DNA of 62,284 bases. Source: Ignavibacteriales bacterium. GTDB taxonomy: Bacteria > Bacteroidota > Ignavibacteria > UBA10030 > UBA8401. The DNA lies in contig JAPLFO010000150.1 of the NCBI GenBank assembly GCA_026390635.1, positions 1 to 62,284 on the forward strand, in the 5' to 3' direction. Below, one piece after another: positions 1 through 62,284 of the stretch; the first letter of the stretch is position 1; each line of letters opens with the position of its first letter. Under the pieces are notes generated by a model, which was given only the letters and a program-made list of their open reading frames with translations, was not told where the DNA came from and searched no databases. The translations under genes and the position numbers were made by a program.

Positions 1-1581
1 CTGCTGGATGCGGCAGGGGTGCGTGAACGATCGGCCATTGTGATCGGTGGAAAGCCTGTGACGCCGGAGCCCGCCGCCGAACTCGCATTTGACAGAGGAT
101 TCGGATCGCAGTCCGGCATTGAAGAAATCGCGGCATACATCGAAGGACGTGAATACAGCAACATCGCAGAGCAGGTAGTACGGACGAAGAAGAACATTGC
201 GGCTCCGTATTCGTACACGTTTCATCATAAAGAAATCGGTTTGCTGCTGAATAGCATTTGCGACAAACTGCTCGCCTGGGCGGCAGTAAGAACCTCCCCG
301 GGAGTCCGGCGGGCTGAAATCCGCGACAGAATACTCCACGCGTCTTCGCCTGCCGAAAAAAACGACGGCATGCGTGACGATGCGACTCTTTCCGATCCAA
401 TTATTGTGGATGCCCTGAGCAAAGGCATCCTGCCGAAAGGCGTGCGCGCTGTCAGTGCGAAAGAGCTCGGGGATCTGGAACAGTTTGTTCACCGGGAGGG
501 AACGCTGAGAACGACGCGCATCCAGCATAATGACGCTCAGCCGTTGGTGTTCAAATTTCTCGGCAGCGGCTGTCCGGTGATGGATATTGTACATGGAAAG
601 ATTTGTGAGCAGTGGGGAATCAACGGATTTCTCATTATCAATCCGTCCTGGGAGGCTCGCTACGAAGGCCTGCTGGAAGGAACGTTGACGCATGAAAATG
701 ATGGAACGATTACATCGTTCGAAAATGTCCGGCTCGTACGGCGCCTGCTCGATCCTACGACACTGTTGACTGTGCGTGCGCATCGAGGTTTGAACACTCC
801 GGAAACCGTTTTGCTTGCCGGGGAAGCGGGTGCCGATCTTACAAAGATCGATTTGGTGTACGGATCGCTGGGAGCGGGAACCGATCCCGAGCGTTTGGCT
901 GTTGATGGTATTGAATCCATGAAAATTGCCGCCCGCTACAACATGGCGTTCGATATACCCGGAAACGATGAATTGAGCGGCGTCCCTGCATGGAAAACAC
1001 TTGCCGGATTGCTCATCAACGTGATGCTCGGCGCGAAAGTCGGCGCAAAGGCGATTCTGAAGCCGTTGTTCTGCTATGGGCCTCATATGATGATCAACGG
1101 CCAGATGAAACTGAACTACGTGGACTACAATGCGGCGAAAATTATGGCACTCCGGCGCATTGTGGATTGTCCGATCTGGCCGGGAGAACCGATCGCTTTC
1201 ATGACACAGTCGGAGGAACGCGTGCAGTCCGCCAATGCATCGTCGTACCATGCGGCGCTGGCGGCTTCGCTGGGCGTCGATGCCATCACGGTTGCATCGA
1301 CTGATGAGGCGTATTCTCGTGGCCCGATCGCAGTCGCATCGCGCATTGACACGATTCGTGCGGTGACGGATGCATTCCGCTTCATGGGCGATGCCTCGAT
1401 CAGGCCGACGGAAGCGGCGGGCCGCTATGCCGACGAACTTGTCGATGGAATCGTCCGGGTGCTTCGGGACGTGGATGCTGCCGAGACACTTGTGCGTGCG
1501 ATCTATGACGGTGTGCTCGGTGACGAACGTGACGGTGCTTATCCCGGATCATTCGGTCGCGGGACGGTCGGCATCCGTTAG
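1..1581 (+). CDS. B12-binding domain plus C-terminal barrel, mutase-like enzyme (5' end outside window)
   Basis: The reading frame is open from base 1, so the N-terminus lies outside the window; 526 residues are visible. The first ~45 residues look like the end of a cobalamin-binding domain: a VIGG strand, VTPE, then a DRGFG turn and a GIEEIAAYI helix. This resembles the B12 domain of lysine 5,6- and ornithine 4,5-aminomutases, which has GGTQVTPE and DAGFG at the same places (from memory of those sequences). The remaining ~450 residues look like an alpha/beta barrel with motifs such as DIVHGK, TVRAHRG and LKPLFCYGP, broadly like the catalytic chain of B12-dependent glutamate mutases and aminomutases. 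The substrate cannot be told. The cobalamin domain lies before the barrel, opposite to the aminomutases I know. An unrelated B12 enzyme or a methyltransferase-like protein remains possible. Confidence 0.55.
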   Translation: MLDAAGVRERSAIVIGGKPVTPEPAAELAFDRGFGSQSGIEEIAAYIEGREYSNIAEQVVRTKKNIAAPYSYTFHHKEIGLLLNSICDKLLAWAAVRTSPGVRRAEIRDRILHASSPAEKNDGMRDDATLSDPIIVDALSKGILPKGVRAVSAKELGDLEQFVHREGTLRTTRIQHNDAQPLVFKFLGSGCPVMDIVHGKICEQWGINGFLIINPSWEARYEGLLEGTLTHENDGTITSFENVRLVRRLLDPTTLLTVRAHRGLNTPETVLLAGEAGADLTKIDLVYGSLGAGTDPERLAVDGIESMKIAARYNMAFDIPGNDELSGVPAWKTLAGLLINVMLGAKVGAKAILKPLFCYGPHMMINGQMKLNYVDYNAAKIMALRRIVDCPIWPGEPIAFMTQSEERVQSANASSYHAALAASLGVDAITVASTDEAYSRGPIAVASRIDTIRAVTDAFRFMGDASIRPTEAAGRYADELVDGIVRVLRDVDAAETLVRAIYDGVLGDERDGAYPGSFGRGTVGIR

Positions 1582-1588
1582 AAACCCG

Positions 1589-1712
1589 GACGAAAAGTGC
1601 TGCCACCAAGACACCAAGGCACAAAGATCGGGAATCACACACATGTTCAACATGTTTTTCTTCGTGCCTTTGCGTCTTCGTGGCTAGAAGATAGTTTTCG
1701 ACCAAGTTTCTA
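1589..1712. repeat. Dispersed palindromic element, copy 1
   Basis: An imperfect inverted repeat fills most of the gap after the B12 gene. The left arm reads GCCACCAAGACACCAAGG and the right arm, reverse-complemented, reads GCCACGAAGACGCAAAGG. The outer flank contains TTCGACCAAGTTTCTAG. Related copies with the same arms and the same GGTCGAA flank lie at about 14345-14482 and 59215-59350. No coding capacity is apparent. Confidence 0.75.
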
Positions 1713-1753
1713 GTTGTTGCCGAAAGAAAAAAGCAGCACGGACAAGATTTCCC

Positions 1754-1782
1754 GTGCAACTATTTTCTCGAGTGTGTATATT
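1754..1782 (+). promoter_or_regulatory. Putative promoter of the MgtE-like/Nramp-like operon
   Basis: GTGCAA, a 17-bp spacer and TATATT match the promoter pattern seen repeatedly in this window. A start near 1789 would give a leader of about 35 nt before the ATG at 1824, too short for a magnesium riboswitch. Confidence 0.5.
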
Positions 1783-1823
1783 CTTCCAGTCCATCTTCTT
1801 CCTCACTCAGCCGCCGTCACGCC

Positions 1824-3066
1824 ATGGGTTCGGAAAGCATTAATTTCATTTTCCTCTCTGAACTGCTCGACCTTCCGGTGATCGATGCCGCCACGCTGCA
1901 GAAAGTGGGGACCATCGTCGATCTGGCGGCGACGACAGGCCAGGTGTATCCGAAAGTGCTGGGTCTCATTGTGAAGATCCGGCGTAAGAAAGAACCGGTG
2001 TACATTCCCTGGAATAATGTACGTCGTACCTCGCTGCACGACAATGTCCTTATCGACTACACACCTGAAACCATTCAGGCGCATGCCAGCGCCGGTGATG
2101 CAGAAATCCTGTTGCGTAAGAGCTTTCTGGACAGGCAGCTGATTTCCACCGCCGGATATAAGGTCGTCCGTGTGAATGACCTTCAGCTTCTGCTGGAGAG
2201 CTCGACAAAGGGAAATCCATATCTATGGTTGGTACACGTCGATATCGGGATCAAAGGCCTCCTCCGGCGCCTCGGATTTGTCGGATTTTTCAATATGTTG
2301 TGCCGGTTTCTATTGGATCGTGATCTGCGCGAAAAATTCATTTCCTGGAAAAACGTCCAGCCAACCAGCACCACAAGCATCACCGGTTCACTGCAGTTGA
2401 AACTGGATCCGTCGAAGCTGTCGGAAATCCATCCGGCGGATCTGGCAGATATTGTGGAGGACCTTGGACTCGAAGAGCGTGCGGCATTGCTCGAATCTCT
2501 GGATGCCGAAACGGCGGCAAGCGCATTGCAGGAAATCCCGCTCCGCATCCGGGTGCAGATTGCTGAAACGCTGGAAATAACGAAACTGGCTGCGCTCATC
2601 AATGAAACGCAGCTTGACGAAGCCGTTGACTTACTCGACGAACTTTCTCCGGAAATCAGAAATGCCGTGCTGCACTTGCTGCCCCTTGAGAAAACAGCGG
2701 AGTTGAAAGAGCTCTCGAAGCTCTCCGTCTACGGCGTGGGCAGTATTATGAACTCAGACTTCATCACGGCAAAAGCAACCCAGAGCGTTAGGGAAGTTCG
2801 ACAACGAAGGAAAACTCAAAGGTGTTGTCACGCTGCGCCAGCTTCTGTCCCTGGATCCAGACGTGATTATGGCGGATATCATGTGGGAGAATCTTGTGAC
2901 GGCAACGATAGAGACAAGCATCAAGCGCGTCGCGAAAATATTTTTCAAATATAATTTTGTCGCATTACCGGTAGTGGATGATGATGGAGCGATGCAGGGA
3001 ATCATCACCATGCGCGACGCACTGGAGTCTGTCTATCCGGAAATGAAAGAAGAGGCGCACGCCTGA
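1824..3066 (+). pseudogene. MgtE N-terminal/CBS regulatory protein, interrupted in the first CBS domain
   Basis: The first frame (1824 onward) carries PRC-barrel-like segments (near residues 8-75 and 95-140) and an MgtE-N superhelical domain: IHPADLADIVEDL and repeated LL-E/D motifs at ~210-305. The first CBS domain then begins (SIMNSDFITAKA). At about 2790 the frame breaks. The downstream frame continues the same fold with FDNEGKLKGVVTLRQLL, DIMWENL and a second CBS domain ending at 3066. The hinge is too short: an intact CBS domain would have some 20-25 more residues here, so roughly 75-80 bp, not a multiple of three, appear to be missing. No transport domain is encoded. In MgtE the N and CBS domains sense cytosolic Mg2+ and gate the channel. 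Here they precede a separate transporter gene by 2 bp, so a regulatory-subunit role is inferred. The lesion may be an assembly error. Confidence 0.75.
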
Positions 3067-3068
3067 GT

Positions 3069-4325
3069 ATGAAGCTCATCGAGAATCTGAAATCGCATCC
3101 GGCTCTCCGCAATCTTTTCATCTTTCTGAGTATTGTCGGTCCCGGCATCATCACCGGCAGCGTCGACAACGATGCAGGCGGTATTACGACGTACTCGGTA
3201 GCGGGGGCGAAATACGGCTATACCTTGCTATGGACGCTGATTCCTTCTTTCATCGCACTGCTGGCGGTGCAGGAGATGAATGCGAGGATGGGGATTGTGA
3301 CCGGAAAAGGTCTTGCCGATCTCATCCGGGAAAATTTCGGCGTCAAGATCACATTCTATATTTTTATTTTCCTTCTGGTGGCGGACGTCGGTAACACCGC
3401 GACGGAATTTGCCGGTGTCGCAGGAAGCATGAACGTCCTCGGGATCAGCAAATATCTTTCGGTGCCGCTCGCGGCGGTGGCAGTGTGGATTCTTGTGGTG
3501 AAGGGGAATTACCGATTGTCGGAAAAAATATTTCTAATCTTCAGCGTTTTTCTTCTGTCCTATGTTGTTTCGGCATTGCTGGCAAAGCCCGATTGGAGCG
3601 CAATAGGTGCCGCAATTATCGCGCCGAGGGTTCAATGGAATCGCGACTACATCAGCATGGTGCTTGGCCTGGTGGGTACCACCGTGGCGCCGTGGATGCA
3701 GTTCTATATGCAATCGTCGGTGATCGAGAAAGGGATCAAGATCGGTGATTACAAATTCACGATCTGGGATGTCGTGCTCGGATGTATTGCGACGGTGGTG
3801 GTCGCGTTCTTTATTATTGTCTCCTGTGCGGCGACGCTGCACGCGAATGGCATTCAGATTGAAGAAGCAAAAGATGCGGCATCGGCATTACGGCCTCTTG
3901 CAGGCGCCCTTGCATCGCAGTTGTTTGCCTTCGGACTTTTTGTTGCATCCATCTTTTCGGCGACAATTCTGCCGCTGGCAACTGCATTCTATGTCTGTGA
4001 GGCATTCGGCTTTGAAGCAGGGATTGATAAGAAATTTTCTGATGCACCGCAATTCTATTCGCTTTTCACAGCGATCATTCTTGCCGGCGTCGTGATTATT
4101 CTTCTGCCCGGGGCCCCGTTGATCGAAATCACGATCTGGACCCAGGTGCTGAATGCAATTCTGCTCCCCGTGGTATTGATCTGCATGATGATCATCATCA
4201 ATAAAAAAGAAATCATGGAAGAATACACCAACAACAGCTTGCAGAATGCTGTTGGGTGGGTCACATCCATCGTCCTCATTCTGCTGAGTTCATTCCTCCT
4301 TATCACCGGGTCCGGCCTTGGATAG
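3069..4325 (+). CDS. Nramp-related divalent metal transporter, probably for Mg2+ (NRMT-like)
   Basis: A 418-residue inner-membrane protein with about 11 hydrophobic segments and the Nramp fold order. In ordinary Nramp Mn/Fe transporters helix 1 carries DPGN and helix 6 carries MPHN. Here helix 1 has SVDNDAGG (residues 31-38) and helix 6 has TTVAPWMQFY (204-213), so the methionine that selects transition metals is replaced by alanine. These substitutions are typical of the Nramp-related magnesium transporters (NRMTs). The gene starts 2 bp after the MgtE-N/CBS gene, whose domains normally sense magnesium, which supports Mg2+ as substrate. It overlaps the following P-loop gene by 8 bp. The Nramp superfamily assignment is strong. 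The Mg2+ assignment is an inference from motif and context. Confidence 0.85.
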   Translation: MKLIENLKSHPALRNLFIFLSIVGPGIITGSVDNDAGGITTYSVAGAKYGYTLLWTLIPSFIALLAVQEMNARMGIVTGKGLADLIRENFGVKITFYIFIFLLVADVGNTATEFAGVAGSMNVLGISKYLSVPLAAVAVWILVVKGNYRLSEKIFLIFSVFLLSYVVSALLAKPDWSAIGAAIIAPRVQWNRDYISMVLGLVGTTVAPWMQFYMQSSVIEKGIKIGDYKFTIWDVVLGCIATVVVAFFIIVSCAATLHANGIQIEEAKDAASALRPLAGALASQLFAFGLFVASIFSATILPLATAFYVCEAFGFEAGIDKKFSDAPQFYSLFTAIILAGVVIILLPGAPLIEITIWTQVLNAILLPVVLICMMIIINKKEIMEEYTNNSLQNAVGWVTSIVLILLSSFLLITGSGLG

Positions 4326-5328
4326 ATCCGGCTGCACGTGTATCGGCGTTGTCGGCACGGCGAAGAATACCGGCAAAACCACAACGCTTTCTTTCCTTCT
4401 GGTGCAGGCAACCCGCAGAAATATTGCGGTCGGCGTCACCAGTATAGGGTATGACGGTGAAGACATCGACACCGTCACGTCACTGCCCAAGCCGCGTATG
4501 TCATTGGAACCAGGGGTGCTTGTCACTACGGCGGAACGCTGTCTGCCGCTCGCGACAGCAGGGTATGAAATACTTTCCCGCACCGGTGTTCAGACAGCGC
4601 TGGGTGAAATTCTTCTCTTGCGCGTTATCCGTGAAGGACTCGTTGTAACAGCCGGCCCGCACAAACGATCGTTGATCGAACCGATGTGTGAATTGCTGGG
4701 CCGCCACGGAGCATCTCTCATCTTCATCGACGGAGCGTTGAATCGCATAGCGCCGATGTCTGCCGCAGAGAAAATTATCTTTACGACGGGCGCTGCGCGC
4801 AACACTGACCCCAGCGTCCTTGCTGAAGAAATGCGAGCCATCGAACATATCTTGTCTATTCCTCTTGCCGAAGGCATGCATGCGCAGGTTATTCGTCCCT
4901 CACTGTTTGATGCGGAAGATGTTGCCGATACCGTGAAATTGCTTTCGTCCTCAAACCGTTTCCTTGAGATGACACAAATGATTTCTTTGGCGGCGCTGTC
5001 GGCTCTTGCGGCACATACATCGACGGTGCTTCCAGCCATGCTGATACTGCCCGACCCGATGGTTCTGCTTCTGGCCGGCGATCCTGTGCAGACCACGAAA
5101 ATGCTGGGTCGGCTCGCAGCACGCGGTTGTCAAATACGATATCGACGCTCACCGGCACTCGGCGCCATAACCGTCAATCCCTTTTATCCAAAACTCGAAT
5201 TGTTCACATACACATCGGCTTTTGTGGATAAGATTGAATTACTTTCCGCGATGCGCCAGGCAGTCTCTGTACCGGTATACGATGTAAAAGAGGGCGGGGC
5301 GGAAGAACTTTTCGATCGACTAGTGTAA
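4318..5328 (+). CDS. P-loop nucleotide-binding protein of unknown role
   Basis: A 336-residue soluble protein with a TTG start inside the end of the transporter gene. A clear Walker A motif, GTAKNTGKTT, lies at residues 13-22. Later segments IFIDGALNR and FTTGAARN look like Walker B and a nucleotide-sensing loop of a SIMIBI-class GTPase or ATPase. There is no signal peptide or membrane segment. From memory, a small P-loop protein with a GxAKNxGKTTT motif occurs beside B12-dependent aminomutase genes (a KamB-type reactivase component). The B12 enzyme 2.7 kb upstream makes that link tempting, but I cannot verify it. The 8-bp overlap suggests translation coupled to the metal transporter. Function is unassigned. 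Confidence 0.7.
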   Translation: MDRSGCTCIGVVGTAKNTGKTTTLSFLLVQATRRNIAVGVTSIGYDGEDIDTVTSLPKPRMSLEPGVLVTTAERCLPLATAGYEILSRTGVQTALGEILLLRVIREGLVVTAGPHKRSLIEPMCELLGRHGASLIFIDGALNRIAPMSAAEKIIFTTGAARNTDPSVLAEEMRAIEHILSIPLAEGMHAQVIRPSLFDAEDVADTVKLLSSSNRFLEMTQMISLAALSALAAHTSTVLPAMLILPDPMVLLLAGDPVQTTKMLGRLAARGCQIRYRRSPALGAITVNPFYPKLELFTYTSAFVDKIELLSAMRQAVSVPVYDVKEGGAEELFDRLV

Positions 5329-5332
5329 GCCC

Positions 5333-5450
5333 TGTCATCCTGAGTCTCGGCGTAGCCGAGGCGAAGGATCCACCGCTGAGTATTCGGGCTGCGTCGACTG
5401 GATGCTTCTCCCGACTTCATCGGGATCAGCATGACACTGCGGCCTTAAAC
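5333..5450. repeat. Palindromic intergenic element (GTCATCC...GCATGAC)
   Basis: The gap after the P-loop gene opens with GTCATCCTGAG, contains the local hairpin CTCGGCGTAGCCGAG and GAAGGATCCA, and closes with TGGATGCTTC, CCCGACTTCATCGGG and GCATGAC. The outer parts are complementary, so the whole can fold as a cruciform. Short related pieces (TCATTCCGCTGAGCG on the minus strand) occur near 62036-62066. It is non-coding and may act as a terminator for the upstream operon. Confidence 0.6.
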
Positions 5451-5468
5451 ATATCGCTCTGCATCCAT

Positions 5469-5497
5469 TTGAAACATCGCTCATTTTTTCATACTTT
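5469..5497 (+). promoter_or_regulatory. Putative mutS promoter
   Basis: TTGAAA, a 17-bp spacer and TACTTT. The predicted start near 5504 leaves a leader of about 80 nt before mutS. That leader contains a strong AAGGAGG at 5550-5556, which is too far (about 30 nt) from the mutS ATG to serve it. Confidence 0.5.
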
Positions 5498-5586
5498 ATG
5501 CAGGCTGCATTCTTTAGGAATTGAATCCGATGGAATGCTGTTGTTCTTAAGGAGGCAGGTAGATATTTTCCCATTGCTGGAATTCT

Positions 5587-8235
5587 ATGCCGATGTCAAC
5601 ACCGCTGATGAAACAATATTCCCAGGTCAAAGCGAGGTATCCGGATACGATACTTCTGTTTCGCATGGGTGATTTCTTTGAGACTTTTGATGAAGATGCA
5701 AAGGTAACTGCCCGTGTCCTCGGCATTACGCTCACGCGCCGCGGTAACGGTGCTTCGGGTGAAACACCGCTTGCTGGATTTCCCCATCACGCGTTGGACA
5801 CCTATCTGCCGAAATTGCTGAAAGCGGGATTGCGTGTTGCGGTGTGCGAGCAGTTGGAAGATCCAAAATTCGCAAAAGGAATTGTCAAACGCGATGTGAT
5901 TGAGGTTGTCACGCCGGGGATCGCATTTTCCGATAAGGTGTTGGAGCAGAAACAAAACAATTACCTTGCTGCGATTGCGCTTCCATCCGCAATTGCTGCT
6001 GCCGACGACCTGATCGGTTTTTCCTTTGTCGACATCTCCACCGGGGAATTTTCCACCGGGGAATTTTCCTTCTGCCATCTCGCGGAGCAATTGTCCGGCA
6101 TCAATCCGGCGGAAATTGTTGTGCAAAAAAGAGACCGCGATGCTCTCCAGGCTCTCTTGACGCATCAATACAATGGCCTCTATACACCCGCCGACGATTG
6201 GGTCTTCTCGTACGACTACGGCTCGGATACCCTGATTCGCCATTTCAAAACGCAGACATTGAAAGGTTTTGGTATAGATGAAATGTCCATCGGCGTCGTC
6301 GCTGCCGGTGCGATAATGCACTATCTGAACGAGACACAGAAAGCAAATCTTGCCCACATCAAAAAAATAACACCATACTCCACATCGGAAACGATAGTTC
6401 TCGATCCGGCAACAAAGAGAAATCTCGAAATTACTTCCTCGCTCGGTGGATCATCCGACGGAACGCTCTTCTCCGTTCTCGATCGAACAGAAACGCCGAT
6501 GGGGGGACGGCTGCTCAAAAGATGGGTATCGAATCCGCTGCGCGATGTGGGTCAGATCACCTGGCGTTCTGACGGCGTGGCGGCCTTGGTGGCGCAAACC
6601 GGACTTCGTGAGCGTCTGGTGGAAATTCTCGGACAAATCGGTGATGTGGAACGGCTGATTGCCAAAATCGCGACGGGCCGCGCAACCCCGCGCGACATGC
6701 TTGCACTCAAATCGATTCTGCGACAGATCCCATCACTCAAGTCTCAACTTGCAAAGAGTCTTGTAGGAGCGCCGGTTGAAACACTGAAGACCCTCGGGGA
6801 TGCCTTGGTGGAATTGGAGGATGTGGCGCTTCGTATTGAGCAGGCGATTGCGGACGATCCACCGCTCGCGCTGTCGGATGGCGGCGTGATCCGCAAAGGA
6901 TATGATGCAGAGTTGGATGAGATTTCCGCACTGGCACACTCGGCCAAAGACTGGATCGCGCAATTGCAGCTGAAAGAACGCGCGCGCACCGGAATCTCGT
7001 CGTTGAAAATCGGCTTCAACAACGTCTTTGGATATTATATCGAGATTACGCACACACACAAGGAAAAAGTTCCGACCGATTATATCCGCAAACAGACGAT
7101 GACCAATGCGGAACGGTTCATCACGCCGGAGCTGAAGGAATACGAAGACAAAGTTCTGCATGCCGAAGAAAAGATTCTCGCCATCGAAACTCGTTTGTTC
7201 AACGATTTGCGTCTGGCGGTTGCTGCCCATGCCGCAGAGATTCAGGAAAATGCGCGGCAAATTGCCATACTCGACTGTCTTCTTTCACTTGCCATCGTTG
7301 CACACGCTCACGACTATGTGCGCCCGGAAGTCAACGAATCGACGCTGCTTTCCATTGTGAATGGACGACATCCGGTGATCGAAGATCTGCTGCCGGCCGG
7401 GGAACACTATATTCCGAATTCCGTGTCGCTGGATACAAAGGATAATCAGATCCTGATCATCACGGGCCCGAATATGAGCGGCAAATCCTCCTTCCTCCGA
7501 CAGGTCGGATTGATTGTGCTACTCGCACAAATCGGCAGTTTTGTCCCGGCAGAGAATGCGGTCGTGGGACTTGTTGACAATATTTTCACGCGTGTCGGAG
7601 CCAGCGACAACATCACTTCGGGTGAAAGCACCTTTCTTGTCGAGATGCACGAAGCTGCAAAGATCGTCAACACGGCAACATTGAGGAGTCTTATTCTACT
7701 GGATGAAGTAGGGCGCGGCACAAGCACTTTCGACGGCATCAGCATTGCATGGTCGCTGACAGAGTACTTGCACGACCGCATCGGTGCGCGTACGCTCTTT
7801 GCCACGCACTATCATGAATTGAATGAACTGGCGGAACTCTTCCCGCGCATCAAGAACTATAAGGTGGATGTGAGAGAATACGGCGACAAGGTGGTGTTTC
7901 TGCATACCGTTACACCCGGAACAGCGGATCATTCGTACGGTATTCAAGTTGCCCAAATGGCCGGCTTGCCCGATGAACTCACGGATCGTGCGAAAAAAAT
8001 CCTCACAAATTTGGAAGCATCACAACTAACTCCGCACAACGAGATTCCTGCCGACGGACAGGAAGTCCGCCGCGTGAAGCGAAAAATCGGCGCGTTTCAG
8101 CCCACGCCGCAGATTACTCTGTTTGAAATGAAGGATGATGAGGTAAGGGGAGCAATCCGGAATATGGATATCAATGCAATGACGCCGCTGGAGGCATTGA
8201 AGATGCTGGCGAAGTTGAAAGAACAAATCGGATAA
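5587..8235 (+). CDS. mutS: DNA mismatch repair ATPase MutS
   Basis: Recognises mismatches and small loops and, with MutL, starts mismatch repair. The 882 residues match full-length MutS1. The mismatch-contacting Phe-x-Glu motif is in GDFFETF (28-34). The Walker A GPNMSGKSSF lies near residue 626, the Walker B LLDEVGRGTSTFDG near 702, and the ATPase tail ends in a helical region. The ATG at 5587 is followed by another at 5593; either fits the usual N-terminus (STPLMKQY). An exact 15-bp tandem duplication at 6037-6066 doubles the sequence STGEF in domain I. This is an unusual small insertion that keeps frame. The gene appears monocistronic, with its own promoter. Confidence 0.97.
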   Translation: MPMSTPLMKQYSQVKARYPDTILLFRMGDFFETFDEDAKVTARVLGITLTRRGNGASGETPLAGFPHHALDTYLPKLLKAGLRVAVCEQLEDPKFAKGIVKRDVIEVVTPGIAFSDKVLEQKQNNYLAAIALPSAIAAADDLIGFSFVDISTGEFSTGEFSFCHLAEQLSGINPAEIVVQKRDRDALQALLTHQYNGLYTPADDWVFSYDYGSDTLIRHFKTQTLKGFGIDEMSIGVVAAGAIMHYLNETQKANLAHIKKITPYSTSETIVLDPATKRNLEITSSLGGSSDGTLFSVLDRTETPMGGRLLKRWVSNPLRDVGQITWRSDGVAALVAQTGLRERLVEILGQIGDVERLIAKIATGRATPRDMLALKSILRQIPSLKSQLAKSLVGAPVETLKTLGDALVELEDVALRIEQAIADDPPLALSDGGVIRKGYDAELDEISALAHSAKDWIAQLQLKERARTGISSLKIGFNNVFGYYIEITHTHKEKVPTDYIRKQTMTNAERFITPELKEYEDKVLHAEEKILAIETRLFNDLRLAVAAHAAEIQENARQIAILDCLLSLAIVAHAHDYVRPEVNESTLLSIVNGRHPVIEDLLPAGEHYIPNSVSLDTKDNQILIITGPNMSGKSSFLRQVGLIVLLAQIGSFVPAENAVVGLVDNIFTRVGASDNITSGESTFLVEMHEAAKIVNTATLRSLILLDEVGRGTSTFDGISIAWSLTEYLHDRIGARTLFATHYHELNELAELFPRIKNYKVDVREYGDKVVFLHTVTPGTADHSYGIQVAQMAGLPDELTDRAKKILTNLEASQLTPHNEIPADGQEVRRVKRKIGAFQPTPQITLFEMKDDEVRGAIRNMDINAMTPLEALKMLAKLKEQIG

Positions 8236-8249
8236 CGGTGTTTGTCGGG

Positions 8250-8305
8250 CCTTGTAGGTGTCAGGCATGCCTGACGCCTACAGGGCATGCCTGACACCTA
8301 CAAGG
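8250..8305. repeat. Perfect 22-bp inverted repeat between mutS and the DUF1611 gene
   Basis: Arms at 8250-8271 and 8284-8305 are exact reverse complements around a 12-nt loop, and the loop itself can pair with the left arm as an alternative hairpin (TGTAGGTGTCA with TGACGCCTACA). It lies where two convergent genes meet. The stop codon of the minus-strand gene (8298-8300) is inside the right arm. It may serve as a bidirectional terminator or be a mobile palindromic unit. There is no T-tract. Confidence 0.8.
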
Positions 8306-9389
8306 CTTTTCTGGCACCGACAATGCCAAAATACCGCAACAACGCATCCGCAAGCACCGCACCCCCAAAACGAAACGTATCGATCGTCGGAAGGCCGGTT
8401 TCATTTTCAATTTTCTTCGCGGCAGCCATACTCTCTTCATCCGTCAATCCGATGGAATTGATGCCGATGCCGACGACTTTGGTCGGACGAAAGAGATCGA
8501 TGGCCTCTTCATGAAAGCGAATCAGGCGGCGCAATTCCCGCAGCGGAATTCCGTAGTCATCCCTAACGCGTGTTGGTTGATGACAGAGAATCATGGCATC
8601 CGGCATTGTTCCATGCATCAAACCGAGAGTGACGCTGGAATATCCTTGATGCGTTAGTGCGCCCTGTCCCTCGACAAAAATATAATCATATCCGGCTGCG
8701 TCGGATCGGTCGATTTCCTTTTCAATGCTGCCGGCAATATAGTCGCCAATGACCGAATCGACGCACACGCCCTTGCCCGAAATCATGATGCCGGTCTGTC
8801 CCGTGCCGATGAAATCGCTTCTTAGCTTCCGTGCAAGAAATTCGCGGTGAATGCCAAGCATTGTCGTCATCTTGCCGATGTTACAGTCGCTGCCGACGGC
8901 GAGGATAGTTTTTGCCCTGCGGTTCTTCCAGTTTCCTTTTGACACAACTTCATGATTCGGATCGATCTTTCGCCAGTCGGTGATCGCCGCGCCATGTGCG
9001 CGGGCGAGTTCGGCAAAAGAAGCATCGTCAGAGAGTATCGTATGGAGCCCGTTGAGAATATGAAGCCCGCTTTGAAGCGCCGATGCGATCATGTTTCGCC
9101 AGGACTCCGGCAACCGTCCGCCGGGAGGCGCAATACCGATCAGGAGATGTGTGGGGGAGAAGTGAAGACCTTCCTCCAACGATGCGACGACCGGAATATT
9201 GCCGCCGTAACCAAGAACCTGTTGCGAAGTGGTCCCCGCCTTCGTGCTGTCGATGATCGCCACAACTTCTTCATCAAGATAAGCGATGGCACCGTTCGCC
9301 GTTTTTGAACGCAGCGGACTGAATTTCTCTTCAGCAAGGATAAGAATTCGGCGATGCGATGATGGAGTATGAAAAATATCTGATATCAT
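8298..9389 (-). CDS. DUF1611 family P-loop protein
   Basis: A 363-residue soluble protein. The first ~150 residues form a Rossmann-like domain that includes the segment LLIGIAPPGG. The second domain has a P-loop, GSDCNIGKMTT (166-176), followed by FIGTGQTGI, VDSVIGDY and IFVEGQGAL, all typical of the DUF1611 family. Some members (DgcN) have been linked to D-glutamate catabolism, but no partner genes for that pathway are visible here, so I leave the reaction open. It lies downstream of xerD on the same strand with a 78-bp gap, so a shared transcript with pgpH-xerD is possible. Its 3' end is embedded in a perfect inverted repeat. Confidence 0.8.
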   Translation of the reverse strand: MISDIFHTPSSHRRILILAEEKFSPLRSKTANGAIAYLDEEVVAIIDSTKAGTTSQQVLGYGGNIPVVASLEEGLHFSPTHLLIGIAPPGGRLPESWRNMIASALQSGLHILNGLHTILSDDASFAELARAHGAAITDWRKIDPNHEVVSKGNWKNRRAKTILAVGSDCNIGKMTTMLGIHREFLARKLRSDFIGTGQTGIMISGKGVCVDSVIGDYIAGSIEKEIDRSDAAGYDYIFVEGQGALTHQGYSSVTLGLMHGTMPDAMILCHQPTRVRDDYGIPLRELRRLIRFHEEAIDLFRPTKVVGIGINSIGLTDEESMAAAKKIENETGLPTIDTFRFGGAVLADALLRYFGIVGARKAL

Positions 9390-9467
9390 GTTAGGGATCT
9401 GCTATTGTCGAGGAAGAAGATTTGCCACAGAGAACATTTTGCAAATGTATGTACCGAGGGGATGACT

Positions 9468-10376
9468 TCATCCTCGCGGATGATACTTCTGGTGTTCTGT
9501 TCTAATGAAGTCGCGATCGATATGCGTGTAGAGCTGTGTCGTCGTAATATCGGAATGACCAAGCATTTCCTGCACTGCGCGTAAATCCGCACCTCCCTCG
9601 AGAAGATGTGTGGCGAATGTGTGCCGGAATGTGTGAGGATGTACTTCTTTTTCTATGCCGGATCGTCGTGTATATTCCTTCACTAGATTCCAGATCATTG
9701 CCCGCGTTAATCCTTTGCCGCGCCGGTTGAGAAACAGAATGCCGTTGGTAGCGTGTCCTCTCACCAGCAGGGGACGCAGCCGCTCCTCATAGACCGCAAT
9801 TGCATTCAGCGCCGGAACTCCGATTGGCACCAACCGTTCCTTCGCTCCTTTGCCGAAGACACGTATCAATTGCTCCTCTGCAAGAACCTGATGCTGTTTC
9901 AGCGCAATCAGTTCGGAAACACGGATGCCGGTGGCGTACAGCGTCTCGATAATCGCGCGATCGCGGATAAAGAGATTGGAGTGGTCCGTGCTCGATTTGG
10001 GGCCGATACTGCGGAGGATGAGTTCGACTTCCTCGAATGTCAAAACATCCGGCAGAGATTTGCCGATGGCAGGGAGATTGACGTTCTCCGTCGGATTAGA
10101 TGTCACTTGTCCTTCATTGAGCAGATACTTATGAAGTCCTTTGATGGCAGACAAGTTACGCGCGATGCTCTTGGCCGATAGTCCCACGCCGTGCAGATGG
10201 CGGACATAGGCGGCGATGTGCTGATTGGTGACAGCGGCGATATCATTCACCGAGTGGAGCGAGAGATACACGGTATAGCGTTGAAGATCGCGGCGGTATG
10301 CTTCGATCGAGTTTATCGCCAATCCCTTCTCCAACATCAGGAATTGGAAAAATGATGTGACGTCCTGATCGATCAT
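9468..10376 (-). CDS. xerD: Site-specific tyrosine recombinase XerD
   Basis: Resolves chromosome dimers at the dif site together with XerC, under FtsK control. The 302-residue protein has the N-terminal SAM-like core-binding domain (1-95) and the catalytic domain with all expected residues: R152 (TGIRVSE), K176 (GKGAKE), H248 and R251 (HPHTFRH), H274 (LGH) and the nucleophile Y283 (LYTH). Length and motifs match the housekeeping recombinase rather than a phage integrase, and no mobile-element genes surround it. The ATG overlaps the stop of pgpH by 4 bp (ATGA), so the two are translationally coupled. Confidence 0.92.
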   Translation of the reverse strand: MIDQDVTSFFQFLMLEKGLAINSIEAYRRDLQRYTVYLSLHSVNDIAAVTNQHIAAYVRHLHGVGLSAKSIARNLSAIKGLHKYLLNEGQVTSNPTENVNLPAIGKSLPDVLTFEEVELILRSIGPKSSTDHSNLFIRDRAIIETLYATGIRVSELIALKQHQVLAEEQLIRVFGKGAKERLVPIGVPALNAIAVYEERLRPLLVRGHATNGILFLNRRGKGLTRAMIWNLVKEYTRRSGIEKEVHPHTFRHTFATHLLEGGADLRAVQEMLGHSDITTTQLYTHIDRDFIRTEHQKYHPRG

Positions 10377-12706
10377 CGCAGTTTTTTTCGCGGAGCTCTT
10401 TTTTTCTTCAACGGCGGCGCGGAAGTGGCTTCCGGAGGAATCTCCGCCATATGGACCAATCCCTCAACAGGATCCTGCTCGGGATATTTCAAGCGGGCAT
10501 GAAGAATGCCGGTCAGAATCTTGACAAAACTCGCCTTGATCTTGGAGAGATCGCGCATTGTCAACTCGCATTCATCCAGTTCGCCTTCGAGAAATCGCAC
10601 TTTGATAATTGAATCGATCCGCTCTTCGATTTTCTGCACGGTCGGCTGGTCGATGGAGCGAGTTGATGCTTCCACCGCGTCGGCCAACATGACGATGCCG
10701 GTCTCTTTAGTCTGCGGCCGTGGTCCGGGATAGCGAAAATCATCTTCCAGCAGCGGCTCGCCGCTTCTGTTCTTGCGCAGGGCTTCTTCATAGAAAAAGC
10801 CGATCATTGTTGTTCCGTGATGCATCGGAATAAAATCGATCACCGCCTCGGGAAGACCGTGCGATCGGGCAAGTGCTTCTCCGTCCTTGACATGATCTGA
10901 GACAATTTTTGCGCTGGTCCGTGGATTCAGACGCTCATGGCGGTTGGTGGTGCCCAGCTGATTCTCGACGAACAACGCCGGCTTGACGATCTTGCCGACA
11001 TCGTGGTAGTAGGCGCCGATGCGCGCGAGAATTGCATTTGCACCGATTGCTTCTGCCCCGGCTTCCGCCAGGTTGCCGAGATTGACGCTGTGGTGAAATG
11101 TGCCGGGTGCTTTTTGCGACAATTCGTTCAGCAGCGGCCGATTGAAATCAGAAAGCTCCAGGAGCGTCAAGTCGGTCGTAACGTGAAACAAAAGAAAAAA
11201 AAAAATCAACAGACCGTAGGTCAGCACCGGAGAGAAAACAGCATTGATTGATGCAAAGAGCATTTGGTAGAGGATCGCCTCGGGATGTTCATACCGCTCG
11301 AGCGAGAGCGCGAGAATTGCTGCTGCATATCCGAGAAACACGAAAACGATCGACCGGAAAATCTGTGTCCGATGTTTGATGTCGCGAACCGTATAGACTG
11401 CCAATGAGCCGGCCAGCAGCGATTGCAACGCAACGGTATAGTCGTTGCTTCGAATGCCTGCGACCATGAATGCCGCAGCAACGGTTCCATAAAAGGCGAT
11501 GCGCGAATCGAAAATGATCGCGAGCAGCATAGATGCCGCCGGCACCAGCATCAGAAACTCGACCGGAGCATCGATATTGAAAAGGGTTGTCAGATATGCC
11601 ATCACCGCAACCAGCAGCATTATCAAAGCAATAAGAAGAATGGTTGCGTTGTTGTGAAAGAGCCGTTTGCGAAAGAGGAAAAGGTAAATGCCGAAGAGCG
11701 AAAACACTGCGATAATGTGCAGAAACTTGCCGACAAACGTCGTCAAGGTATTGATATCGGCGCCGCGTTCTGCCTGGGTTTTCCGGAGCGAGTCGAGCTT
11801 GCGTTTGATCTCCTCCGAGATCCGCTCGTGCCGCGCAATGATCCGCTCATTTTCCTGTACCACGCCCAGAGTGCGGGGAACCTGATCCATCGCAACGCCG
11901 ATTTCTTTTTCTGTTTGTTCCTTTTGAAAGATGATATTGGGGGCGACGAACGATAGGACGATTTTTGATGCAGCGGTGAGCGTGTCATTGTCTTTCCGGT
12001 ACCCTCCGAGGAATGTCTGCTGCACTTTCAGCCCGAGCTCATTCTGATCATAAAATGCCGATACCGGAAGAATCTGCTCGGTCGTTTTCTTTCGCAGTGC
12101 AAGCTTTGTCTGGGGGCCGAAGAAATCCTTTCGCTGATCAAGCAATCCCTGAACATAAAGTTCGTTCAAGACGAGGAGGACGTCGCGCCGCAGGCGCCGA
12201 AGTGAGAGACGCGTCTGTGATCCGGAGAGATCTGCCTGCCGGAGCGCTCCAATCGTTCTCCATTCTCCTTCTGTGAAAGCCACAGGCAGGAGCTTGGTCG
12301 TAGCCACAAATCCCGCCTCCGAGGCGCTATTCTGTTGACGGTGCCGTGCTGCCACATACGCGTCCGCAGCAGTTTCCAGATCTCCAAAAAAATGCTGAAC
12401 TGAATCGAGCGATCGCTTGGCGATGGATGGATCTTCTGCGAAAACCCGGAAAACGGCTGCCGCTGCTCCCGTCCGCTCCCGTTGGTACGATCGATCGTCT
12501 TTGTATATCGGGAAAGAAAAAGGTGCGAACAAATCCCTTTCAGTCCATACAACGCCGATACGGTAGTTCGATTCAATCGATTCACCGCTGGGGAACATAG
12601 TCGCGACAAGCAGGGCGAATACAATCAGAATGCCCCATTTGAAAGGGAGATTGTCTTTTTCACCCAGTGTGCGTATGGCGTTTTCTACGGTCTGAAGAAT
12701 GCTCAT
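10373..12706 (-). CDS. pgpH: 7TM-HD family cyclic-di-AMP phosphodiesterase PgpH-like
   Basis: A 777-residue membrane protein. It has an N-terminal transmembrane helix (about 25-45), a large extracytoplasmic 7TMR-HDED sensor region, a block of about seven hydrophobic helices, then a cytoplasmic HD domain with GTFHHSVNL and GAYYHDVGK and the later MHHGT and MLADAVEAS metal-site motifs. Members of this family hydrolyse cyclic di-AMP. I chose the ATG at 12706. A TTG twelve codons upstream (12742) would also keep frame but adds an unlikely stretch. The C-terminus is basic (KKKRAPRKKLR). It overlaps xerD by 4 bp and is divergent from rlmD. Confidence 0.88.
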   Translation of the reverse strand: MSILQTVENAIRTLGEKDNLPFKWGILIVFALLVATMFPSGESIESNYRIGVVWTERDLFAPFSFPIYKDDRSYQRERTGAAAAVFRVFAEDPSIAKRSLDSVQHFFGDLETAADAYVAARHRQQNSASEAGFVATTKLLPVAFTEGEWRTIGALRQADLSGSQTRLSLRRLRRDVLLVLNELYVQGLLDQRKDFFGPQTKLALRKKTTEQILPVSAFYDQNELGLKVQQTFLGGYRKDNDTLTAASKIVLSFVAPNIIFQKEQTEKEIGVAMDQVPRTLGVVQENERIIARHERISEEIKRKLDSLRKTQAERGADINTLTTFVGKFLHIIAVFSLFGIYLFLFRKRLFHNNATILLIALIMLLVAVMAYLTTLFNIDAPVEFLMLVPAASMLLAIIFDSRIAFYGTVAAAFMVAGIRSNDYTVALQSLLAGSLAVYTVRDIKHRTQIFRSIVFVFLGYAAAILALSLERYEHPEAILYQMLFASINAVFSPVLTYGLLIFFFLLFHVTTDLTLLELSDFNRPLLNELSQKAPGTFHHSVNLGNLAEAGAEAIGANAILARIGAYYHDVGKIVKPALFVENQLGTTNRHERLNPRTSAKIVSDHVKDGEALARSHGLPEAVIDFIPMHHGTTMIGFFYEEALRKNRSGEPLLEDDFRYPGPRPQTKETGIVMLADAVEASTRSIDQPTVQKIEERIDSIIKVRFLEGELDECELTMRDLSKIKASFVKILTGILHARLKYPEQDPVEGLVHMAEIPPEATSAPPLKKKRAPRKKLR

Positions 12707-12744
12707 GTGGCAAAATATGCGCAGAAAATGGAGGAGAATCAAGG

Positions 12745-12773
12745 TTGCCTCGTGCCGCTTATTTGGCTACTTT
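12745..12773 (+). promoter_or_regulatory. Putative rlmD promoter
   Basis: TTGCCT, a 17-bp spacer and TACTTT. The leader contains a short hairpin, CCTCCG...CGGAGG (about 12780-12799), just before the ribosome-binding region. Confidence 0.45.
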
Positions 12774-12825
12774 ATTACGCCTCCGTCTTTGCCGGAGGTC
12801 GAAAATGTAAATATTCGAAAGAGGA

Positions 12826-14244
12826 ATGTCGATGGTTCAGCGTGGAGATCTGTTGGATGTCCTGGTGGAAACAACGGGGCTGGAAGGAAAGAGTATTGCC
12901 CGCTATGAGGGAATGGTCTTCTTTGTCGAAGGAGCCGTGCCGGGTGACCGGCTCAAAGTGCAAGTTCTTCGGACAAAGAAGAAACATGCAGAAGCCAAAA
13001 TTGTCGAAATACTTGCCCCATCCTCCCGCCGGACTGTGCCGAAATGCAGCCATTTTGGAGTCTGCGGTGGATGTTCGTGGCAGCATGCAGAGTATTCACT
13101 TCAATGTGAGCAGAAGGAAAATCATGTCCGTGAAGCGCTTGAGCACATCGGCGGGATTCACGGTGTGCCCATCCTGCCGATACTGACAGTGGAAAATCCA
13201 TTTTTCTATCGGAACAAATTGGAATTCTCATTCGGTGACAAGCGTTGGCTGACATATGAGGAAGCAGAGCGGGGCGTTGATGCGACGGTTCCCCTGGCGC
13301 TTGGTTTTCATGCGCCGCAGCGATATGACAAGATCATTTCGATCGATCAGTGCCACCTTCAGTCGGAGGTGAGCAACCGGATTCTCTCTTTCATTCGCGC
13401 CTATGCTCTTGCTAACAATCTCCCGCCGTATTCTCTCGATGCCGAAACAGGCTATCTCCGGAATCTCGTTGTCCGTGAAGGTAAGAATACCGGCGATAGT
13501 ATGGTAAATATCGTGACATTCGATGATCGTCCGGATGTGATGAGAAATCTTACTGCTGCATTGCTCGCAGAAATCCCGGACACTACCACCGTCATCAACA
13601 ACGTCAACACCCGGAAGTCAAATATCGCGGTCGGCGATTTCGAGAAGATCTATCACGGGGATGGAACAATCCGTGATATGATCGGCAACCGAACCTTTCA
13701 TATTTCTGCCAATTCTTTCTTTCAGACCAACACACGTCAGGCGGAACGATTGTACCAAGTGACAAAAGAATTTGCAGCGATAACGCCGGATGATCTTGTG
13801 TACGATTTGTACTGTGGCACCGGCACAATTTCCATCTTTATCGCAGACTCGGTGCGGAAGGTAATCGGCATCGACATCGTAGAGAGCTCCATCGCAAATG
13901 CGAAGGCGAATGCCGCGTTGAATAATTGCTTGAACTGTGAATTCATTGCCGGCGATTTAAAGGATCTTCTCACCAAAGACAGGGGATGGATGAACAGCAA
14001 CTATCCTCCCGATGCGCTCATCATTGATCCGCCCCGCAGCGGCATGCATCCCAAAGCGATTGAAGAACTGGGACGTATGAAAATCGCGCGCATCGTCTAT
14101 GTCAGTTGTAATCCCGCGACACTCGCACGGGATGCAAAGATGCTGCTGCCATTTGGTTATCAAATCGAAAAAGTACAGCCGGTTGATATGTTCCCGCATA
14201 CCAACCACGTTGAAAGTGTCGCCCAACTGCGATTGATTAGCTAA
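12826..14244 (+). CDS. rlmD: 23S rRNA (uracil-5-)-methyltransferase RlmD/TrmA family
   Basis: Methylates C5 of a uridine in 23S rRNA (or tRNA) using S-adenosylmethionine. The 472 residues show an N-terminal TRAM domain (to ~65), an iron-sulfur ligand set C74, C80, C83 and C176, the SAM site DLYCGTGTIS, the IDPPRSG motif and the catalytic cysteine in VSCNPATLARD. The four cysteines match the RumA/RlmD type. Whether the target is 23S rRNA position 1939, 747 or tRNA position 54 cannot be decided from sequence. Two start codons compete: ATG 12826, and ATG 12832, which sits 7 nt after GAGG and may be the better one. Confidence 0.9.
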   Translation: MSMVQRGDLLDVLVETTGLEGKSIARYEGMVFFVEGAVPGDRLKVQVLRTKKKHAEAKIVEILAPSSRRTVPKCSHFGVCGGCSWQHAEYSLQCEQKENHVREALEHIGGIHGVPILPILTVENPFFYRNKLEFSFGDKRWLTYEEAERGVDATVPLALGFHAPQRYDKIISIDQCHLQSEVSNRILSFIRAYALANNLPPYSLDAETGYLRNLVVREGKNTGDSMVNIVTFDDRPDVMRNLTAALLAEIPDTTTVINNVNTRKSNIAVGDFEKIYHGDGTIRDMIGNRTFHISANSFFQTNTRQAERLYQVTKEFAAITPDDLVYDLYCGTGTISIFIADSVRKVIGIDIVESSIANAKANAALNNCLNCEFIAGDLKDLLTKDRGWMNSNYPPDALIIDPPRSGMHPKAIEELGRMKIARIVYVSCNPATLARDAKMLLPFGYQIEKVQPVDMFPHTNHVESVAQLRLIS

Positions 14245-14344
14245 ACGGTGACCGAGCGTGGCTCGACTTTGCTCGCCATGACGGCCGAGGTGTCGTCATC
14301 TCGACAACCGAGTTGTCCCATGGTATTTGAAAACCTTCTATAAG

Positions 14345-14482
14345 TGTGGTCGAAAGCCTGTCATCCGCCACAAAGGCTCCAAGACACAAAAAAAGAATTT
14401 GAAGAACATCATCTTGGTGCCTTGGAGCCTTTTGCAGAGCATCCTTCGGAGTGGCAGGAGCGTTCGACCAGATTTCTATTGT
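14345..14482. repeat. Dispersed palindromic element, copy 2
   Basis: Arms GCCACAAAGGCTCCAAG (from about 14367) and CTTGGTGCCTTGGAGCC (from about 14412) are nearly complementary. The flanks GTGGTCGAA and TTCGACCAGATTTCTA match those of copies 1 and 3. The element lies between the convergent rlmD and hydrolase genes. The preceding ~100 bp (14245-14340) are also rich in small palindromes and hold no gene. Confidence 0.7.
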
Positions 14483-14491
14483 GAAGTTGAA

Positions 14492-15406
14492 TCAGAAACG
14501 CGGCAGGTTCTTTTGATAGAAAGAAATGACGGTCTCTTCGTACATCGCGCCGGCGATCCGATGAATGTCCGTGTGATTTGCCCCTTCAACAAGGTAGAGT
14601 TCCTTGGGTTCACGGGCTGCGGCAAAGAGCGCTTCGCTGTATTGGTATTTGATGAACGTGTCGGCAGTTCCGTGGATGAAAAGAATAGGCCGTTGAATGG
14701 CTGCCAGCGCTTTGAGCGGTGATACGTCGTGATGACGGAAATGTGCAAGTTGTTCGGATCGCTTCATGACGATATTACGCATGTAATGCCAGGGCATCCG
14801 GATGAGGCGCTTCTGGTAGTCGACCGTAATTGTCCGCAGGTTCGTAAAACATCCTTCCGCAACGATCGCTTCAATGCGCGGCTCGATCGCCGCCGCCTGT
14901 ACGGCGACAGCCGCTCCCATCGAGGTGCCGAATACTCCGATATGCCGAACGTCCCACGCTGCGTGTTGCAGCAGACAGTCAATGGCTTTGGGGACATCAT
15001 GTTTTTCATGATAGCCGTACGTACAATAGCGTCCTTCACTTCGGCCATGTGCACGGGAATCATAGAGAAAAACATTATAGCCGTGCCGGTGAAATACGCG
15101 CGCAAGCGGCAATCCGCTGATCTTGTTGTCTCCCACTCCGTGCAGAAAGAGTATGCTGCCGGTTGCCGGTAATGCGGCCGGAAGAAACCACGCATGCAGT
15201 TGTGATCCATCCGTGCCGCTGAACCAGAGCTCTTCAAAAGGCAGTCCGAGATCCTCCGGCGAACAGGGCTCGCCCCGCATCTGATACCATTCCTCATTCC
15301 GGCGGCGGGGATTCAAAAGCATCACGGGACCGATCACGAAGACAAGGAGTGTGGCGGTCAACGCCACAAGGAAGAATGCGAGAACGAGAACGGCGAAAAC
15401 CGTCAT
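14492..15406 (-). CDS. Alpha/beta hydrolase, membrane-anchored
   Basis: A 304-residue protein with one N-terminal hydrophobic helix (about 3-28), probably anchoring it to the membrane, followed by an alpha/beta hydrolase fold. The oxyanion/entry loop is LFLHGVGDN, the nucleophile elbow GTSMGAA, the acid HGTADTF and the histidine GANHTDI, so the catalytic triad is complete. It resembles the YqkD/BAAT-like peptidase-or-esterase group; the substrate is unknown. Its ATG overlaps the stop of the upstream aminotransferase gene by 4 bp (ATGA), indicating a two-gene operon. Confidence 0.85.
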   Translation of the reverse strand: MTVFAVLVLAFFLVALTATLLVFVIGPVMLLNPRRRNEEWYQMRGEPCSPEDLGLPFEELWFSGTDGSQLHAWFLPAALPATGSILFLHGVGDNKISGLPLARVFHRHGYNVFLYDSRAHGRSEGRYCTYGYHEKHDVPKAIDCLLQHAAWDVRHIGVFGTSMGAAVAVQAAAIEPRIEAIVAEGCFTNLRTITVDYQKRLIRMPWHYMRNIVMKRSEQLAHFRHHDVSPLKALAAIQRPILFIHGTADTFIKYQYSEALFAAAREPKELYLVEGANHTDIHRIAGAMYEETVISFYQKNLPRF

Positions 15407-16557
15407 GGCCGTTTACTCCCGATCGCGCTCAGAAGGGCGTCGTGAAATTTCTCGATATCCTCCAGCGATGAGTAGAAATGGGGAGCCACCCGCAGCATGT
15501 CCTCGCGCAGCGACACAATGACTTTCTGCTGCGACAGCTCCCTGAAAATCCTTTCGGAGTCGTTGGCCGTAAAAGTGACAATCCCAGCCCGATGGCTGCG
15601 ATCGCGCGGCGTGATGAGCGTCAGACCGATGGCGTCGCCGATCTCGACCAACCGGTCTGTCAACGTGAAAAGATGCGCGCGAATATTCTCGATGCCGACA
15701 TCCAACAGCGTTGATGTCGATGCATGAAGGGCGGTAATGCCGAGATAATTCTGAGTTCCATTTTCAAACCGGCGGGCGGATGAATCCGGATCGATGCGGT
15801 AGTGAAAGAAGTCGGAAAAAAAATCTTTGTTGCTTGTCCACCCCATGAATGGCTGCTGCAATTGATCCTGCAGCTCCTTTGTCAGAAAAATGAATCCAAG
15901 TCCGAGGCAGCCCATCAGCCACTTGGTCCCGCCGCAGGAAAGAAAATCGATATTCATCGCCTTCACATCAAGAGGCGCCGCACCCAATCCTTGAATGGCG
16001 TCCACACTGAAAATGATACCGCGTTGTTTACAAATATCGCCGATCGCATACAGATCCGGTTTGTAGCCAGAAAGAAACTGAACAAAACTGAGCGAGAGGA
16101 TGCGTGTCCGCGGCGTCAGCATCCGTTCCACATCGGTGGGTATGACAGCGCCGTTGTCTGTCTTGATAAAATCAATTTCCACGCCGAGACGCCGGAGATT
16201 CAGAAACGGAACCACATTGGAAGGGAATTCACTGTCGTTGAGCAGAATACGGTCGCCGCTTTTCCAGGTCAATCCTTCCGCGAGAATATTCAAACCGTCC
16301 GACGTGTTCATCACGAAGCCGATTCTGTCAACACTGCTGTTGATCAATGTTCCCAGATTGGTCTTGGTCTGCAGCACTGTTTGCAGTAACGGAACGAACA
16401 TATCGATCGGTCCCATTGTGCGCCCCGCCAGATATCGCGCCAATGCGTCATTCACTCTGGTGGACAATGGACTCGTCGCCGCATGATTGAGCCACACGGT
16501 ACCGGTTGCCAGATGGGGAAACCAGGAACGGTAGAGGGGAAGGTTGTATTGATTCAT
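15403..16557 (-). CDS. Class V aminotransferase/cysteine desulfurase-like PLP enzyme
   Basis: A 384-residue PLP-dependent enzyme. WLNHAATSPLS near the start, FVMNTSDGLN, VDAIQGLGA and the PLP lysine in CGGTKWLMG mark the class V fold, closest in style to the isopenicillin-epimerase/CsdA group. The reaction is not predictable. I place the start at the ATG at 16557. A longer frame begins at 16650, but a good minus-strand promoter (-10 at 16585-16590) lies inside that extension, so the extra 31 codons would be upstream of transcription. It is translationally coupled to the hydrolase gene and divergent from the glycosyltransferase. Confidence 0.85.
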   Translation of the reverse strand: MNQYNLPLYRSWFPHLATGTVWLNHAATSPLSTRVNDALARYLAGRTMGPIDMFVPLLQTVLQTKTNLGTLINSSVDRIGFVMNTSDGLNILAEGLTWKSGDRILLNDSEFPSNVVPFLNLRRLGVEIDFIKTDNGAVIPTDVERMLTPRTRILSLSFVQFLSGYKPDLYAIGDICKQRGIIFSVDAIQGLGAAPLDVKAMNIDFLSCGGTKWLMGCLGLGFIFLTKELQDQLQQPFMGWTSNKDFFSDFFHYRIDPDSSARRFENGTQNYLGITALHASTSTLLDVGIENIRAHLFTLTDRLVEIGDAIGLTLITPRDRSHRAGIVTFTANDSERIFRELSQQKVIVSLREDMLRVAPHFYSSLEDIEKFHDALLSAIGSKRP

Positions 16558-16584
16558 GAAGGCTTCGCTATGATGATTCAATTT

Positions 16585-16613
16585 AATATACAGACCGGTG
16601 CCGAGGGATGCAA
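16585..16613 (-). promoter_or_regulatory. Putative promoter of the aminotransferase-hydrolase operon
   Basis: Read on the minus strand: TTGCAT, a 17-bp spacer and TATATT. The predicted start near 16578 gives a ~20-nt leader and decides the gene start at 16557. Confidence 0.6.
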
Positions 16614-16615
16614 GT

Positions 16616-16643
16616 TTGATTCCGCTCTCCTTCTTTGTATATT
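16616..16643 (+). promoter_or_regulatory. Putative leaderless promoter of the glycosyltransferase gene
   Basis: TTGATT, a 16-bp spacer (17 bp if TTTGAT is used) and TATATT. The -10 box ends at 16643, only 5 bp before the ATG at 16649, so transcription should start at or next to the start codon. No Shine-Dalgarno sequence precedes the ATG. Confidence 0.55.
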
Positions 16644-16648
16644 TCTTC

Positions 16649-17764
16649 ATGAGAATCGCGCTCGTTCATGACTGGCTCACCGGGATGCGCGGCGGAGAAA
16701 AATGTCTCGAAGTGCTTTGTGAGATGTTTCCCGATGCACCGATCTACACGCTGTTTCATATCGCCGGCAGCATGTCGCCGCTGCTGGAGTCGAAGGAAAT
16801 TCACACATCCTATCTCCAGCATTTTCCGATGTTGAAACAGAAATACCGCTCGTACCTTCCGCTGTTTCCATCTGCCATCGAATCTTTAGATCTTTCCGGG
16901 TACGATGTGATCATCTCCACCAGTCACTGCGTCGCGAAGGGTGTCCGCGTGCCGCAGGGTGCGCTGCATATTTCCTATGTACACACGCCGATGAGATATG
17001 TGTGGGAAATGTATGACGAATATTTCGGGAAAGGACGTGCGGGAATTGCAGCGCGTTTGGCGATGGCCGTGTTAGCTCCCTTGTTGCGGCGATGGGATCT
17101 GAAGACGGCAGGACGCGTCCATCACTATATCGCCAATTCGGAAAATGTGCGGAACAGAATCCTGCGACTCTATAAGCGTGATGCGAAAGTCATATGTCCA
17201 CCGGTGGATACCGGCCTTTTCCGGCTGTCCGGGGCTGACGATGGTTTCTATTTGCTGGTAAGTGCGTTGGTTCCGTACAAACGGGTCGATCTTGCCGTGG
17301 AAGCGTTCAACCGAAGCGGCGGGAGGCTGCTGATTGTGGGAAAGGGGCCCGAGGATCAGAAACTCCGTACATTGGCGAAGCCGAATATTGAATTTCTCGG
17401 ATGGCGCAGCGATCAGGAATTGTCCGATCTCTACGGTCGCTGCCGGGCACTGATTTTTCCGGGCGAGGAAGACTTTGGCATTGTTCCGCTTGAAGCGATG
17501 GCAAGCGGAAAACCGGTCGTTGCATTTGCAAAAGGCGGCGCATTGGAAACGGTAGTCGAAGGAGTCACCGGATCGTTCTTCCATCAACAGACGACAGAAG
17601 CATGTCTGGAGAGTGTGGGGGCTCTCAGCAGAATGCGATTGAATCCTGAGAAGATACGCGCACATGCGCTGCAATTCCGTCGTGAAGTGTACAGGGATAG
17701 AATGCGCACCTCCATCGAGGCGGCGGTACTCGCACATTTTGGAACGGCATTGACCTATAAATAG
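16649..17764 (+). CDS. Glycosyltransferase family 4 (GT-B)
   Basis: A 371-residue cytoplasmic GT-B enzyme, probably transferring a sugar in LPS or polysaccharide synthesis. The N-terminal domain starts MRIALVHDW and has MRGGEKCLE; HTPMRY and YIANSENVR are typical family 4 segments. The C-terminal nucleotide-sugar domain has SALVPYKRVD, LLIVGKGPE, FLGWRSDQEL and the E-x7-E motif in GEEDFGIVPLEAM. The frame extends 17 codons further upstream, but the ATG at 16649 fits family N-termini and the promoter position. It stands alone, divergent from the aminotransferase, and is followed by a long gene-free stretch. Confidence 0.9.
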   Translation: MRIALVHDWLTGMRGGEKCLEVLCEMFPDAPIYTLFHIAGSMSPLLESKEIHTSYLQHFPMLKQKYRSYLPLFPSAIESLDLSGYDVIISTSHCVAKGVRVPQGALHISYVHTPMRYVWEMYDEYFGKGRAGIAARLAMAVLAPLLRRWDLKTAGRVHHYIANSENVRNRILRLYKRDAKVICPPVDTGLFRLSGADDGFYLLVSALVPYKRVDLAVEAFNRSGGRLLIVGKGPEDQKLRTLAKPNIEFLGWRSDQELSDLYGRCRALIFPGEEDFGIVPLEAMASGKPVVAFAKGGALETVVEGVTGSFFHQQTTEACLESVGALSRMRLNPEKIRAHALQFRREVYRDRMRTSIEAAVLAHFGTALTYK

Positions 17765-18199
17765 ATCGCCAGGCGACGAATCGAACCCTATTGTGTGCAG
17801 GAGAGCTATTGGGTATCTTGTGCTTGGAATGAGAGAATTCCTATCATTGTTGCGAAGTCTGGTGACACATCTCCGCAGTTGAAGAATCTTCTTCCTCCCG
17901 GGAAATTTGATCTGGCACACTCTTCCCTAAAGATATTCGTGTTCGGAACCGCCTATCAATTGGGAACCCCTCAAGAGCGATTGCTCAGGTAAGAATTCCA
18001 TCAGATATTCCCAGTTTTGGGATGGGCTGGCGGCGTGGAGATTGGGCAGACTTGGAAGATCGAAGGAGTTCATCGGGTGTATCTCCCAAACATGGGGTTG
18101 GCGTCTCGATTTTGCGTTTTCAGAGCGAAAGAGATCATTTTTCTAGCGATGCTTCCCACCTCAATCCCCTCAAAATGCCCCAGCATCCTTAAAACCCCG
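17765..18199. other. Gene-free stretch of about 435 bp
   Basis: No reading frame here resembles a protein; the longest (65-75 codons) lack family-like sequence. I see a small hairpin (GAGCGATTGCTC near 17978), and on the minus strand a GGTTCGATTC that mimics a tRNA T-loop without a matching stem. No riboswitch, 6S, SRP or RNase P signature was recognised. The last ~60 bp are C-rich and lead into the promoter of the M23 gene. Confidence 0.5.
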
Positions 18200-18228
18200 T
18201 TGACTTTGAGGGGCGGCTTTGTTATATT
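18200..18228 (+). promoter_or_regulatory. Putative promoter for M23-bactofilin-ATP synthase genes
   Basis: TTGACT, a 17-bp spacer and TATATT, the closest match to the consensus in the window. The -35 box sits in the loop of a possible CCCC...GGGG hairpin. No other promoter of this quality was noticed until after the ATP synthase genes, so it may drive the whole run. Confidence 0.6.
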
Positions 18229-18251
18229 TTATGTCCAATTTTAGAGCCAGG

Positions 18252-19145
18252 ATGGCAGTCGGCCGCGAACACCATATATCAAAAAGGAAAAAATTCCAGG
18301 TTCTGCTGGTTCCCCAGGGCAATACAGGGAAGAGCCTCTCGTTTGCTTTAGGTCTTCCTTTTTTTTTGGCAGTGTGCGGTTTGGCGTGTTTACTTGTTGC
18401 TACAGTTACCGTCGCTCTGGTTGGCTATACCCCGTTGGGACGCTACATTCCCGTGTCTGGAATGGAAATGGAGCACCGCTACGGCGATGACATGGTCGAT
18501 CTTCAGAAACGCCTGAATAAGTTGTCTGAAGATGTCATTGTCTTGCGCGAATATAATTTGAAGCTCCGTGCTGCGCTGGGTGAAGAATTGCCTCAGGGAG
18601 TTTCGGCAGAAAATCGTCCACAGGCGATACTGGACGTGCCGGTCGAAGAATCGAAGCTGGCAAAGTCAGTGGAAGAAAAAGGGGTCCAGGTCGGGCCTCC
18701 GGAAACAATGGCTCGTCCTGTTCAAATTGTCCAAGAGTTGGCAAAATTTCGCGCGTCATTCCCAATTTCTGTCCCAGTGGAAGGGTACATAACGCGGGGT
18801 TACGATGAAGATCAACGTCATGCGGCGATAGACTACGCCGCCAAAGAAGGAACAGTTGTCAACGCGGCAGCAGATGGCTTTGTCGTGTTCGCCGGTTGGA
18901 CGTATAACGATGGAAACACACTCATCGTGTCTCATGGCGGTGGTTACTGTACGATGTACAAGCACAACAAGAGCCTGCTCGTCACGGTTGGAGAATTTAC
19001 CCAACGCGGACAGGCCGTAGCTCTGCTCGGCAACTCGGGAAAGACGAGCCACGGGCCGCATCTTCATTTTGAATTGTGGAAAGACGGACGTCCCCAGAAT
19101 CCTGAAGACTATATTCTGGCGGCGAAATCATCAACGAAGAAATGA
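18252..19145 (+). CDS. M23 family murein endopeptidase (LytM-type)
   Basis: A 297-residue envelope protein that should cleave peptide cross-links in peptidoglycan. It has a basic cytoplasmic head (REHHISKRKKF), one membrane helix (about 28-58), a coiled-coil-like stretch (80-110) and a C-terminal LytM domain. The zinc and catalytic residues are present: H190 and D194 (RHAAIDYAA), and H267, H270 and H272 (SHGPHLHFE). I use the ATG at 18252; ATG 18231 lies only 2 bp after the -10 box and could not be transcribed. The gene is followed 1 bp later by a bactofilin. M23 enzymes paired with bactofilins set cell shape in several bacteria (Csd1-CcmA in Helicobacter, LmdC-BacA in alphaproteobacteria), so a similar pairing is likely. 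Confidence 0.9.
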   Translation: MAVGREHHISKRKKFQVLLVPQGNTGKSLSFALGLPFFLAVCGLACLLVATVTVALVGYTPLGRYIPVSGMEMEHRYGDDMVDLQKRLNKLSEDVIVLREYNLKLRAALGEELPQGVSAENRPQAILDVPVEESKLAKSVEEKGVQVGPPETMARPVQIVQELAKFRASFPISVPVEGYITRGYDEDQRHAAIDYAAKEGTVVNAAADGFVVFAGWTYNDGNTLIVSHGGGYCTMYKHNKSLLVTVGEFTQRGQAVALLGNSGKTSHGPHLHFELWKDGRPQNPEDYILAAKSSTKK

Positions 19146-19146
19146 C

Positions 19147-19512
19147 ATGGCTGACAAAAACTCGATCAAAGAGCTGAATCTTCTGGGCACCGGAACATCG
19201 GTGGAAGGCAAGATCAGAACACAGGGAAGCATTCGCATCGACGGCAAGATGGTGGGGGAGGTACACGCTGCAGAGAATGTGGCTGTAGGATTGACGGGAG
19301 AGATTGAAGGAATGATCAACGGCAGAATTGTCACCATTGGCGGAAAGATCCGCGGCAATGTGACCGCCGTGGACAAACTTGTTCTGGAAGGGAAAGCGGT
19401 CGTTCGCGGGGATATTCGTGCAGCCCGTCTGGTGGTGGACGAAGGCGCGATGTTCGACGGCAAGGTATCGATGTCGGATGGCAAATCCACCGGCCACGAG
19501 CCCCAACGCTAG
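19147..19512 (+). CDS. Bactofilin (polymer-forming cytoskeletal protein)
   Basis: A 121-residue protein made almost entirely of a right-handed beta-helix: regular short strands such as GSIRIDGKMVGEV, GEIEGMINGRIVTIGG and GKAVVRGDI, with no catalytic motif. Bactofilins polymerise under the membrane and recruit cell-wall enzymes. The flexible tail (KSTGHEPQR) is short. It starts right after the M23 peptidase gene, its expected partner, and ends 5 bp before the atpZ-like gene. Confidence 0.92.
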   Translation: MADKNSIKELNLLGTGTSVEGKIRTQGSIRIDGKMVGEVHAAENVAVGLTGEIEGMINGRIVTIGGKIRGNVTAVDKLVLEGKAVVRGDIRAARLVVDEGAMFDGKVSMSDGKSTGHEPQR

Positions 19513-19517
19513 GCGCG

Positions 19518-19772
19518 ATGATCATGGAGCCGTCCCGCGATACCGCCGGATCGTTTTTGACAATGGGGCTTCAACTCGCGGGTGCGGTAGTCGTTTTTTT
19601 CTTTCTGGGATACTGGCTGGATGCGCAGTGGCAGACAAAACCTTGGCTCTCAATCACCGGCGCAGTGATCGGTGCGGTGGGAGGGCTGACGAAATTTATC
19701 CGCGATGCGATGCAAGTGGGCGCGCGGGATGATCGGGAAGCGAAGAAACGCCGGGACGAACATCGTGACTGA
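19518..19772 (+). CDS. AtpZ/AtpI-family small membrane protein
   Basis: 84 residues with two membrane helices (about 14-32 and 42-60) linked by a short loop, GYWLDAQWQTKPW, and a charged tail. This is the pattern of AtpZ, a small protein at the head of many ATP synthase operons, reported to help ion uptake or c-ring assembly together with AtpI. Its last codons overlap the GTG of the next gene (19765). Confidence 0.8.
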   Translation: MIMEPSRDTAGSFLTMGLQLAGAVVVFFFLGYWLDAQWQTKPWLSITGAVIGAVGGLTKFIRDAMQVGARDDREAKKRRDEHRD

Positions 19773-20193
19773 GCGGAATCGAAAAAGAGACAGGCGTTTT
19801 CCGGCTGTCGCCGTCAGTGTTTTTGCTGCTGCAACGATCCTTGCGGTCTATCCGGTGATGCGGTGGGGATCGGGAGATATTATGCAGTCGGCGTTTGCGG
19901 GGGGGCTTCTCTGTCTTGTGAACGCGCTGGCGGGTTATGCAGCGATCGAGTATGCATTTGACAGGTCATATACATTTTTTCTGAAGGTTGTCCTCGGGGC
20001 GATGGGAATCCGTCTTTGTCTCATGCTTGCCGCGGTGGCCGTGCTGTTGGGTGTCTTTCATTTTCATGCGGGATCATTGGTGATGTCATTGTTCTGTTTC
20101 TATGTGGTGTATCTGGTGCTTGAGGTATTGTTCCTGCAGAAAAAAATGGATTTGAAAAACCAAAGGTATGAACGTGGCATTTCTTCTCTTTAA
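19765..20193 (+). CDS. atpI: ATP synthase I-like membrane protein
   Basis: 142 residues from the GTG at 19765, which overlaps the previous stop by 8 bp. It has four predicted membrane helices and a basic N-terminus (ERNRKRDRRF). Position and topology match AtpI, which assists assembly of the c-ring, although the sequence is divergent. A longer frame reaches back to 19705, but those codons overlap atpZ and look like its shadow. The 3' end overlaps atpB by 26 bp. Confidence 0.65.
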   Translation: MTERNRKRDRRFPAVAVSVFAAATILAVYPVMRWGSGDIMQSAFAGGLLCLVNALAGYAAIEYAFDRSYTFFLKVVLGAMGIRLCLMLAAVAVLLGVFHFHAGSLVMSLFCFYVVYLVLEVLFLQKKMDLKNQRYERGISSL

Positions 20194-21082
20194 CGGAACC
20201 GAAGCGGTCCATGCAACCGCCGACACCGCCCGTGCTGCCGCAGCAGCGCACGAGGGAGGCAGTCAGGAAATTGCCAGGTATCTGTTAGAGCACGTCCAGG
20301 ATTCGCATCATCTCGAACTTCCCGGCATGACGATCGAGTTGCCGCATTTCGAGCCGGTGCAATTTCTCGGGATGTCGTTCGACATGTCGATCACGAAACA
20401 TGTGGTGTTTCTCTGGCTGGCGGCGGCGATCCTTATTCTGAGTCTCGGCATTGTGGCGTTTCAGAACTCGCGGCGCAAAGTGCCGCGTGGCGCCGGTAAT
20501 CTGATAGAAGTGTTCATCGTGTTCATCCGGGACGAGATCGTGCTTGCCAATATGGGGCCCGGCGGAATGCGCTATTTGCCGTACCTTCTGACGACATTCT
20601 TTTTCATTCTATTGATGAATCTGCTCGGGCTCTTCCCGTATGGATCCTCGGCAACCGGAAATGTCAATGTGACTGCCGGACTCGCCATCATCGCGTTTGT
20701 GATGATCCAGGCGTCCGCTATTAAGGCGCAGGGCGTCAAGCACTACCTCGCGCATCTGACGGGTGGGGTCCACTGGGCTCTCTGGGCGATCATGATACCG
20801 ATTGAAATTCTTGGATTGTTTACAAAACCGTTTGCACTTTGTATCCGTTTGTTTGCCAATATGACAGGCGGACATCTTGTCATTTTGTTTTTGCTTGGGT
20901 TGATTTTTATTTTCGCACAGGCTCCTATTATCGCGCCCATTCCGGTCGCGTTTGCCGTGGCGATCGATATGCTGGAGATCTTTGTTGCATTCCTGCAGGC
21001 ATATGTATTCACCATGTTGACCTCGCTGTTCATGGGCCTGGGCATGCAGCAGGAAGCGCACTCTGAAAAAGAACATCGCTAA
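20168..21082 (+). CDS. atpB: ATP synthase Fo subunit a
   Basis: 304 residues. This is the static half of the proton channel. After a long N-terminal segment with a histidine-rich stretch (about 30-50) come six hydrophobic helices. The essential arginine is in ALCIRLFANMTGGH, and MNLLGLFPYG and EIFVAFLQAYVFTML are family signatures. The N-terminal extension is common in this phylum. It overlaps atpI and is followed by atpE after 43 bp. Confidence 0.95.
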   Translation: MNVAFLLFNGTEAVHATADTARAAAAAHEGGSQEIARYLLEHVQDSHHLELPGMTIELPHFEPVQFLGMSFDMSITKHVVFLWLAAAILILSLGIVAFQNSRRKVPRGAGNLIEVFIVFIRDEIVLANMGPGGMRYLPYLLTTFFFILLMNLLGLFPYGSSATGNVNVTAGLAIIAFVMIQASAIKAQGVKHYLAHLTGGVHWALWAIMIPIEILGLFTKPFALCIRLFANMTGGHLVILFLLGLIFIFAQAPIIAPIPVAFAVAIDMLEIFVAFLQAYVFTMLTSLFMGLGMQQEAHSEKEHR

Positions 21083-21125
21083 TTTTTAAACGAAAATCAC
21101 ACACACCAATTCGGGAGAAGGATCA

Positions 21126-21353
21126 ATGGAAGCAACAGCATTCGCATATCTTGCCGCCGGTATCGGAGCCGCAATGACAGTCATTGGAGCAGGTCTTGGA
21201 ATCGGCAAACTCGCCGCAGCCGCCATGGAAGCGAGCGGTCGTCAGCCGGAAGTTGCCGGCCAGGTTCGTACATCCATGCTGATTGCCGCAGCACTCATCG
21301 AAGGCGCAACATTCTTCGCACTGGTGATCTGCATTCTTCTTGCCATTAAGTAA
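21126..21353 (+). CDS. atpE: ATP synthase Fo subunit c
   Basis: 75 residues forming a hairpin of two glycine/alanine-rich helices joined by the polar loop GRQPEVAG. The ion-binding carboxylate is E59 in AALIEGATF. The residue after it is glycine, not the Thr/Ser of sodium-binding rings, so the enzyme is probably proton-driven. A GGGAGAAGG-type ribosome-binding site (about 21112-21121) precedes the ATG. Confidence 0.96.
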   Translation: MEATAFAYLAAGIGAAMTVIGAGLGIGKLAAAAMEASGRQPEVAGQVRTSMLIAAALIEGATFFALVICILLAIK

Positions 21354-21373
21354 TCCTCACATAGGATACTCGT

Positions 21374-21859
21374 ATGCTGAATGTACATAGCGGCCTGATT
21401 ATTTGGACGATCATCACGTTCGTTCTGCTCGTTCTTGTGTTGAGCAAAGTTGCATGGAAACCGCTCCTGCGGGCGTTGCACGACCGCGAGAACAGTATTC
21501 GCGAGGCGCTTCGTCATGCCGATGAAGCGCGCAAGGAGGCAGAAAAGGTGCTGGCGGAAAACCGCCAGGCCATTGCGAAGGCGAACGAAGAAACGGCGCG
21601 CCTCCTCCGCGAAGGACGCGAGCTCGCCGAACAGATGAAAAATGAGATTGTCGCCCGCGCCCATGAGAGTGCCAAGCACACCGTGGAGCAGGCGAAGGAT
21701 GAAATCCAGCGGGAAAAAGAAGCCGCCTTGCTGCAGCTCCGCCATCAAGTGGCAGACCTCGCCATCCTGGCCGCTGAGAAAATTCTCGAGGAATCTCTGG
21801 ATGCGGCGCGGCAGAAAAAAATTGTGGACAAGGTTCTTCAAAAACTTCCGAAGAATTGA
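21374..21859 (+). CDS. atpF: ATP synthase Fo subunit b
   Basis: 161 residues with one N-terminal membrane helix (about 7-25), then a long, highly charged coiled coil rich in Glu, Lys, Ala and Arg. This is the peripheral stalk that holds the catalytic head. Only one b-type gene is seen. The stop overlaps the start of atpH (TGATG). Confidence 0.93.
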   Translation: MLNVHSGLIIWTIITFVLLVLVLSKVAWKPLLRALHDRENSIREALRHADEARKEAEKVLAENRQAIAKANEETARLLREGRELAEQMKNEIVARAHESAKHTVEQAKDEIQREKEAALLQLRHQVADLAILAAEKILEESLDAARQKKIVDKVLQKLPKN

Positions 21860-22413
21860 TGAAACAGAGCAGAGTCGCTGGACGATATGCCGCAGCATTG
21901 ATGCGTCTGACCGCGGAGCAGAAAAGACCGGAAACCGTTGTCAAAGGTTTGATGACGGTGCGCCAGGCTATTGCGGGATCGCGTGAACTTCGCCGCATGC
22001 TCGAGAGCCCTGTTGTATCAAAAGAACGGAAGAAAATAGTGATGGCAGAAATTTTCAAGCGCAAGATCCCGACGGTGGTGCAGTCGTATCTCGGCCTGAT
22101 CGTTGAGAAGGGACGTGAAAATGCGCTCGCGGAAATTTTGGACCGCTATGCGGTGCTGCGCGATGAAGCGCTGGGCATCATTGCCGTCGATGTCCGCACG
22201 GCGTTGGCGTTCTCCCCCAAGCAGTCAAAATCGCTCACGCAGCAGCTTGAACAATACACGCAGAAAAAGGTACGGGTGGTGTTCAGCATCGATAAATCGC
22301 TGAAAGGCGGTTTCGTCGCCCGTATCGGCGATACAATGCTCGACGGTACCATCCGCCGTCAGCTCGATATTCTTCGCACCCGTTTCAAGGAGGGGGCGTT
22401 CGATTCCAATTGA
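21859..22413 (+). CDS. atpH: ATP synthase F1 subunit delta
   Basis: 184 residues. This is the peripheral-stalk cap that joins subunit b to the alpha/beta head. The N-terminal helical bundle begins VAGRYAAALMRL, and the C-terminal part has SLKGGFVARIGDTMLDGTIRRQL, the family signature. A TTG three bases upstream is also in frame, but the ATG that overlaps the atpF stop is preferred. Confidence 0.93.
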   Translation: MKQSRVAGRYAAALMRLTAEQKRPETVVKGLMTVRQAIAGSRELRRMLESPVVSKERKKIVMAEIFKRKIPTVVQSYLGLIVEKGRENALAEILDRYAVLRDEALGIIAVDVRTALAFSPKQSKSLTQQLEQYTQKKVRVVFSIDKSLKGGFVARIGDTMLDGTIRRQLDILRTRFKEGAFDSN

Positions 22414-22449
22414 CGCCGCCGCGGAATCTCATACCTAAAGGATAGTGCC

Positions 22450-23897
22450 ATGGCAGAAGTAAGACCGGACGAAATTACTGCGATTCTTCGCAAACAACTT
22501 TCTGGCTACGAAAAAGAAATTGATATCTACGATGTCGGCACAGTGCTGCAGGTCGGCGACGGCATTGCGCGCGTCTACGGACTCTCCAAGGTGATGGCAA
22601 GCGAACTGGTCGAATTCCCGAATAATGTGTTCGGCATGGTGCTCAATCTTGAAGAAGACAATGTCGGCTGCATACTCTTCGGTGATGATACAAAGATCAA
22701 GGAAGGTGATACGGTTAAACGCACAAAGCGTGTTGCCTCCATGCCGGTGGGCGATGCAATGATCGGACGAGTCATCAATCCGCTCGGTCAGCCGATCGAC
22801 GGGCGGGGCGCGATCAAGACCAAACAATTTTCTCCACTCGAACGCAAGGCGCTTGGTGTGATTCAGCGTCAGCCGGTGAAACAGCCGCTGCAGACCGGCC
22901 TGAAGTCGGTCGACGGCATGATTCCCATCGGACGCGGTCAGCGTGAACTGATCATCGGCGACCGCCAGACTGGAAAAACTGCGGTGGCCCTCGAAACGAT
23001 CATCAATCAAAGATATAAGCACACGGAAAAAGCGAAAAAAGAAACTATACCACGGTGGTGTCTGCCACCGCCTCCGATCCTGCTCCGATGCAATTCATCG
23101 CTCCGTACGCCGGAGCGACGCTTGGCGAATTCTTCCGTGATTCCGGGCGCGATGCACTGGTGGTGTACGACGATCTTTCGAAACATGCGGTCTCCTACCG
23201 GCAGGTATCATTGCTGCTGCGCCGTCCACCCGGACGTGAAGCGTATCCGGGCGACGTGTTCTATCTCCATTCACGCTTGCTGGAACGATCTTCGAAATTG
23301 AACGACGAACTCGGCGGTGGCAGCCTGACGGCTCTTCCGATTATCGAAACGCAGGCTGGAGACGTCTCTGCCTACATTCCGACAAACGTTATCTCGATCA
23401 CCGACGGACAGATTTATCTCGAACCCGGATTATTCAATTCCGGTGTGCGCCCCGCTATCAACGTTGGCATCTCGGTCTCTCGTGTGGGTGGCAATGCACA
23501 AATCAAAGCAATGAAAAAAGTGGCAGGGCGTCTGCGTCTGGATCTGGCACAGTACCGAGAACTCGAAGCCTTTTCAAAATTCGGTTCCGATCTGGACAAG
23601 TCCACACAGGCGCAATTGACACGCGGTGCACATTTGGTGGAATTGCTGAAGCAGAAACAATATGTGCCGATGCCGGTCGAAAAACAGGTTGTGATGATTT
23701 ATCTCGGCACCAACGGATATCTCGACCTTATTCCGTTGAAGGCCATGAAGCAGTTCGAGAAAGAATTCCTGGAAGTGCTGGACGCTCGCTATGCGGATAT
23801 GCTCGAGCAGATTGCCCTTATCAAGGAATTGACGCCGGAGATTCTTGAAAAGATTCAGACAGCCGTAAAGGAATTTACAGAGACATTCAAAGCGTAG
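22450..23897 (+). pseudogene. atpA: ATP synthase F1 subunit alpha, frame broken after the P-loop
   Basis: The first frame encodes a normal alpha subunit through residue 198: beta-barrel domain, then the P-loop GDRQTGKTA (170-178) and [16 protein letters not shown]. At about 23044 the frame changes and continues with [14 protein letters not shown] through the normal C-terminus (ending EFTETFKA). Intact relatives have about 30 extra residues here, including a segment like YCIYVAIGQK. So roughly 95-100 bp, one more than a multiple of three, are missing. As it stands the subunit could not work. All neighbouring atp genes are intact and this would be the only alpha gene of the operon, so an assembly or consensus error is at least as likely as a true mutation. 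Confidence 0.85.
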
Positions 23898-23914
23898 AAT
23901 CAGGAAAAGTTCCG

Positions 23915-24808
23915 ATGGCAACACTCCGTGAAATACGACGGCGCATTGTCGGTGTGAAGAGTACACAGAAGATCACCAAAGCGATGAAGATGGTGGCCGC
24001 AGCAAAAATGCGGCGGGCACAGGAATCAATCGTGGCGGCGCGTCCGTATGCACGCACGATTGCAGAAATGCTGCGACACTTGACGGCCAAGACTGAGGCG
24101 CCGGCGTATCCCGGACTCGACTCCCGTCCGGTGAAACGCGTCGCACTGGTGATTGTGACCGCGGATCGCGGAATGTGCGGAGCGTTTAACTCCAATATCA
24201 TTCGCACAGCAGTGAATCGCATCGAAGAACAGTACTCGCAATTTACCGCCGGTGGGAATCTCGCATTGTATTGTGTCGGCCGCAAGGGAACGGATTTCTT
24301 TTCAAAACGCAACTATCCCGTTGCCTCGAAATATGTCGGTGTTTTTAGCGGTCTGAATTTCGGAACGGCGCGATCAATTATGAGAGAACTTGTCGGTGCG
24401 TACGAGCGGGGCGAGATCGACCTGGTCGAGGTGATCTACAATGAATTCAAAAATGCCGTGCAGCAGCGTGTCATAGTTGAGCAGTTAATGCCAGTGCCCC
24501 CGAGCACGGTTCCGGTCGAGGCCAAAAAGTCCCGGTCTCTGGTCGACTACATCTACGAACCGTCGAGCGCAGAGATCATTTCAGCCTTGGTGCCAAAGCA
24601 CCTGAATTTCCAAATGTGGCGCATATTGCTGGAGTCCAACGCGTCCGAACAGGGTGCCCGGATGACCGCGATGGAAAACGCGTCCACCAATGCACGGGAC
24701 CTGATTGCGGCACTGCAATTGTCGTATAACAAGGCGCGCCAGGCATCCATCACGAAAGAATTGCTCGAAATTGTCAGCGGCGCCGAAGCGCTGAAACAAG
24801 CCAGCTAG
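23915..24808 (+). CDS. atpG: ATP synthase F1 subunit gamma
   Basis: 297 residues. This is the rotating central shaft. The N-terminal coiled coil starts TLREIRRRIVGVKSTQKITKAMKMV (signature parts REIRRRI and QKITKAMK), followed by the Rossmann-like DRGMCGAFNSNI and the C-terminal helix MENASTNARDLI. It is the last ATP synthase gene here; beta (atpD) and epsilon (atpC) do not follow and should lie elsewhere, as in Chlorobi. A short GCTG...CAGC stem followed by seven T residues at the gene end could be a weak terminator. Confidence 0.95.
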   Translation: MATLREIRRRIVGVKSTQKITKAMKMVAAAKMRRAQESIVAARPYARTIAEMLRHLTAKTEAPAYPGLDSRPVKRVALVIVTADRGMCGAFNSNIIRTAVNRIEEQYSQFTAGGNLALYCVGRKGTDFFSKRNYPVASKYVGVFSGLNFGTARSIMRELVGAYERGEIDLVEVIYNEFKNAVQQRVIVEQLMPVPPSTVPVEAKKSRSLVDYIYEPSSAEIISALVPKHLNFQMWRILLESNASEQGARMTAMENASTNARDLIAALQLSYNKARQASITKELLEIVSGAEALKQAS

Positions 24809-24869
24809 TTTTTTTGTTGTGAAGGTACAAATCACGTCCTACACATCATTATGTAAGCGGAGAAGAGAC

Positions 24870-25433
24870 ATGGTAAAAATAGGTCAAAGGGTTCAGGATT
24901 TTACGCTTGATGCGTATCAGAATGAAAAGTTCTTCAAATTCTCATTATCGGAGCGCAAGGGAAAATGGGTTGTCGCCATTTTCTATCCGGCGGACTTCAC
25001 ATTTGTGTGCCCGACGGAACTGGAAGACGCGGCAGACCTGTATGACGCTTTCAAAAAAGCAGGCGCGGAAGTGGTAAGCATCAGCACGGATACGCACTTT
25101 ACGCACAAGGCATGGCACGACGAATCGCCGGCAATCAAGAAGATCAAATTCCCGATGCTTGCGGATCCCACGGGCAGCGTCACGCGCGAATTCGGCGTGT
25201 ATATCGATGATGCGGGTCTTGCGTTGCGCGGGACGTTTATCATCGATCCCGATGGTGTGCTGATGGCGTATGAGGTAAATGACAACAGCATCGGTCGCAG
25301 CGCTGCGGAAACCCTTCGTAAGTTGAATGCTGCAATCTATGTGCGGGAGAACGACGGCGAAGTCTGTCCGGCAAAGTGGGTCCCGGGACAAAAAACGCTG
25401 AAACCCGGCATCGATCTGGTCGGAAAAATATAA
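24870..25433 (+). CDS. Peroxiredoxin, AhpC/2-Cys type
   Basis: 187-residue thiol peroxidase that reduces hydrogen peroxide and organic peroxides. The peroxidatic cysteine is C47 in FTFVCPTE; the resolving cysteine is C166 in EVCPAKW, so it is a typical 2-Cys enzyme. The start at 24870 has a GGAGAAGAG ribosome-binding site; an earlier in-frame codon (24819) would add an unlikely basic leader. It stands alone between the ATP synthase genes and ffh. No ahpF follows, so reduction probably relies on thioredoxin. Confidence 0.93.
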   Translation: MVKIGQRVQDFTLDAYQNEKFFKFSLSERKGKWVVAIFYPADFTFVCPTELEDAADLYDAFKKAGAEVVSISTDTHFTHKAWHDESPAIKKIKFPMLADPTGSVTREFGVYIDDAGLALRGTFIIDPDGVLMAYEVNDNSIGRSAAETLRKLNAAIYVRENDGEVCPAKWVPGQKTLKPGIDLVGKI

Positions 25434-25442
25434 TAGAAGTTG

Positions 25443-25479
25443 GCCACAGAGATCACAGAGCAAGCATTTTGTCTGTGGC
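25443..25479. repeat. Short inverted repeat before ffh
   Basis: GCCACAGA and TCTGTGGC form an 8-bp stem around a 21-nt loop that contains ATCACAGAG. Similar GCCACAGAG pieces occur at 9423 and near 31990, always between genes, so this may be a decayed relative of the larger dispersed palindromes. It is not followed by a T-run. Confidence 0.45.
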
Positions 25480-25504
25480 AATGTTGTTTAGATCTGGAAT
25501 GTGA

Positions 25505-26827
25505 ATGTTTGATGCATTAACGCAAAAACTTGATGTCGCCCTGAAACGCTTGCGCGGTCAGGGAAGGATCTCCGAGGAAAACATCGCCGAAACGCTGCGC
25601 GAAGTGCGCACCGTCTTGCTCGATGCCGACGTCAACTACAAAGTTGTCAAGGATTTCATCGAGAGCGTCACGCTGAAATCGCTTGGTCAGGAAGTGCTCT
25701 CGAGCCTTTCCCCCGGACAGCTAATTGTCAAGATCATCTACGACGAACTGGTGCTTCTCATGGGAAGCGAAAAAGCGGACATCAACTTGTCCGCCAATCC
25801 GCCGTCGGTGATCTTGATCGCCGGTCTGCAGGGTTCCGGTAAAACTACCTTCGCCGCCAAGCTTGCGAATCTTTTAAAAAGCAAGGGACGGAACCCGCTG
25901 CTGGTGGCGGCCGACGTGTACCGCCCTGCGGCTATCGATCAGTTGGAAATGCTCGGCGCGCAAATTGGTGTTCCTGTGTTTACGAGCCGGACGGATTCCG
26001 CAGTGGCGATCGCGAAAGCGAGTCTTGAGCATGCGCGCAAGAATATCCGCGATACAATCATCGTCGACACCGCCGGCCGTCTGCATGTGGATGAAGAGAT
26101 GATGCGCGAAGTGGAACAGATCAAGTCCTCCATTGCACCGCATGAAATTCTCTTCGTTGTGGATGCGATGACGGGTCAAGATGCCGTCAACACTGCGAAA
26201 GCGTTCCACGACCGGCTCGATTTTAACGGTGTTGTATTGACAAAGTTGGACGGCGACACACGCGGCGGTGCGGCACTGTCCATCCGCTCTGTTGTCGAAA
26301 AACCAATCAAGTTTGTCGGGACCGGCGAGAAGCTCGACGCGCTGGAACCGTTCTATCCGGATCGCATGGCGTCGCGGATTCTGGGCATGGGTGATATCGT
26401 CTCCCTGGTCGAAAAAGCGCAGCAGACGTTCGACAAAGACAAGGCACAGCAGCTTGAGCAGAAAATGCGCAAGTCGCAGTTTACGCTCGAGGATTTCTTC
26501 GACCAGCTCCAGGAAATCAAAAAAATGGGCTCACTGAGTCAGGTGATGTCCATGATTCCAGGTATGAACCGGATGGGAAAAATCGACGATGTGGACGAAA
26601 AAGGTCTGAAATACGTCGAAGCGATCATCCAGTCCATGACGCGGGAGGAGCGGATCCATCCGGCGATTATCAACGGATCGCGCCGAAAACGCATTGCACA
26701 GGGCAGCGGCCGCTCAATTCAGGACGTCAACAAGCTCCTGAAGCAGTTCTTCGAAATGCAGAAAATGATGAAGAACATGACCAAGGGTAAGAGCTTTTCG
26801 CGCATGATGGCGCAGCGGTTCAACTAA
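25505..26827 (+). CDS. ffh: Signal recognition particle protein Ffh
   Basis: 440-residue GTPase that binds 4.5S RNA and signal sequences and delivers ribosomes to the membrane via FtsY. It has the N domain (1-90), the G domain with GLQGSGKTTFAAK, DTAGRLHVD and TKLDGDTRGG, and the methionine-rich M domain near the end (QMMKNM-type, SGRSIQDVN). Full length. The RNA partner gene was not found in this window. Confidence 0.97.
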   Translation: MFDALTQKLDVALKRLRGQGRISEENIAETLREVRTVLLDADVNYKVVKDFIESVTLKSLGQEVLSSLSPGQLIVKIIYDELVLLMGSEKADINLSANPPSVILIAGLQGSGKTTFAAKLANLLKSKGRNPLLVAADVYRPAAIDQLEMLGAQIGVPVFTSRTDSAVAIAKASLEHARKNIRDTIIVDTAGRLHVDEEMMREVEQIKSSIAPHEILFVVDAMTGQDAVNTAKAFHDRLDFNGVVLTKLDGDTRGGAALSIRSVVEKPIKFVGTGEKLDALEPFYPDRMASRILGMGDIVSLVEKAQQTFDKDKAQQLEQKMRKSQFTLEDFFDQLQEIKKMGSLSQVMSMIPGMNRMGKIDDVDEKGLKYVEAIIQSMTREERIHPAIINGSRRKRIAQGSGRSIQDVNKLLKQFFEMQKMMKNMTKGKSFSRMMAQRFN

Positions 26828-26828
26828 G

Positions 26829-26857
26829 TTGCATATTAACAAGCATCTCATCATATT
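26829..26857 (+). promoter_or_regulatory. Putative promoter of the rpsP operon
   Basis: TTGCAT, a 17-bp spacer and CATATT. The leader of about 18 nt includes AAAGGAGA ahead of the TTG start codon of rpsP. Confidence 0.5.
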
Positions 26858-26881
26858 ACAGCCAAAAAAGGAGATACATTT

Positions 26882-27298
26882 TTGCCAGTTAAATTGAGAC
26901 TCAAGCGGATGGGGAAGAAAAAACAACCCATCTACAAAATTGTTGCGGCAGATTCCCGCACACAGCGCGATGGACGTTTTCTCGACGCAGTGGGATTGTA
27001 CAACCCCCTCACGGCTCCCATAACGATCGATCTGAAAGAAGATCGGGTGTTCTATTGGTTGACCAAGGGTGCACAGCCAACCGATACCGTGCGCAGCCTG
27101 TTTCGCCGGACCGGACTGTGGATGAAGTGGGGCCTCAAGAAGAAGAAAAAAGACGAGGCAACGATCGCGGCCGAATTTGAGAAATGGCAGATGGGTCAAG
27201 CGGTGAAATTGCAGAAAGAGCACGAACGCAAGCTTCGCCGCAAAGCCGCCAAGAAAAAAGCGAAAGCCCCCGCCGTCACGGAAACGCCGGCTGCATAA
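26882..27298 (+). CDS. rpsP: 30S ribosomal protein S16
   Basis: 138 residues. The family core is at 1-85 (MPVKLRLKRMGKKKQPIYKI beginning, RDGRFLDAVGLYNP, TDTVRSLFRRTG), followed by a basic lysine/alanine-rich tail that is longer than in E. coli S16. Translation starts at a TTG preceded by AAGGAGA with 9-nt spacing; no ATG is suitably placed. It is the first gene of the conserved rpsP-khpA-rimM-trmD-rplS cluster. Confidence 0.96.
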   Translation: MPVKLRLKRMGKKKQPIYKIVAADSRTQRDGRFLDAVGLYNPLTAPITIDLKEDRVFYWLTKGAQPTDTVRSLFRRTGLWMKWGLKKKKKDEATIAAEFEKWQMGQAVKLQKEHERKLRRKAAKKKAKAPAVTETPAA

Positions 27299-27358
27299 GA
27301 CCTGAATTCAATCGTCAGATTTTGCATCATTTTCGAACAACTCATGGAGGAGGGCTGT

Positions 27359-27589
27359 ATGCGCGAGTTCATCGAATACATTGCAAAACAATTGGTCGAT
27401 ACGCCCAGCGCCGTCGTGGTGACGGAAGAGGAAAAAGAGGGCAAGGTCGTCTTCAAGTTGAAAGTGGGGGAATCTGACGTTGGAAAAATCATCGGCCGCA
27501 AAGGCCGTTCGGCGCAGGCCATGCGAGTACTGCTAAGCGCCGTGGCCGCAAAGAATGGAAAACGTGCCATATTGGAAGTAGTCGATTGA
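27359..27589 (+). CDS. khpA: KH-domain RNA-binding protein KhpA
   Basis: 76 residues, a single KH domain with the GxxG loop in IIGRKGRSAQA. It binds RNA and, with KhpB/Jag, influences cell division and ribosome-related processes in other bacteria. I chose the ATG at 27359, which has GGAGGAGG just upstream; the ATG at 27344 lies inside that ribosome-binding site. Its stop overlaps the start of rimM. Confidence 0.93.
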   Translation: MREFIEYIAKQLVDTPSAVVVTEEEKEGKVVFKLKVGESDVGKIIGRKGRSAQAMRVLLSAVAAKNGKRAILEVVD

Positions 27590-28134
27590 GTGAAAATCAA
27601 ATCCTCCCAAACGCCGGTCAGTTATGCGCCATCGGCGTGATCACGAAGGTGTTCGGGATCAAGGGAGAAGTGAAGCTTCACAGCTATGCGCGCTCTGCCG
27701 AAGAAATTAAAGCGATTGATGAGATCTACTGCGGACGGCAGACCGGCTCGATGCGAAGGATTGTGCTGGAAGATGTTCGCATGCGCGGCAGCGACGTCTA
27801 TCTGAAAGTGGAAAATATCAATGACCGGTCTGCGGCGGAGACATTGATCGGTCATTTTTTGTTCATTGACGAAAAAGAACGGAAGCGATTGCCCGAGGGC
27901 CGCTATTTTATCGACGACCTGATCGGATTGGAAGTGCGTCATGAAAACGGAACGCTCTTGGGACGCATCAAGGACGTATTGACGTCCACACCGCAGGCGC
28001 TGTTGGTGTTGAAAACACCTCGCGGCGAAGTACTCGTGCCCAATGTGCCGGCAATCGTCAAAAGCGTCGATCCGAATGCGAGAGTGATGACACTGACTCC
28101 ACCGGATGGACTTTTCGGCGGAGATGAAACGTGA
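27586..28134 (+). CDS. rimM: Ribosome maturation factor RimM
   Basis: 182 residues. Helps mature the head of the 30S subunit by binding S19. The N-terminal RimM domain begins AIGVITKVFGIKGEVKL, and the C-terminal PRC-barrel has FIDDLIGLEV and VPNVPAIVKSVD. Start is TTG 27586, overlapping the khpA stop by 4 bp (TTGA). The end overlaps the GTG of trmD by 4 bp, so translation is coupled along the cluster. Confidence 0.94.
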   Translation: MSENQILPNAGQLCAIGVITKVFGIKGEVKLHSYARSAEEIKAIDEIYCGRQTGSMRRIVLEDVRMRGSDVYLKVENINDRSAAETLIGHFLFIDEKERKRLPEGRYFIDDLIGLEVRHENGTLLGRIKDVLTSTPQALLVLKTPRGEVLVPNVPAIVKSVDPNARVMTLTPPDGLFGGDET

Positions 28135-28826
28135 GCATCCGCATCGATATTCTGTCGGTCGTGCCGCGGTTGCTGGAAAGTCCGCTCAATGAAAGCATTC
28201 TCAAGCGGGCGCAGGAAAAAGGACTGGCGGAAATTGTTGTGCACGACATCCGCGACTACACTCACGACAAGCATCACATCGTGGATGAACCGCCCTACGG
28301 CGGCGGGGCAGGAATGATCCTGAAGCCCGAACCGATCTTTGAATGCATAGAATCGTTGGCTGCGCAACGAACGTATGATGAGATCATCTACGTCACAGCG
28401 GATGGCGAACAGTTCACGCAGCGCATGGCGAACCAGTTTTCGCTTGCCGCCAACATCATCATCCTCTGCGGCCACTACAAGGGCATTGATGACCGGATCC
28501 GCCAGAAGCTGATAACGCGTGAAATTTCCATCGGTGACTATGTGCTTACCGGCGGCGAGCTTGCCGGTCTGGTAATGACCGATGCGATTCTACGATTGGT
28601 ACCGGGAGTAATTGGCGACGGTGAATCGGCGCTGACGGACTCGTTTCAGGACGGACTGCTCGATTGTCCGCATTATACGCGACCGCCGGAATTCCGCGGC
28701 ATGAAAATTCCCGATGTCCTTCTTTCGGGGAATCACAAGGACATCGCGCTCTGGCGGGAAGAACAGCGGAAAGCGCGCACCGCCGAACGCCGAAGAGATC
28801 TGATGGAGAAGAAAAAAGAACAATAA
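28131..28826 (+). CDS. trmD: tRNA (guanine-37-N1)-methyltransferase TrmD
   Basis: 231 residues. Methylates G37 of tRNAs reading CNN codons, which prevents frameshifts. The SPOUT-class knot motifs are present: DEPPYGGGAGMILKPEP, ILCGHYKGIDDRI and IGDYVLTGGELAG. It starts at GTG. The C-terminal domain ends in a charged helix. Neighbours rimM and rplS confirm the assignment. Confidence 0.97.
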   Translation: MSIRIDILSVVPRLLESPLNESILKRAQEKGLAEIVVHDIRDYTHDKHHIVDEPPYGGGAGMILKPEPIFECIESLAAQRTYDEIIYVTADGEQFTQRMANQFSLAANIIILCGHYKGIDDRIRQKLITREISIGDYVLTGGELAGLVMTDAILRLVPGVIGDGESALTDSFQDGLLDCPHYTRPPEFRGMKIPDVLLSGNHKDIALWREEQRKARTAERRRDLMEKKKEQ

Positions 28827-28860
28827 TCATTCATTATTCTATATCTGACGGAGCAAGACA

Positions 28861-29202
28861 ATGGATAAGATCAAATTGGTAGAAGCGGCTCAACTGAAAA
28901 CGGGGCTTCCCGCTTTCAAGGCCGGCGACACCATCAATGTGCATGTGCGCGTTGTGGAAGGCGACAAGGAACGTATTCAGCAGTTCCAGGGAGTGGTCAT
29001 CGGAACGCGCGGCAGCGGCATCGGTGCCACCTTCCGCGTACGCAAGATTTCAGACGGCGTCGGTGTGGAGCGCATTTTCCCGCTGCACTCGCCGCGCATT
29101 GCAAAAATTGAAAAAGTAAAATCCGGCAGCGTGCGCCGTTCCAAATTGTACTATCTGCGCAATCTCGCCGCGAAACAAATCCGCCAGAAGACCGGCGTGT
29201 AA
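28861..29202 (+). CDS. rplS: 50S ribosomal protein L19
   Basis: 113 residues. The family signature [19 protein letters not shown], then [12 protein letters not shown] and [11 protein letters not shown] are all present. It sits at the interface between ribosomal subunits. It closes the usual rpsP-rplS cluster, 34 bp after trmD. The MqnA-like gene follows after only 6 bp. Confidence 0.97.
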
Positions 29203-29208
29203 GCGAGC

Positions 29209-29976
29209 ATGACGCATACAACCATCCGTCTGGGAATTCCGGACGACGAGTATCTGCGGTCGCTGTTCGAGGCGATGAAGGAGTTTTGCCGGCAGAAAAC
29301 CGAGACAAGTCCCGAGTATTCGGGACTTTCTTTTAACACCGGGGGCAATGACGTCGAACGGCTTCTGAACGATGAACTGGATGCCGCGATCATACCAGTG
29401 CTCGAGTTTGCGAAAAACAGTTCGGATCTTTCACTCTATCCCGGATTCGCCGTCTCTTCGACCGGAGAAAGCGGCCTTGTGAAGCTCCTGACGCGCAGCG
29501 ATGTGAAATCCATCACACGACTTGCACTCGGTCCCGTATCGCCGCAGGATGCCGTCCTCGCAAAAATCATCCTGTCGGAGCAGTTCGAACAGGATATCGA
29601 ATTTGTTTCCACCGCTGGAGAGATCGCGGCGCTGGTCCAAAAAGCAGATGGCGTTGTTGTCAGCAGCGATGAAGCACTTCATCTCTCGGTGGAAATACCG
29701 ACCCTGGATCTCACAGCGGAATGGACCGAAATGACAGACCTGCCGTTTGTCCATTTTGTCTGTGTCGGAAAGAAATGGACAGAGCGTTCGCTTCTTTCCG
29801 GTATGATTGCTGAAATGGATGCAGGCGACGATCTACTGCCGGATGGTGTTAGATTGGGCTTGTCGGAATCCGAGCTGAATGGCATCGCTGAGTTTTTCCG
29901 CTATGCATTCTATCTGGGTATTCTACCGGACATTCCCGAGATCGAATTGTTTGAAGAAGATGCCCGAGGACGATGA
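29209..29976 (+). CDS. MqnA/MqnD-like periplasmic-binding-fold protein, probably chorismate dehydratase
   Basis: 255 residues with a two-lobed binding-protein fold but no signal peptide. Segments LNDELDAAIIPVLEFA, GFAVSSTGESG and EWTEMTDLPFVHFVCV correspond to those of MqnA, the chorismate dehydratase that opens the futalosine route to menaquinone. The sequence is divergent, and no other mqn gene is nearby. It sits at the end of the ribosomal operon, 6 bp after rplS. A related function in a different pathway is possible, so the gene name is withheld. Confidence 0.65.
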   Translation: MTHTTIRLGIPDDEYLRSLFEAMKEFCRQKTETSPEYSGLSFNTGGNDVERLLNDELDAAIIPVLEFAKNSSDLSLYPGFAVSSTGESGLVKLLTRSDVKSITRLALGPVSPQDAVLAKIILSEQFEQDIEFVSTAGEIAALVQKADGVVVSSDEALHLSVEIPTLDLTAEWTEMTDLPFVHFVCVGKKWTERSLLSGMIAEMDAGDDLLPDGVRLGLSESELNGIAEFFRYAFYLGILPDIPEIELFEEDARGR

Positions 29977-30199
29977 ACTGAAAACATCCGGATGTCTTCC
30001 AATGGTCTCTGTGTTTGCCGTGCAGTTTTTCCCTCTCTATCTATTCCCGCTCTATTAAGACGCCGGGACTGCGCTTGGCAAGGTTTATCATGCGGCAACT
30101 TGCGGACAAATCGAACAAATCAATCACCGATTCAATGCACAGGATTCCCTTCATTCCCGACGCAGTCTAATCCCTGCACCTTCTGCATTGATGTTGAGG

Positions 30200-30228
30200 T
30201 TGAATCTCTCCCAAAATCGGCGTAATTT
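30200..30228 (+). promoter_or_regulatory. Putative leaderless promoter of recN
   Basis: TTGAAT, a 17-bp spacer and TAATTT, which ends 5 bp before the ATG of recN. No Shine-Dalgarno sequence is present and none could fit. I see no LexA-type palindrome overlapping it. Confidence 0.55.
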
Positions 30229-30233
30229 AAAAT

Positions 30234-31937
30234 ATGCTTGCTACTCTGTACATTAAAAATTACGCGCTCATCGAAGCAATCACGGTTCATTTCAGACGCG
30301 GGTTGAATATTATCACGGGAGAAACCGGTGCCGGGAAGTCTATTATCATAGATGCCCTCAGCCTGTTGCTGGGAGAGCGTGCGAGCACGGACGTTGTGCG
30401 GAAAGGAGCCGAAAAGGCGATAGTCGAAGGCGTTTTTGACCTTCCGGAACTGCCGCGACTGAAGCCGCTTCTTCTCGGACATGAGATTGATTCCGGTGCA
30501 GAGTTGATCGTTCGGCGTGAGATTTCCTCAAAAGGACAGAGCAGGTGTTTCGTGAACGATACCCCCGTCTCCGTTTCCGTTCTGAAAGAAATCGGGGATG
30601 TGCTTGTGGACCTCCATGGCCAACACGATCATCAATCCTTGCTGCGTCCCGAAACGCATATCGATTTTCTTGACGAATACGGCAGCTACCGGGGATTGTT
30701 GGAAGAATATGCTTTGGCGTTCAGAACTCTGACAGCACTGATATCGGAGAAGCGGCGCCTCCTGGTTAGCGAAGCAAGAATCAAAGAGAAAAAAGATCTG
30801 TATGAATTTCAGATGGCGGAGATCGATGCAGTGGCACCGACCGAAGGAGAAGAAGAAGCGCTCGAAGCAGAACTGAAGATTCTGGAAAATGCGGAGAAAT
30901 TGGTTGAATCAACTGCGCGATTGAACGAGATTCTGTATGAAGCAGAATCGGCAGTGCACGATCAATTGGTGCAGGCACGCAAACTTCTGGAAACACTCCA
31001 CGGCATCGATGCGGCGTTCGGAGACTCGCTGGGTGAACTGCGTTCCGCAGAAATCATCATCGAGGAATTGGCGAAGTTCGTTCAAAAGTACAATGCCAAT
31101 ATTGAATTCAATCCCGCAAAGCTGGACGAGATGCGCGATCGTCTTGGCAGGCTTGCAATGCTGAAGAAAAAATATGGCGGTACCCTCGCAGCGGTGCTTA
31201 GTCATCGGCGAAAGATCGGCGAGGAGCTTGCTCTGGCGGAGAATTTTGATGCGGAGATCGCAAAAACGGAAAAAGCGATTGAGGATGCACGCATTATCTG
31301 TGCCGAGCGTGCCAGGAAGTTGACGGTAAAAAGGAAAGAAACCGCGAAAAAGATCACAGCATCTGTTCTCGAAGGTCTATCGGACCTCGGCATAGCGACA
31401 TCCCTGTTTGATGTGCGCATAGATTCCGAAAAGGCAAACGGAGCCGATGGCGCGTTCGTATCCATTGCATCCTCGCGGGTTGTCGCCGGACCCAACGGTG
31501 TCGACACTGTGGAGTTTTTCCTTTCCACCAACGCAGGTGAGGACGTGAAGCCTCTTGCAAAGGTTGCATCCGGCGGCGAAGTGTCCCGCGTGATGCTGGC
31601 ATTGAAAAGTGCATTGGCCGCCTCGGACAAAACGCCGCTCCTTATTTTCGATGAAATAGACGTCGGCGTCAGCGGCAAAGTCGGACAGTCCGTCGGCCGA
31701 AGTCTGAAGAAACTGGCATCGTCACATCAGGTTATTGCCATTACCCATCTCCCTCAAATTGCAGCGCTTGCCGATGCACATTTTGCGGTCGAGAAAGGGG
31801 AGCAGAACGGCAGAACTGCAACGCGATTGCGTGAACTGAGCGAGACAGAGCGTGTTCATGAAGTCGCAAAGTTGCTCAGCGGTGCGGCAGTCACCGAAGC
31901 GGGATTAGAAAGCGCCAAGGAACTAATGGCGCAGTGA
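30234..31937 (+). CDS. recN: DNA repair protein RecN
   Basis: 567-residue SMC-like ATPase that acts early in recombinational double-strand break repair. Walker A is GETGAGKSIII near residue 30; the signature and Walker B are KVASGGEVSRVMLALK and LLIFDEIDVGVSG; the two arms of the coiled coil occupy about 150-370. The VDLHGQHDHQSLL segment is typical of RecN. It appears to be transcribed alone from a promoter that gives almost no leader. Confidence 0.96.
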   Translation: MLATLYIKNYALIEAITVHFRRGLNIITGETGAGKSIIIDALSLLLGERASTDVVRKGAEKAIVEGVFDLPELPRLKPLLLGHEIDSGAELIVRREISSKGQSRCFVNDTPVSVSVLKEIGDVLVDLHGQHDHQSLLRPETHIDFLDEYGSYRGLLEEYALAFRTLTALISEKRRLLVSEARIKEKKDLYEFQMAEIDAVAPTEGEEEALEAELKILENAEKLVESTARLNEILYEAESAVHDQLVQARKLLETLHGIDAAFGDSLGELRSAEIIIEELAKFVQKYNANIEFNPAKLDEMRDRLGRLAMLKKKYGGTLAAVLSHRRKIGEELALAENFDAEIAKTEKAIEDARIICAERARKLTVKRKETAKKITASVLEGLSDLGIATSLFDVRIDSEKANGADGAFVSIASSRVVAGPNGVDTVEFFLSTNAGEDVKPLAKVASGGEVSRVMLALKSALAASDKTPLLIFDEIDVGVSGKVGQSVGRSLKKLASSHQVIAITHLPQIAALADAHFAVEKGEQNGRTATRLRELSETERVHEVAKLLSGAAVTEAGLESAKELMAQ

Positions 31938-32034
31938 ATAGGCAAAAAGAAAAAGGAAAGAGTTTTTCATTCGTGCAATTCGTGTTTTCTGTGGCAAGTG
32001 TTTTCTCATAAGGAATAACAAACTCTCAACTATC

Positions 32035-33480
32035 ATGTCTCTTGCGGTCTACAATACTCTTAGCAGGCAGAAGGAAGAATTTCATCCGATCCAGGAAGGT
32101 CGCGTTGGCATGTACGTCTGCGGCCCGACCGTCTACGGACATTCCCATATCGGCCACGCGAAAAGCTATGTGTCGTTCGACCTGATTGTGCGTTACCTCC
32201 GCTACCTTGGATACAGTGTCCTGTATGTGCAGAATATTACCGACGTCGGCCACCTGACCGATGATGCGGATGCGGGAGAGGACAAGATCGAGAAACAATC
32301 AAAACGCGATCGCATCCACCCGATGCAGGTGGTGGAACTCTATACACGCAGCTATTTTGAAGACATGGATGCAATGGGCCTTGTGCGTCCGGATATCTCG
32401 CCGCGTGCCACAGCGCATATTATTGAGCAGATCGGAATCGTCAGGCAATTGATCGCTGCGGGATTTGCGTACGAAGCGAACGGCTCGGTTTATTTTGATG
32501 TGACAAAATTTTCGGAATACGGAAAGCTTTCAGGCCGCGTGGTCGAGGAGATGGAGGCGGGTGCACGCGTGGAAGTAAATTCGGAGAAAAAGCATCCGGC
32601 GGATTTCGCTCTCTGGAAAAAAGCAGGGCAGGAGCACATCATGCAATGGGAGAGTCCGTGGGGAATGGGGTTTCCGGGATGGCATCTCGAATGCTCTGCC
32701 ATGTCAATGAAATATCTCGGTGAAAGTTTTGATATCCATGGCGGCGGACTCGAAAATCAATTCCCCCATCATGAGTGCGAAATTGCGCAGAGCGAATGCA
32801 CCACGGGCAAACAATTTGTGAAATACTGGCTTCACAACAACATGGTAACGGTGAACGGCCAGAAAATGGGAAAATCGCTTGGCAATTTTGTCACCTTGAA
32901 ACAGGCATTCGAGAAACACGATCCGATCGTTGTGCGCTTTTTCATTCTCCAAAGCCATTACCGGAGTCCGTTAGATTTCAGTGATGCGGCAATCGAGGGA
33001 GCCGGCAAAGGTCTGGAAAAATTGCGGAATACGTACAGCCGGATCTGTTCCGATATTGAAAAGGGAAGAAGCGGAACAGGTGTACTGGCTGAGGCTGAGA
33101 TGTACAAGAAGAAATTTCTGGAGGCGATGGACGACGATTTCAACTCACCGCAGGCGATTGCCGTTCTGTTTGATCTTTCCCGGGCGGTGAATGAACTTGC
33201 TGCATCTGAGTCTGGGATGTCGGTCGAATCACTGCAAGTCGTTCGTAGAATATTTGAGGATTGCGGCGGAACCGTTTTGGGGGTTATTGGCGGCAAGACA
33301 GCCGCTTTGCAGGCAAATTCGAAAGAAGATGGCTTGATGGATCTCTTAATAGCTTTTCGCAAAGATGCGAAAGCAGAAAAAATGTGGCCATTGGCGGACA
33401 AAATCCGCGATGGATTGAAGGCAATCGGTATTCTGCTCGAAGATAGTAAAGATGGCACAACGTGGAAGAAAATCGAGTAA
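32035..33480 (+). CDS. cysS: Cysteinyl-tRNA synthetase
   Basis: 481-residue class I synthetase. HIGH is in SHIGHAKSY (38-44), the zinc/cysteine-binding C29 is in YVCGPTVYG, GWHLECSAMS and HHECEIAQSE carry further zinc ligands, and the KMSKS loop reads QKMGKSLGN. The C-terminal DALR-type helical domain is complete. The 97 bp before it are T-rich and include ATTCGTGCAATTCGTG and CTGTGGC pieces, a possible remnant of a dispersed repeat. Confidence 0.97.
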   Translation: MSLAVYNTLSRQKEEFHPIQEGRVGMYVCGPTVYGHSHIGHAKSYVSFDLIVRYLRYLGYSVLYVQNITDVGHLTDDADAGEDKIEKQSKRDRIHPMQVVELYTRSYFEDMDAMGLVRPDISPRATAHIIEQIGIVRQLIAAGFAYEANGSVYFDVTKFSEYGKLSGRVVEEMEAGARVEVNSEKKHPADFALWKKAGQEHIMQWESPWGMGFPGWHLECSAMSMKYLGESFDIHGGGLENQFPHHECEIAQSECTTGKQFVKYWLHNNMVTVNGQKMGKSLGNFVTLKQAFEKHDPIVVRFFILQSHYRSPLDFSDAAIEGAGKGLEKLRNTYSRICSDIEKGRSGTGVLAEAEMYKKKFLEAMDDDFNSPQAIAVLFDLSRAVNELAASESGMSVESLQVVRRIFEDCGGTVLGVIGGKTAALQANSKEDGLMDLLIAFRKDAKAEKMWPLADKIRDGLKAIGILLEDSKDGTTWKKIE

Positions 33481-33519
33481 ACTATCATGAGAACGCACTC
33501 GTCTAACCATAAGGGATGG

Positions 33520-34290
33520 ATGATGAACAGATACGCCGTTCTTTCTATTATTGCGGTGCTGGCGGTATTGCCGCTTTCGGCACAAAACAGCGCCGGGGAT
33601 GAAGCAACGATCGAGCCGAGGCAAGTTATCGATGCCCCGACAGCAGGTCTTCTGAAGCGGGGATCCTTTGGGATGGACGTCGATTTCTTCCAGGAAGGCG
33701 GCGTCGGGATTGCGCTCTCTGCGGGAGCACTGGAAAGGCTGAACTTCGGTCTTTCATTCGGTGGTACTCAGATTCTCGGTCATGAAAAAGTGACTATGCA
33801 AAAACTGCCGGGAATCAATATCAAGTATCGATTCATTGATGAGTCTGTGATGATGCCCGCAATAGCGATCGGTTTCGACACTCAGGGCAAAGAATCGTAC
33901 ATTGACAGTACAGAGCGATTTACAATAAAATCCCGGGGGCTATTCGTTGCGGCAAGTAAGAACTACAAACTATTCGGAAATCTGAGTCTGCATGGCGGCA
34001 TCAATAGGAGCATGGAATCGAAAGATGGTGACAAGGATCTCGATGTTTTTGTCGGTGCGGAAAAATCCTTTGGTCCCGACATTTCGTTTCTCTGTGAATA
34101 CGATTTTGGATTTAACGACAATGGTCCGGCGTCGCTCGGACAAGGACGAGGATATCTTAATACCGGCGCCCGATGGTCATTTGGCAACGGATTTACGCTG
34201 GGATTTGATTTGAAGAACCTGGTGAAGAACCAGGAACGTGTGACGGTTGGAAATCGATTGATTAAGATTGAATATGTACGGACGCTGTAG
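33520..34290 (+). CDS. Predicted outer-membrane beta-barrel protein
   Basis: 256 residues from the ATG at 33520, with a signal peptide (YAVLSIIAVLAVLPLSAQ). The mature part is a series of alternating amphipathic strands (GSFGMDVDFFQ, RLNFGLSFGG, INIKYRFID, GARWSFGNGFTLGFDL), consistent with a small outer-membrane barrel. No family is recognised with confidence. The ATG has a second ATG directly after it (33523). It begins a co-oriented run of four envelope genes that ends at 37403 with very short gaps. Confidence 0.6.
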   Translation: MMNRYAVLSIIAVLAVLPLSAQNSAGDEATIEPRQVIDAPTAGLLKRGSFGMDVDFFQEGGVGIALSAGALERLNFGLSFGGTQILGHEKVTMQKLPGINIKYRFIDESVMMPAIAIGFDTQGKESYIDSTERFTIKSRGLFVAASKNYKLFGNLSLHGGINRSMESKDGDKDLDVFVGAEKSFGPDISFLCEYDFGFNDNGPASLGQGRGYLNTGARWSFGNGFTLGFDLKNLVKNQERVTVGNRLIKIEYVRTL

Positions 34291-34323
34291 GTTCTGCGTC
34301 TCCTCGGAAGGAGGGCTGCAAAA

Positions 34324-35352
34324 ATGGAAAAGAAAATGATGCTGGCTGTAATAGGTGGTACCCTCGCAATGTTTGCGTTCAATGGATGCTACACGCAAGT
34401 GGCGTCGATCAGTGATAATGATGAGAGTTCAGAATATGTGTCTGACATGGATACTTCCGGGGGAGGGAACACAGTCAACAATTACTATGGAAGTGATTCG
34501 TATCGTGACTGGCGATATCAAACGTCTTTCCGTTTTTATCGCCATACCCCGTATTGGGCGGTGAGTGTCGGTTGGAACGATCCTCTCTGGTATGACGACT
34601 TCGATTATGGGTATGGCTATGGCTGGGATCCATGGTATCGGTCCGCATGCTGGGATCCTTATGGGTTCCATCCATGGTATCGCACGCCGGGATATCCGCC
34701 CTACGGCATCTACTCCGGTCGCTACTATGGAGATCCATATTATTACGGCTCGGGATTCTATGGAATCCCAGTTACAATTTACAGCGGATCGACTCTGCCC
34801 GAGCGGCGACGAACTTCCGGACCGTCCCGCGGAGATGCTCCGCAACGTCCGCTGAGTAGTCCCGGCGGGACCACGATCGGGGCATCAACGCCGCCCGCCG
34901 GCAGTTGGAGTACACGACCGCACCCGTTTAACGAAGGCGGCACTGAAGTTCGACCCGAAGCGAAGCCTCGGACACGACCAAGCCAGGAAACACCCTGGTG
35001 GGTTCGAAGCGAGCGCCAACGCGCACAAAAAAATGCAGAAGCGCAAACCGTTGTTCCGGCAACCGGGCGACGGAACAACGCGGGCACTTCGGCTGAGCAA
35101 CCTCAAATAAAACGTGAACGACCACGACCGGTACCGCGGGAATCTGTTCCGAATGATGCGGCTCCGCAACGTCGACCACGTCAGGAAGCAACGCCTGCTC
35201 CGCGTCAGAATCCGCCGGCCGAACGGCCGTCCCGGCCGCCCGAAACGCGGGAACGCCAGCAAAATCGGGAAGCAGTAAGTGCTCCGAGCCGGGAAACTCC
35301 GCGGTCTGCTCCGGCGGTTGAAAGTACTCCGCGAGCAAGAAAGGTGGAATAA
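34324..35352 (+). CDS. Tyr/Gly/Pro-rich lipoprotein with disordered Arg/Pro tail
   Basis: 342 residues. The signal peptide ends in AFNGC, a likely lipoprotein cleavage site at C22. The next ~120 residues are rich in Tyr, Trp, Gly, Pro and Asp (YGYGYGWDPWY, GYPPYGIY) with no catalytic motif. The second half is a basic, low-complexity Arg/Pro/Glu tail, probably disordered. A motif RRRTSGPSRGDAPQRP at the junction recurs in variant form in the next gene, which suggests a shared binding element. GAAGGAGGG lies before the ATG. Function unknown; surface exposure is inferred. Confidence 0.65.
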   Translation: MEKKMMLAVIGGTLAMFAFNGCYTQVASISDNDESSEYVSDMDTSGGGNTVNNYYGSDSYRDWRYQTSFRFYRHTPYWAVSVGWNDPLWYDDFDYGYGYGWDPWYRSACWDPYGFHPWYRTPGYPPYGIYSGRYYGDPYYYGSGFYGIPVTIYSGSTLPERRRTSGPSRGDAPQRPLSSPGGTTIGASTPPAGSWSTRPHPFNEGGTEVRPEAKPRTRPSQETPWWVRSERQRAQKNAEAQTVVPATGRRNNAGTSAEQPQIKRERPRPVPRESVPNDAAPQRRPRQEATPAPRQNPPAERPSRPPETRERQQNREAVSAPSRETPRSAPAVESTPRARKVE

Positions 35353-35353
35353 T

Positions 35354-35967
35354 ATGGGACGGACAAAACAACGCACAGGCTTTTTCTTCTGGCCTCTCAT
35401 TGCGGTTGCGATGGTGCTCCTTTCTGGATGCTACACAATTTTGATGAACCCCGGCGTCAAGCAATCCGATGTGAGCTCCCGCAGCACGTCGTCCTATCCG
35501 CGGGAAATTAATTACTCTGACGATTGTACTTCCTGCAATTGGAAGATCGTTCGTACGACATGTCAAAATATCGATTGAGGTCAGTTCACGGAATCGCGGT
35601 GGATCCCTACGGGTGGAAAACTCCTACCTACAGCGTTCCGTGGTGGGGCCCGGCTGTTGTTGCAGGATCAGCTTCCTCTGTATCGGGCACAGGCGCGATG
35701 TCAAACAAAAAAGAACGACAGCGCGACTCGGGACCGACTCGCGGGAATGAAATCCCCCAGCGGCCGGCTGGTTCCGCCGGGACGGAAGTGCAGGCAGCAC
35801 CACAGCCCGTGACAACGCCAGCCACTCCGGCGACAACTATCCCATCGGGCTCGACGATTGTGCCGGCAAATAATACAACACCGGCGCCGCAAACGCCTCC
35901 CGCACAGATAAGCACCGGCGGAGAGCGAAGGCGAACATCAGGCTCAACTCGTGGAGATGAAAAATGA
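35354..35967 (+). pseudogene. Second lipoprotein of the same operon, probably frame-broken
   Basis: The frame from ATG 35354 starts with a clear lipoprotein signal (VAMVLLSGCYTI), runs to DDCTSCNW and ends at 35578. The overlapping frame from about 35524 carries on with VDPYGWKTPTYSVPWWGP and two motifs, RDSGPTRGNEIPQRP and RRRTSGSTRGDEK, close to the motif in the preceding lipoprotein. The two frames read naturally as one protein of some 200 residues with a small loss near 35540-35570. Alternatively they are two separate short genes. The last codons overlap the next start (ATGA). Confidence 0.5.
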
Positions 35968-37403
35968 AAACTTCCTGGCAGTATTCCACGCTTCTTCTGG
36001 TCACTCTTATTGCTCTGGTGTCTGTGGATCTGAAAGCACAGGGATCTATTGATGCGATCCGGTATGCCCGCACTGACAATGCGATTGGCGTGCGAGCCCT
36101 CGGAATGGGCAATGCGTACACCGGTGTGGCTGATGATTATAGCGCTGTTCTCTGGAACCCTGCCGGTCTTGCCCAGATGCGCCGGCTCGAATTTACCGGT
36201 GCATTAGCCATCCGAAACTACTCCAACAGCGTGAAATTCTTCGGAACAACAAGCGACGTATCGACCAGCGGCACCGAGCTTGATAATTTCGGCTTTGTTT
36301 TTCCATATCCAACGATTCAAGGCAGCCTCGTATTTGCCGTGGGCTATAATCGGCCATCCGATTTTGCAACGGCGTTGTCATTCAATGGATATAACCCGAC
36401 GAGTTCCATCATTCCCTGGTTATATTATCCGGACGCAAGCACTGACATGGCGCGGCTGCTGCATCTGAGCGACCAATCCACTGGTCTCCATACTACTGTG
36501 CGGGACAATGTGCAGCAGTCGGGCGAATTGCGCGAATCTGGCGGGCTCGGCATGCTCACATTTTCCGGCGCAATTGATGTCGACAAAGATCTCTCTTTCG
36601 GGCTGACGATCAACATCATTAGCGGCAAATATTCGTATGTGCGCAACTACAAGGAAGCAGACGTCCGCAACATGCACCAATCGCCAACCAACCCGTCGTA
36701 CAACTTTCTGGATTCGGCATTTAACATACTGACCTATGACAATACCGTGACGACCGATCTGAAAGCGGTCAATCTGATTTTCGGCATGATGTATCGATGG
36801 GAGGATAAAGCCCGTTTCGGAGTGACGGTTCATGCACCGACGTCCTATACGATTAGAGACGACTACAGGGATGCTGGTCAAACTACATCAGACTTTGGGG
36901 CCTTCCGTTCCGATGCCTACGATGCTTACTTTGACTACGGAGTGCGGTCTCCGTGGATATTTGCCGGCGGCGCCTCTCTCTACCTGCTGGAAGAATTATT
37001 GCTCTCCGCCGATCTGGAGTACGCCGATTGGACGCAAATCGAATGGGCCAACAACCTGGATCTTGAGAGGGAGAATATCACGCTGCAAAAGAAGTTCCAC
37101 TCAACCACAACACTCAGGGTTGGTGCGGAGTTTGAAATTCCCGGAACAATGCTGCGGGTACGTGGCGGACTTATGCACTCACCATCGGCATTTGTGAACG
37201 ATCCTTCGACTTTTGCAGTGAACACGCTCACCGGCGGACTTGGTTTGCAATTGCAGACCAATGTGCAGATCGATGTTGCAGCTGCGCTCGGCGCGGCAAA
37301 TACATTCCACAATAATTATAACAGCGATCCCGCGGGACTGTCACGCACAGATGAGAAAATCAAAACAACGACCGTCAAGTGCGGAGTTTCCTATCGTTTC
37401 TGA
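35964..37403 (+). CDS. FadL/OmpP1-like outer-membrane transport protein
   Basis: 479 residues with a signal peptide ending near LKAQG. The N-terminus ALGMGNAYTGVADDYSAVLWNPAGLAQM (parts GMGNAYTG and WNPAGLAQ) is the hallmark of the FadL/TodX/OmpP1 family, where this segment forms the plug hatch. The rest is beta-strand rich and ends in an aromatic residue (CGVSYRF), the usual outer-membrane insertion signal. Such proteins take up hydrophobic compounds or have structural roles. It overlaps the preceding lipoprotein gene by 4 bp, so the barrel and the lipoproteins are probably made together. Confidence 0.8.
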   Translation: MKTSWQYSTLLLVTLIALVSVDLKAQGSIDAIRYARTDNAIGVRALGMGNAYTGVADDYSAVLWNPAGLAQMRRLEFTGALAIRNYSNSVKFFGTTSDVSTSGTELDNFGFVFPYPTIQGSLVFAVGYNRPSDFATALSFNGYNPTSSIIPWLYYPDASTDMARLLHLSDQSTGLHTTVRDNVQQSGELRESGGLGMLTFSGAIDVDKDLSFGLTINIISGKYSYVRNYKEADVRNMHQSPTNPSYNFLDSAFNILTYDNTVTTDLKAVNLIFGMMYRWEDKARFGVTVHAPTSYTIRDDYRDAGQTTSDFGAFRSDAYDAYFDYGVRSPWIFAGGASLYLLEELLLSADLEYADWTQIEWANNLDLERENITLQKKFHSTTTLRVGAEFEIPGTMLRVRGGLMHSPSAFVNDPSTFAVNTLTGGLGLQLQTNVQIDVAAALGAANTFHNNYNSDPAGLSRTDEKIKTTTVKCGVSYRF

Positions 37404-37438
37404 TTTCTTCAATTCACACTGTACAGACGCCGCAGGAG

Positions 37439-37467
37439 TTGAACCTCTCGCGGCGTTTCGCTATTAT
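37439..37467 (+). promoter_or_regulatory. Putative promoter of the serine hydrolase gene
   Basis: TTGAAC, a 17-bp spacer and TATTAT, with a leader of about 37 nt. Confidence 0.5.
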
Positions 37468-37510
37468 GAAGGCCATGTCACTATTCTCACATTTACAAAG
37501 CAATTGATTC

Positions 37511-39073
37511 ATGAAGTTCTCAAAAATATTGGCGACAGCAGCCGTCCTGGTAGCAGGCTCAACATGCTTCGCCCAGATAACAGCAGATTCTCTCACCAAA
37601 ACATTGGACGCGATAAAGAATTCCTACAAGATGGTTGGAATGTCTGTTACGATAGTCAAAGGAGGCACTATCCGATACACCGGAAGTGTCGGCAAAGCGG
37701 ATATAGCGAGGAATCTGCCGGTGACAGACAGCACGAAGTATCGCATCGCCTCCATCTCGAAGACGATAGCCGCGACAGCACTGATGCAGTTGTATGATCA
37801 GGGCAAGTTCAATCTTGACGATGACGTCAGCCGCGCTCTCGGGTTCACATTGCGCAATCCGTCTTTCCCTTCAGATTCAATCACATTTCGCATGCTGCTT
37901 TCGCACACGGCCAGTGTCAACGACGGTACCGGGTATGATGACTTTCTCGCCTCAACCGCCTCAAATCCTCCGCCATCACTATCCAGCGTCATGGTTCCGG
38001 GCGGAGCGAACTTCACAGGTGATATGTGGCTGAATCGGAAACCGGGCACCTATTTCACCTACGCCAATATCGGATTCGGAATCCTCGGGACGCTCGTGGA
38101 ACGGATCTCGAATGAACGGTTTGATATCTATTGCTACAGTCATATTTTCAAACCGTTGGGTCTTGACGCGAGCTATAACATCCTGGATCTTGCCAATATC
38201 AACAACCTTGCGGTGCTCTATCGCAACACAACGCCGCAATGCGACAACTATGGAGGAGTGAAGCCGGCGGCCCGGGACTTGAGTGGCTATGTCGTGGGCT
38301 CAAACGCTGTCATCTTTTCGCCGACCGGAGGAGTGCGCATGAGTTCGAAAGACCTTGCGCGTTTTATGATGATGAGGATGAACGGAGGAATTGTTGACGG
38401 CATCCGCATTCTGAGCGACTCGACCGCCCGCAAAATGATACAACCCGTTTGGACGTATAACGGCAGCAATGGAGATGCGTACTATGGACTCTTCCGCAAA
38501 TGGGGATTGGGTACTCAAATCACGACGAACGCGCCGATGGGTGATATCGTCGTGCCTGGAAAGATAATGGCAGGCCATGCCGGAGAAGCGTACGGCCTTG
38601 TCAGCGACGTCTATTTCGAGATTGCGAACGAATTCGGCATTGTGTTCATCACGAATGGGCGTAGCGGTTCATACGGCGCCGCGGCAGCGAGCGCATTTTA
38701 TGATGTTGAAGAAGCTGTGTTCGATGCAGCATATGCATTTGTGAAGAGCCAGCCCTCCTCCGGAGTGCTTCACGATCAAGGATCTCTTCCGCGGGAAACC
38801 GAATTGCAGCAGAACTATCCAAATCCGTTCAATCCGTCAACCGCCATCCGGTGGTCGATTCCGCTTCGCAGCAGAGTGCGCATGGAAATTGTTTCTCCGC
38901 TCGGCGCAGAAATAGCCACGCTCTTCGATGGCGAATATGGTGCCGGTGACTATGAGTCACAATGGCGTGCCGATACCGCATCCGGCGTATACTTCTGCCG
39001 GATGGAGGTCACGCCGCTCGACGGATCAGCGTCTTCCTCAATTCACACGCTCAAATTGACACTGATAAAATAG
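37511..39073 (+). CDS. Secreted beta-lactamase-fold serine hydrolase with type IX sorting domain
   Basis: 520 residues. A signal peptide ends at TCFAQ. The class C beta-lactamase/D-aminopeptidase fold has the active serine in S81-I-S-K84 (IASISKT), a Tyr-x-Asn motif in TYANIGFG and a final AGHAGEAYG near the HxG position. The last ~85 residues form a C-terminal sorting domain: QQNYPNPFNPSTAIRW, then a beta sandwich ending SIHTLKLTLIK. Such domains direct export through the type IX system and attachment to the surface. The substrate may be an ester, peptide or beta-lactam and cannot be told. The PLD-like gene follows after 10 bp. Confidence 0.88.
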   Translation: MKFSKILATAAVLVAGSTCFAQITADSLTKTLDAIKNSYKMVGMSVTIVKGGTIRYTGSVGKADIARNLPVTDSTKYRIASISKTIAATALMQLYDQGKFNLDDDVSRALGFTLRNPSFPSDSITFRMLLSHTASVNDGTGYDDFLASTASNPPPSLSSVMVPGGANFTGDMWLNRKPGTYFTYANIGFGILGTLVERISNERFDIYCYSHIFKPLGLDASYNILDLANINNLAVLYRNTTPQCDNYGGVKPAARDLSGYVVGSNAVIFSPTGGVRMSSKDLARFMMMRMNGGIVDGIRILSDSTARKMIQPVWTYNGSNGDAYYGLFRKWGLGTQITTNAPMGDIVVPGKIMAGHAGEAYGLVSDVYFEIANEFGIVFITNGRSGSYGAAAASAFYDVEEAVFDAAYAFVKSQPSSGVLHDQGSLPRETELQQNYPNPFNPSTAIRWSIPLRSRVRMEIVSPLGAEIATLFDGEYGAGDYESQWRADTASGVYFCRMEVTPLDGSASSSIHTLKLTLIK

Positions 39074-39083
39074 GAATTGATGC

Positions 39084-40322
39084 ATGAAAAAAGAAACTGT
39101 CCCAAGCCCGGGGTTGTGGATTATTCTCTGTGCTGCTTGCTTTCTCAACGAATCGATTGCGCAACAATACCCGGCGCTGCAATTTGTCGAGAGCATACCT
39201 GTGGAGACGATTCTGGACAATGCAGATATTCCAAACGCTCCGGACGTCTGGCATGAAATGATCAGTAGCTCACAGAGGACTCTGGACATCGAGCAATTTT
39301 ACGTCTCCACGCAAGTGGGTGAAGCGATGGAACCCGTTCTCACGGACATCCGTGATGCTGCTGCACGCGGCGTGAGGGTGCGGCTGATTGCCGACGCGAA
39401 AATGCATGCCACGTATCCCGAAACAGTGGACTCTCTCGGGAAAGAAAAAAATATCGAGACGCGCGTGATCGACTTCGGTGCAGTGGCAAAGGGAATTCAG
39501 CATGCAAAGTATTTCATTGTTGACGGGAAGGATATGTTTCTAGGCAGCCAGAATTTTGATTGGAGAGCGCTATCACATATTCATGAGCTCGGACTGCGGA
39601 TCCGTCATGAAGGAATCATAAGAGCATATCAGGACGTGTTTTCACTGGATTGGAATCTTGCCGAGAAGGGAACCGATCCTGTGAAGATCGACGTTCCGCA
39701 TCATTCGTACCCGGTACCGTTTCGCGTCTCCGACGGGACCTCGGATACCGTCGTCTTTTTCCCAACATTCAGTCCGCGGAACTGGATTCCGGACAGTACG
39801 CTATGGGATGAAACGCAGATGGTGCGGTTGATCGATGGGGCGGAGAAGGAAGTCTCACTCCAGTTTCTCTCTTATTCTCCGCGAGGCCGTGGAAAAGATC
39901 CGTATACAGCGCTGGATCAAGCCATTCGCTGTGCTGCGAACAGGGGAGTGCTTGTCCGGATGATCGTGGCCGATTGGAGTAAGGGAACCGAGGCGGTGAA
40001 GTTTCTGCAGAGCCTCAGCAGCGTCCAAAATATCGAAGTAAAGTTCAGCTCTATTCCCGACTGGTCGGGCGGCTACGTACCGTTTGGGCGGGTTGAACAT
40101 TGCAAGTTCATCGTTGCAGACAGAAAGAAGTTTTGGCTCGGTACCAGCAATGGCGAACGATCGTATTTTTATTCTTCCCGGAATCTGGGAATAGTAGTTT
40201 TCCATCGTCCCCTGGCAAATCGGCTGACAGGTATTTTTGAGAAAAGCTGGTTTGGTCCCTATACGTCGCTGGTCAGAGAAGGATTTGACTATGCGCCGCG
40301 CGAACATGGTGAGAAAAAGTAA
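39084..40322 (+). CDS. Phospholipase D-like protein, exported
   Basis: 412 residues with a signal peptide (WIILCAACFLNESIAQQ). Two HKD half-sites are visible: HAKYFIVDGKDMFLGSQNF and, in the second half, EHCKFIVADRKKFWLGTSN, both with His-x-Lys-x4-Asp. It should hydrolyse or transfer phosphodiester bonds of lipids, nucleic acids or polymers outside the cytoplasm. The domain order is that of bacterial PLDc_2 proteins. It is in the same orientation as the serine hydrolase and probably in the same transcript. The second site has FWLGTSNGE in place of the usual GS-N, so both sites could be active. Confidence 0.88.
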   Translation: MKKETVPSPGLWIILCAACFLNESIAQQYPALQFVESIPVETILDNADIPNAPDVWHEMISSSQRTLDIEQFYVSTQVGEAMEPVLTDIRDAAARGVRVRLIADAKMHATYPETVDSLGKEKNIETRVIDFGAVAKGIQHAKYFIVDGKDMFLGSQNFDWRALSHIHELGLRIRHEGIIRAYQDVFSLDWNLAEKGTDPVKIDVPHHSYPVPFRVSDGTSDTVVFFPTFSPRNWIPDSTLWDETQMVRLIDGAEKEVSLQFLSYSPRGRGKDPYTALDQAIRCAANRGVLVRMIVADWSKGTEAVKFLQSLSSVQNIEVKFSSIPDWSGGYVPFGRVEHCKFIVADRKKFWLGTSNGERSYFYSSRNLGIVVFHRPLANRLTGIFEKSWFGPYTSLVREGFDYAPREHGEKK

Positions 40323-40367
40323 TTACTCTGCGGTATAGAGTCACGCTCATTCCGAAAGGTAAGGGTA

Positions 40368-41279
40368 GTGGAACAGCAAAAATTTTCCCTTGGCATTGCA
40401 TGGAATTGGGAATTCGACGCAGATTTTGTCTACGGACTGGAATACGAATGCCTCCGTGCCGGTATGACCTCCTATCGCGTCGAGCCGCACAACCTTCAGG
40501 AGACACTCCGCCGGCTGCGCGGCGGTGAATTGTGTTTCGATGCTTTTCTCGACCGAGCTTCGGATGCTGAAGAATCATTCGAGCCGCTGGCACGGTTGCT
40601 GGCAAAATCGAAAACGCTTGTCCTTAATCGATATGAATCTCTGATACGCGCCCGCGACAAGGCGACGATGCATCTCGCGCTCCTGGAGGCCGGCATTCCG
40701 GTTCCATACTCCATTATCATATCCCCCTACTCGAAAAAGCAGGAGATCGGCCTGAGTCTGAGCGAACTCGCCGGGCTCGGTCGGCCATTCATCATCAAGC
40801 CGGCAAATACGACCGGCGGCGGAGTCGGAGTCGTTCTTGGCGCTGAATCGTTGAAAGACATTATCGAGACGCGAAAGCATCATCAAAATGACAAATACCT
40901 GCTCCAGCAAAAAATATTGCCCGGACGTTTCGGCAATTCCAAGGGATGGTTTCGCGTACTCTATGTCTGCGGAATAATCATCCCGTGCTGGTGGGACGAT
41001 GAGACGCACATCTACCGACTGGTCACGAAGGCAGAGGAAGTTCAATTCCACCTGGCGCCGTTGCGCCGTTTGATGAAAAAAATTGCGCAGGTGTGCCGTC
41101 TTGATTTCTTTTCCTCTGAAATAGCCCGGGACACGAAGAGCGGGTTTGTCGTCATCGACTATGTCAACGAAGTGTGCGATATGCGTTTGCAGTCCGCTCA
41201 CGTGGACGGTGTTCCGGACAGTACTATCCTCCAGATTCAGCAGATTCTTGTGCATCATGCCCTAAATGGGACTCATTGA
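40368..41279 (+). CDS. ATP-grasp family ligase-like protein
   Basis: 303 residues, no signal peptide, GTG start. RPFIIKPANTTGGGVGVV is the ATP-binding lysine and glycine loop of an ATP-grasp fold, YLLQQKILPG the next strand, and FVVIDYVNEVCDMR the metal-binding Glu/Asn segment. It may ligate an amino acid or other carboxylate to an acceptor, as in tail-modifying or peptide ligases. The product is unknown. It is preceded by two exported proteins and followed by a promoter for another exported protein, so it may act on an envelope component before export; that is only context. Confidence 0.78.
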   Translation: MEQQKFSLGIAWNWEFDADFVYGLEYECLRAGMTSYRVEPHNLQETLRRLRGGELCFDAFLDRASDAEESFEPLARLLAKSKTLVLNRYESLIRARDKATMHLALLEAGIPVPYSIIISPYSKKQEIGLSLSELAGLGRPFIIKPANTTGGGVGVVLGAESLKDIIETRKHHQNDKYLLQQKILPGRFGNSKGWFRVLYVCGIIIPCWWDDETHIYRLVTKAEEVQFHLAPLRRLMKKIAQVCRLDFFSSEIARDTKSGFVVIDYVNEVCDMRLQSAHVDGVPDSTILQIQQILVHHALNGTH

Positions 41280-41296
41280 CAGGTGGATTTTCTTTC

Positions 41297-41325
41297 TTGC
41301 AACCTGCCTTGGTTCAGCGTATATT
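41297..41325 (+). promoter_or_regulatory. Putative promoter of the GHL10 gene
   Basis: TTGCAA, a 17-bp spacer and TATATT. The start near 41332 leaves a leader of about 54 nt. Confidence 0.55.
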
Positions 41326-41385
41326 GTATACATAGAATTTGCCCAAAAGGCTAAATATTAGCGCTTTTTCTCAAGGTAGCTGACA

Positions 41386-43203
41386 ATGTCCCATAACTTG
41401 ACGAGTATGATCATGAGAGTTTTGCTTCTGTGTGTGGTTGCGGTCGCTCTTTTCACTTCCGTAACGTTCGGTCAGACGAAATATCCCAAACGTGAATTCC
41501 GCGGCGCATGGCTCGCAACTGTTGCAAACTTGGACTGGCCGACGAGTGGTGCTTCGCCCTCATCGCAGCAGGCTGCGCTCATTGGGATTCTCGACAGACT
41601 AAAAACAAACGGCATCAATGCGGTGATATTTCAGATTCGTCCCGAATGCGATGCGCTATACCCGTCAGCGATCGAGCCTTGGTCACGTTGGCTCACCGGT
41701 ACACAGGGCGTGGCGCCGAATCCGTTGTGGGATCCGCTCCAGTTTGCCATCGATGAATCGCACAAACGCGGCATGGAACTTCATGCTTGGTTCAATCCGT
41801 ACCGAGCCGAGAAAGCCATCGGCGCGTACCCGCTGGCAGCATCGCACGTCGTAAACATGCATCCCGATTGGATACTGACATTTCCATCGTCATCTCTGAA
41901 AATTCTCAATCCCGGGTTGTTGCAGGTGCGCAACTTTGTGGCGAGCGTCACGGCCGATATCGTTCGGCGCTACAACGTCGATGGCATACATGCTGACGAT
42001 TACTTCTATCCGTACTCTCCCAAGATTTCGTGGGAGGATACTGCGACATTCCGACAGAACAGCCGCGGTTTCACGAATATCAACGACTGGCGGCGGGATA
42101 ATGTAAATCTGCTCATGAAGGCCGTGATGGACAGCCTATTGGTCATACGGCCGAATGTAAAATTCGGCATGAGTCCGTTCGGCATCTGGAAGAACGGCAC
42201 ACCGGCGGGTATCAGCGGCATGGATAATTACAACGATCTCTTTGCGGACCCTGTGGCTTGGATGCAGAACAAGTGGGTTGATTATATCACACCTCAATTA
42301 TATTGGAAGTTCGGCGGGAGCCAGGATTATGGAAAGCTATGCTCGTGGTGGGCGACAATGTTAAATGGACGCCATTTCTATACCGGTAACGCTCCCTTCC
42401 ATGTGACAGATGGTTCATTCAACGCGACAGAATTGCCCCGGCAAATGCGGTATAACAGGACTGTGTCAGGGGTCGGAGGCGCAATTCATTTCAGGGCGAA
42501 CGACGGCATCAATAACAATCCGCAGGGCTTCGCCGATTCGTTAAGAAACGATCTCTATAAGTATCCGGCGCTTCCGCCAACCATGCTCTGGAAGGATTCA
42601 ATTCCGCCCGGAGTACCGGCTGGCCTGACAGCCACGGTAACACCGGGGATTGCCATCGTTCTGAATTGGCAGAAACCGGCGATTGCTTCGGACGGCGACA
42701 CGGCGAGATACTACGTGGTCTATCGGGCACAATATCCTGACACGATCGATTATAGCAATCCTCAATATATACGCGCGATTACAAACGACGCTTCAACACG
42801 GTATGCGGATGTGTTCACAATACCCGCGAATACTCGCTATACGTATGCTGTAACGGCATGCGATAAGTTGCACAATGAGAGTGTGGTCGCTGTGAAGATC
42901 ACCACTCCGACCGGTGTCGAGATGCTCGCGACAGGTCCTCTCGAATTTAGACTGGCACAGAATTATCCGAACCCGTTTAATCCGTCAACCATAGTCAACT
43001 ACTCCCTTGCTCAGTCGGGCTTCACGACATTGAAAGTATATGATCTGCTTGGCCGCGAGGTGTCGACTTTGGTTGCAACAGATCAAACACCGGGAGTACA
43101 TTCTGTCGAATTTAGTGGTGCAAGCCTATCCAGTGGTGTGTACTTGTACCGTCTTGTCTCCGGATCATTTGCAGAGACCAAGAGGATGATTCTCCAGAAG
43201 TAA
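41386..43203 (+). CDS. Secreted GHL10 (DUF187) glycoside hydrolase-like protein with type IX sorting domain
   Basis: 605 residues. A signal peptide ends near VTFGQ. The catalytic-type barrel begins REFRGAWLATVANLDWP and has FQIRPECDALYP, LHAWFNPYR, VDGIHADDYFYPY and ITPQLYW, the set found in the YngK/GHL10 family of putative glycoside hydrolases. A fibronectin type III-like module (about 410-520) follows. The C-terminus is a sorting domain, LAQNYPNPFNPSTIVNYSL to TKRMILQK. The polysaccharide substrate is unknown; peptidoglycan or glycosaminoglycan have been proposed for relatives. The ATG at 41386 is used; a second in-frame ATG lies at 41413. A strong terminator follows, so the gene is a single unit. 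Confidence 0.88.
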   Translation: MSHNLTSMIMRVLLLCVVAVALFTSVTFGQTKYPKREFRGAWLATVANLDWPTSGASPSSQQAALIGILDRLKTNGINAVIFQIRPECDALYPSAIEPWSRWLTGTQGVAPNPLWDPLQFAIDESHKRGMELHAWFNPYRAEKAIGAYPLAASHVVNMHPDWILTFPSSSLKILNPGLLQVRNFVASVTADIVRRYNVDGIHADDYFYPYSPKISWEDTATFRQNSRGFTNINDWRRDNVNLLMKAVMDSLLVIRPNVKFGMSPFGIWKNGTPAGISGMDNYNDLFADPVAWMQNKWVDYITPQLYWKFGGSQDYGKLCSWWATMLNGRHFYTGNAPFHVTDGSFNATELPRQMRYNRTVSGVGGAIHFRANDGINNNPQGFADSLRNDLYKYPALPPTMLWKDSIPPGVPAGLTATVTPGIAIVLNWQKPAIASDGDTARYYVVYRAQYPDTIDYSNPQYIRAITNDASTRYADVFTIPANTRYTYAVTACDKLHNESVVAVKITTPTGVEMLATGPLEFRLAQNYPNPFNPSTIVNYSLAQSGFTTLKVYDLLGREVSTLVATDQTPGVHSVEFSGASLSSGVYLYRLVSGSFAETKRMILQK

Positions 43204-43241
43204 ACAGAGGCAGCACATCCTCTCCGTCTAACCGGAATTGC

Positions 43242-43277
43242 CGGCCGATTGTCTTCTGACTATCGGCCGTTTTTTTT
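43242..43277 (+). terminator. Rho-independent terminator after the GHL10 gene
   Basis: CGGCCGAT (43242-43249) pairs with ATCGGCCG (43262-43269), followed by eight T residues. It is a clear intrinsic terminator. Confidence 0.85.
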
Positions 43278-43367
43278 CGGACGCTCTTTCAAAACTGTCT
43301 ATTGGTCCTGATGTATCGATAGGACTTTGTTTTCAACGGTTTTCAACTGCAATCAGGGCAATTTTGT

Positions 43368-43396
43368 TTGATTGTCGGCGAGCAATTGGTTATATT
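43368..43396 (+). promoter_or_regulatory. Putative promoter of the hldE operon
   Basis: TTGATT, a 17-bp spacer and TATATT, with a predicted leader of about 40 nt before the GTG at 43443. Confidence 0.55.
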
Positions 43397-43442
43397 CGTG
43401 TAAGAATAATTATTTCAACCACTTACAGGGATTCCCTCGAAC

Positions 43443-44423
43443 GTGCTCACTCATTCTCGTGTTTCCGAGCTGCTTGCCGGCTGCAAAAACAAGCGCATCG
43501 CTGTTATCGGCGATCTGATGATCGACAAATATGTATGGGGAACGGTCGCGCGCATCTCTCCGGAGGCGCCCGTTCCTATTGTTGAAGTGGACACCGAGAC
43601 CGAGCGCCTGGGAGGAGCCGCAAACGTCGCGAACAACATTCAGTCTCTTGGCGGCGCACCAGTTCTGTTCGGTGTGGTGGGAAATGACTCGAACGGAGCG
43701 CGTTTGATGCAATTGGTCGAACGTCAGGGCTGTGCTGTCGAGGGTATCGTGACTGATGAGACCCGTCCGACGACCGTAAAGACACGCGTGATCGCGCACA
43801 ATCAGCATGTTGTGCGTATCGATAGTGAGCAAAAAAAAGAGATATCTGAATCAATCCTGGAAAAAATACTAAAGGCGCTGCGGGCCAGTGTCGCAAGCCT
43901 CGATGCGATCATTTTTGAAGACTACAATAAGGGCGTAGTCGTCGAGTCGCTGATTGTGCAGGTCATCGAACTCGCCCGAAAGCACAACGTCATAGTCACG
44001 GTCGATCCGAAGTTCAATAACTTTTTTGCCTACAAAAATGTCACGGTGTTCAAGCCGAACAAAAAAGAAGCTGAGGAGTCGTTGGGGCGTAAACTGGTCA
44101 CCGATGCGGATGTTGCGGAAGCAGGCAAAGAGCTGCTGGAACGATTGGATGCCCAAAACGTCTTAATTACAAGGGGCGAAAAGGGGATGTCGCTTTTCGA
44201 TCGCTCGGGCGGCGTTGTGACTGTTCCAACGCAAGCACAAAAGGTTGCCGATGTTTCCGGCGCGGGCGATACGGTGATTGCTGTTCTGACGCTTGCGCTG
44301 GCGAGTGGTGCAACGATGCATGAAGCATCACTTCTGGCGAATCACGCAGCCGGTGTCGTTGTGGCGCAAGTCGGTATTGTGCCAATCGAACCGGCGGCGC
44401 TTCTGCAGTCTATTATCGGATGA
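43443..44423 (+). CDS. hldE1: D-glycero-beta-D-manno-heptose-7-phosphate kinase
   Basis: 326-residue PfkB/ribokinase-family sugar kinase, corresponding to the first domain of HldE (RfaE domain I). IGDLMIDKYVWG, RLGGAANVANNI and the catalytic signature DVSGAGDTVIA are present. It adds phosphate at C1 on the way to ADP-heptose for the LPS inner core. Translation starts at GTG. The adenylyltransferase domain is a separate gene 4 bp downstream rather than a fusion as in E. coli. Confidence 0.92.
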   Translation: MLTHSRVSELLAGCKNKRIAVIGDLMIDKYVWGTVARISPEAPVPIVEVDTETERLGGAANVANNIQSLGGAPVLFGVVGNDSNGARLMQLVERQGCAVEGIVTDETRPTTVKTRVIAHNQHVVRIDSEQKKEISESILEKILKALRASVASLDAIIFEDYNKGVVVESLIVQVIELARKHNVIVTVDPKFNNFFAYKNVTVFKPNKKEAEESLGRKLVTDADVAEAGKELLERLDAQNVLITRGEKGMSLFDRSGGVVTVPTQAQKVADVSGAGDTVIAVLTLALASGATMHEASLLANHAAGVVVAQVGIVPIEPAALLQSIIG

Positions 44424-44427
44424 TGCT

Positions 44428-44919
44428 ATGGGAAAAGTGTATCTCTTGCCGGAATTGATGGAACAGCGGGCCGCTTGGAAGGCCGCCGGCAAAGCCGTTG
44501 TGTTTACAAATGGAGTCTTTGACATTCTACACCGTGGACATGCAGAGTATCTTGCCGCTTCGCGTACGCTGGGCGATGTGCTTATTCTGGGCTTGAACAC
44601 CGATGCATCGGTCCGGCGCATTAAGGGTCCGCTGCGGCCGGTGGTTCCCGAGAGCGATCGCGCCTATCTTGTTTCCCAGCTCGTGTCGGTCGATGCCGTC
44701 TGCTTGTTTGATCAGGATACGCCGATCGACATCATCGCTGCTCTCGTGCCGGATGTTCTTGTGAAAGGCGCGGACTGGAGCATCGATGCTGTGGTCGGCA
44801 AGGATGTGGTTGAGGTCGCCGGTGGACGTGTTCTCACCATCCCGCTCATCCCCAGCCGCTCCACTACCAACATCATTGCAGTGATTCAAGAGCGTTTCGC
44901 CGCCAAATCAACAGACTGA
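44428..44919 (+). CDS. hldE2: D-glycero-beta-D-manno-heptose 1-phosphate adenylyltransferase
   Basis: 163-residue nucleotidyltransferase, corresponding to the second domain of HldE. FTNGVFDILHRGHAEYL carries the HxGH-type active site (HRGH), and LVKGADWS and IPSRSTTNII are family segments. It makes ADP-heptose together with the preceding kinase. The ATG at 44428 fits the family; upstream in-frame codons belong to the shadow of the kinase gene. The stop is directly followed by the start of the TamB-like gene. Confidence 0.93.
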   Translation: MGKVYLLPELMEQRAAWKAAGKAVVFTNGVFDILHRGHAEYLAASRTLGDVLILGLNTDASVRRIKGPLRPVVPESDRAYLVSQLVSVDAVCLFDQDTPIDIIAALVPDVLVKGADWSIDAVVGKDVVEVAGGRVLTIPLIPSRSTTNIIAVIQERFAAKSTD

Positions 44920-47900
44920 ATGGCTCGCACAGCCTCAAAAATTTTCTACTACGTCAGCGTCGTAGTGTTGTTGATCCTTTTGATCGTCGTCGGGTATACA
45001 CAAACCGTCTCGTTCAAGAAGTCACTGCGCTCGACAGCCCTCGCCTCGGCGGAAGAGTATTTAAACGCAAAGATCTACCTCGGCGAGATCAAGGGCAATC
45101 TCTTTACCGGCTTCCAGGTCGATACTGTCGCGATGTACGTTGACGGCTCCCTTTGTGCAATGATCCAGAATGTGGATCTGCATTATGATCCACTTGCCCT
45201 GTGGAACAAGCACATCGCGCTGACATCTCTCGAGCTCACGCATCCATCGTTCGCGCTGATTCGGTATCGGGACGGTTCATGGAATGTCGATCGTATTGTG
45301 AAGCAAAAGAGCGAACCGGACACAACGCCCTCGCCGTGGACGATTGTGGTAAAGAGATTGAAGATTGACGATGCCCATTTTCGCGTGTACGATTCGACAG
45401 CATCACCCGTTTACAGTCTGACAGACTCGCTTGCCCGAAGGAAGATCAATTTTTCTGATCTTGATCTGCGCGGAATCAATTTGGACCTCTCTGCCGAAAT
45501 TTCCGCGGCCGAGCAATACGTGGCAATCCGCCGCCTGACCTGTGAATCTCCCCGTGAGGAATTTGAAATTCGCTCGTTCGCGGCGAATGTTCGGCATAAC
45601 AAAACCGCCACCTCGGTGGACGATTTTCGATTGAAGACAGCAGCGTCAAGCATTGAGCTCTCCGCAAAGACTGTCGGCGTGGATGTGTTCACAATCAAAG
45701 ACATCGCATCGTTGAAGCATGTGCCGGTCCGGGCAATCGTGCGGCAATCAACAGTGTCGTCATTCGAGCTGCAGCAATTTCTCCCCGAACTCTATTTTCT
45801 CCATGGTTCCGTGGACCTGAATCTCTCCGTTTCCGGCGAATTCGGCGATCTCGCAATAGAAGATCTGCGCGCTGATTTCAGCAAGACACATCTGAATCTT
45901 CGCGGTGCGCTTCGAAAGCTGGATACTCCGAAATTGCTGACGCTAGACGTGGAATCGCGCGGCTCCATTTTGCATCCTGCCGATGCGCCGGAACTATTGC
46001 CGTATTTTCATATCCCCTCGTTTCCGAATATCGGCGACATCGAAGTGAATTTCCATTACACCGGCATGCCGCTGGATTTTGCCGTTGTGATGTCGGCCCG
46101 AACGGATGCCGGAGATTTTTCGGTCGATGGCAGTATGGACCTGACTGAAGACGTCATGAAGTATAAGGCGGAATACTCCGGGCGTGGTGTGGATGTAGAG
46201 AGATTTTTCGACAGTCCGTCGCTTCGTTCCTACATCAACTGTTCCGGCGCCATTGAAGGACGCGGAACGTCGCTGGAAGATCTGGCAACCGGAGTGACAT
46301 TCAGAGCAGACTCTTCGTTGTGGAACAATATACCCATCTCTCAACTGCGGGCAAGCCTGACCGTGGAGCAAAAGACGATTGCCGCAATTCTTGGTGTGCG
46401 CTCTCTGCGTGGCGATATCTCCTTCCATTCCAATCTGACCTTTCTGGGGATTGTGCCGACATATTCGATTTCCGGAACGGGATCAAATGTGGATCTTGCT
46501 GCGCTCTTTCACGATGACTACTATTCATCTGCCCTGTCGTTTGATTTTGCGGGGCATGCGAGCGATACGGATCTGGAAAAGGTGCGCGGATTGCTGCAGA
46601 TTGACTTTCGTGAATCGCGATTCCGTTCATTTGTCTTCGACAGTGTGCATGCCTCTGTTTCGGTTGCGACAGATTCGCTCAACAACAAAGTTGTAAAAAT
46701 CACATCTCCCGTGGCGGATGCGTCCCTGTCCGGCACGTTTTCGTACGGATCACTGATTCGGAAAATCACTCATCAGTTCGACGTGCTGCGGGCCACGTAT
46801 CAGGCGCAGCGCGCCATGTTTGACACCGTCAAGACGGGATCAATGGTCACGACGAATCCGCGGTCTGCAGTCGATACTGCCAACCGCGCGCAGAATGCCT
46901 CACTTCGTTATTCTTTGCGACTGAAAAATCTTGCACCGCTCGCCCTTTTTCTCGACGAGCGTCCGTTTAATGCTGTCGGTGACATCGACGGATCAATTGA
47001 CGTGGATCGTGATGTACTGTCTGCACACGGAACGATTGATCTAAAGACCGGGCGGTACGTGCTCTCCGACGGAGATATTGCTCTCGAAAACATGAAGTTC
47101 GATTTCGCCGTGAATAATATTTCCGGAACGGGCATCTATACGGCGCAGAGGGACCCGACGTTGACGGCGTCGCTCGCAAGCGGGACGCTGTTCGTCGATG
47201 GCGCTGAATTTCATAATCTGGCCTTTGAATATGACTATCGCCAGCATCGAGCGGCATTTTCCTTCCGGGGCGATCTTGATACAACACTCTCCGCCGTTTG
47301 CAGCGGCAGCGTCGTGTTTTCCGACAGTGAGTATGCCATCCGGTGCAAACGACTCTCCGCTGTCTTCCAGGGATATGATGTGGCCGCAACATCTCCGTTT
47401 GGCGTTCGTCTCGGTGCCCGCGGTGTGGCGGTCGATTCCGTCACATTCCGTCATGACGATGAAGAAATCACGCTGCAGGGCGTGATGGGTTTTCACGGAA
47501 CAATTTTCGGGCATGCGGTTCTGAAGGATTTTCCACTGTCCAACATTTCGCATTTTGGCAGGGGAGCGGAGTTCCGGGAAAGCGCACAGCGGATGGAAGG
47601 AAAAGTGCAAGCGGAAATCAGCGTCACAGGCGGAGTCAGGTCTCCGGAAATACGGGGCTCGATCTCGATCGCTGATCTCGGATTTCGCGGGACGCCATTC
47701 GGAAACATCAACGGAATGGTGCGCTATGAAGGACGTGTTGCGAGCGTGAGCATGCAGCAGGCTCGTCCGAATCTGGCCGATAGTCTGTACGAATTTCTGG
47801 TCGTCGGAAGCATTCCGATGGATCTTGCCTTCGCGTCGGTGGCACATCGTTTCGACCTGGGCGGAATGGATCTGTACTTCCGCGCCAAGGGATTTCAGAT

Positions 47901-49443
47901 GAGCATCATCGATCCATTTATCGGAGAAGTCGACGATATGCGCGGTGAACTCCAGAGTGCAATTCACTGCACGGGATCTCTGGCATCGCCGCTGTTTTCA
48001 GGAACGGCATCTCTGCGCAACGGCGAATTCCTTCTCCGCGCGAACGGAATGAAATATCGTGCGGAAGGATCGATGGAATTACAGGACACGACCGTCACGA
48101 TGACGTCATTTGTGATGCGCAATCTTGCCAATGAATACTCCGATGGCCGGATGGATATTACGGGCCGTATTCTGATGCGCGGATTTGTTCCGAATGAATA
48201 CCATCTCACGGCGCGCGGCGAGCTGAAAGTACTCCAGGATGCCGGACGCTCGGGCAGGGCTGAAATGTACGGCGATTTGGTCGCGGCAACCGGAGACGAC
48301 GGTTTCCGGTTTGAGGGAACGTCGGCAAGGTCACAAGTCAGGGGCACGATATTGCTCCGGCAAGCGGACTTGACATTCCCTTCGAGTAAGCAGGCGCAGG
48401 CGACGCTGGCGTCCCGCTATGTAACGGTCAGCGTGGTGGACGATACGTCCAAAGCGTTGCCGGATACAGCGATAGCGCCGTCGCTGCTGTTGCGGAAGAA
48501 GCAGGCGACACAATTCTCCGCGGAAGCGCAATCTACATTTCTCGATGGACTTGGGTATGATCTCACCATTCAAACCCAGGGTGTCATCAAAGTCCGCATG
48601 ATGTTCAATCAGGCAACCAGCGAAGAACTATTTGCCGATCTGAATGGGAAATTGACATTGAGCAAAGAGCAGGATAATGTCCGATTGATCGGGTCGATCA
48701 ATGTGTCCGAAAGATCGTATTATACGTTCTATAAAAAATTTGATGCATCTGGCACGCTGACCTTTACCGGCAAACCGGACAATCCGCAATTGGACATCAA
48801 AGCACAATATTCGGGAACGCATCTCAACGTCCGTCCAGACACCGCCATCACGGAAAAGGTGACAGTCTCTTTGAGCATCACCGGCAACCGCTACGAGCCG
48901 AAATTGAAACTGGGACTGACGTTGACCGATCAGTCTAATATCGAAACGGAACGGCTGGGCGACGTCGAAGGCGATGCTATTTCATTTCTGCTGACATCTT
49001 CTCCGGGTGGTCCAGGAAAGTTTCGGGATGATCTGACCTCGAAAGACAAGCAGAATATTGCGACAACGCTCGGCGGCCCGATCGGGGAGGCATTGATTTC
49101 CGGATATGCGAATACGCTTCTCTCCGGCATCATGTTGGATTTTCTTCGCGCCAACAGCATCACTTTTGTCTCGACTGCTGAGCTTCGCTACGTTGGCGCA
49201 CAGCCGGACTTGCGCCTGAGTGGCGAGTTGTACAACGCGTACTGGAGTTTCGGCGGTCGCATCTTCAATGATATCAACAACGCGAACGTCAGCCTGCAGT
49301 TGCCGCTCGGATCACTGATTGGAAATGAAAAGATGCGCAATTTCATGGTAGAGCTCGAACGCAAGAACGATGCTCTGGATGCCGCAGATACGCGGCGTTC
49401 GTCAGTGACCGGCGCGCGTGTCTACTACAGAATAGCTTTCTAA
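44920..49443 (+). CDS. TamB/AsmA-like inner-membrane-anchored lipid-transfer or assembly protein
   Basis: 1507 residues. One N-terminal membrane helix (about 9-26) is followed by a very long periplasmic region of repeating beta strands and a C-terminal TamB (DUF490) domain, where NVSERSYYTFYKKF and NPQLDIKAQYSGTHLNV are typical. Such proteins form hydrophobic grooves spanning the periplasm and move phospholipids or help outer-membrane protein assembly. No TamA/BamA partner is adjacent, although the barrel protein at 51858 contains a BamA-like end. It begins at the base after the hldE2 stop, so LPS synthesis and envelope assembly are co-expressed. Confidence 0.82.
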   Translation: MARTASKIFYYVSVVVLLILLIVVGYTQTVSFKKSLRSTALASAEEYLNAKIYLGEIKGNLFTGFQVDTVAMYVDGSLCAMIQNVDLHYDPLALWNKHIALTSLELTHPSFALIRYRDGSWNVDRIVKQKSEPDTTPSPWTIVVKRLKIDDAHFRVYDSTASPVYSLTDSLARRKINFSDLDLRGINLDLSAEISAAEQYVAIRRLTCESPREEFEIRSFAANVRHNKTATSVDDFRLKTAASSIELSAKTVGVDVFTIKDIASLKHVPVRAIVRQSTVSSFELQQFLPELYFLHGSVDLNLSVSGEFGDLAIEDLRADFSKTHLNLRGALRKLDTPKLLTLDVESRGSILHPADAPELLPYFHIPSFPNIGDIEVNFHYTGMPLDFAVVMSARTDAGDFSVDGSMDLTEDVMKYKAEYSGRGVDVERFFDSPSLRSYINCSGAIEGRGTSLEDLATGVTFRADSSLWNNIPISQLRASLTVEQKTIAAILGVRSLRGDISFHSNLTFLGIVPTYSISGTGSNVDLAALFHDDYYSSALSFDFAGHASDTDLEKVRGLLQIDFRESRFRSFVFDSVHASVSVATDSLNNKVVKITSPVADASLSGTFSYGSLIRKITHQFDVLRATYQAQRAMFDTVKTGSMVTTNPRSAVDTANRAQNASLRYSLRLKNLAPLALFLDERPFNAVGDIDGSIDVDRDVLSAHGTIDLKTGRYVLSDGDIALENMKFDFAVNNISGTGIYTAQRDPTLTASLASGTLFVDGAEFHNLAFEYDYRQHRAAFSFRGDLDTTLSAVCSGSVVFSDSEYAIRCKRLSAVFQGYDVAATSPFGVRLGARGVAVDSVTFRHDDEEITLQGVMGFHGTIFGHAVLKDFPLSNISHFGRGAEFRESAQRMEGKVQAEISVTGGVRSPEIRGSISIADLGFRGTPFGNINGMVRYEGRVASVSMQQARPNLADSLYEFLVVGSIPMDLAFASVAHRFDLGGMDLYFRAKGFQMSIIDPFIGEVDDMRGELQSAIHCTGSLASPLFSGTASLRNGEFLLRANGMKYRAEGSMELQDTTVTMTSFVMRNLANEYSDGRMDITGRILMRGFVPNEYHLTARGELKVLQDAGRSGRAEMYGDLVAATGDDGFRFEGTSARSQVRGTILLRQADLTFPSSKQAQATLASRYVTVSVVDDTSKALPDTAIAPSLLLRKKQATQFSAEAQSTFLDGLGYDLTIQTQGVIKVRMMFNQATSEELFADLNGKLTLSKEQDNVRLIGSINVSERSYYTFYKKFDASGTLTFTGKPDNPQLDIKAQYSGTHLNVRPDTAITEKVTVSLSITGNRYEPKLKLGLTLTDQSNIETERLGDVEGDAISFLLTSSPGGPGKFRDDLTSKDKQNIATTLGGPIGEALISGYANTLLSGIMLDFLRANSITFVSTAELRYVGAQPDLRLSGELYNAYWSFGGRIFNDINNANVSLQLPLGSLIGNEKMRNFMVELERKNDALDAADTRRSSVTGARVYYRIAF

Positions 49444-49519
49444 CGGAATGCTTTCACGGGCGATCCGGGTCACAGAGTCGCCCGGTGATGCGCGAATCCC
49501 TATTGTAAGGAATGCGGTA

Positions 49520-51688
49520 ATGACCGATACAGAGTTGGAAAGACGAGTTCGCGAATTCTTTGACAAGCATCCGCGCGAATCTTTCAAATCCCGCCAGGTG
49601 GGGCATCGCTTGCATGTCCGCGGCGAAAAAGATTTTCAACTGCTGCGCGATGCTCTCCACGCCCTTGTCGAGAAACGAGTTCTTGCCTATGCGCGGCGGG
49701 ACGGTTATCATCGGCAGACTCCGTCGCGCGGATTGACAGGTGTGATCAGCGTCGGCAAGCGGGGCACCGCGTCGGTAACGATGAGCGACGACACGTTGGG
49801 GGTCGTGCAGATAGCTTCCAAATACCTCGGTACCGCACTTAACGGCGATACGGTCGAAGTTGCGCTCTTCGCGTTTCCAAAGAAAAAGAAGTCGGCATCG
49901 GGCCAACAAGAAGGAGAGATAGTCCGCATCGTCGAACGCGCGCATAAGGAATTTGTCGGCAATCTCGAACAGAGCCGCAGCTTCTTCTTCGTCGTGTGCG
50001 ATAATGCGACAATGCCGCGCGACATTTATGTCGCCCGCGAATCGCTCAACGGTGCGCAGCCCGGAGACAAAGTCGTCGTTTCTCTCGACGAATGGAAATC
50101 CGATCTGCAGAATCCGGAAGGACGAATCCTGGAAGTGCTCGGCCGCACCGGAAATGCGCGCATCGAAGTCGATGCGGTCATCAAAGCACATCGCCTGCCG
50201 CTGCACTTTCCAAGAGACGTTGAAGACGCTGCCCGTGCGATTCCGAATGAAATTCCGGAGACGTTGCTCCGCGGACGGTTGGATCTCCGGAAGGAAATTT
50301 GCTTTACCATCGATCCGGAAGACGCCAAAGACTTCGACGATGCAATTTCGCTGCAGGAGGTGGATGCAGAAACATTCCGACTGGGTGTTCACATCGCCGA
50401 TGTGAGCGCCTATGTGCGCGAAGGATCCGCGATCGATAAGGAAGCACGCCGGCGCGGCACGAGTGTCTACCTCGTCAATCAAGTCGTGCCGATGCTTCCG
50501 GAAAAGCTTTCGAACAATCTCTGCAGCCTGATGCCGAAAACCGACCGGCTTGCATTTTCCTGCATCATGGACGTTACGGCGAAAGGCGTTGTGAAGGACT
50601 ACCGGATCGTTCATACAATCATCCGGTCGAAGCGGCGTTTCACATACGAGGAAGTGGAAACAATTCTGGATGGAAAACCCGGCGATCATGCGGACATCCT
50701 GCATCGCATCTGGGCGATCGCTTCGGTTCTCCGGCGCGCACGCACCGCAAAGGGCAGCATCGACTTCAATTCTCCGGAGGCGAAATTCCGCTTTGATGCA
50801 TCCGGTTTGCCTGAAGAGATCATCGTGAAAAGGCAATTGAAGAGCCATCAGCTTGTTGAAGAGTGTATGCTGCTGGCGAATCAGACGGTTGCAAAGCATA
50901 TCGGCAAGCGGAAAGAGAAGCAATCACTGCATCCTTTTGTGTACCGCATTCATGCGGATCCGAATCGTGAGAAGCTAGAGGAATTGGCGGTTTTTGCGCA
51001 CAATTTCGGGCATACGCTGAACGTCTCCGCATCGGTGACGTCAAAGGCGCTGCAGAAGCTACTGCGCGACGTGGAAAATACACCGGAGCAGAATGTGATC
51101 ACCGAGGTGGCGCTGCGGTCGATGGCAAAAGCGGTGTATTCGACGGACAATATCGGCCATTTCGGACTCGCATTCGATTATTACACGCATTTCACCTCGC
51201 CGATCCGGCGATATCCCGATTTGATAGTACACCGTCTGCTGGATGAATATGAACACGGAATGCCGCTGCCGCGGGTGAAATTCATGATTGACGAATTACC
51301 GCAAATCTGTATCAGTGCATCCGAACGGGAACGCGTTGCCATGGAAGCGGAACGAGAATCTATCAAGGTCATGCAGGCGGAGTATATGAAACGCCACCTT
51401 GGCGACGAATTTGACGGCATCATCTCCGGCGTGACATCGTTCGGCTTGTTTATTGAAATCAATGACCTGTTGGTGCAGGGCATGCTGCATGTACGTGCGT
51501 TGGGAGACGACTACTACATGCATGATGAGAAGCACTACTCGCTCGTCGGGCAGCGATCCGGCCGAATCTTCCGTTTGGGAGATCCCATCCGGGTGCGATT
51601 GGCGCGTGTTAATCCGGAGCGCAGGGAAATCGATTTTGAATATGCCGAATCGGCACTACGTCCAAAAGAGAAGAAGAAACGACGATAG
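49520..51688 (+). CDS. rnr: Ribonuclease R (RNB family 3'-5' exoribonuclease)
   Basis: 722 residues. Degrades structured RNA from the 3' end. An N-terminal winged-helix region (to ~70), cold-shock domains (70-220), the RNB catalytic domain with the acidic cluster DPEDAKDFDDAI and YTHFTSPIRRYPDL, and a C-terminal S1 domain (GVTSFGLFIEI) with a basic tail are all visible. I prefer the ATG at 49520, which has AAGGA about 9 nt upstream; the frame also opens at 49448. A 489-codon frame on the opposite strand is only a shadow. Confidence 0.95.
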   Translation: MTDTELERRVREFFDKHPRESFKSRQVGHRLHVRGEKDFQLLRDALHALVEKRVLAYARRDGYHRQTPSRGLTGVISVGKRGTASVTMSDDTLGVVQIASKYLGTALNGDTVEVALFAFPKKKKSASGQQEGEIVRIVERAHKEFVGNLEQSRSFFFVVCDNATMPRDIYVARESLNGAQPGDKVVVSLDEWKSDLQNPEGRILEVLGRTGNARIEVDAVIKAHRLPLHFPRDVEDAARAIPNEIPETLLRGRLDLRKEICFTIDPEDAKDFDDAISLQEVDAETFRLGVHIADVSAYVREGSAIDKEARRRGTSVYLVNQVVPMLPEKLSNNLCSLMPKTDRLAFSCIMDVTAKGVVKDYRIVHTIIRSKRRFTYEEVETILDGKPGDHADILHRIWAIASVLRRARTAKGSIDFNSPEAKFRFDASGLPEEIIVKRQLKSHQLVEECMLLANQTVAKHIGKRKEKQSLHPFVYRIHADPNREKLEELAVFAHNFGHTLNVSASVTSKALQKLLRDVENTPEQNVITEVALRSMAKAVYSTDNIGHFGLAFDYYTHFTSPIRRYPDLIVHRLLDEYEHGMPLPRVKFMIDELPQICISASERERVAMEAERESIKVMQAEYMKRHLGDEFDGIISGVTSFGLFIEINDLLVQGMLHVRALGDDYYMHDEKHYSLVGQRSGRIFRLGDPIRVRLARVNPERREIDFEYAESALRPKEKKKRR

Positions 51689-51857
51689 CGGCACTTCTCC
51701 GCAGCCGGGAGTGTTGGAATATTGTGTCATGGTCTAGCAGAAAAGAATGGCCGTAGAAAGCGCAGTCCAGAAGGATCTGATCTGTGCTCTCTATGGCAAA
51801 TTGTTTTCCACTCTGAGCAGATACGAACTGTTGAATATACGTCTTCGTGAGGCATTT

Positions 51858-54800
51858 ATGAAAAAGCTGATACTCTGCGCATTGATCCTTTCAGCGGCAC
51901 TGGTGCAAAGCGCGCCGGCGCAGGAAGGAAACTTTGGGAAAAATAAAGTTCAGTATAAAAAATTCAACTGGCAGTTTATTCAGACCCGGCATTTTGACAT
52001 CTATTTCAGTGATGGCGGGGAGTACCTTGCAAATTTTACCGCTGCGGCCGCAGAGTCGGCCTATACGATGATCAGCAAAAGCTTCCGGTACCACATCAAC
52101 AACCGGATTCCCATCATGGTCTACAATTCGCACAATGACTTTCAGCAAACGAATGTCATCAGCGAATACCTTGAGGAGGGAATCGGCGGGGTGACGGAGC
52201 TTTTCAAGAATCGCGTCGTGCTTCCGTTTGAAGGAAACTACCGGATGTTCCGCCATGTCATTCACCACGAACTGGTGCACGCGGTGATCAATGACATGTT
52301 CTATGGCGGTTCCATCCAGTCCATCATTTCCAACAATGTGCGGCTGCAGCTTCCACTCTGGTTCAATGAAGGGCTTGCAGAATATGAGTCGCTCGTGTGG
52401 GATACCAACTCCGACATGTTCATGAGAGACGCAGCCCTGCATACCTATCTTCCACCGATCGAATATCTGAGCGGGTACTTTGCCTATCGCGGCGGCCAGT
52501 CCGTCTGGTACTACATCGCCAACAAATACGGAGAACAGAAGATCGCGGAGATTCTCAACCGCATTAAAGGGGCGCACAGCCTTGAACAGGGTTTCAAGAG
52601 TACGCTCGGCCTGACTATCGAAGAATTGAATGAGCGGTGGCAGAAGGAGCAAAAAGTTTTATACTGGCCTGACATTGCAAAACGCGAAGATCCGGCAGAC
52701 TTTGCAACACGGCTGACGAATCACGTGAAGGACGGAAACTTCTACAACACAAGCCCCACGATTTCACCGCAAGGCGACAAGATCGCATTTATTTCGGATC
52801 GGGACGATTATTTCGACGTTTTTGTCATGTCGACAATCGACCGGAAGGTGAAAAAAATTGTGGATGGTCAGCGGAGCAAGAATTTTGAAGAACTCCATCT
52901 ATTGACACCCGGAATTACCTGGTCGCCCGATGGAAAGAAGGTTGCATTGGCGGTCAAAAGCGGAGATCTGGATGCGATATTCCTTGTCGATGTGGGTTCG
53001 GGCGATGAAGAGAAACTTGAATTCCAATTGGACGGAATATTTTCCGTTGTCTGGTCTCCCACGGGCAATAAACTGGCGTTCGTCGGCAATAAGGAGGAGC
53101 GATCGGACGTCTATGTGTATGATATGGAGACGAAAAATCTGGACAATCTGACGGATGATTGCTTCAGCGATGCAGATCCGAGCTGGGGTCCGGATGGAAA
53201 AACGATCTATTTCTCGTCGGACCGGCGCAATTTTGCGTCACACGCGGACGTTCCGCCGAAATTTAAAATGTCACGGTATGATTTTTCGCAAATGGATGTT
53301 TACACCATTAGTCTCGACACCCGGCAAATCAAACGTATCACGGACTATTCCGGCAGCGATGAGACCTCACCGGTGCTCTCTCCTGACGGCAAGAAAATGC
53401 TCTATCTTTCGGACAGAAACGGAATTACAAACATCTACGAGCGAAATCTTGAAACAAACGAAGACAGACCCGTCAGCAATTCCGTCACCGGTATTATGCA
53501 ATTGTCTCTATCCGCGGACGGGAATAAGCTGACATTTTCCGCTCTCAACGAAGCCGGGTTCGATATCTACTTGATGAAGACGCCGTTTCAGAAAAAAATG
53601 CAGACAGCGGAGCTGGAACTGACGGAATACTTGAAGCGCAAACAACGGTCGCTGCAAAAGCCCGCACCAATCGTCGGCAAAATCAGTGACTCTCTTTCCA
53701 CCGCGAGAGCGGAAAAAGATACCGCCAGCGTGTATGGTGATAATGTCCGTATCGATTTTCATAATTACGTTTTCAATGAACCGTCGCGCCCCGAGTCCGT
53801 GCAGAACGAACCGGTCTACAGTGATACGGGGTTTGACATCGGCGACTCTCTCGATGAGAACGGCAACCTCAGGCCGAATAAGTACAAGCTCAATTTTTCT
53901 CCGGACATCGTCTATGGTAATGCGGCATTTAGTACATTTTATGGAGTGCAGGGAACGACCATGATGGCATTCTCGGATATGCTTGGCGATCATCAAATCT
54001 ATTTTCTCACGAACCTTTTGTTGGATTTGAAGAACAGCGACTACGTTCTCGCGTACTATTATTTGCCGTTGAAGGTGGACTTCGGATTCCAGGCATTTCA
54101 CAGTGCGCGCTTTCTCTATCTGAATGACTCGTATGGGGGCCTGTCGTTGTATCGGTTCAGGAACTGGGGAATGTCCGTCAGCGCATCCTACCCATGGGAC
54201 AAATTCAATCGGACGGAACTGGGCCTGATGTGGCTCAATCTGACACGCGAGAATATCGACTACACAGCCGCCGAGACACAACGACGGGTATTACTTGTGC
54301 CACAGGTGAGCTACGTGCACGACAACACGATGTGGGGGATCACGGCACCAAACAACGGAACGCGCTACAACGTTACGGCCATTGTCAGTCCCAAGATTGG
54401 GAGCGATGCGTTGGATTTTCAGACGGTAACATTTGACTATCGTACCTACATGAGGTTCTGGCACGATAATTCATTCGTCATCCGGTGGTCCGGCGGGGCG
54501 AGCATGGGGCCGAATGCGCAAAAATTCTTCATCGGCGGGACGGATGGATGGATCAACAGGGAGTTTGACTCCGGGGGCATTCCCATCGAGAATGTTGAAG
54601 ACTACGCGTTTTTGACGCCGGTACTGCCGCTGCGCGGGTACAATTACAATGTCAAGATGGGAACGAAATACGCCCTGATGAACTACGAAGTTCGCTATCC
54701 ATTAATTCGCTATCTGGTAACAGGTGGTCTGCCGATTGCGATGCAAAACATCACCGGTGCCGCTTTCATTGACGCGGGTTCCTGCTGGTCCACTGACAAG

Positions 54801-54986
54801 GCCTACAAAGGATTTTCGAAAAACGCAAACGGCGACATCGTTACGCAGGATTTTTTAATTGGCACCGGTTTCGGAATGAGAATGTTCCTTTTCGGTCTTC
54901 CGCTGAAGTTCGATGTTGCATGGTCCTACACGGTGGTCAATTTCTCAGAGCCGAAATATTATATCTCGCTCGGCGGAGATTTCTGA
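51858..54986 (+). CDS. Exported metallopeptidase, beta-propeller and outer-membrane barrel fusion
   Basis: 1042 residues with a signal peptide (KLILCALILSAALVQSAPAQ). Three parts can be seen. At 40-300, a gluzincin-type metallopeptidase: H137-E-L-V-H141 and the downstream ligand motif WFNEGLAEYE (168-177). At about 310-590, TolB-like propeller repeats (SPQGDKIAFISDRD, WSPDGKKVALAV, WGPDGKTIYFSSDRR). At about 690-1042, a BamA/surface-antigen-like barrel with LPLRGYNYN and a final GGDF ending in Phe. The start at 51858 is chosen because the signal peptide begins there; upstream in-frame codons are unlikely. It may bind and cut outer-membrane or secreted proteins. Function is unproven. Confidence 0.78.
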   Translation: MKKLILCALILSAALVQSAPAQEGNFGKNKVQYKKFNWQFIQTRHFDIYFSDGGEYLANFTAAAAESAYTMISKSFRYHINNRIPIMVYNSHNDFQQTNVISEYLEEGIGGVTELFKNRVVLPFEGNYRMFRHVIHHELVHAVINDMFYGGSIQSIISNNVRLQLPLWFNEGLAEYESLVWDTNSDMFMRDAALHTYLPPIEYLSGYFAYRGGQSVWYYIANKYGEQKIAEILNRIKGAHSLEQGFKSTLGLTIEELNERWQKEQKVLYWPDIAKREDPADFATRLTNHVKDGNFYNTSPTISPQGDKIAFISDRDDYFDVFVMSTIDRKVKKIVDGQRSKNFEELHLLTPGITWSPDGKKVALAVKSGDLDAIFLVDVGSGDEEKLEFQLDGIFSVVWSPTGNKLAFVGNKEERSDVYVYDMETKNLDNLTDDCFSDADPSWGPDGKTIYFSSDRRNFASHADVPPKFKMSRYDFSQMDVYTISLDTRQIKRITDYSGSDETSPVLSPDGKKMLYLSDRNGITNIYERNLETNEDRPVSNSVTGIMQLSLSADGNKLTFSALNEAGFDIYLMKTPFQKKMQTAELELTEYLKRKQRSLQKPAPIVGKISDSLSTARAEKDTASVYGDNVRIDFHNYVFNEPSRPESVQNEPVYSDTGFDIGDSLDENGNLRPNKYKLNFSPDIVYGNAAFSTFYGVQGTTMMAFSDMLGDHQIYFLTNLLLDLKNSDYVLAYYYLPLKVDFGFQAFHSARFLYLNDSYGGLSLYRFRNWGMSVSASYPWDKFNRTELGLMWLNLTRENIDYTAAETQRRVLLVPQVSYVHDNTMWGITAPNNGTRYNVTAIVSPKIGSDALDFQTVTFDYRTYMRFWHDNSFVIRWSGGASMGPNAQKFFIGGTDGWINREFDSGGIPIENVEDYAFLTPVLPLRGYNYNVKMGTKYALMNYEVRYPLIRYLVTGGLPIAMQNITGAAFIDAGSCWSTDKAYKGFSKNANGDIVTQDFLIGTGFGMRMFLFGLPLKFDVAWSYTVVNFSEPKYYISLGGDF

Positions 54987-55008
54987 TCCTCTCTTGAAAT
55001 GACACAAC

Positions 55009-55038
55009 AAAAATGCCCGGTTCGTGCCGGGCATTTTT
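55009..55038. terminator. Bidirectional intrinsic terminator
   Basis: AAAAATGCCCGG (55009-55020) pairs with CCGGGCATTTTT (55027-55038) around TTCGTG. The stem is 12 bp with A/T tracts at both ends, and it lies between the convergent barrel-fusion and permease genes. Confidence 0.9.
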
Positions 55039-55056
55039 GCGTGCGAGCCGTAGAAT

Positions 55057-56478
55057 TTATGACGCTTCGTTTCGTGCTCTCCCCCAATACTTCCAATAGA
55101 TATAAAAGGGAATACCCAGTCCGATAAGCACCAATCCCATCATCGCATTTTGAGTGTCTGAGATGATACTGTTCGCAAGGAACAGGAAGGAGAAAATGAC
55201 GAAGAGAGCCGGCGTATAGGGATATCCCCAGACGCGATACGCGCGGGGTGTATCGGGCATTTTCTTGCGGAGAACAAATACACCGACTGCCCCCATCATG
55301 TAGAAAAGCCACGATGCAAATATTACGTAATCGGTAATCGTGTCGAAACTTCCGGAGAGAACAAGTATCGAAGACCATAATCCCTGTACCAGGAGCGAAA
55401 TATGCGGGGTCTCAAATCGGGGATGCACTTTTGCCAGACTCTTGAAAAACAACTTGGCTTCCGCCATGGCAAACTGTACGCGTGCTGTCGAAAGGATGCT
55501 CCCATTCAGTGCCCCGAAGGTGGAGATCACAACAGCCAATGCAATGACGGAGGCGCCGCCGGTTCCAAAGATTTTCTCAGCCGCACTTGCCGCGACGAGC
55601 GGCGAGTTTTTCATCTCTTCGATCGGAAGGACATAGAGAAAAGCCAGGTTAATTACGACATACACAGCCACAACGATCAGCGTTCCGAAGAGGAGCGCCC
55701 GTGGTACGTTGCGCTGCGGATTTTTTATTTCTCCAGAAACAAAAGTCACATTGTTCCATCCGTCGTACGCCCAGAATGCTCCGGAGATTGCCAGACCGAA
55801 CAGCGGCAGAAGATTTGACCGTACCGAATCCGCAATGACGAAACCATGGTACGCATTGGCCATGCTTCCGTGGCCGAAGATGAAAATAAAGACCGATAGC
55901 AGCAGGATGGAGGCAATCTTAACAAATGTAATGATCGTTTGCACCACTCCGCCGAAAAAGACGCCAATGTAGTTGATGCCGGTGAGAAAAAGGATGCAGG
56001 AGATCGCCACGAGCTTGGTTGTGATCGCGTCGAACGGATGGAGCGGCCCGACGAGCGGAATACTGAGCGTGATGTTTTTCAGAACGGCAGCCGTTTCAGG
56101 GTAGCGGAAAAAATAGCCGACATACTCTGCAAACGCATACGCGATTGCCGCCTGGCTGCCGGTCTGGATCACGGCAAGAATCGACCAGCCATAGAGATAG
56201 CCCGCGAAATCGCCGTACATGCGCTTAAAGTAGATGAACTGTCCGCCGGTGCTGTCGAACATGCCCGCGATTTCTGCATTCGTCAGGGCGCCAATGAATG
56301 TCACAATGCCTGCCACGATCCAGACGAGCAGGAGAAGTTCTGGAGACAGAAGTTGTCCCGCCATCGTTGCGGGCTTCCGAAAAATGCCGGAACCGATCAT
56401 AGATCCGGCGACGATCATCATTGCGGCAGTCAAACTCAACCGTCGCACGAGATGTGGTGTCTGTTGTTGGTCGCTCAT
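55057..56478 (-). CDS. Amino-acid permease of the APC superfamily
   Basis: 473-residue inner-membrane protein with about 12 helices. The helix 1 signature VAGSMIGSGIFRKPA matches the unwound substrate-binding segment GSGIF of APC transporters, and GAFWAYDGWNNVTFVSGE in helix 6 and TNAEIAGMF in helix 3 fit the LAT/YfnA-type group. Substrate is probably an amino acid or amine, not specified. It stands between two terminators, so it is likely transcribed alone; a possible promoter overlaps the upstream terminator hairpin. Confidence 0.88.
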   Translation of the reverse strand: MSDQQQTPHLVRRLSLTAAMMIVAGSMIGSGIFRKPATMAGQLLSPELLLLVWIVAGIVTFIGALTNAEIAGMFDSTGGQFIYFKRMYGDFAGYLYGWSILAVIQTGSQAAIAYAFAEYVGYFFRYPETAAVLKNITLSIPLVGPLHPFDAITTKLVAISCILFLTGINYIGVFFGGVVQTIITFVKIASILLLSVFIFIFGHGSMANAYHGFVIADSVRSNLLPLFGLAISGAFWAYDGWNNVTFVSGEIKNPQRNVPRALLFGTLIVVAVYVVINLAFLYVLPIEEMKNSPLVAASAAEKIFGTGGASVIALAVVISTFGALNGSILSTARVQFAMAEAKLFFKSLAKVHPRFETPHISLLVQGLWSSILVLSGSFDTITDYVIFASWLFYMMGAVGVFVLRKKMPDTPRAYRVWGYPYTPALFVIFSFLFLANSIISDTQNAMMGLVLIGLGIPFYIYWKYWGRARNEAS

Positions 56479-56499
56479 GGGAAAGGGATATGTGTGTAC

Positions 56500-56530
56500 A
56501 AAAAGAACCCCGTTGATGGCAACGGGGTTC
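56500..56530 (-). terminator. Rho-independent terminator of the Lys/Glu-rich gene
   Basis: GAACCCCGTTG (56505-56515) pairs with CAACGGGGTTC (56520-56530); on the minus strand the hairpin is followed by five T residues. The stem is an exact 11 bp. Confidence 0.88.
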
Positions 56531-56551
56531 GACGGACTTGTCAGCCGACGA

Positions 56552-56830
56552 CTACTTCTTCGGAGGAGCTTTTTTCTCTTCTTTTTTCACTTCTTTTTTC
56601 GGTTCGGCCTTCTTCTCTTCTTTCATCTCTTTCTTAACTTCTTTCTTGGCTTCTTTCTTCATTTCTTTCTTTGGCTCTTCCTTCTTCATTTCCTTCTTGG
56701 TTTCTTTTTTCACTTCCATCTTTTTCGCGGCTTCTTTCTTTGGTTCCGCTTTCTTGTCCTGTGCAAATGCCGGAGCAACGACCGTCATTGCGAACACAAC
56801 TGCCAACACCATTGCGAATATTTTCTTCAT
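56552..56830 (-). CDS. Small exported Lys/Glu-rich repeat protein
   Basis: 92 residues. A good signal peptide (KIFAMVLAVVFAMTVVAPAFAQ) is followed by ~69 residues composed almost only of Lys, Glu, Ala, Pro and Met in irregular KKE, KEMKK and EPKKE units. No fold or family is recognised; it should be a charged, helical or disordered periplasmic or cell-surface polypeptide. AAGGAG precedes the ATG by 8 nt. It has its own promoter (56896-56924) and terminator and lies 103 bp downstream of the two-component genes. The opposite strand shows long Phe/Ser-rich frames, which are shadows of the repeats. Confidence 0.7.
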   Translation of the reverse strand: MKKIFAMVLAVVFAMTVVAPAFAQDKKAEPKKEAAKKMEVKKETKKEMKKEEPKKEMKKEAKKEVKKEMKEEKKAEPKKEVKKEEKKAPPKK

Positions 56831-56895
56831 AGTGTCATCTCCTTGAAAGATATGGTTGAGTGAATTATGTGCTGAAACCCAGCAACATTTGAATG

Positions 56896-56924
56896 AAGTT
56901 AGCGCATTCCGTCCGCATAGTCAA
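56896..56924 (-). promoter_or_regulatory. Putative promoter of the Lys/Glu-rich gene
   Basis: On the minus strand: TTGACT, a 17-bp spacer and TAACTT, with a leader of about 59 nt. Confidence 0.5.
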
Positions 56925-56933
56925 GCCGAAAAA

Positions 56934-58436
56934 CTAGGCATCCTTCAGGCCTGCAAGGGGCAAAATGACTGAAAAAACGCTTCCTTTGCCGGGTTCGCTC
57001 TGCAGCGTTACCGTCCCGCCATGTGTTTCGGCGATCCATTTAACGATGGCCAATCCGAGTCCGGTACCGCCCATCTCTCGCGACCGTCCCTTGTCCACTC
57101 TGTAGAAGCGATCAAAAATCTTCTCCTGGTGCTCTTCCGGAATTCCGAAGCCCGTGTCCTCAACAACGATGGTCACCGTGGCAGCCTGGCGGCGCATGGA
57201 GAGACCCACGGTCCCGCCGGGAGGGGTGTACTTGATGGCATTGTCCAGCAGGTTGAGCACCATCTGCCGGATGCGAATCGGATCAGCCGTCACCGTTGCC
57301 TCATCCACCGTTCCGAGCAGCATGATGATCTGCCGACTTTGTGCGAGCATCGTGCTGTCTTCATACAACTCATGGATCACCGGCCGGAGTTTGATGTCCT
57401 CCCGCATCGGTGCTACTGGATTCAGGTCGCCTTTCGCCAGCGTCAAGAGGCTTTCGATGATGGATGTCATGCGCAGGATCTCATCCAGCGCGCTCGCAAG
57501 TACACGGCGGTATTCTTCGGTTGTTTGTTTTGAGCGAAGCGCAAGTTCCACCTCGCCGCGCATAATGGTCAAAGGTGTTCGCAATTCATGCGACGCGTCG
57601 GCGGAGAATTGCCGGATCTGCTGGAAGGACGATTGCAGGCGTCCGATCATCTCGTTGAAGGTGGAAACGAGCCGCCCGAGTTCGTCGTCGACGCCGGTAT
57701 GGTCGATGCGTTTGTCCAGATTTTGGGCAGTAATCGCGCGGGCCGCGCGTGTAACGTTGTCAACCGGTCTCAACGAGCGGCTGGCGAGAAACCATCCGCC
57801 CAGAACAGACAACGCCAGTGCGGCCGGCACGAGAAGAATAAAGATGGAGAAGAGATTGCTCAACACTTCCGTGACTTCCGCTTCGGGATATGCCACATAG
57901 ATCTTTGCATAAGCGTTTTGCGTCACCGCAAGCCGGAGCGACTGTCCCTTGCTGTCAAAAACAGTGACAAGCTTTGTGATGTTGTATGGAATATCCTCAA
58001 AGGAGATATCCTCTTTCCCAAGACTGTATGATTTATAAAGAATGTCACCGTTGCGGTCACGGATCTGAATGATCTGCTTCTTCGGGCTGAGCAGCGTGTG
58101 TTCGTAGATCTGATTCCAGATCTGGTCGAAAACCGCCGTCGAATCTTCTTGAGCGACTTCAATCTCATTCTTACGCCGGACTTTTTTTGATTCATCTCTC
58201 ATCTGCGGCGGAATCGGCGCGGGAAGTTTCTGCTTTTTCAATCGGACGCGTTTTGCTTTCGGTTCGATGAAATCTTTCAACCAGATGACTTCATTGCTCA
58301 GCGAATAGTCCAGGCTGGCAAAGAGTTTCTCCTGGGTGTAATAGTATGACGTCACTCCGAATCCCAAAAGTGTGACGCCGACCAGCAGAGTATAGGCAAT
58401 GGTGAGCTTGGCGCGAATGGAATGGAGAAGCTTCAC
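56934..58436 (-). CDS. Sensor histidine kinase
   Basis: 500-residue inner-membrane kinase. TM1 (about 12-32), a ~150-residue periplasmic sensor, TM2 (about 190-212), HAMP (SRSLRPVDNVTRAARAI), the HisKA phospho-acceptor FSADASHELRTPL and the ATPase boxes NLLDNAIKYTPPGG, DTGFGIPEEH and GGTGLGLAIVK are all intact. The sensor part contains a basic segment (KAKRVRLKKQK) and no known ligand fold. It starts at GTG one base after the response-regulator stop. The architecture resembles envelope-stress and heavy-metal kinases; the signal is unknown. Confidence 0.93.
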   Translation of the reverse strand: MKLLHSIRAKLTIAYTLLVGVTLLGFGVTSYYYTQEKLFASLDYSLSNEVIWLKDFIEPKAKRVRLKKQKLPAPIPPQMRDESKKVRRKNEIEVAQEDSTAVFDQIWNQIYEHTLLSPKKQIIQIRDRNGDILYKSYSLGKEDISFEDIPYNITKLVTVFDSKGQSLRLAVTQNAYAKIYVAYPEAEVTEVLSNLFSIFILLVPAALALSVLGGWFLASRSLRPVDNVTRAARAITAQNLDKRIDHTGVDDELGRLVSTFNEMIGRLQSSFQQIRQFSADASHELRTPLTIMRGEVELALRSKQTTEEYRRVLASALDEILRMTSIIESLLTLAKGDLNPVAPMREDIKLRPVIHELYEDSTMLAQSRQIIMLLGTVDEATVTADPIRIRQMVLNLLDNAIKYTPPGGTVGLSMRRQAATVTIVVEDTGFGIPEEHQEKIFDRFYRVDKGRSREMGGTGLGLAIVKWIAETHGGTVTLQSEPGKGSVFSVILPLAGLKDA

Positions 58437-58437
58437 G

Positions 58438-59109
58438 TCATTTCTCCTTCAAGACGTAACCGACGCCGCGGACGGTGTGAATGAGCTTTTTCACCGCTCC
58501 GCCGTCTATCTTTGTCCGGAGGTGGCTAATGTACACATCAATAATGTTTGTTCCGGTGTCGAAATTATAATTCCAGATATGCTGAGAAATCATGCTGCGA
58601 CTGAGCACCTTATTTTTATTCCGCATGAAATATTCCAGCAGCAGGTACTCTTTTGCGGTCAATTCTATGCGTGATGCGGCACGGACAGCATTGTGATGGA
58701 CCAGGTCGAGGGTCATGTCCGCAACGGAGAGGACCGTTGTCTTTTCCGTCGTTCCGCGGCGCAGCAAAGAGCGTACCCGGGCAAGCAACTCATCTACGGC
58801 GAATGGCTTGACCAGGTAGTCGTCGGCGCCCGTATCCAGGCCTTTGACTCTGTCTTCGACGGCGCTGCGTGCTGTCAGCATTAGTACTGGAATGGCTACG
58901 CCTGCATCTCGCAATTCAGTGAGCAGCGTGAGGCCATCCTTTTTTGGCATCTGAATATCCAGCACCATCAGATCGAATGAACCGGCGGCGGCTTTGGCGG
59001 CACCTTCATCGCCATCATAGGCTGCATCTGTCTCATATCCGTCTTCCTCCAATCCCTTTCGAATGAAAGCGGATACTTTCTTTTCATCTTCGATGACCAG
59101 AATTTTCAT
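58438..59109 (-). CDS. OmpR/PhoB-family response regulator
   Basis: 223 residues. Receiver domain with the acidic pocket E8/D9 (IEDEK) and the phosphorylation site D51 (LMVLDIQMPKKDG), then a winged-helix DNA-binding domain (ELTAKEYLLLEYFM, DVYISHLRTKID, VRGVGYVL). It is transcribed first, directly followed by its kinase. Targets may include the small Lys/Glu-rich protein immediately downstream, but no operator was identified. Confidence 0.94.
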   Translation of the reverse strand: MKILVIEDEKKVSAFIRKGLEEDGYETDAAYDGDEGAAKAAAGSFDLMVLDIQMPKKDGLTLLTELRDAGVAIPVLMLTARSAVEDRVKGLDTGADDYLVKPFAVDELLARVRSLLRRGTTEKTTVLSVADMTLDLVHHNAVRAASRIELTAKEYLLLEYFMRNKNKVLSRSMISQHIWNYNFDTGTNIIDVYISHLRTKIDGGAVKKLIHTVRGVGYVLKEK

Positions 59110-59214
59110 TGAGGGGGGATCTTTTGGTGATGGCTGTTAACAGTTTGTTGATATACCTCAAATCTGTCGCTCATCTGTCCCCGGCGGGATGCTGGACTTT
59201 CGATTCAACCAGAT

Positions 59215-59350
59215 ACGAGAGACTTGGTCGAACACCTATTATTCGCCACGAAGACTCCCCGCTACAACACGCAGCGGGCTGGCAAGACACAAAGAAAAAA
59301 TGAAAAATAATCTTGGTGCCTTTGTGAATTAGTGGCGGCACTTTTCGTCT
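59215..59350. repeat. Dispersed palindromic element, copy 3
   Basis: The element starts GAGAGACTTGGTCGAA, has the arm GCCACGAAGACTCC, an inserted mini-hairpin CCGCTACAACACGCAGCGG, AAGACACAAAG, then CTTGGTGCCTTTGTG and ends GTGGCGGCACTTTTCGTC. It aligns with copy 1 reversed over nearly its whole length, including the GCACTTTTCGTC end. It lies between rseP and the response regulator. Confidence 0.75.
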
Positions 59351-59367
59351 ATCATTCTAACGGCTTG

Positions 59368-60684
59368 CTAAAAACCGACCAAATCATTGTACATCACAAA
59401 CGCCATGAACGCAAAGAGGAGAATCATTCCCGCCTGCTGAATCCATTGCTGCACACGCTGGGGGAGAGGCTTTCGGAAAATTGCTTCGTAAGCCAAGAGA
59501 ACGATATGCCCGCCGTCCAGCGCCGGGAACGGCAATATGTTCATGACGGCCAGGCTGATGCTCAGGAGCGCCACGAACGCGAGAAAACTCAATAACCCTA
59601 CTTCAGCGCTGCGCGTTGCGAACTGGGCGATCTTGATTGGACCGCCGACGGATTTCGTAAAAGAGACCTTACCAGCAATGATCTGCCAGATGGAGTGGAC
59701 AAAGAGCGTTGTCGCTCCATATACGTCCGTGATTCCTTTCGGAAGCGATCTGACGATGCCATACGAGTGGTGCAACACCGGGCCGGTGTAGTGGCCCTGG
59801 ATTGCAATGCCGATAAGACCTTCGGAGGACGGTGTGACACGTGACCGCATGATGGAGGAATCGCGCTTCCACTGAATCGAGATCGTTTGCGACGGGTGGG
59901 ACTTGATCATGCTTACGAGATGCGATTCATTCGCGATGATCGTTCCGTTGATGGAAAGTACCACGTCGCCACGCTGCAAACCGGCGGCATGTGCCGGCTT
60001 GCCCGCAACCACATCAGTGATCAACGCTTCGGTGTGCGACGGCAGCAGTCCGAATTGTTCGTTGGCAATGTCGGGGATCTGCGTGCGCGGGACGTGAACA
60101 GAGAGGGGGGTTCCGTTGCGCAATATGTCGAACGTCAAATCTTCGCCCATCCGGTCCATGTACATTGTATTCTGGATCGCTTCCCAGTATTCAACGGCTG
60201 TTCCGTTGATGGACTGAATCTTATCTCCTGACAGAAATCCGCTTTTTTCCGCCGCGCTTTTGGGGGCAACATAGCCGACGTCTGTCGTCTGGCGGAAATA
60301 TTCTCCCTGGACGAAATTTATTCCCCAGAAAATGACAATAGCGAGCAGGATGTTCATCAACACGCCGGCAGAGAGAACAAACATTCGCTGCCATATCGGC
60401 TTGGAACGGAATTCCCACGGTTCCGGAGGATGTTCAAGATAGTCGGTGTCGAAGCTCTCATCAACCATTCCCGCAATCTTGACATAGCCGCCGATGGGAA
60501 TCCACGAAACGCAGTAATCCGTTTCTCCGATTTGCTTTCCGAAGGCGCGCGGCGGGAATCCGATAGAGAATCTATCCACGCGCATTTTACAAAGTTTTGC
60601 AGCTAGAAAATGTCCAAGTTCGTGGATGAAGACGAGAATGCCGATGGTGATGATGAAATAGAAGGTAGTGGTTAGGAATTCCAT
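59368..60684 (-). CDS. rseP: RseP-like site-2 intramembrane zinc protease
   Basis: 438 residues. Cuts transmembrane segments of anti-sigma factors and remnant signal peptides. The zinc site is H21-E-L-G-H25 (FIHELGHFLAAK) with the third ligand in NILPFPALDGGH near the C-terminus. Two PDZ domains (VAPKSAAEKSGFLSGD and VVAGKPAHAAGLQRGD) lie between the membrane helices. It follows dxr on the same strand, an arrangement common in many bacteria. Confidence 0.94.
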   Translation of the reverse strand: MEFLTTTFYFIITIGILVFIHELGHFLAAKLCKMRVDRFSIGFPPRAFGKQIGETDYCVSWIPIGGYVKIAGMVDESFDTDYLEHPPEPWEFRSKPIWQRMFVLSAGVLMNILLAIVIFWGINFVQGEYFRQTTDVGYVAPKSAAEKSGFLSGDKIQSINGTAVEYWEAIQNTMYMDRMGEDLTFDILRNGTPLSVHVPRTQIPDIANEQFGLLPSHTEALITDVVAGKPAHAAGLQRGDVVLSINGTIIANESHLVSMIKSHPSQTISIQWKRDSSIMRSRVTPSSEGLIGIAIQGHYTGPVLHHSYGIVRSLPKGITDVYGATTLFVHSIWQIIAGKVSFTKSVGGPIKIAQFATRSAEVGLLSFLAFVALLSISLAVMNILPFPALDGGHIVLLAYEAIFRKPLPQRVQQWIQQAGMILLFAFMAFVMYNDLVGF

Positions 60685-60741
60685 GCTGCTTTTTCTCTCT
60701 GTAGTGACTACAAATCTGTTTGGACCCGGGAAATCAGACGT

Positions 60742-60846
60742 CTATTCCAACGAGTAATGACAATTTCCTTCGTGTCTCTTCTTGATCTTCCGAAGAATAC
60801 CGTCGGCATCCTTCGAAATCCCTTTGTTCCCGTAGAGGCGGATCAC
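60742..60846 (-). CDS. Possible 34-codon gene between dxr and rseP
   Basis: A GTG overlapping the dxr stop by 4 bp (GTGA) opens a 34-codon frame with a basic, protein-like composition: IRLYGNKGI, GILRKIKKRHEGN and HYSLE. No ribosome-binding site or family is recognised. The coupled start and the otherwise empty 158-bp gap are the only reasons to list it. It may equally be a non-coding spacer. Confidence 0.25.
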   Translation of the reverse strand: MIRLYGNKGISKDADGILRKIKKRHEGNCHYSLE

Positions 60847-62018
60847 TCCGAACAAATGGCGCTTGCTGTTTCACGAGCCCACCGGTCTGCTTCAATAACG
60901 CATTCGAGCGTCAATTCGTTCGATATGGTGTGTTGCTGCATCGTTCGGTCGATTGTTTCCGAAATTTGCGAAAATGCTATGCCGCCGTTGAAGAATGCGG
61001 CGACAGCGATTTCATTGGCGGCATTCATCGCCGCGGGCATCGTTCCTCCACATGCCAGGGAATCGAAAGCGAGCTGAAGGCAACGGAATTTTTTCCGGTC
61101 CGGCTCGAAAAATGTCATTTGCTGCAATTTGGGAAAATCTATCCGCGGAAAATCCGACGTTGCGCGCTCCGGATAGGTGAGTGCATACTGAATAGGGATT
61201 TTCATATCCGGAATGCCGAGTTGTGCCTTGACCGATCCGTCGACAAATTCCACCATTGAATGAATAATGGATTGTGGATGGACGACCACGTCGATCTTCT
61301 CAGGCGGAATTCCGAACAGCCAGCATGCTTCGATGACTTCCAATCCCTTGTTCATTAATGTTGCAGAATCGATGGTGATTTTGCTTCCCATCTTCCAATT
61401 TGGGTGATTCAACGCCTGTTTGACGGTGATAGTCTTCATCTCGTCTTCCGATGCCGTTCGAAAGGGCCCGCCTGACGCCGTCAGAACAATTTTCCCGACA
61501 TTCTTTCCGGCTTCACCCACCAGGCACTGGAAAATTGCCGAATGTTCGCTGTCGACAGGGAGCAGCTCTGCACCGTGATTTCTGCACGTACTCATGACCA
61601 GATCGCCGGCCGCAACGAGCGTTTCTTTGTTGGCGAGTGCAACACGCTTTCCTGCCTGCAGTGCCCGGATGGTAGGCTTCAAGCCGGCAAAGCCAACAAG
61701 TGCGCTGATGACAATATCGACGTCATCTTGTGAGACGATTTCCTCGAGTGCGCCCGTGCCGGTCAGCACCTCCGTTGCTCCGTTGATTCTTCCCCGGCAT
61801 CGCTCAGCCTCAAATGGATCGAGTACGACGACTGCTTTGGGACGGAAGCGGGCAATCTGTTCGGCCAGAAGATCGATATTCCGATGCGCCGTTAGATAGG
61901 CAACACGAAACTGATCGGGGAACTTTGCGATAACGTCAAGGCTGCTCGTGCCGATGGAACCGGTCGAGCCTAATATTGCGATGTTTTTCAGCACGGGAAT
62001 GGAATTGTTCCTTTGCAA
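60843..62018 (-). CDS. dxr: 1-deoxy-D-xylulose 5-phosphate reductoisomerase
   Basis: 391 residues. Second enzyme of the MEP pathway to isoprenoids: converts DXP to MEP with NADPH. The nucleotide site is ILGSTGSIGTSSLDV, ALANKETLV and PVDSEHSAIFQ carry substrate and metal contacts, and SGGPFRT and NHPNWKMGSKITIDSATLMNKG complete the active site. I accept the TTG at 62018; a GTG at 61994, just before the KNIAILGS strand, is an alternative. No promoter was found upstream within the window. Confidence 0.96.
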   Translation of the reverse strand: MQRNNSIPVLKNIAILGSTGSIGTSSLDVIAKFPDQFRVAYLTAHRNIDLLAEQIARFRPKAVVVLDPFEAERCRGRINGATEVLTGTGALEEIVSQDDVDIVISALVGFAGLKPTIRALQAGKRVALANKETLVAAGDLVMSTCRNHGAELLPVDSEHSAIFQCLVGEAGKNVGKIVLTASGGPFRTASEDEMKTITVKQALNHPNWKMGSKITIDSATLMNKGLEVIEACWLFGIPPEKIDVVVHPQSIIHSMVEFVDGSVKAQLGIPDMKIPIQYALTYPERATSDFPRIDFPKLQQMTFFEPDRKKFRCLQLAFDSLACGGTMPAAMNAANEIAVAAFFNGGIAFSQISETIDRTMQQHTISNELTLECVIEADRWARETASAICSE

Positions 62019-62284
62019 AGTATTGAAGCCATCTCAAATCGGGATTCGCTCAGCGGAATGACGTTGCGCGACGAAGAAAGTTCGAATAGGCTTCATTGAG
62101 ATGGCCTCTAAAAAAGTTAATCAAATATCGTGTTGAAATCAACCGCGTTGGCAAAGCGCCAAAAAAATCATATATTCTTTGAGTATTTGGTGCTACAGTG
62201 GCCGTCGTCGAAAACTGATTTTGAATTATCCTGCGATGGGCTATGTAGTCCTCCACCGTGTTTTGCGACAGGACGCTCACGAAT
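62019..62284. other. Intergenic end region with a repeat fragment
   Basis: The 266 bp at the window end hold no convincing gene. On the minus strand GTCATTCCGCTGAGCGAATCCCG (about 62040-62062, parts GTCATTCCGC and GAGCGAATCC) resembles a dispersed intergenic repeat related to that at 5333-5450. A 76-codon minus-strand frame (62050-62280) runs through it and was not accepted. An AT-rich block with ATATATTC lies near 62170. Confidence 0.4.

Follow-up and report, generated by a model that had tools for sequence, protein, structure and literature searches.

The window analysed here is a 62,284-nt contig of an Ignavibacteriales bacterium. On its + strand, a gene for a putative MgtE-derived regulator (the sensor, below) lies upstream of one for an NRMT-type, Nramp-related divalent metal transporter (3069..4325, 418 aa, intact; PF01566, E 1.2e-99). 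The TGA closing the sensor frame (3064-3066) is separated from the transporter's ATG (3069) by 2 bp, as the preliminary description had it. Read as it stands, the sensor ORF (1824..2954, + strand) encodes 376 aa: a PRC-barrel domain (1842..2063; PF05239, E 2e-5, residues 7-80); a second PRC-like module (2103..2363, residues ~94-180), its approximate boundaries taken from the model of an intact relative (L035) and from sequence conservation in all relatives; an MgtE_N domain (2427..2717; PF03448, E 1.9e-19, residues 202-298), which contains the equivalents of D91 and D95 of Thermus thermophilus MgtE (TtMgtE); and the start of a first CBS domain (CBS1), followed by about 50 residues out of frame. 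A domain search found no MgtE channel domain (PF01769) in this ORF.

The preliminary description had proposed MgtE_N and CBS domains encoded without the channel. The MgtE_N domain and the missing channel stand; the PRC modules went unmentioned, and a break in the gene was overlooked, which puts most of the CBS pair in another frame. The CBS match in the ORF from 1824 is an N-terminal remnant (2736..2798, the final stretch in the original frame) of 12.5 bits, under the cut-off. The true CBS sequence, at 63 bits, is in a separate frame (2800..3066 with its stop: the remainder of CBS1, and CBS2 with the equivalent of TtMgtE D247), whose last coding base is 3063, followed by the TGA at 3064-3066. 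In an alignment with 14 intact relatives, 20 residues of CBS1 (60 nt) are replaced by a single nt at 2799, leaving a 59-nt gap at 2798/2799 (deletion junction 2798..2800), the source of the frameshift. The sensor ORF of all 14 close relatives is uninterrupted, at 429-433 aa, and ends at, or a few bases from, the Nramp start; MgtE_N and a CBS pair are found in one protein in these intact relatives and not in the window, where the frameshift cuts the pair. To judge from the sequence, the translated product of the window gene would lose CBS2 and the D247-equivalent residue.

The gap is either a real mutation or an assembly error. If it is real, the feedback considered below would be lost and the transporter functional alone; with the sensor frameshifted, the transporter is, at least in this assembly, without an intact partner. 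That the gene is actually intact, and the gap an error in one contig of a fragmented genome, is a distinct possibility, short of probable, and is compatible with the other readings given below. The assembly is in 202 contigs (at 96% completeness), the sensor is intact in all relatives, and the out-of-frame remainder still codes for a well-scoring CBS2, so that any decay would have to be recent; on the other hand, a gap of 59 nt is atypical for a homopolymer error. Programmed frameshifting was also considered, and rejected because some 20 residues are gone at the junction and the relatives are read in a single frame.

The transporter is 75-81% identical to its 14 orthologues. In profile comparisons its best solved relative is EleNRMT (7QIA), aligned over the full length at 407 bits, as against at most 109 bits for MntH structures; a quick tree places it with EleNRMT as well, at weak support (0.197). 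Comparison with structures and orthologues aligns the helix-1 metal-site motif DAGG (3171..3182) with canonical DPGN, and the helix-6 motif TTVA (3678..3689), at the place of canonical AxxM, with the ATVA of the MntH entry shown, which we take to be a Met-to-Ala mutant. DAGG and TTVA are instances of the DxxG in helix 1 and TxxA/T in helix 6 that replace DxxN and A/CxxM in the NRMT class (PMC8806188), and the same motif class is common to all 14 orthologues and to nearly all of the sensor-linked partners described below. The metal site is NRMT-like, with DAGG and TTVA as the decisive letters rather than the "APWM" of the earlier assignment as such. EleNRMT moves Mg2+ and Mn2+, not Ca2+, and without proton coupling (PMC8806188); by analogy, then, the DxxG-TxxA class predicts Mg2+ competence without exclusivity.

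An NRMT-type transporter adjoined by a gene for the MgtE cytosolic domain without its channel, albeit frameshifted in the window, is the arrangement of the nrmT operons, and the locus is probably a member of this known family. Shin et al. 2014 (PMC4072509) had already described the nrmT clade and the MgtE-like gene that its members have in common, and had suggested feedback from the cytoplasm, which makes the hypothesis of the preliminary description, a two-component Mg2+ uptake system with a borrowed sensor, a rediscovery. A literature search of a limited collection returned no other paper linking Nramp with MgtE_N or PRC.

Conserved adjacency, which had been proposed as a check on that hypothesis, came out strongly in its favor. 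For each of the 14 close orthologues, the sensor gene directly precedes that of the transporter. When named genomes were searched with the sensor alignment, 80 sensor loci from many phyla emerged, and in 74 of these a same-strand NRMT-type Nramp gene adjoins: 70 in the order sensor-Nramp, with a median spacing of about 15 nt, and 4 in the order Nramp-sensor. The linked loci span Bacteroidota/Ignavibacteria, delta-proteobacterial groups, Acidobacteriota, and others. The six unlinked loci comprise four from Nitrospirota, L094 from Actinomycetota, which has a channel-like domain, and L107, on a short contig; by whole-genome searches, five of these six genomes encode a clear NRMT, scoring 458-550 bits. 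All four Nitrospirota genomes have both genes, the NRMT having no adjacent sensor. With their sensors (L093, L095, L103, and L104) apart from their NRMTs (L153-L156), they offer a naturally occurring setting for action in trans.

The same linkage appears within the window's own phylum: from a draw of 296 genomes, 30 NRMT-type loci were retrieved, and all 30 have a sensor within 1.5 kb (in L144, a fragment at a contig end). Gene order in this draw is mostly reversed relative to the window, and in one family the transporter always comes first; the NRMT-first order is that of L115, from the window's own family, and of L131-L152, from one large family of the phylum. Of 127 Nramp sequences analysed jointly, 101 are sensor-linked, and virtually every one of these is of NDAGG type; no sensor adjoins any of 19 Nramps of canonical (MPH) or DDPSG type within the flanking sequence examined. 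Sensor coupling is therefore specific to the NRMT clade and independent of gene order. Chance adjacency is rejected by these surveys (the 14 orthologues, the 80 loci, the phylum draw, and the joint Nramp set). Sensor and transporter distances are correlated (0.91), mostly through common descent, and this is no proof of contact.

Two Actinomycetota proteins (L089:4866-6797 and L094:4878-6800) carry, beyond PRC-MgtE_N-CBS, a C-terminal membrane domain with a weak match to the MgtE channel (PF01769) that is above the cut-off. That of L089 adjoins an Nramp, whose helix-1 motif is altered to NGAS. These channel-fused proteins suggest that the sensor originated from a PRC-containing MgtE that lost its channel.

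The alignment of the intact sensor to TtMgtE begins at residue 25 and runs to about 255. Compared with known folds, the sensor model comes closest to the MgtE cytosolic domain, which is preceded in it by two beta-rich PRC-like modules, the second of them visible in the predicted structure of L035; at a pTM of 0.42 the relative placement of domains is uncertain, and the model was used for domain layout only. Acidic residues at Mg2+ sites of TtMgtE that were defined by mutation (PMC5882242) fare differently here. D95 of Mg6 is retained in 93 of 94 relatives. D91/D247 of Mg4 are kept by every one of the 14 close relatives and by about two-thirds of the whole relative set, being replaced in about one-third; the residues of Mg5 (D226/D250) and Mg7 (E59) are mostly lost in the close relatives. 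Among residues that contact ATP in TtMgtE (PMC5529423), Y170, R187, and F227 are retained in all 14 close relatives, while N203 and D188 are lost in the close group. The pattern fits a reduced Mg2+ sensor, perhaps nucleotide-tuned, with no pore left in the same protein for it to act on. New here are the PRC modules, the retention of Mg4/Mg6 as against Mg5/Mg7, the channel-fused Actinomycetota relatives, and the break in the window copy.

The window's own genome encodes one CorA and, as far as PF01769 detects it, no MgtE channel anywhere. Neither the window nor any of 13 related loci has an Rfam match to an M-box riboswitch, and riboswitch control was rejected for this reason; an M-box is not required for an nrmT operon, being present upstream of only a subset of them (PMC4072509). 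Promoter-like sites were no commoner than in shuffled sequence, and terminators only slightly commoner. The pair is flanked by genes at 19-1581 and 4318-5328, as though it had landed inside a cluster for lysine degradation: the upstream gene has a weak lysine 5,6-aminomutase-like match, far under cut-offs, and the downstream one resembles a KamB-like reactivase (197.6 bits against a cut-off of 210), so that both seem to belong to a lysine 5,6-aminomutase set. Such neighbors were not found in the short flanks available for the relatives, and the position of the pair is accordingly not conserved. Close orthologues come for the most part from a different family within the order, and the gene is absent from most genomes of the window's family. 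Further along the window, on the minus strand, 8298-9389 encodes a DUF1611 protein related to DgcN (242 bits against a family cut-off of 480).

We consider it fairly likely that the locus belongs to the nrmT family and combines an NRMT with an MgtE-derived feedback regulator, the latter cut in this genome. The NRMT would admit Mg2+ (and Mn2+) as a LeuT-fold carrier without proton coupling, and the upstream gene would give rise to a soluble PRC-PRC-MgtE_N-CBS-CBS regulator, with its origin in the cytosolic gate of an MgtE channel that contained PRC. When intact, this regulator most likely binds cytosolic Mg2+, presumably the physiological signal rather than Mn2+, at the interface of its N-domain and CBS2 (the D91/D95 and D247 equivalents), and its CBS pair probably binds nucleotide; it might then contact the NRMT through its PRC or CBS part and damp uptake at high Mg2+. 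Put more broadly, and only tentatively, a Mg2+-sensing gate that evolved in a channel may have become a separate subunit that inhibits an unrelated LeuT-fold carrier in trans at high cytosolic Mg2+ or ATP, the channel-like Actinomycetota loci being relics of the hand-over.

The NRMT motif and relatedness, the adjacency, the retention of Mg4/Mg6, the MgtE fold match, and the L089 fusion all favor a feedback regulator. Against it are the loss of most Mg5/Mg7 residues in close relatives (in MgtE, both are needed for closing), the replacement of Mg4 in about one-third of relatives, the lack of an M-box, and the frameshift in the window copy. Shin et al. add three further points: nrmT transporters are active in B. 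subtilis without the MgtE-like protein; co-expressing it gave no better rescue; and the NrmT of A. capsulatum, with an adjacent MgtE-like gene and without a riboswitch, acts mainly on Mn2+ (PMC4072509). For the two-component Mg2+ system as first described, then, the adjacency and the NRMT-like motif hold up, while rescue without the sensor, a sensor-linked member of Mn2+ type, and the transport of both metals by EleNRMT leave Mg2+ specificity and sensor control unsupported; for the window copy, with its broken gene, the same holds of a functional sensor.

The A. capsulatum result also raises an alternative, that the pair serves to take up Mn2+ (or both Mn2+ and Mg2+), with a sensor responding to Mn2+ or nucleotides and not to Mg2+. 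There, NrmT gave full rescue of a Mn2+-import mutant, and to rescue a Mg2+ mutant it needed millimolar Mg2+ (PMC4072509); EleNRMT also carries Mn2+ (PMC8806188). The depleted Mg5/Mg7 sites and the invariant ATP-contact trio of the close relatives can be read in the same way, and no canonical MntH turned up in the window's own genome, where the sole Nramp match at E <= 1e-20 is the window transporter. However, the helix-6 methionine that favors transition metals is an alanine in this transporter, as in EleNRMT, and the Mg4/Mg6 residues persist in close relatives; on balance this alternative seems unlikely.

PRC barrels are general protein-contact modules, which would suit a different role again: the MgtE-like protein might be an assembly, membrane-anchoring, or metal-chaperone factor for the NRMT, and not a gate. 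Shin et al. list metal chaperone activity among the alternatives (PMC4072509). Such a role is hard to square with the conservation of acidic MgtE Mg-site residues in the sensor, or with nrmT transporters that function in B. subtilis without any MgtE-like protein, and we think it quite improbable.

To return to the feedback regulator, the question of what NRMT's MgtE-like partner does dates from 2014. A linkage that is limited to one clade and survives changes of order and location, together with the retention of a subset of Mg2+ sites, makes the feedback idea directly testable, with few mutants. To this the window copy itself contributes little except, possibly, a case of natural sensor loss.

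Among known systems, the nrmT operons (Ca_c0685 and Ca_c3329 of Clostridium acetobutylicum; Acidobacterium capsulatum) likewise have an NRMT-type transporter beside a gene encoding the N-terminal, cytosolic part of MgtE, and in C. acetobutylicum a split sensor gene is known too. Compared with these, the window has no M-box riboswitch, its sensor is broken by the 59-nt gap inside CBS1, and that sensor contains PRC modules, of which the available part of Shin et al. describes none. EleNRMT, from a different bacterium (Eggerthella lenta; Ramanadane et al. 2022), is of the same DxxG, TxxA class. Thermus thermophilus MgtE (2YVX, 2ZY9, 5X9H) can be aligned through its N domain and CBS pair, and has its Mg4/Mg6 residues in common with the intact close relatives of the window sensor; relative to it, the sensor has no channel domain, has gained PRC modules, and has mostly lost Mg5/Mg7.
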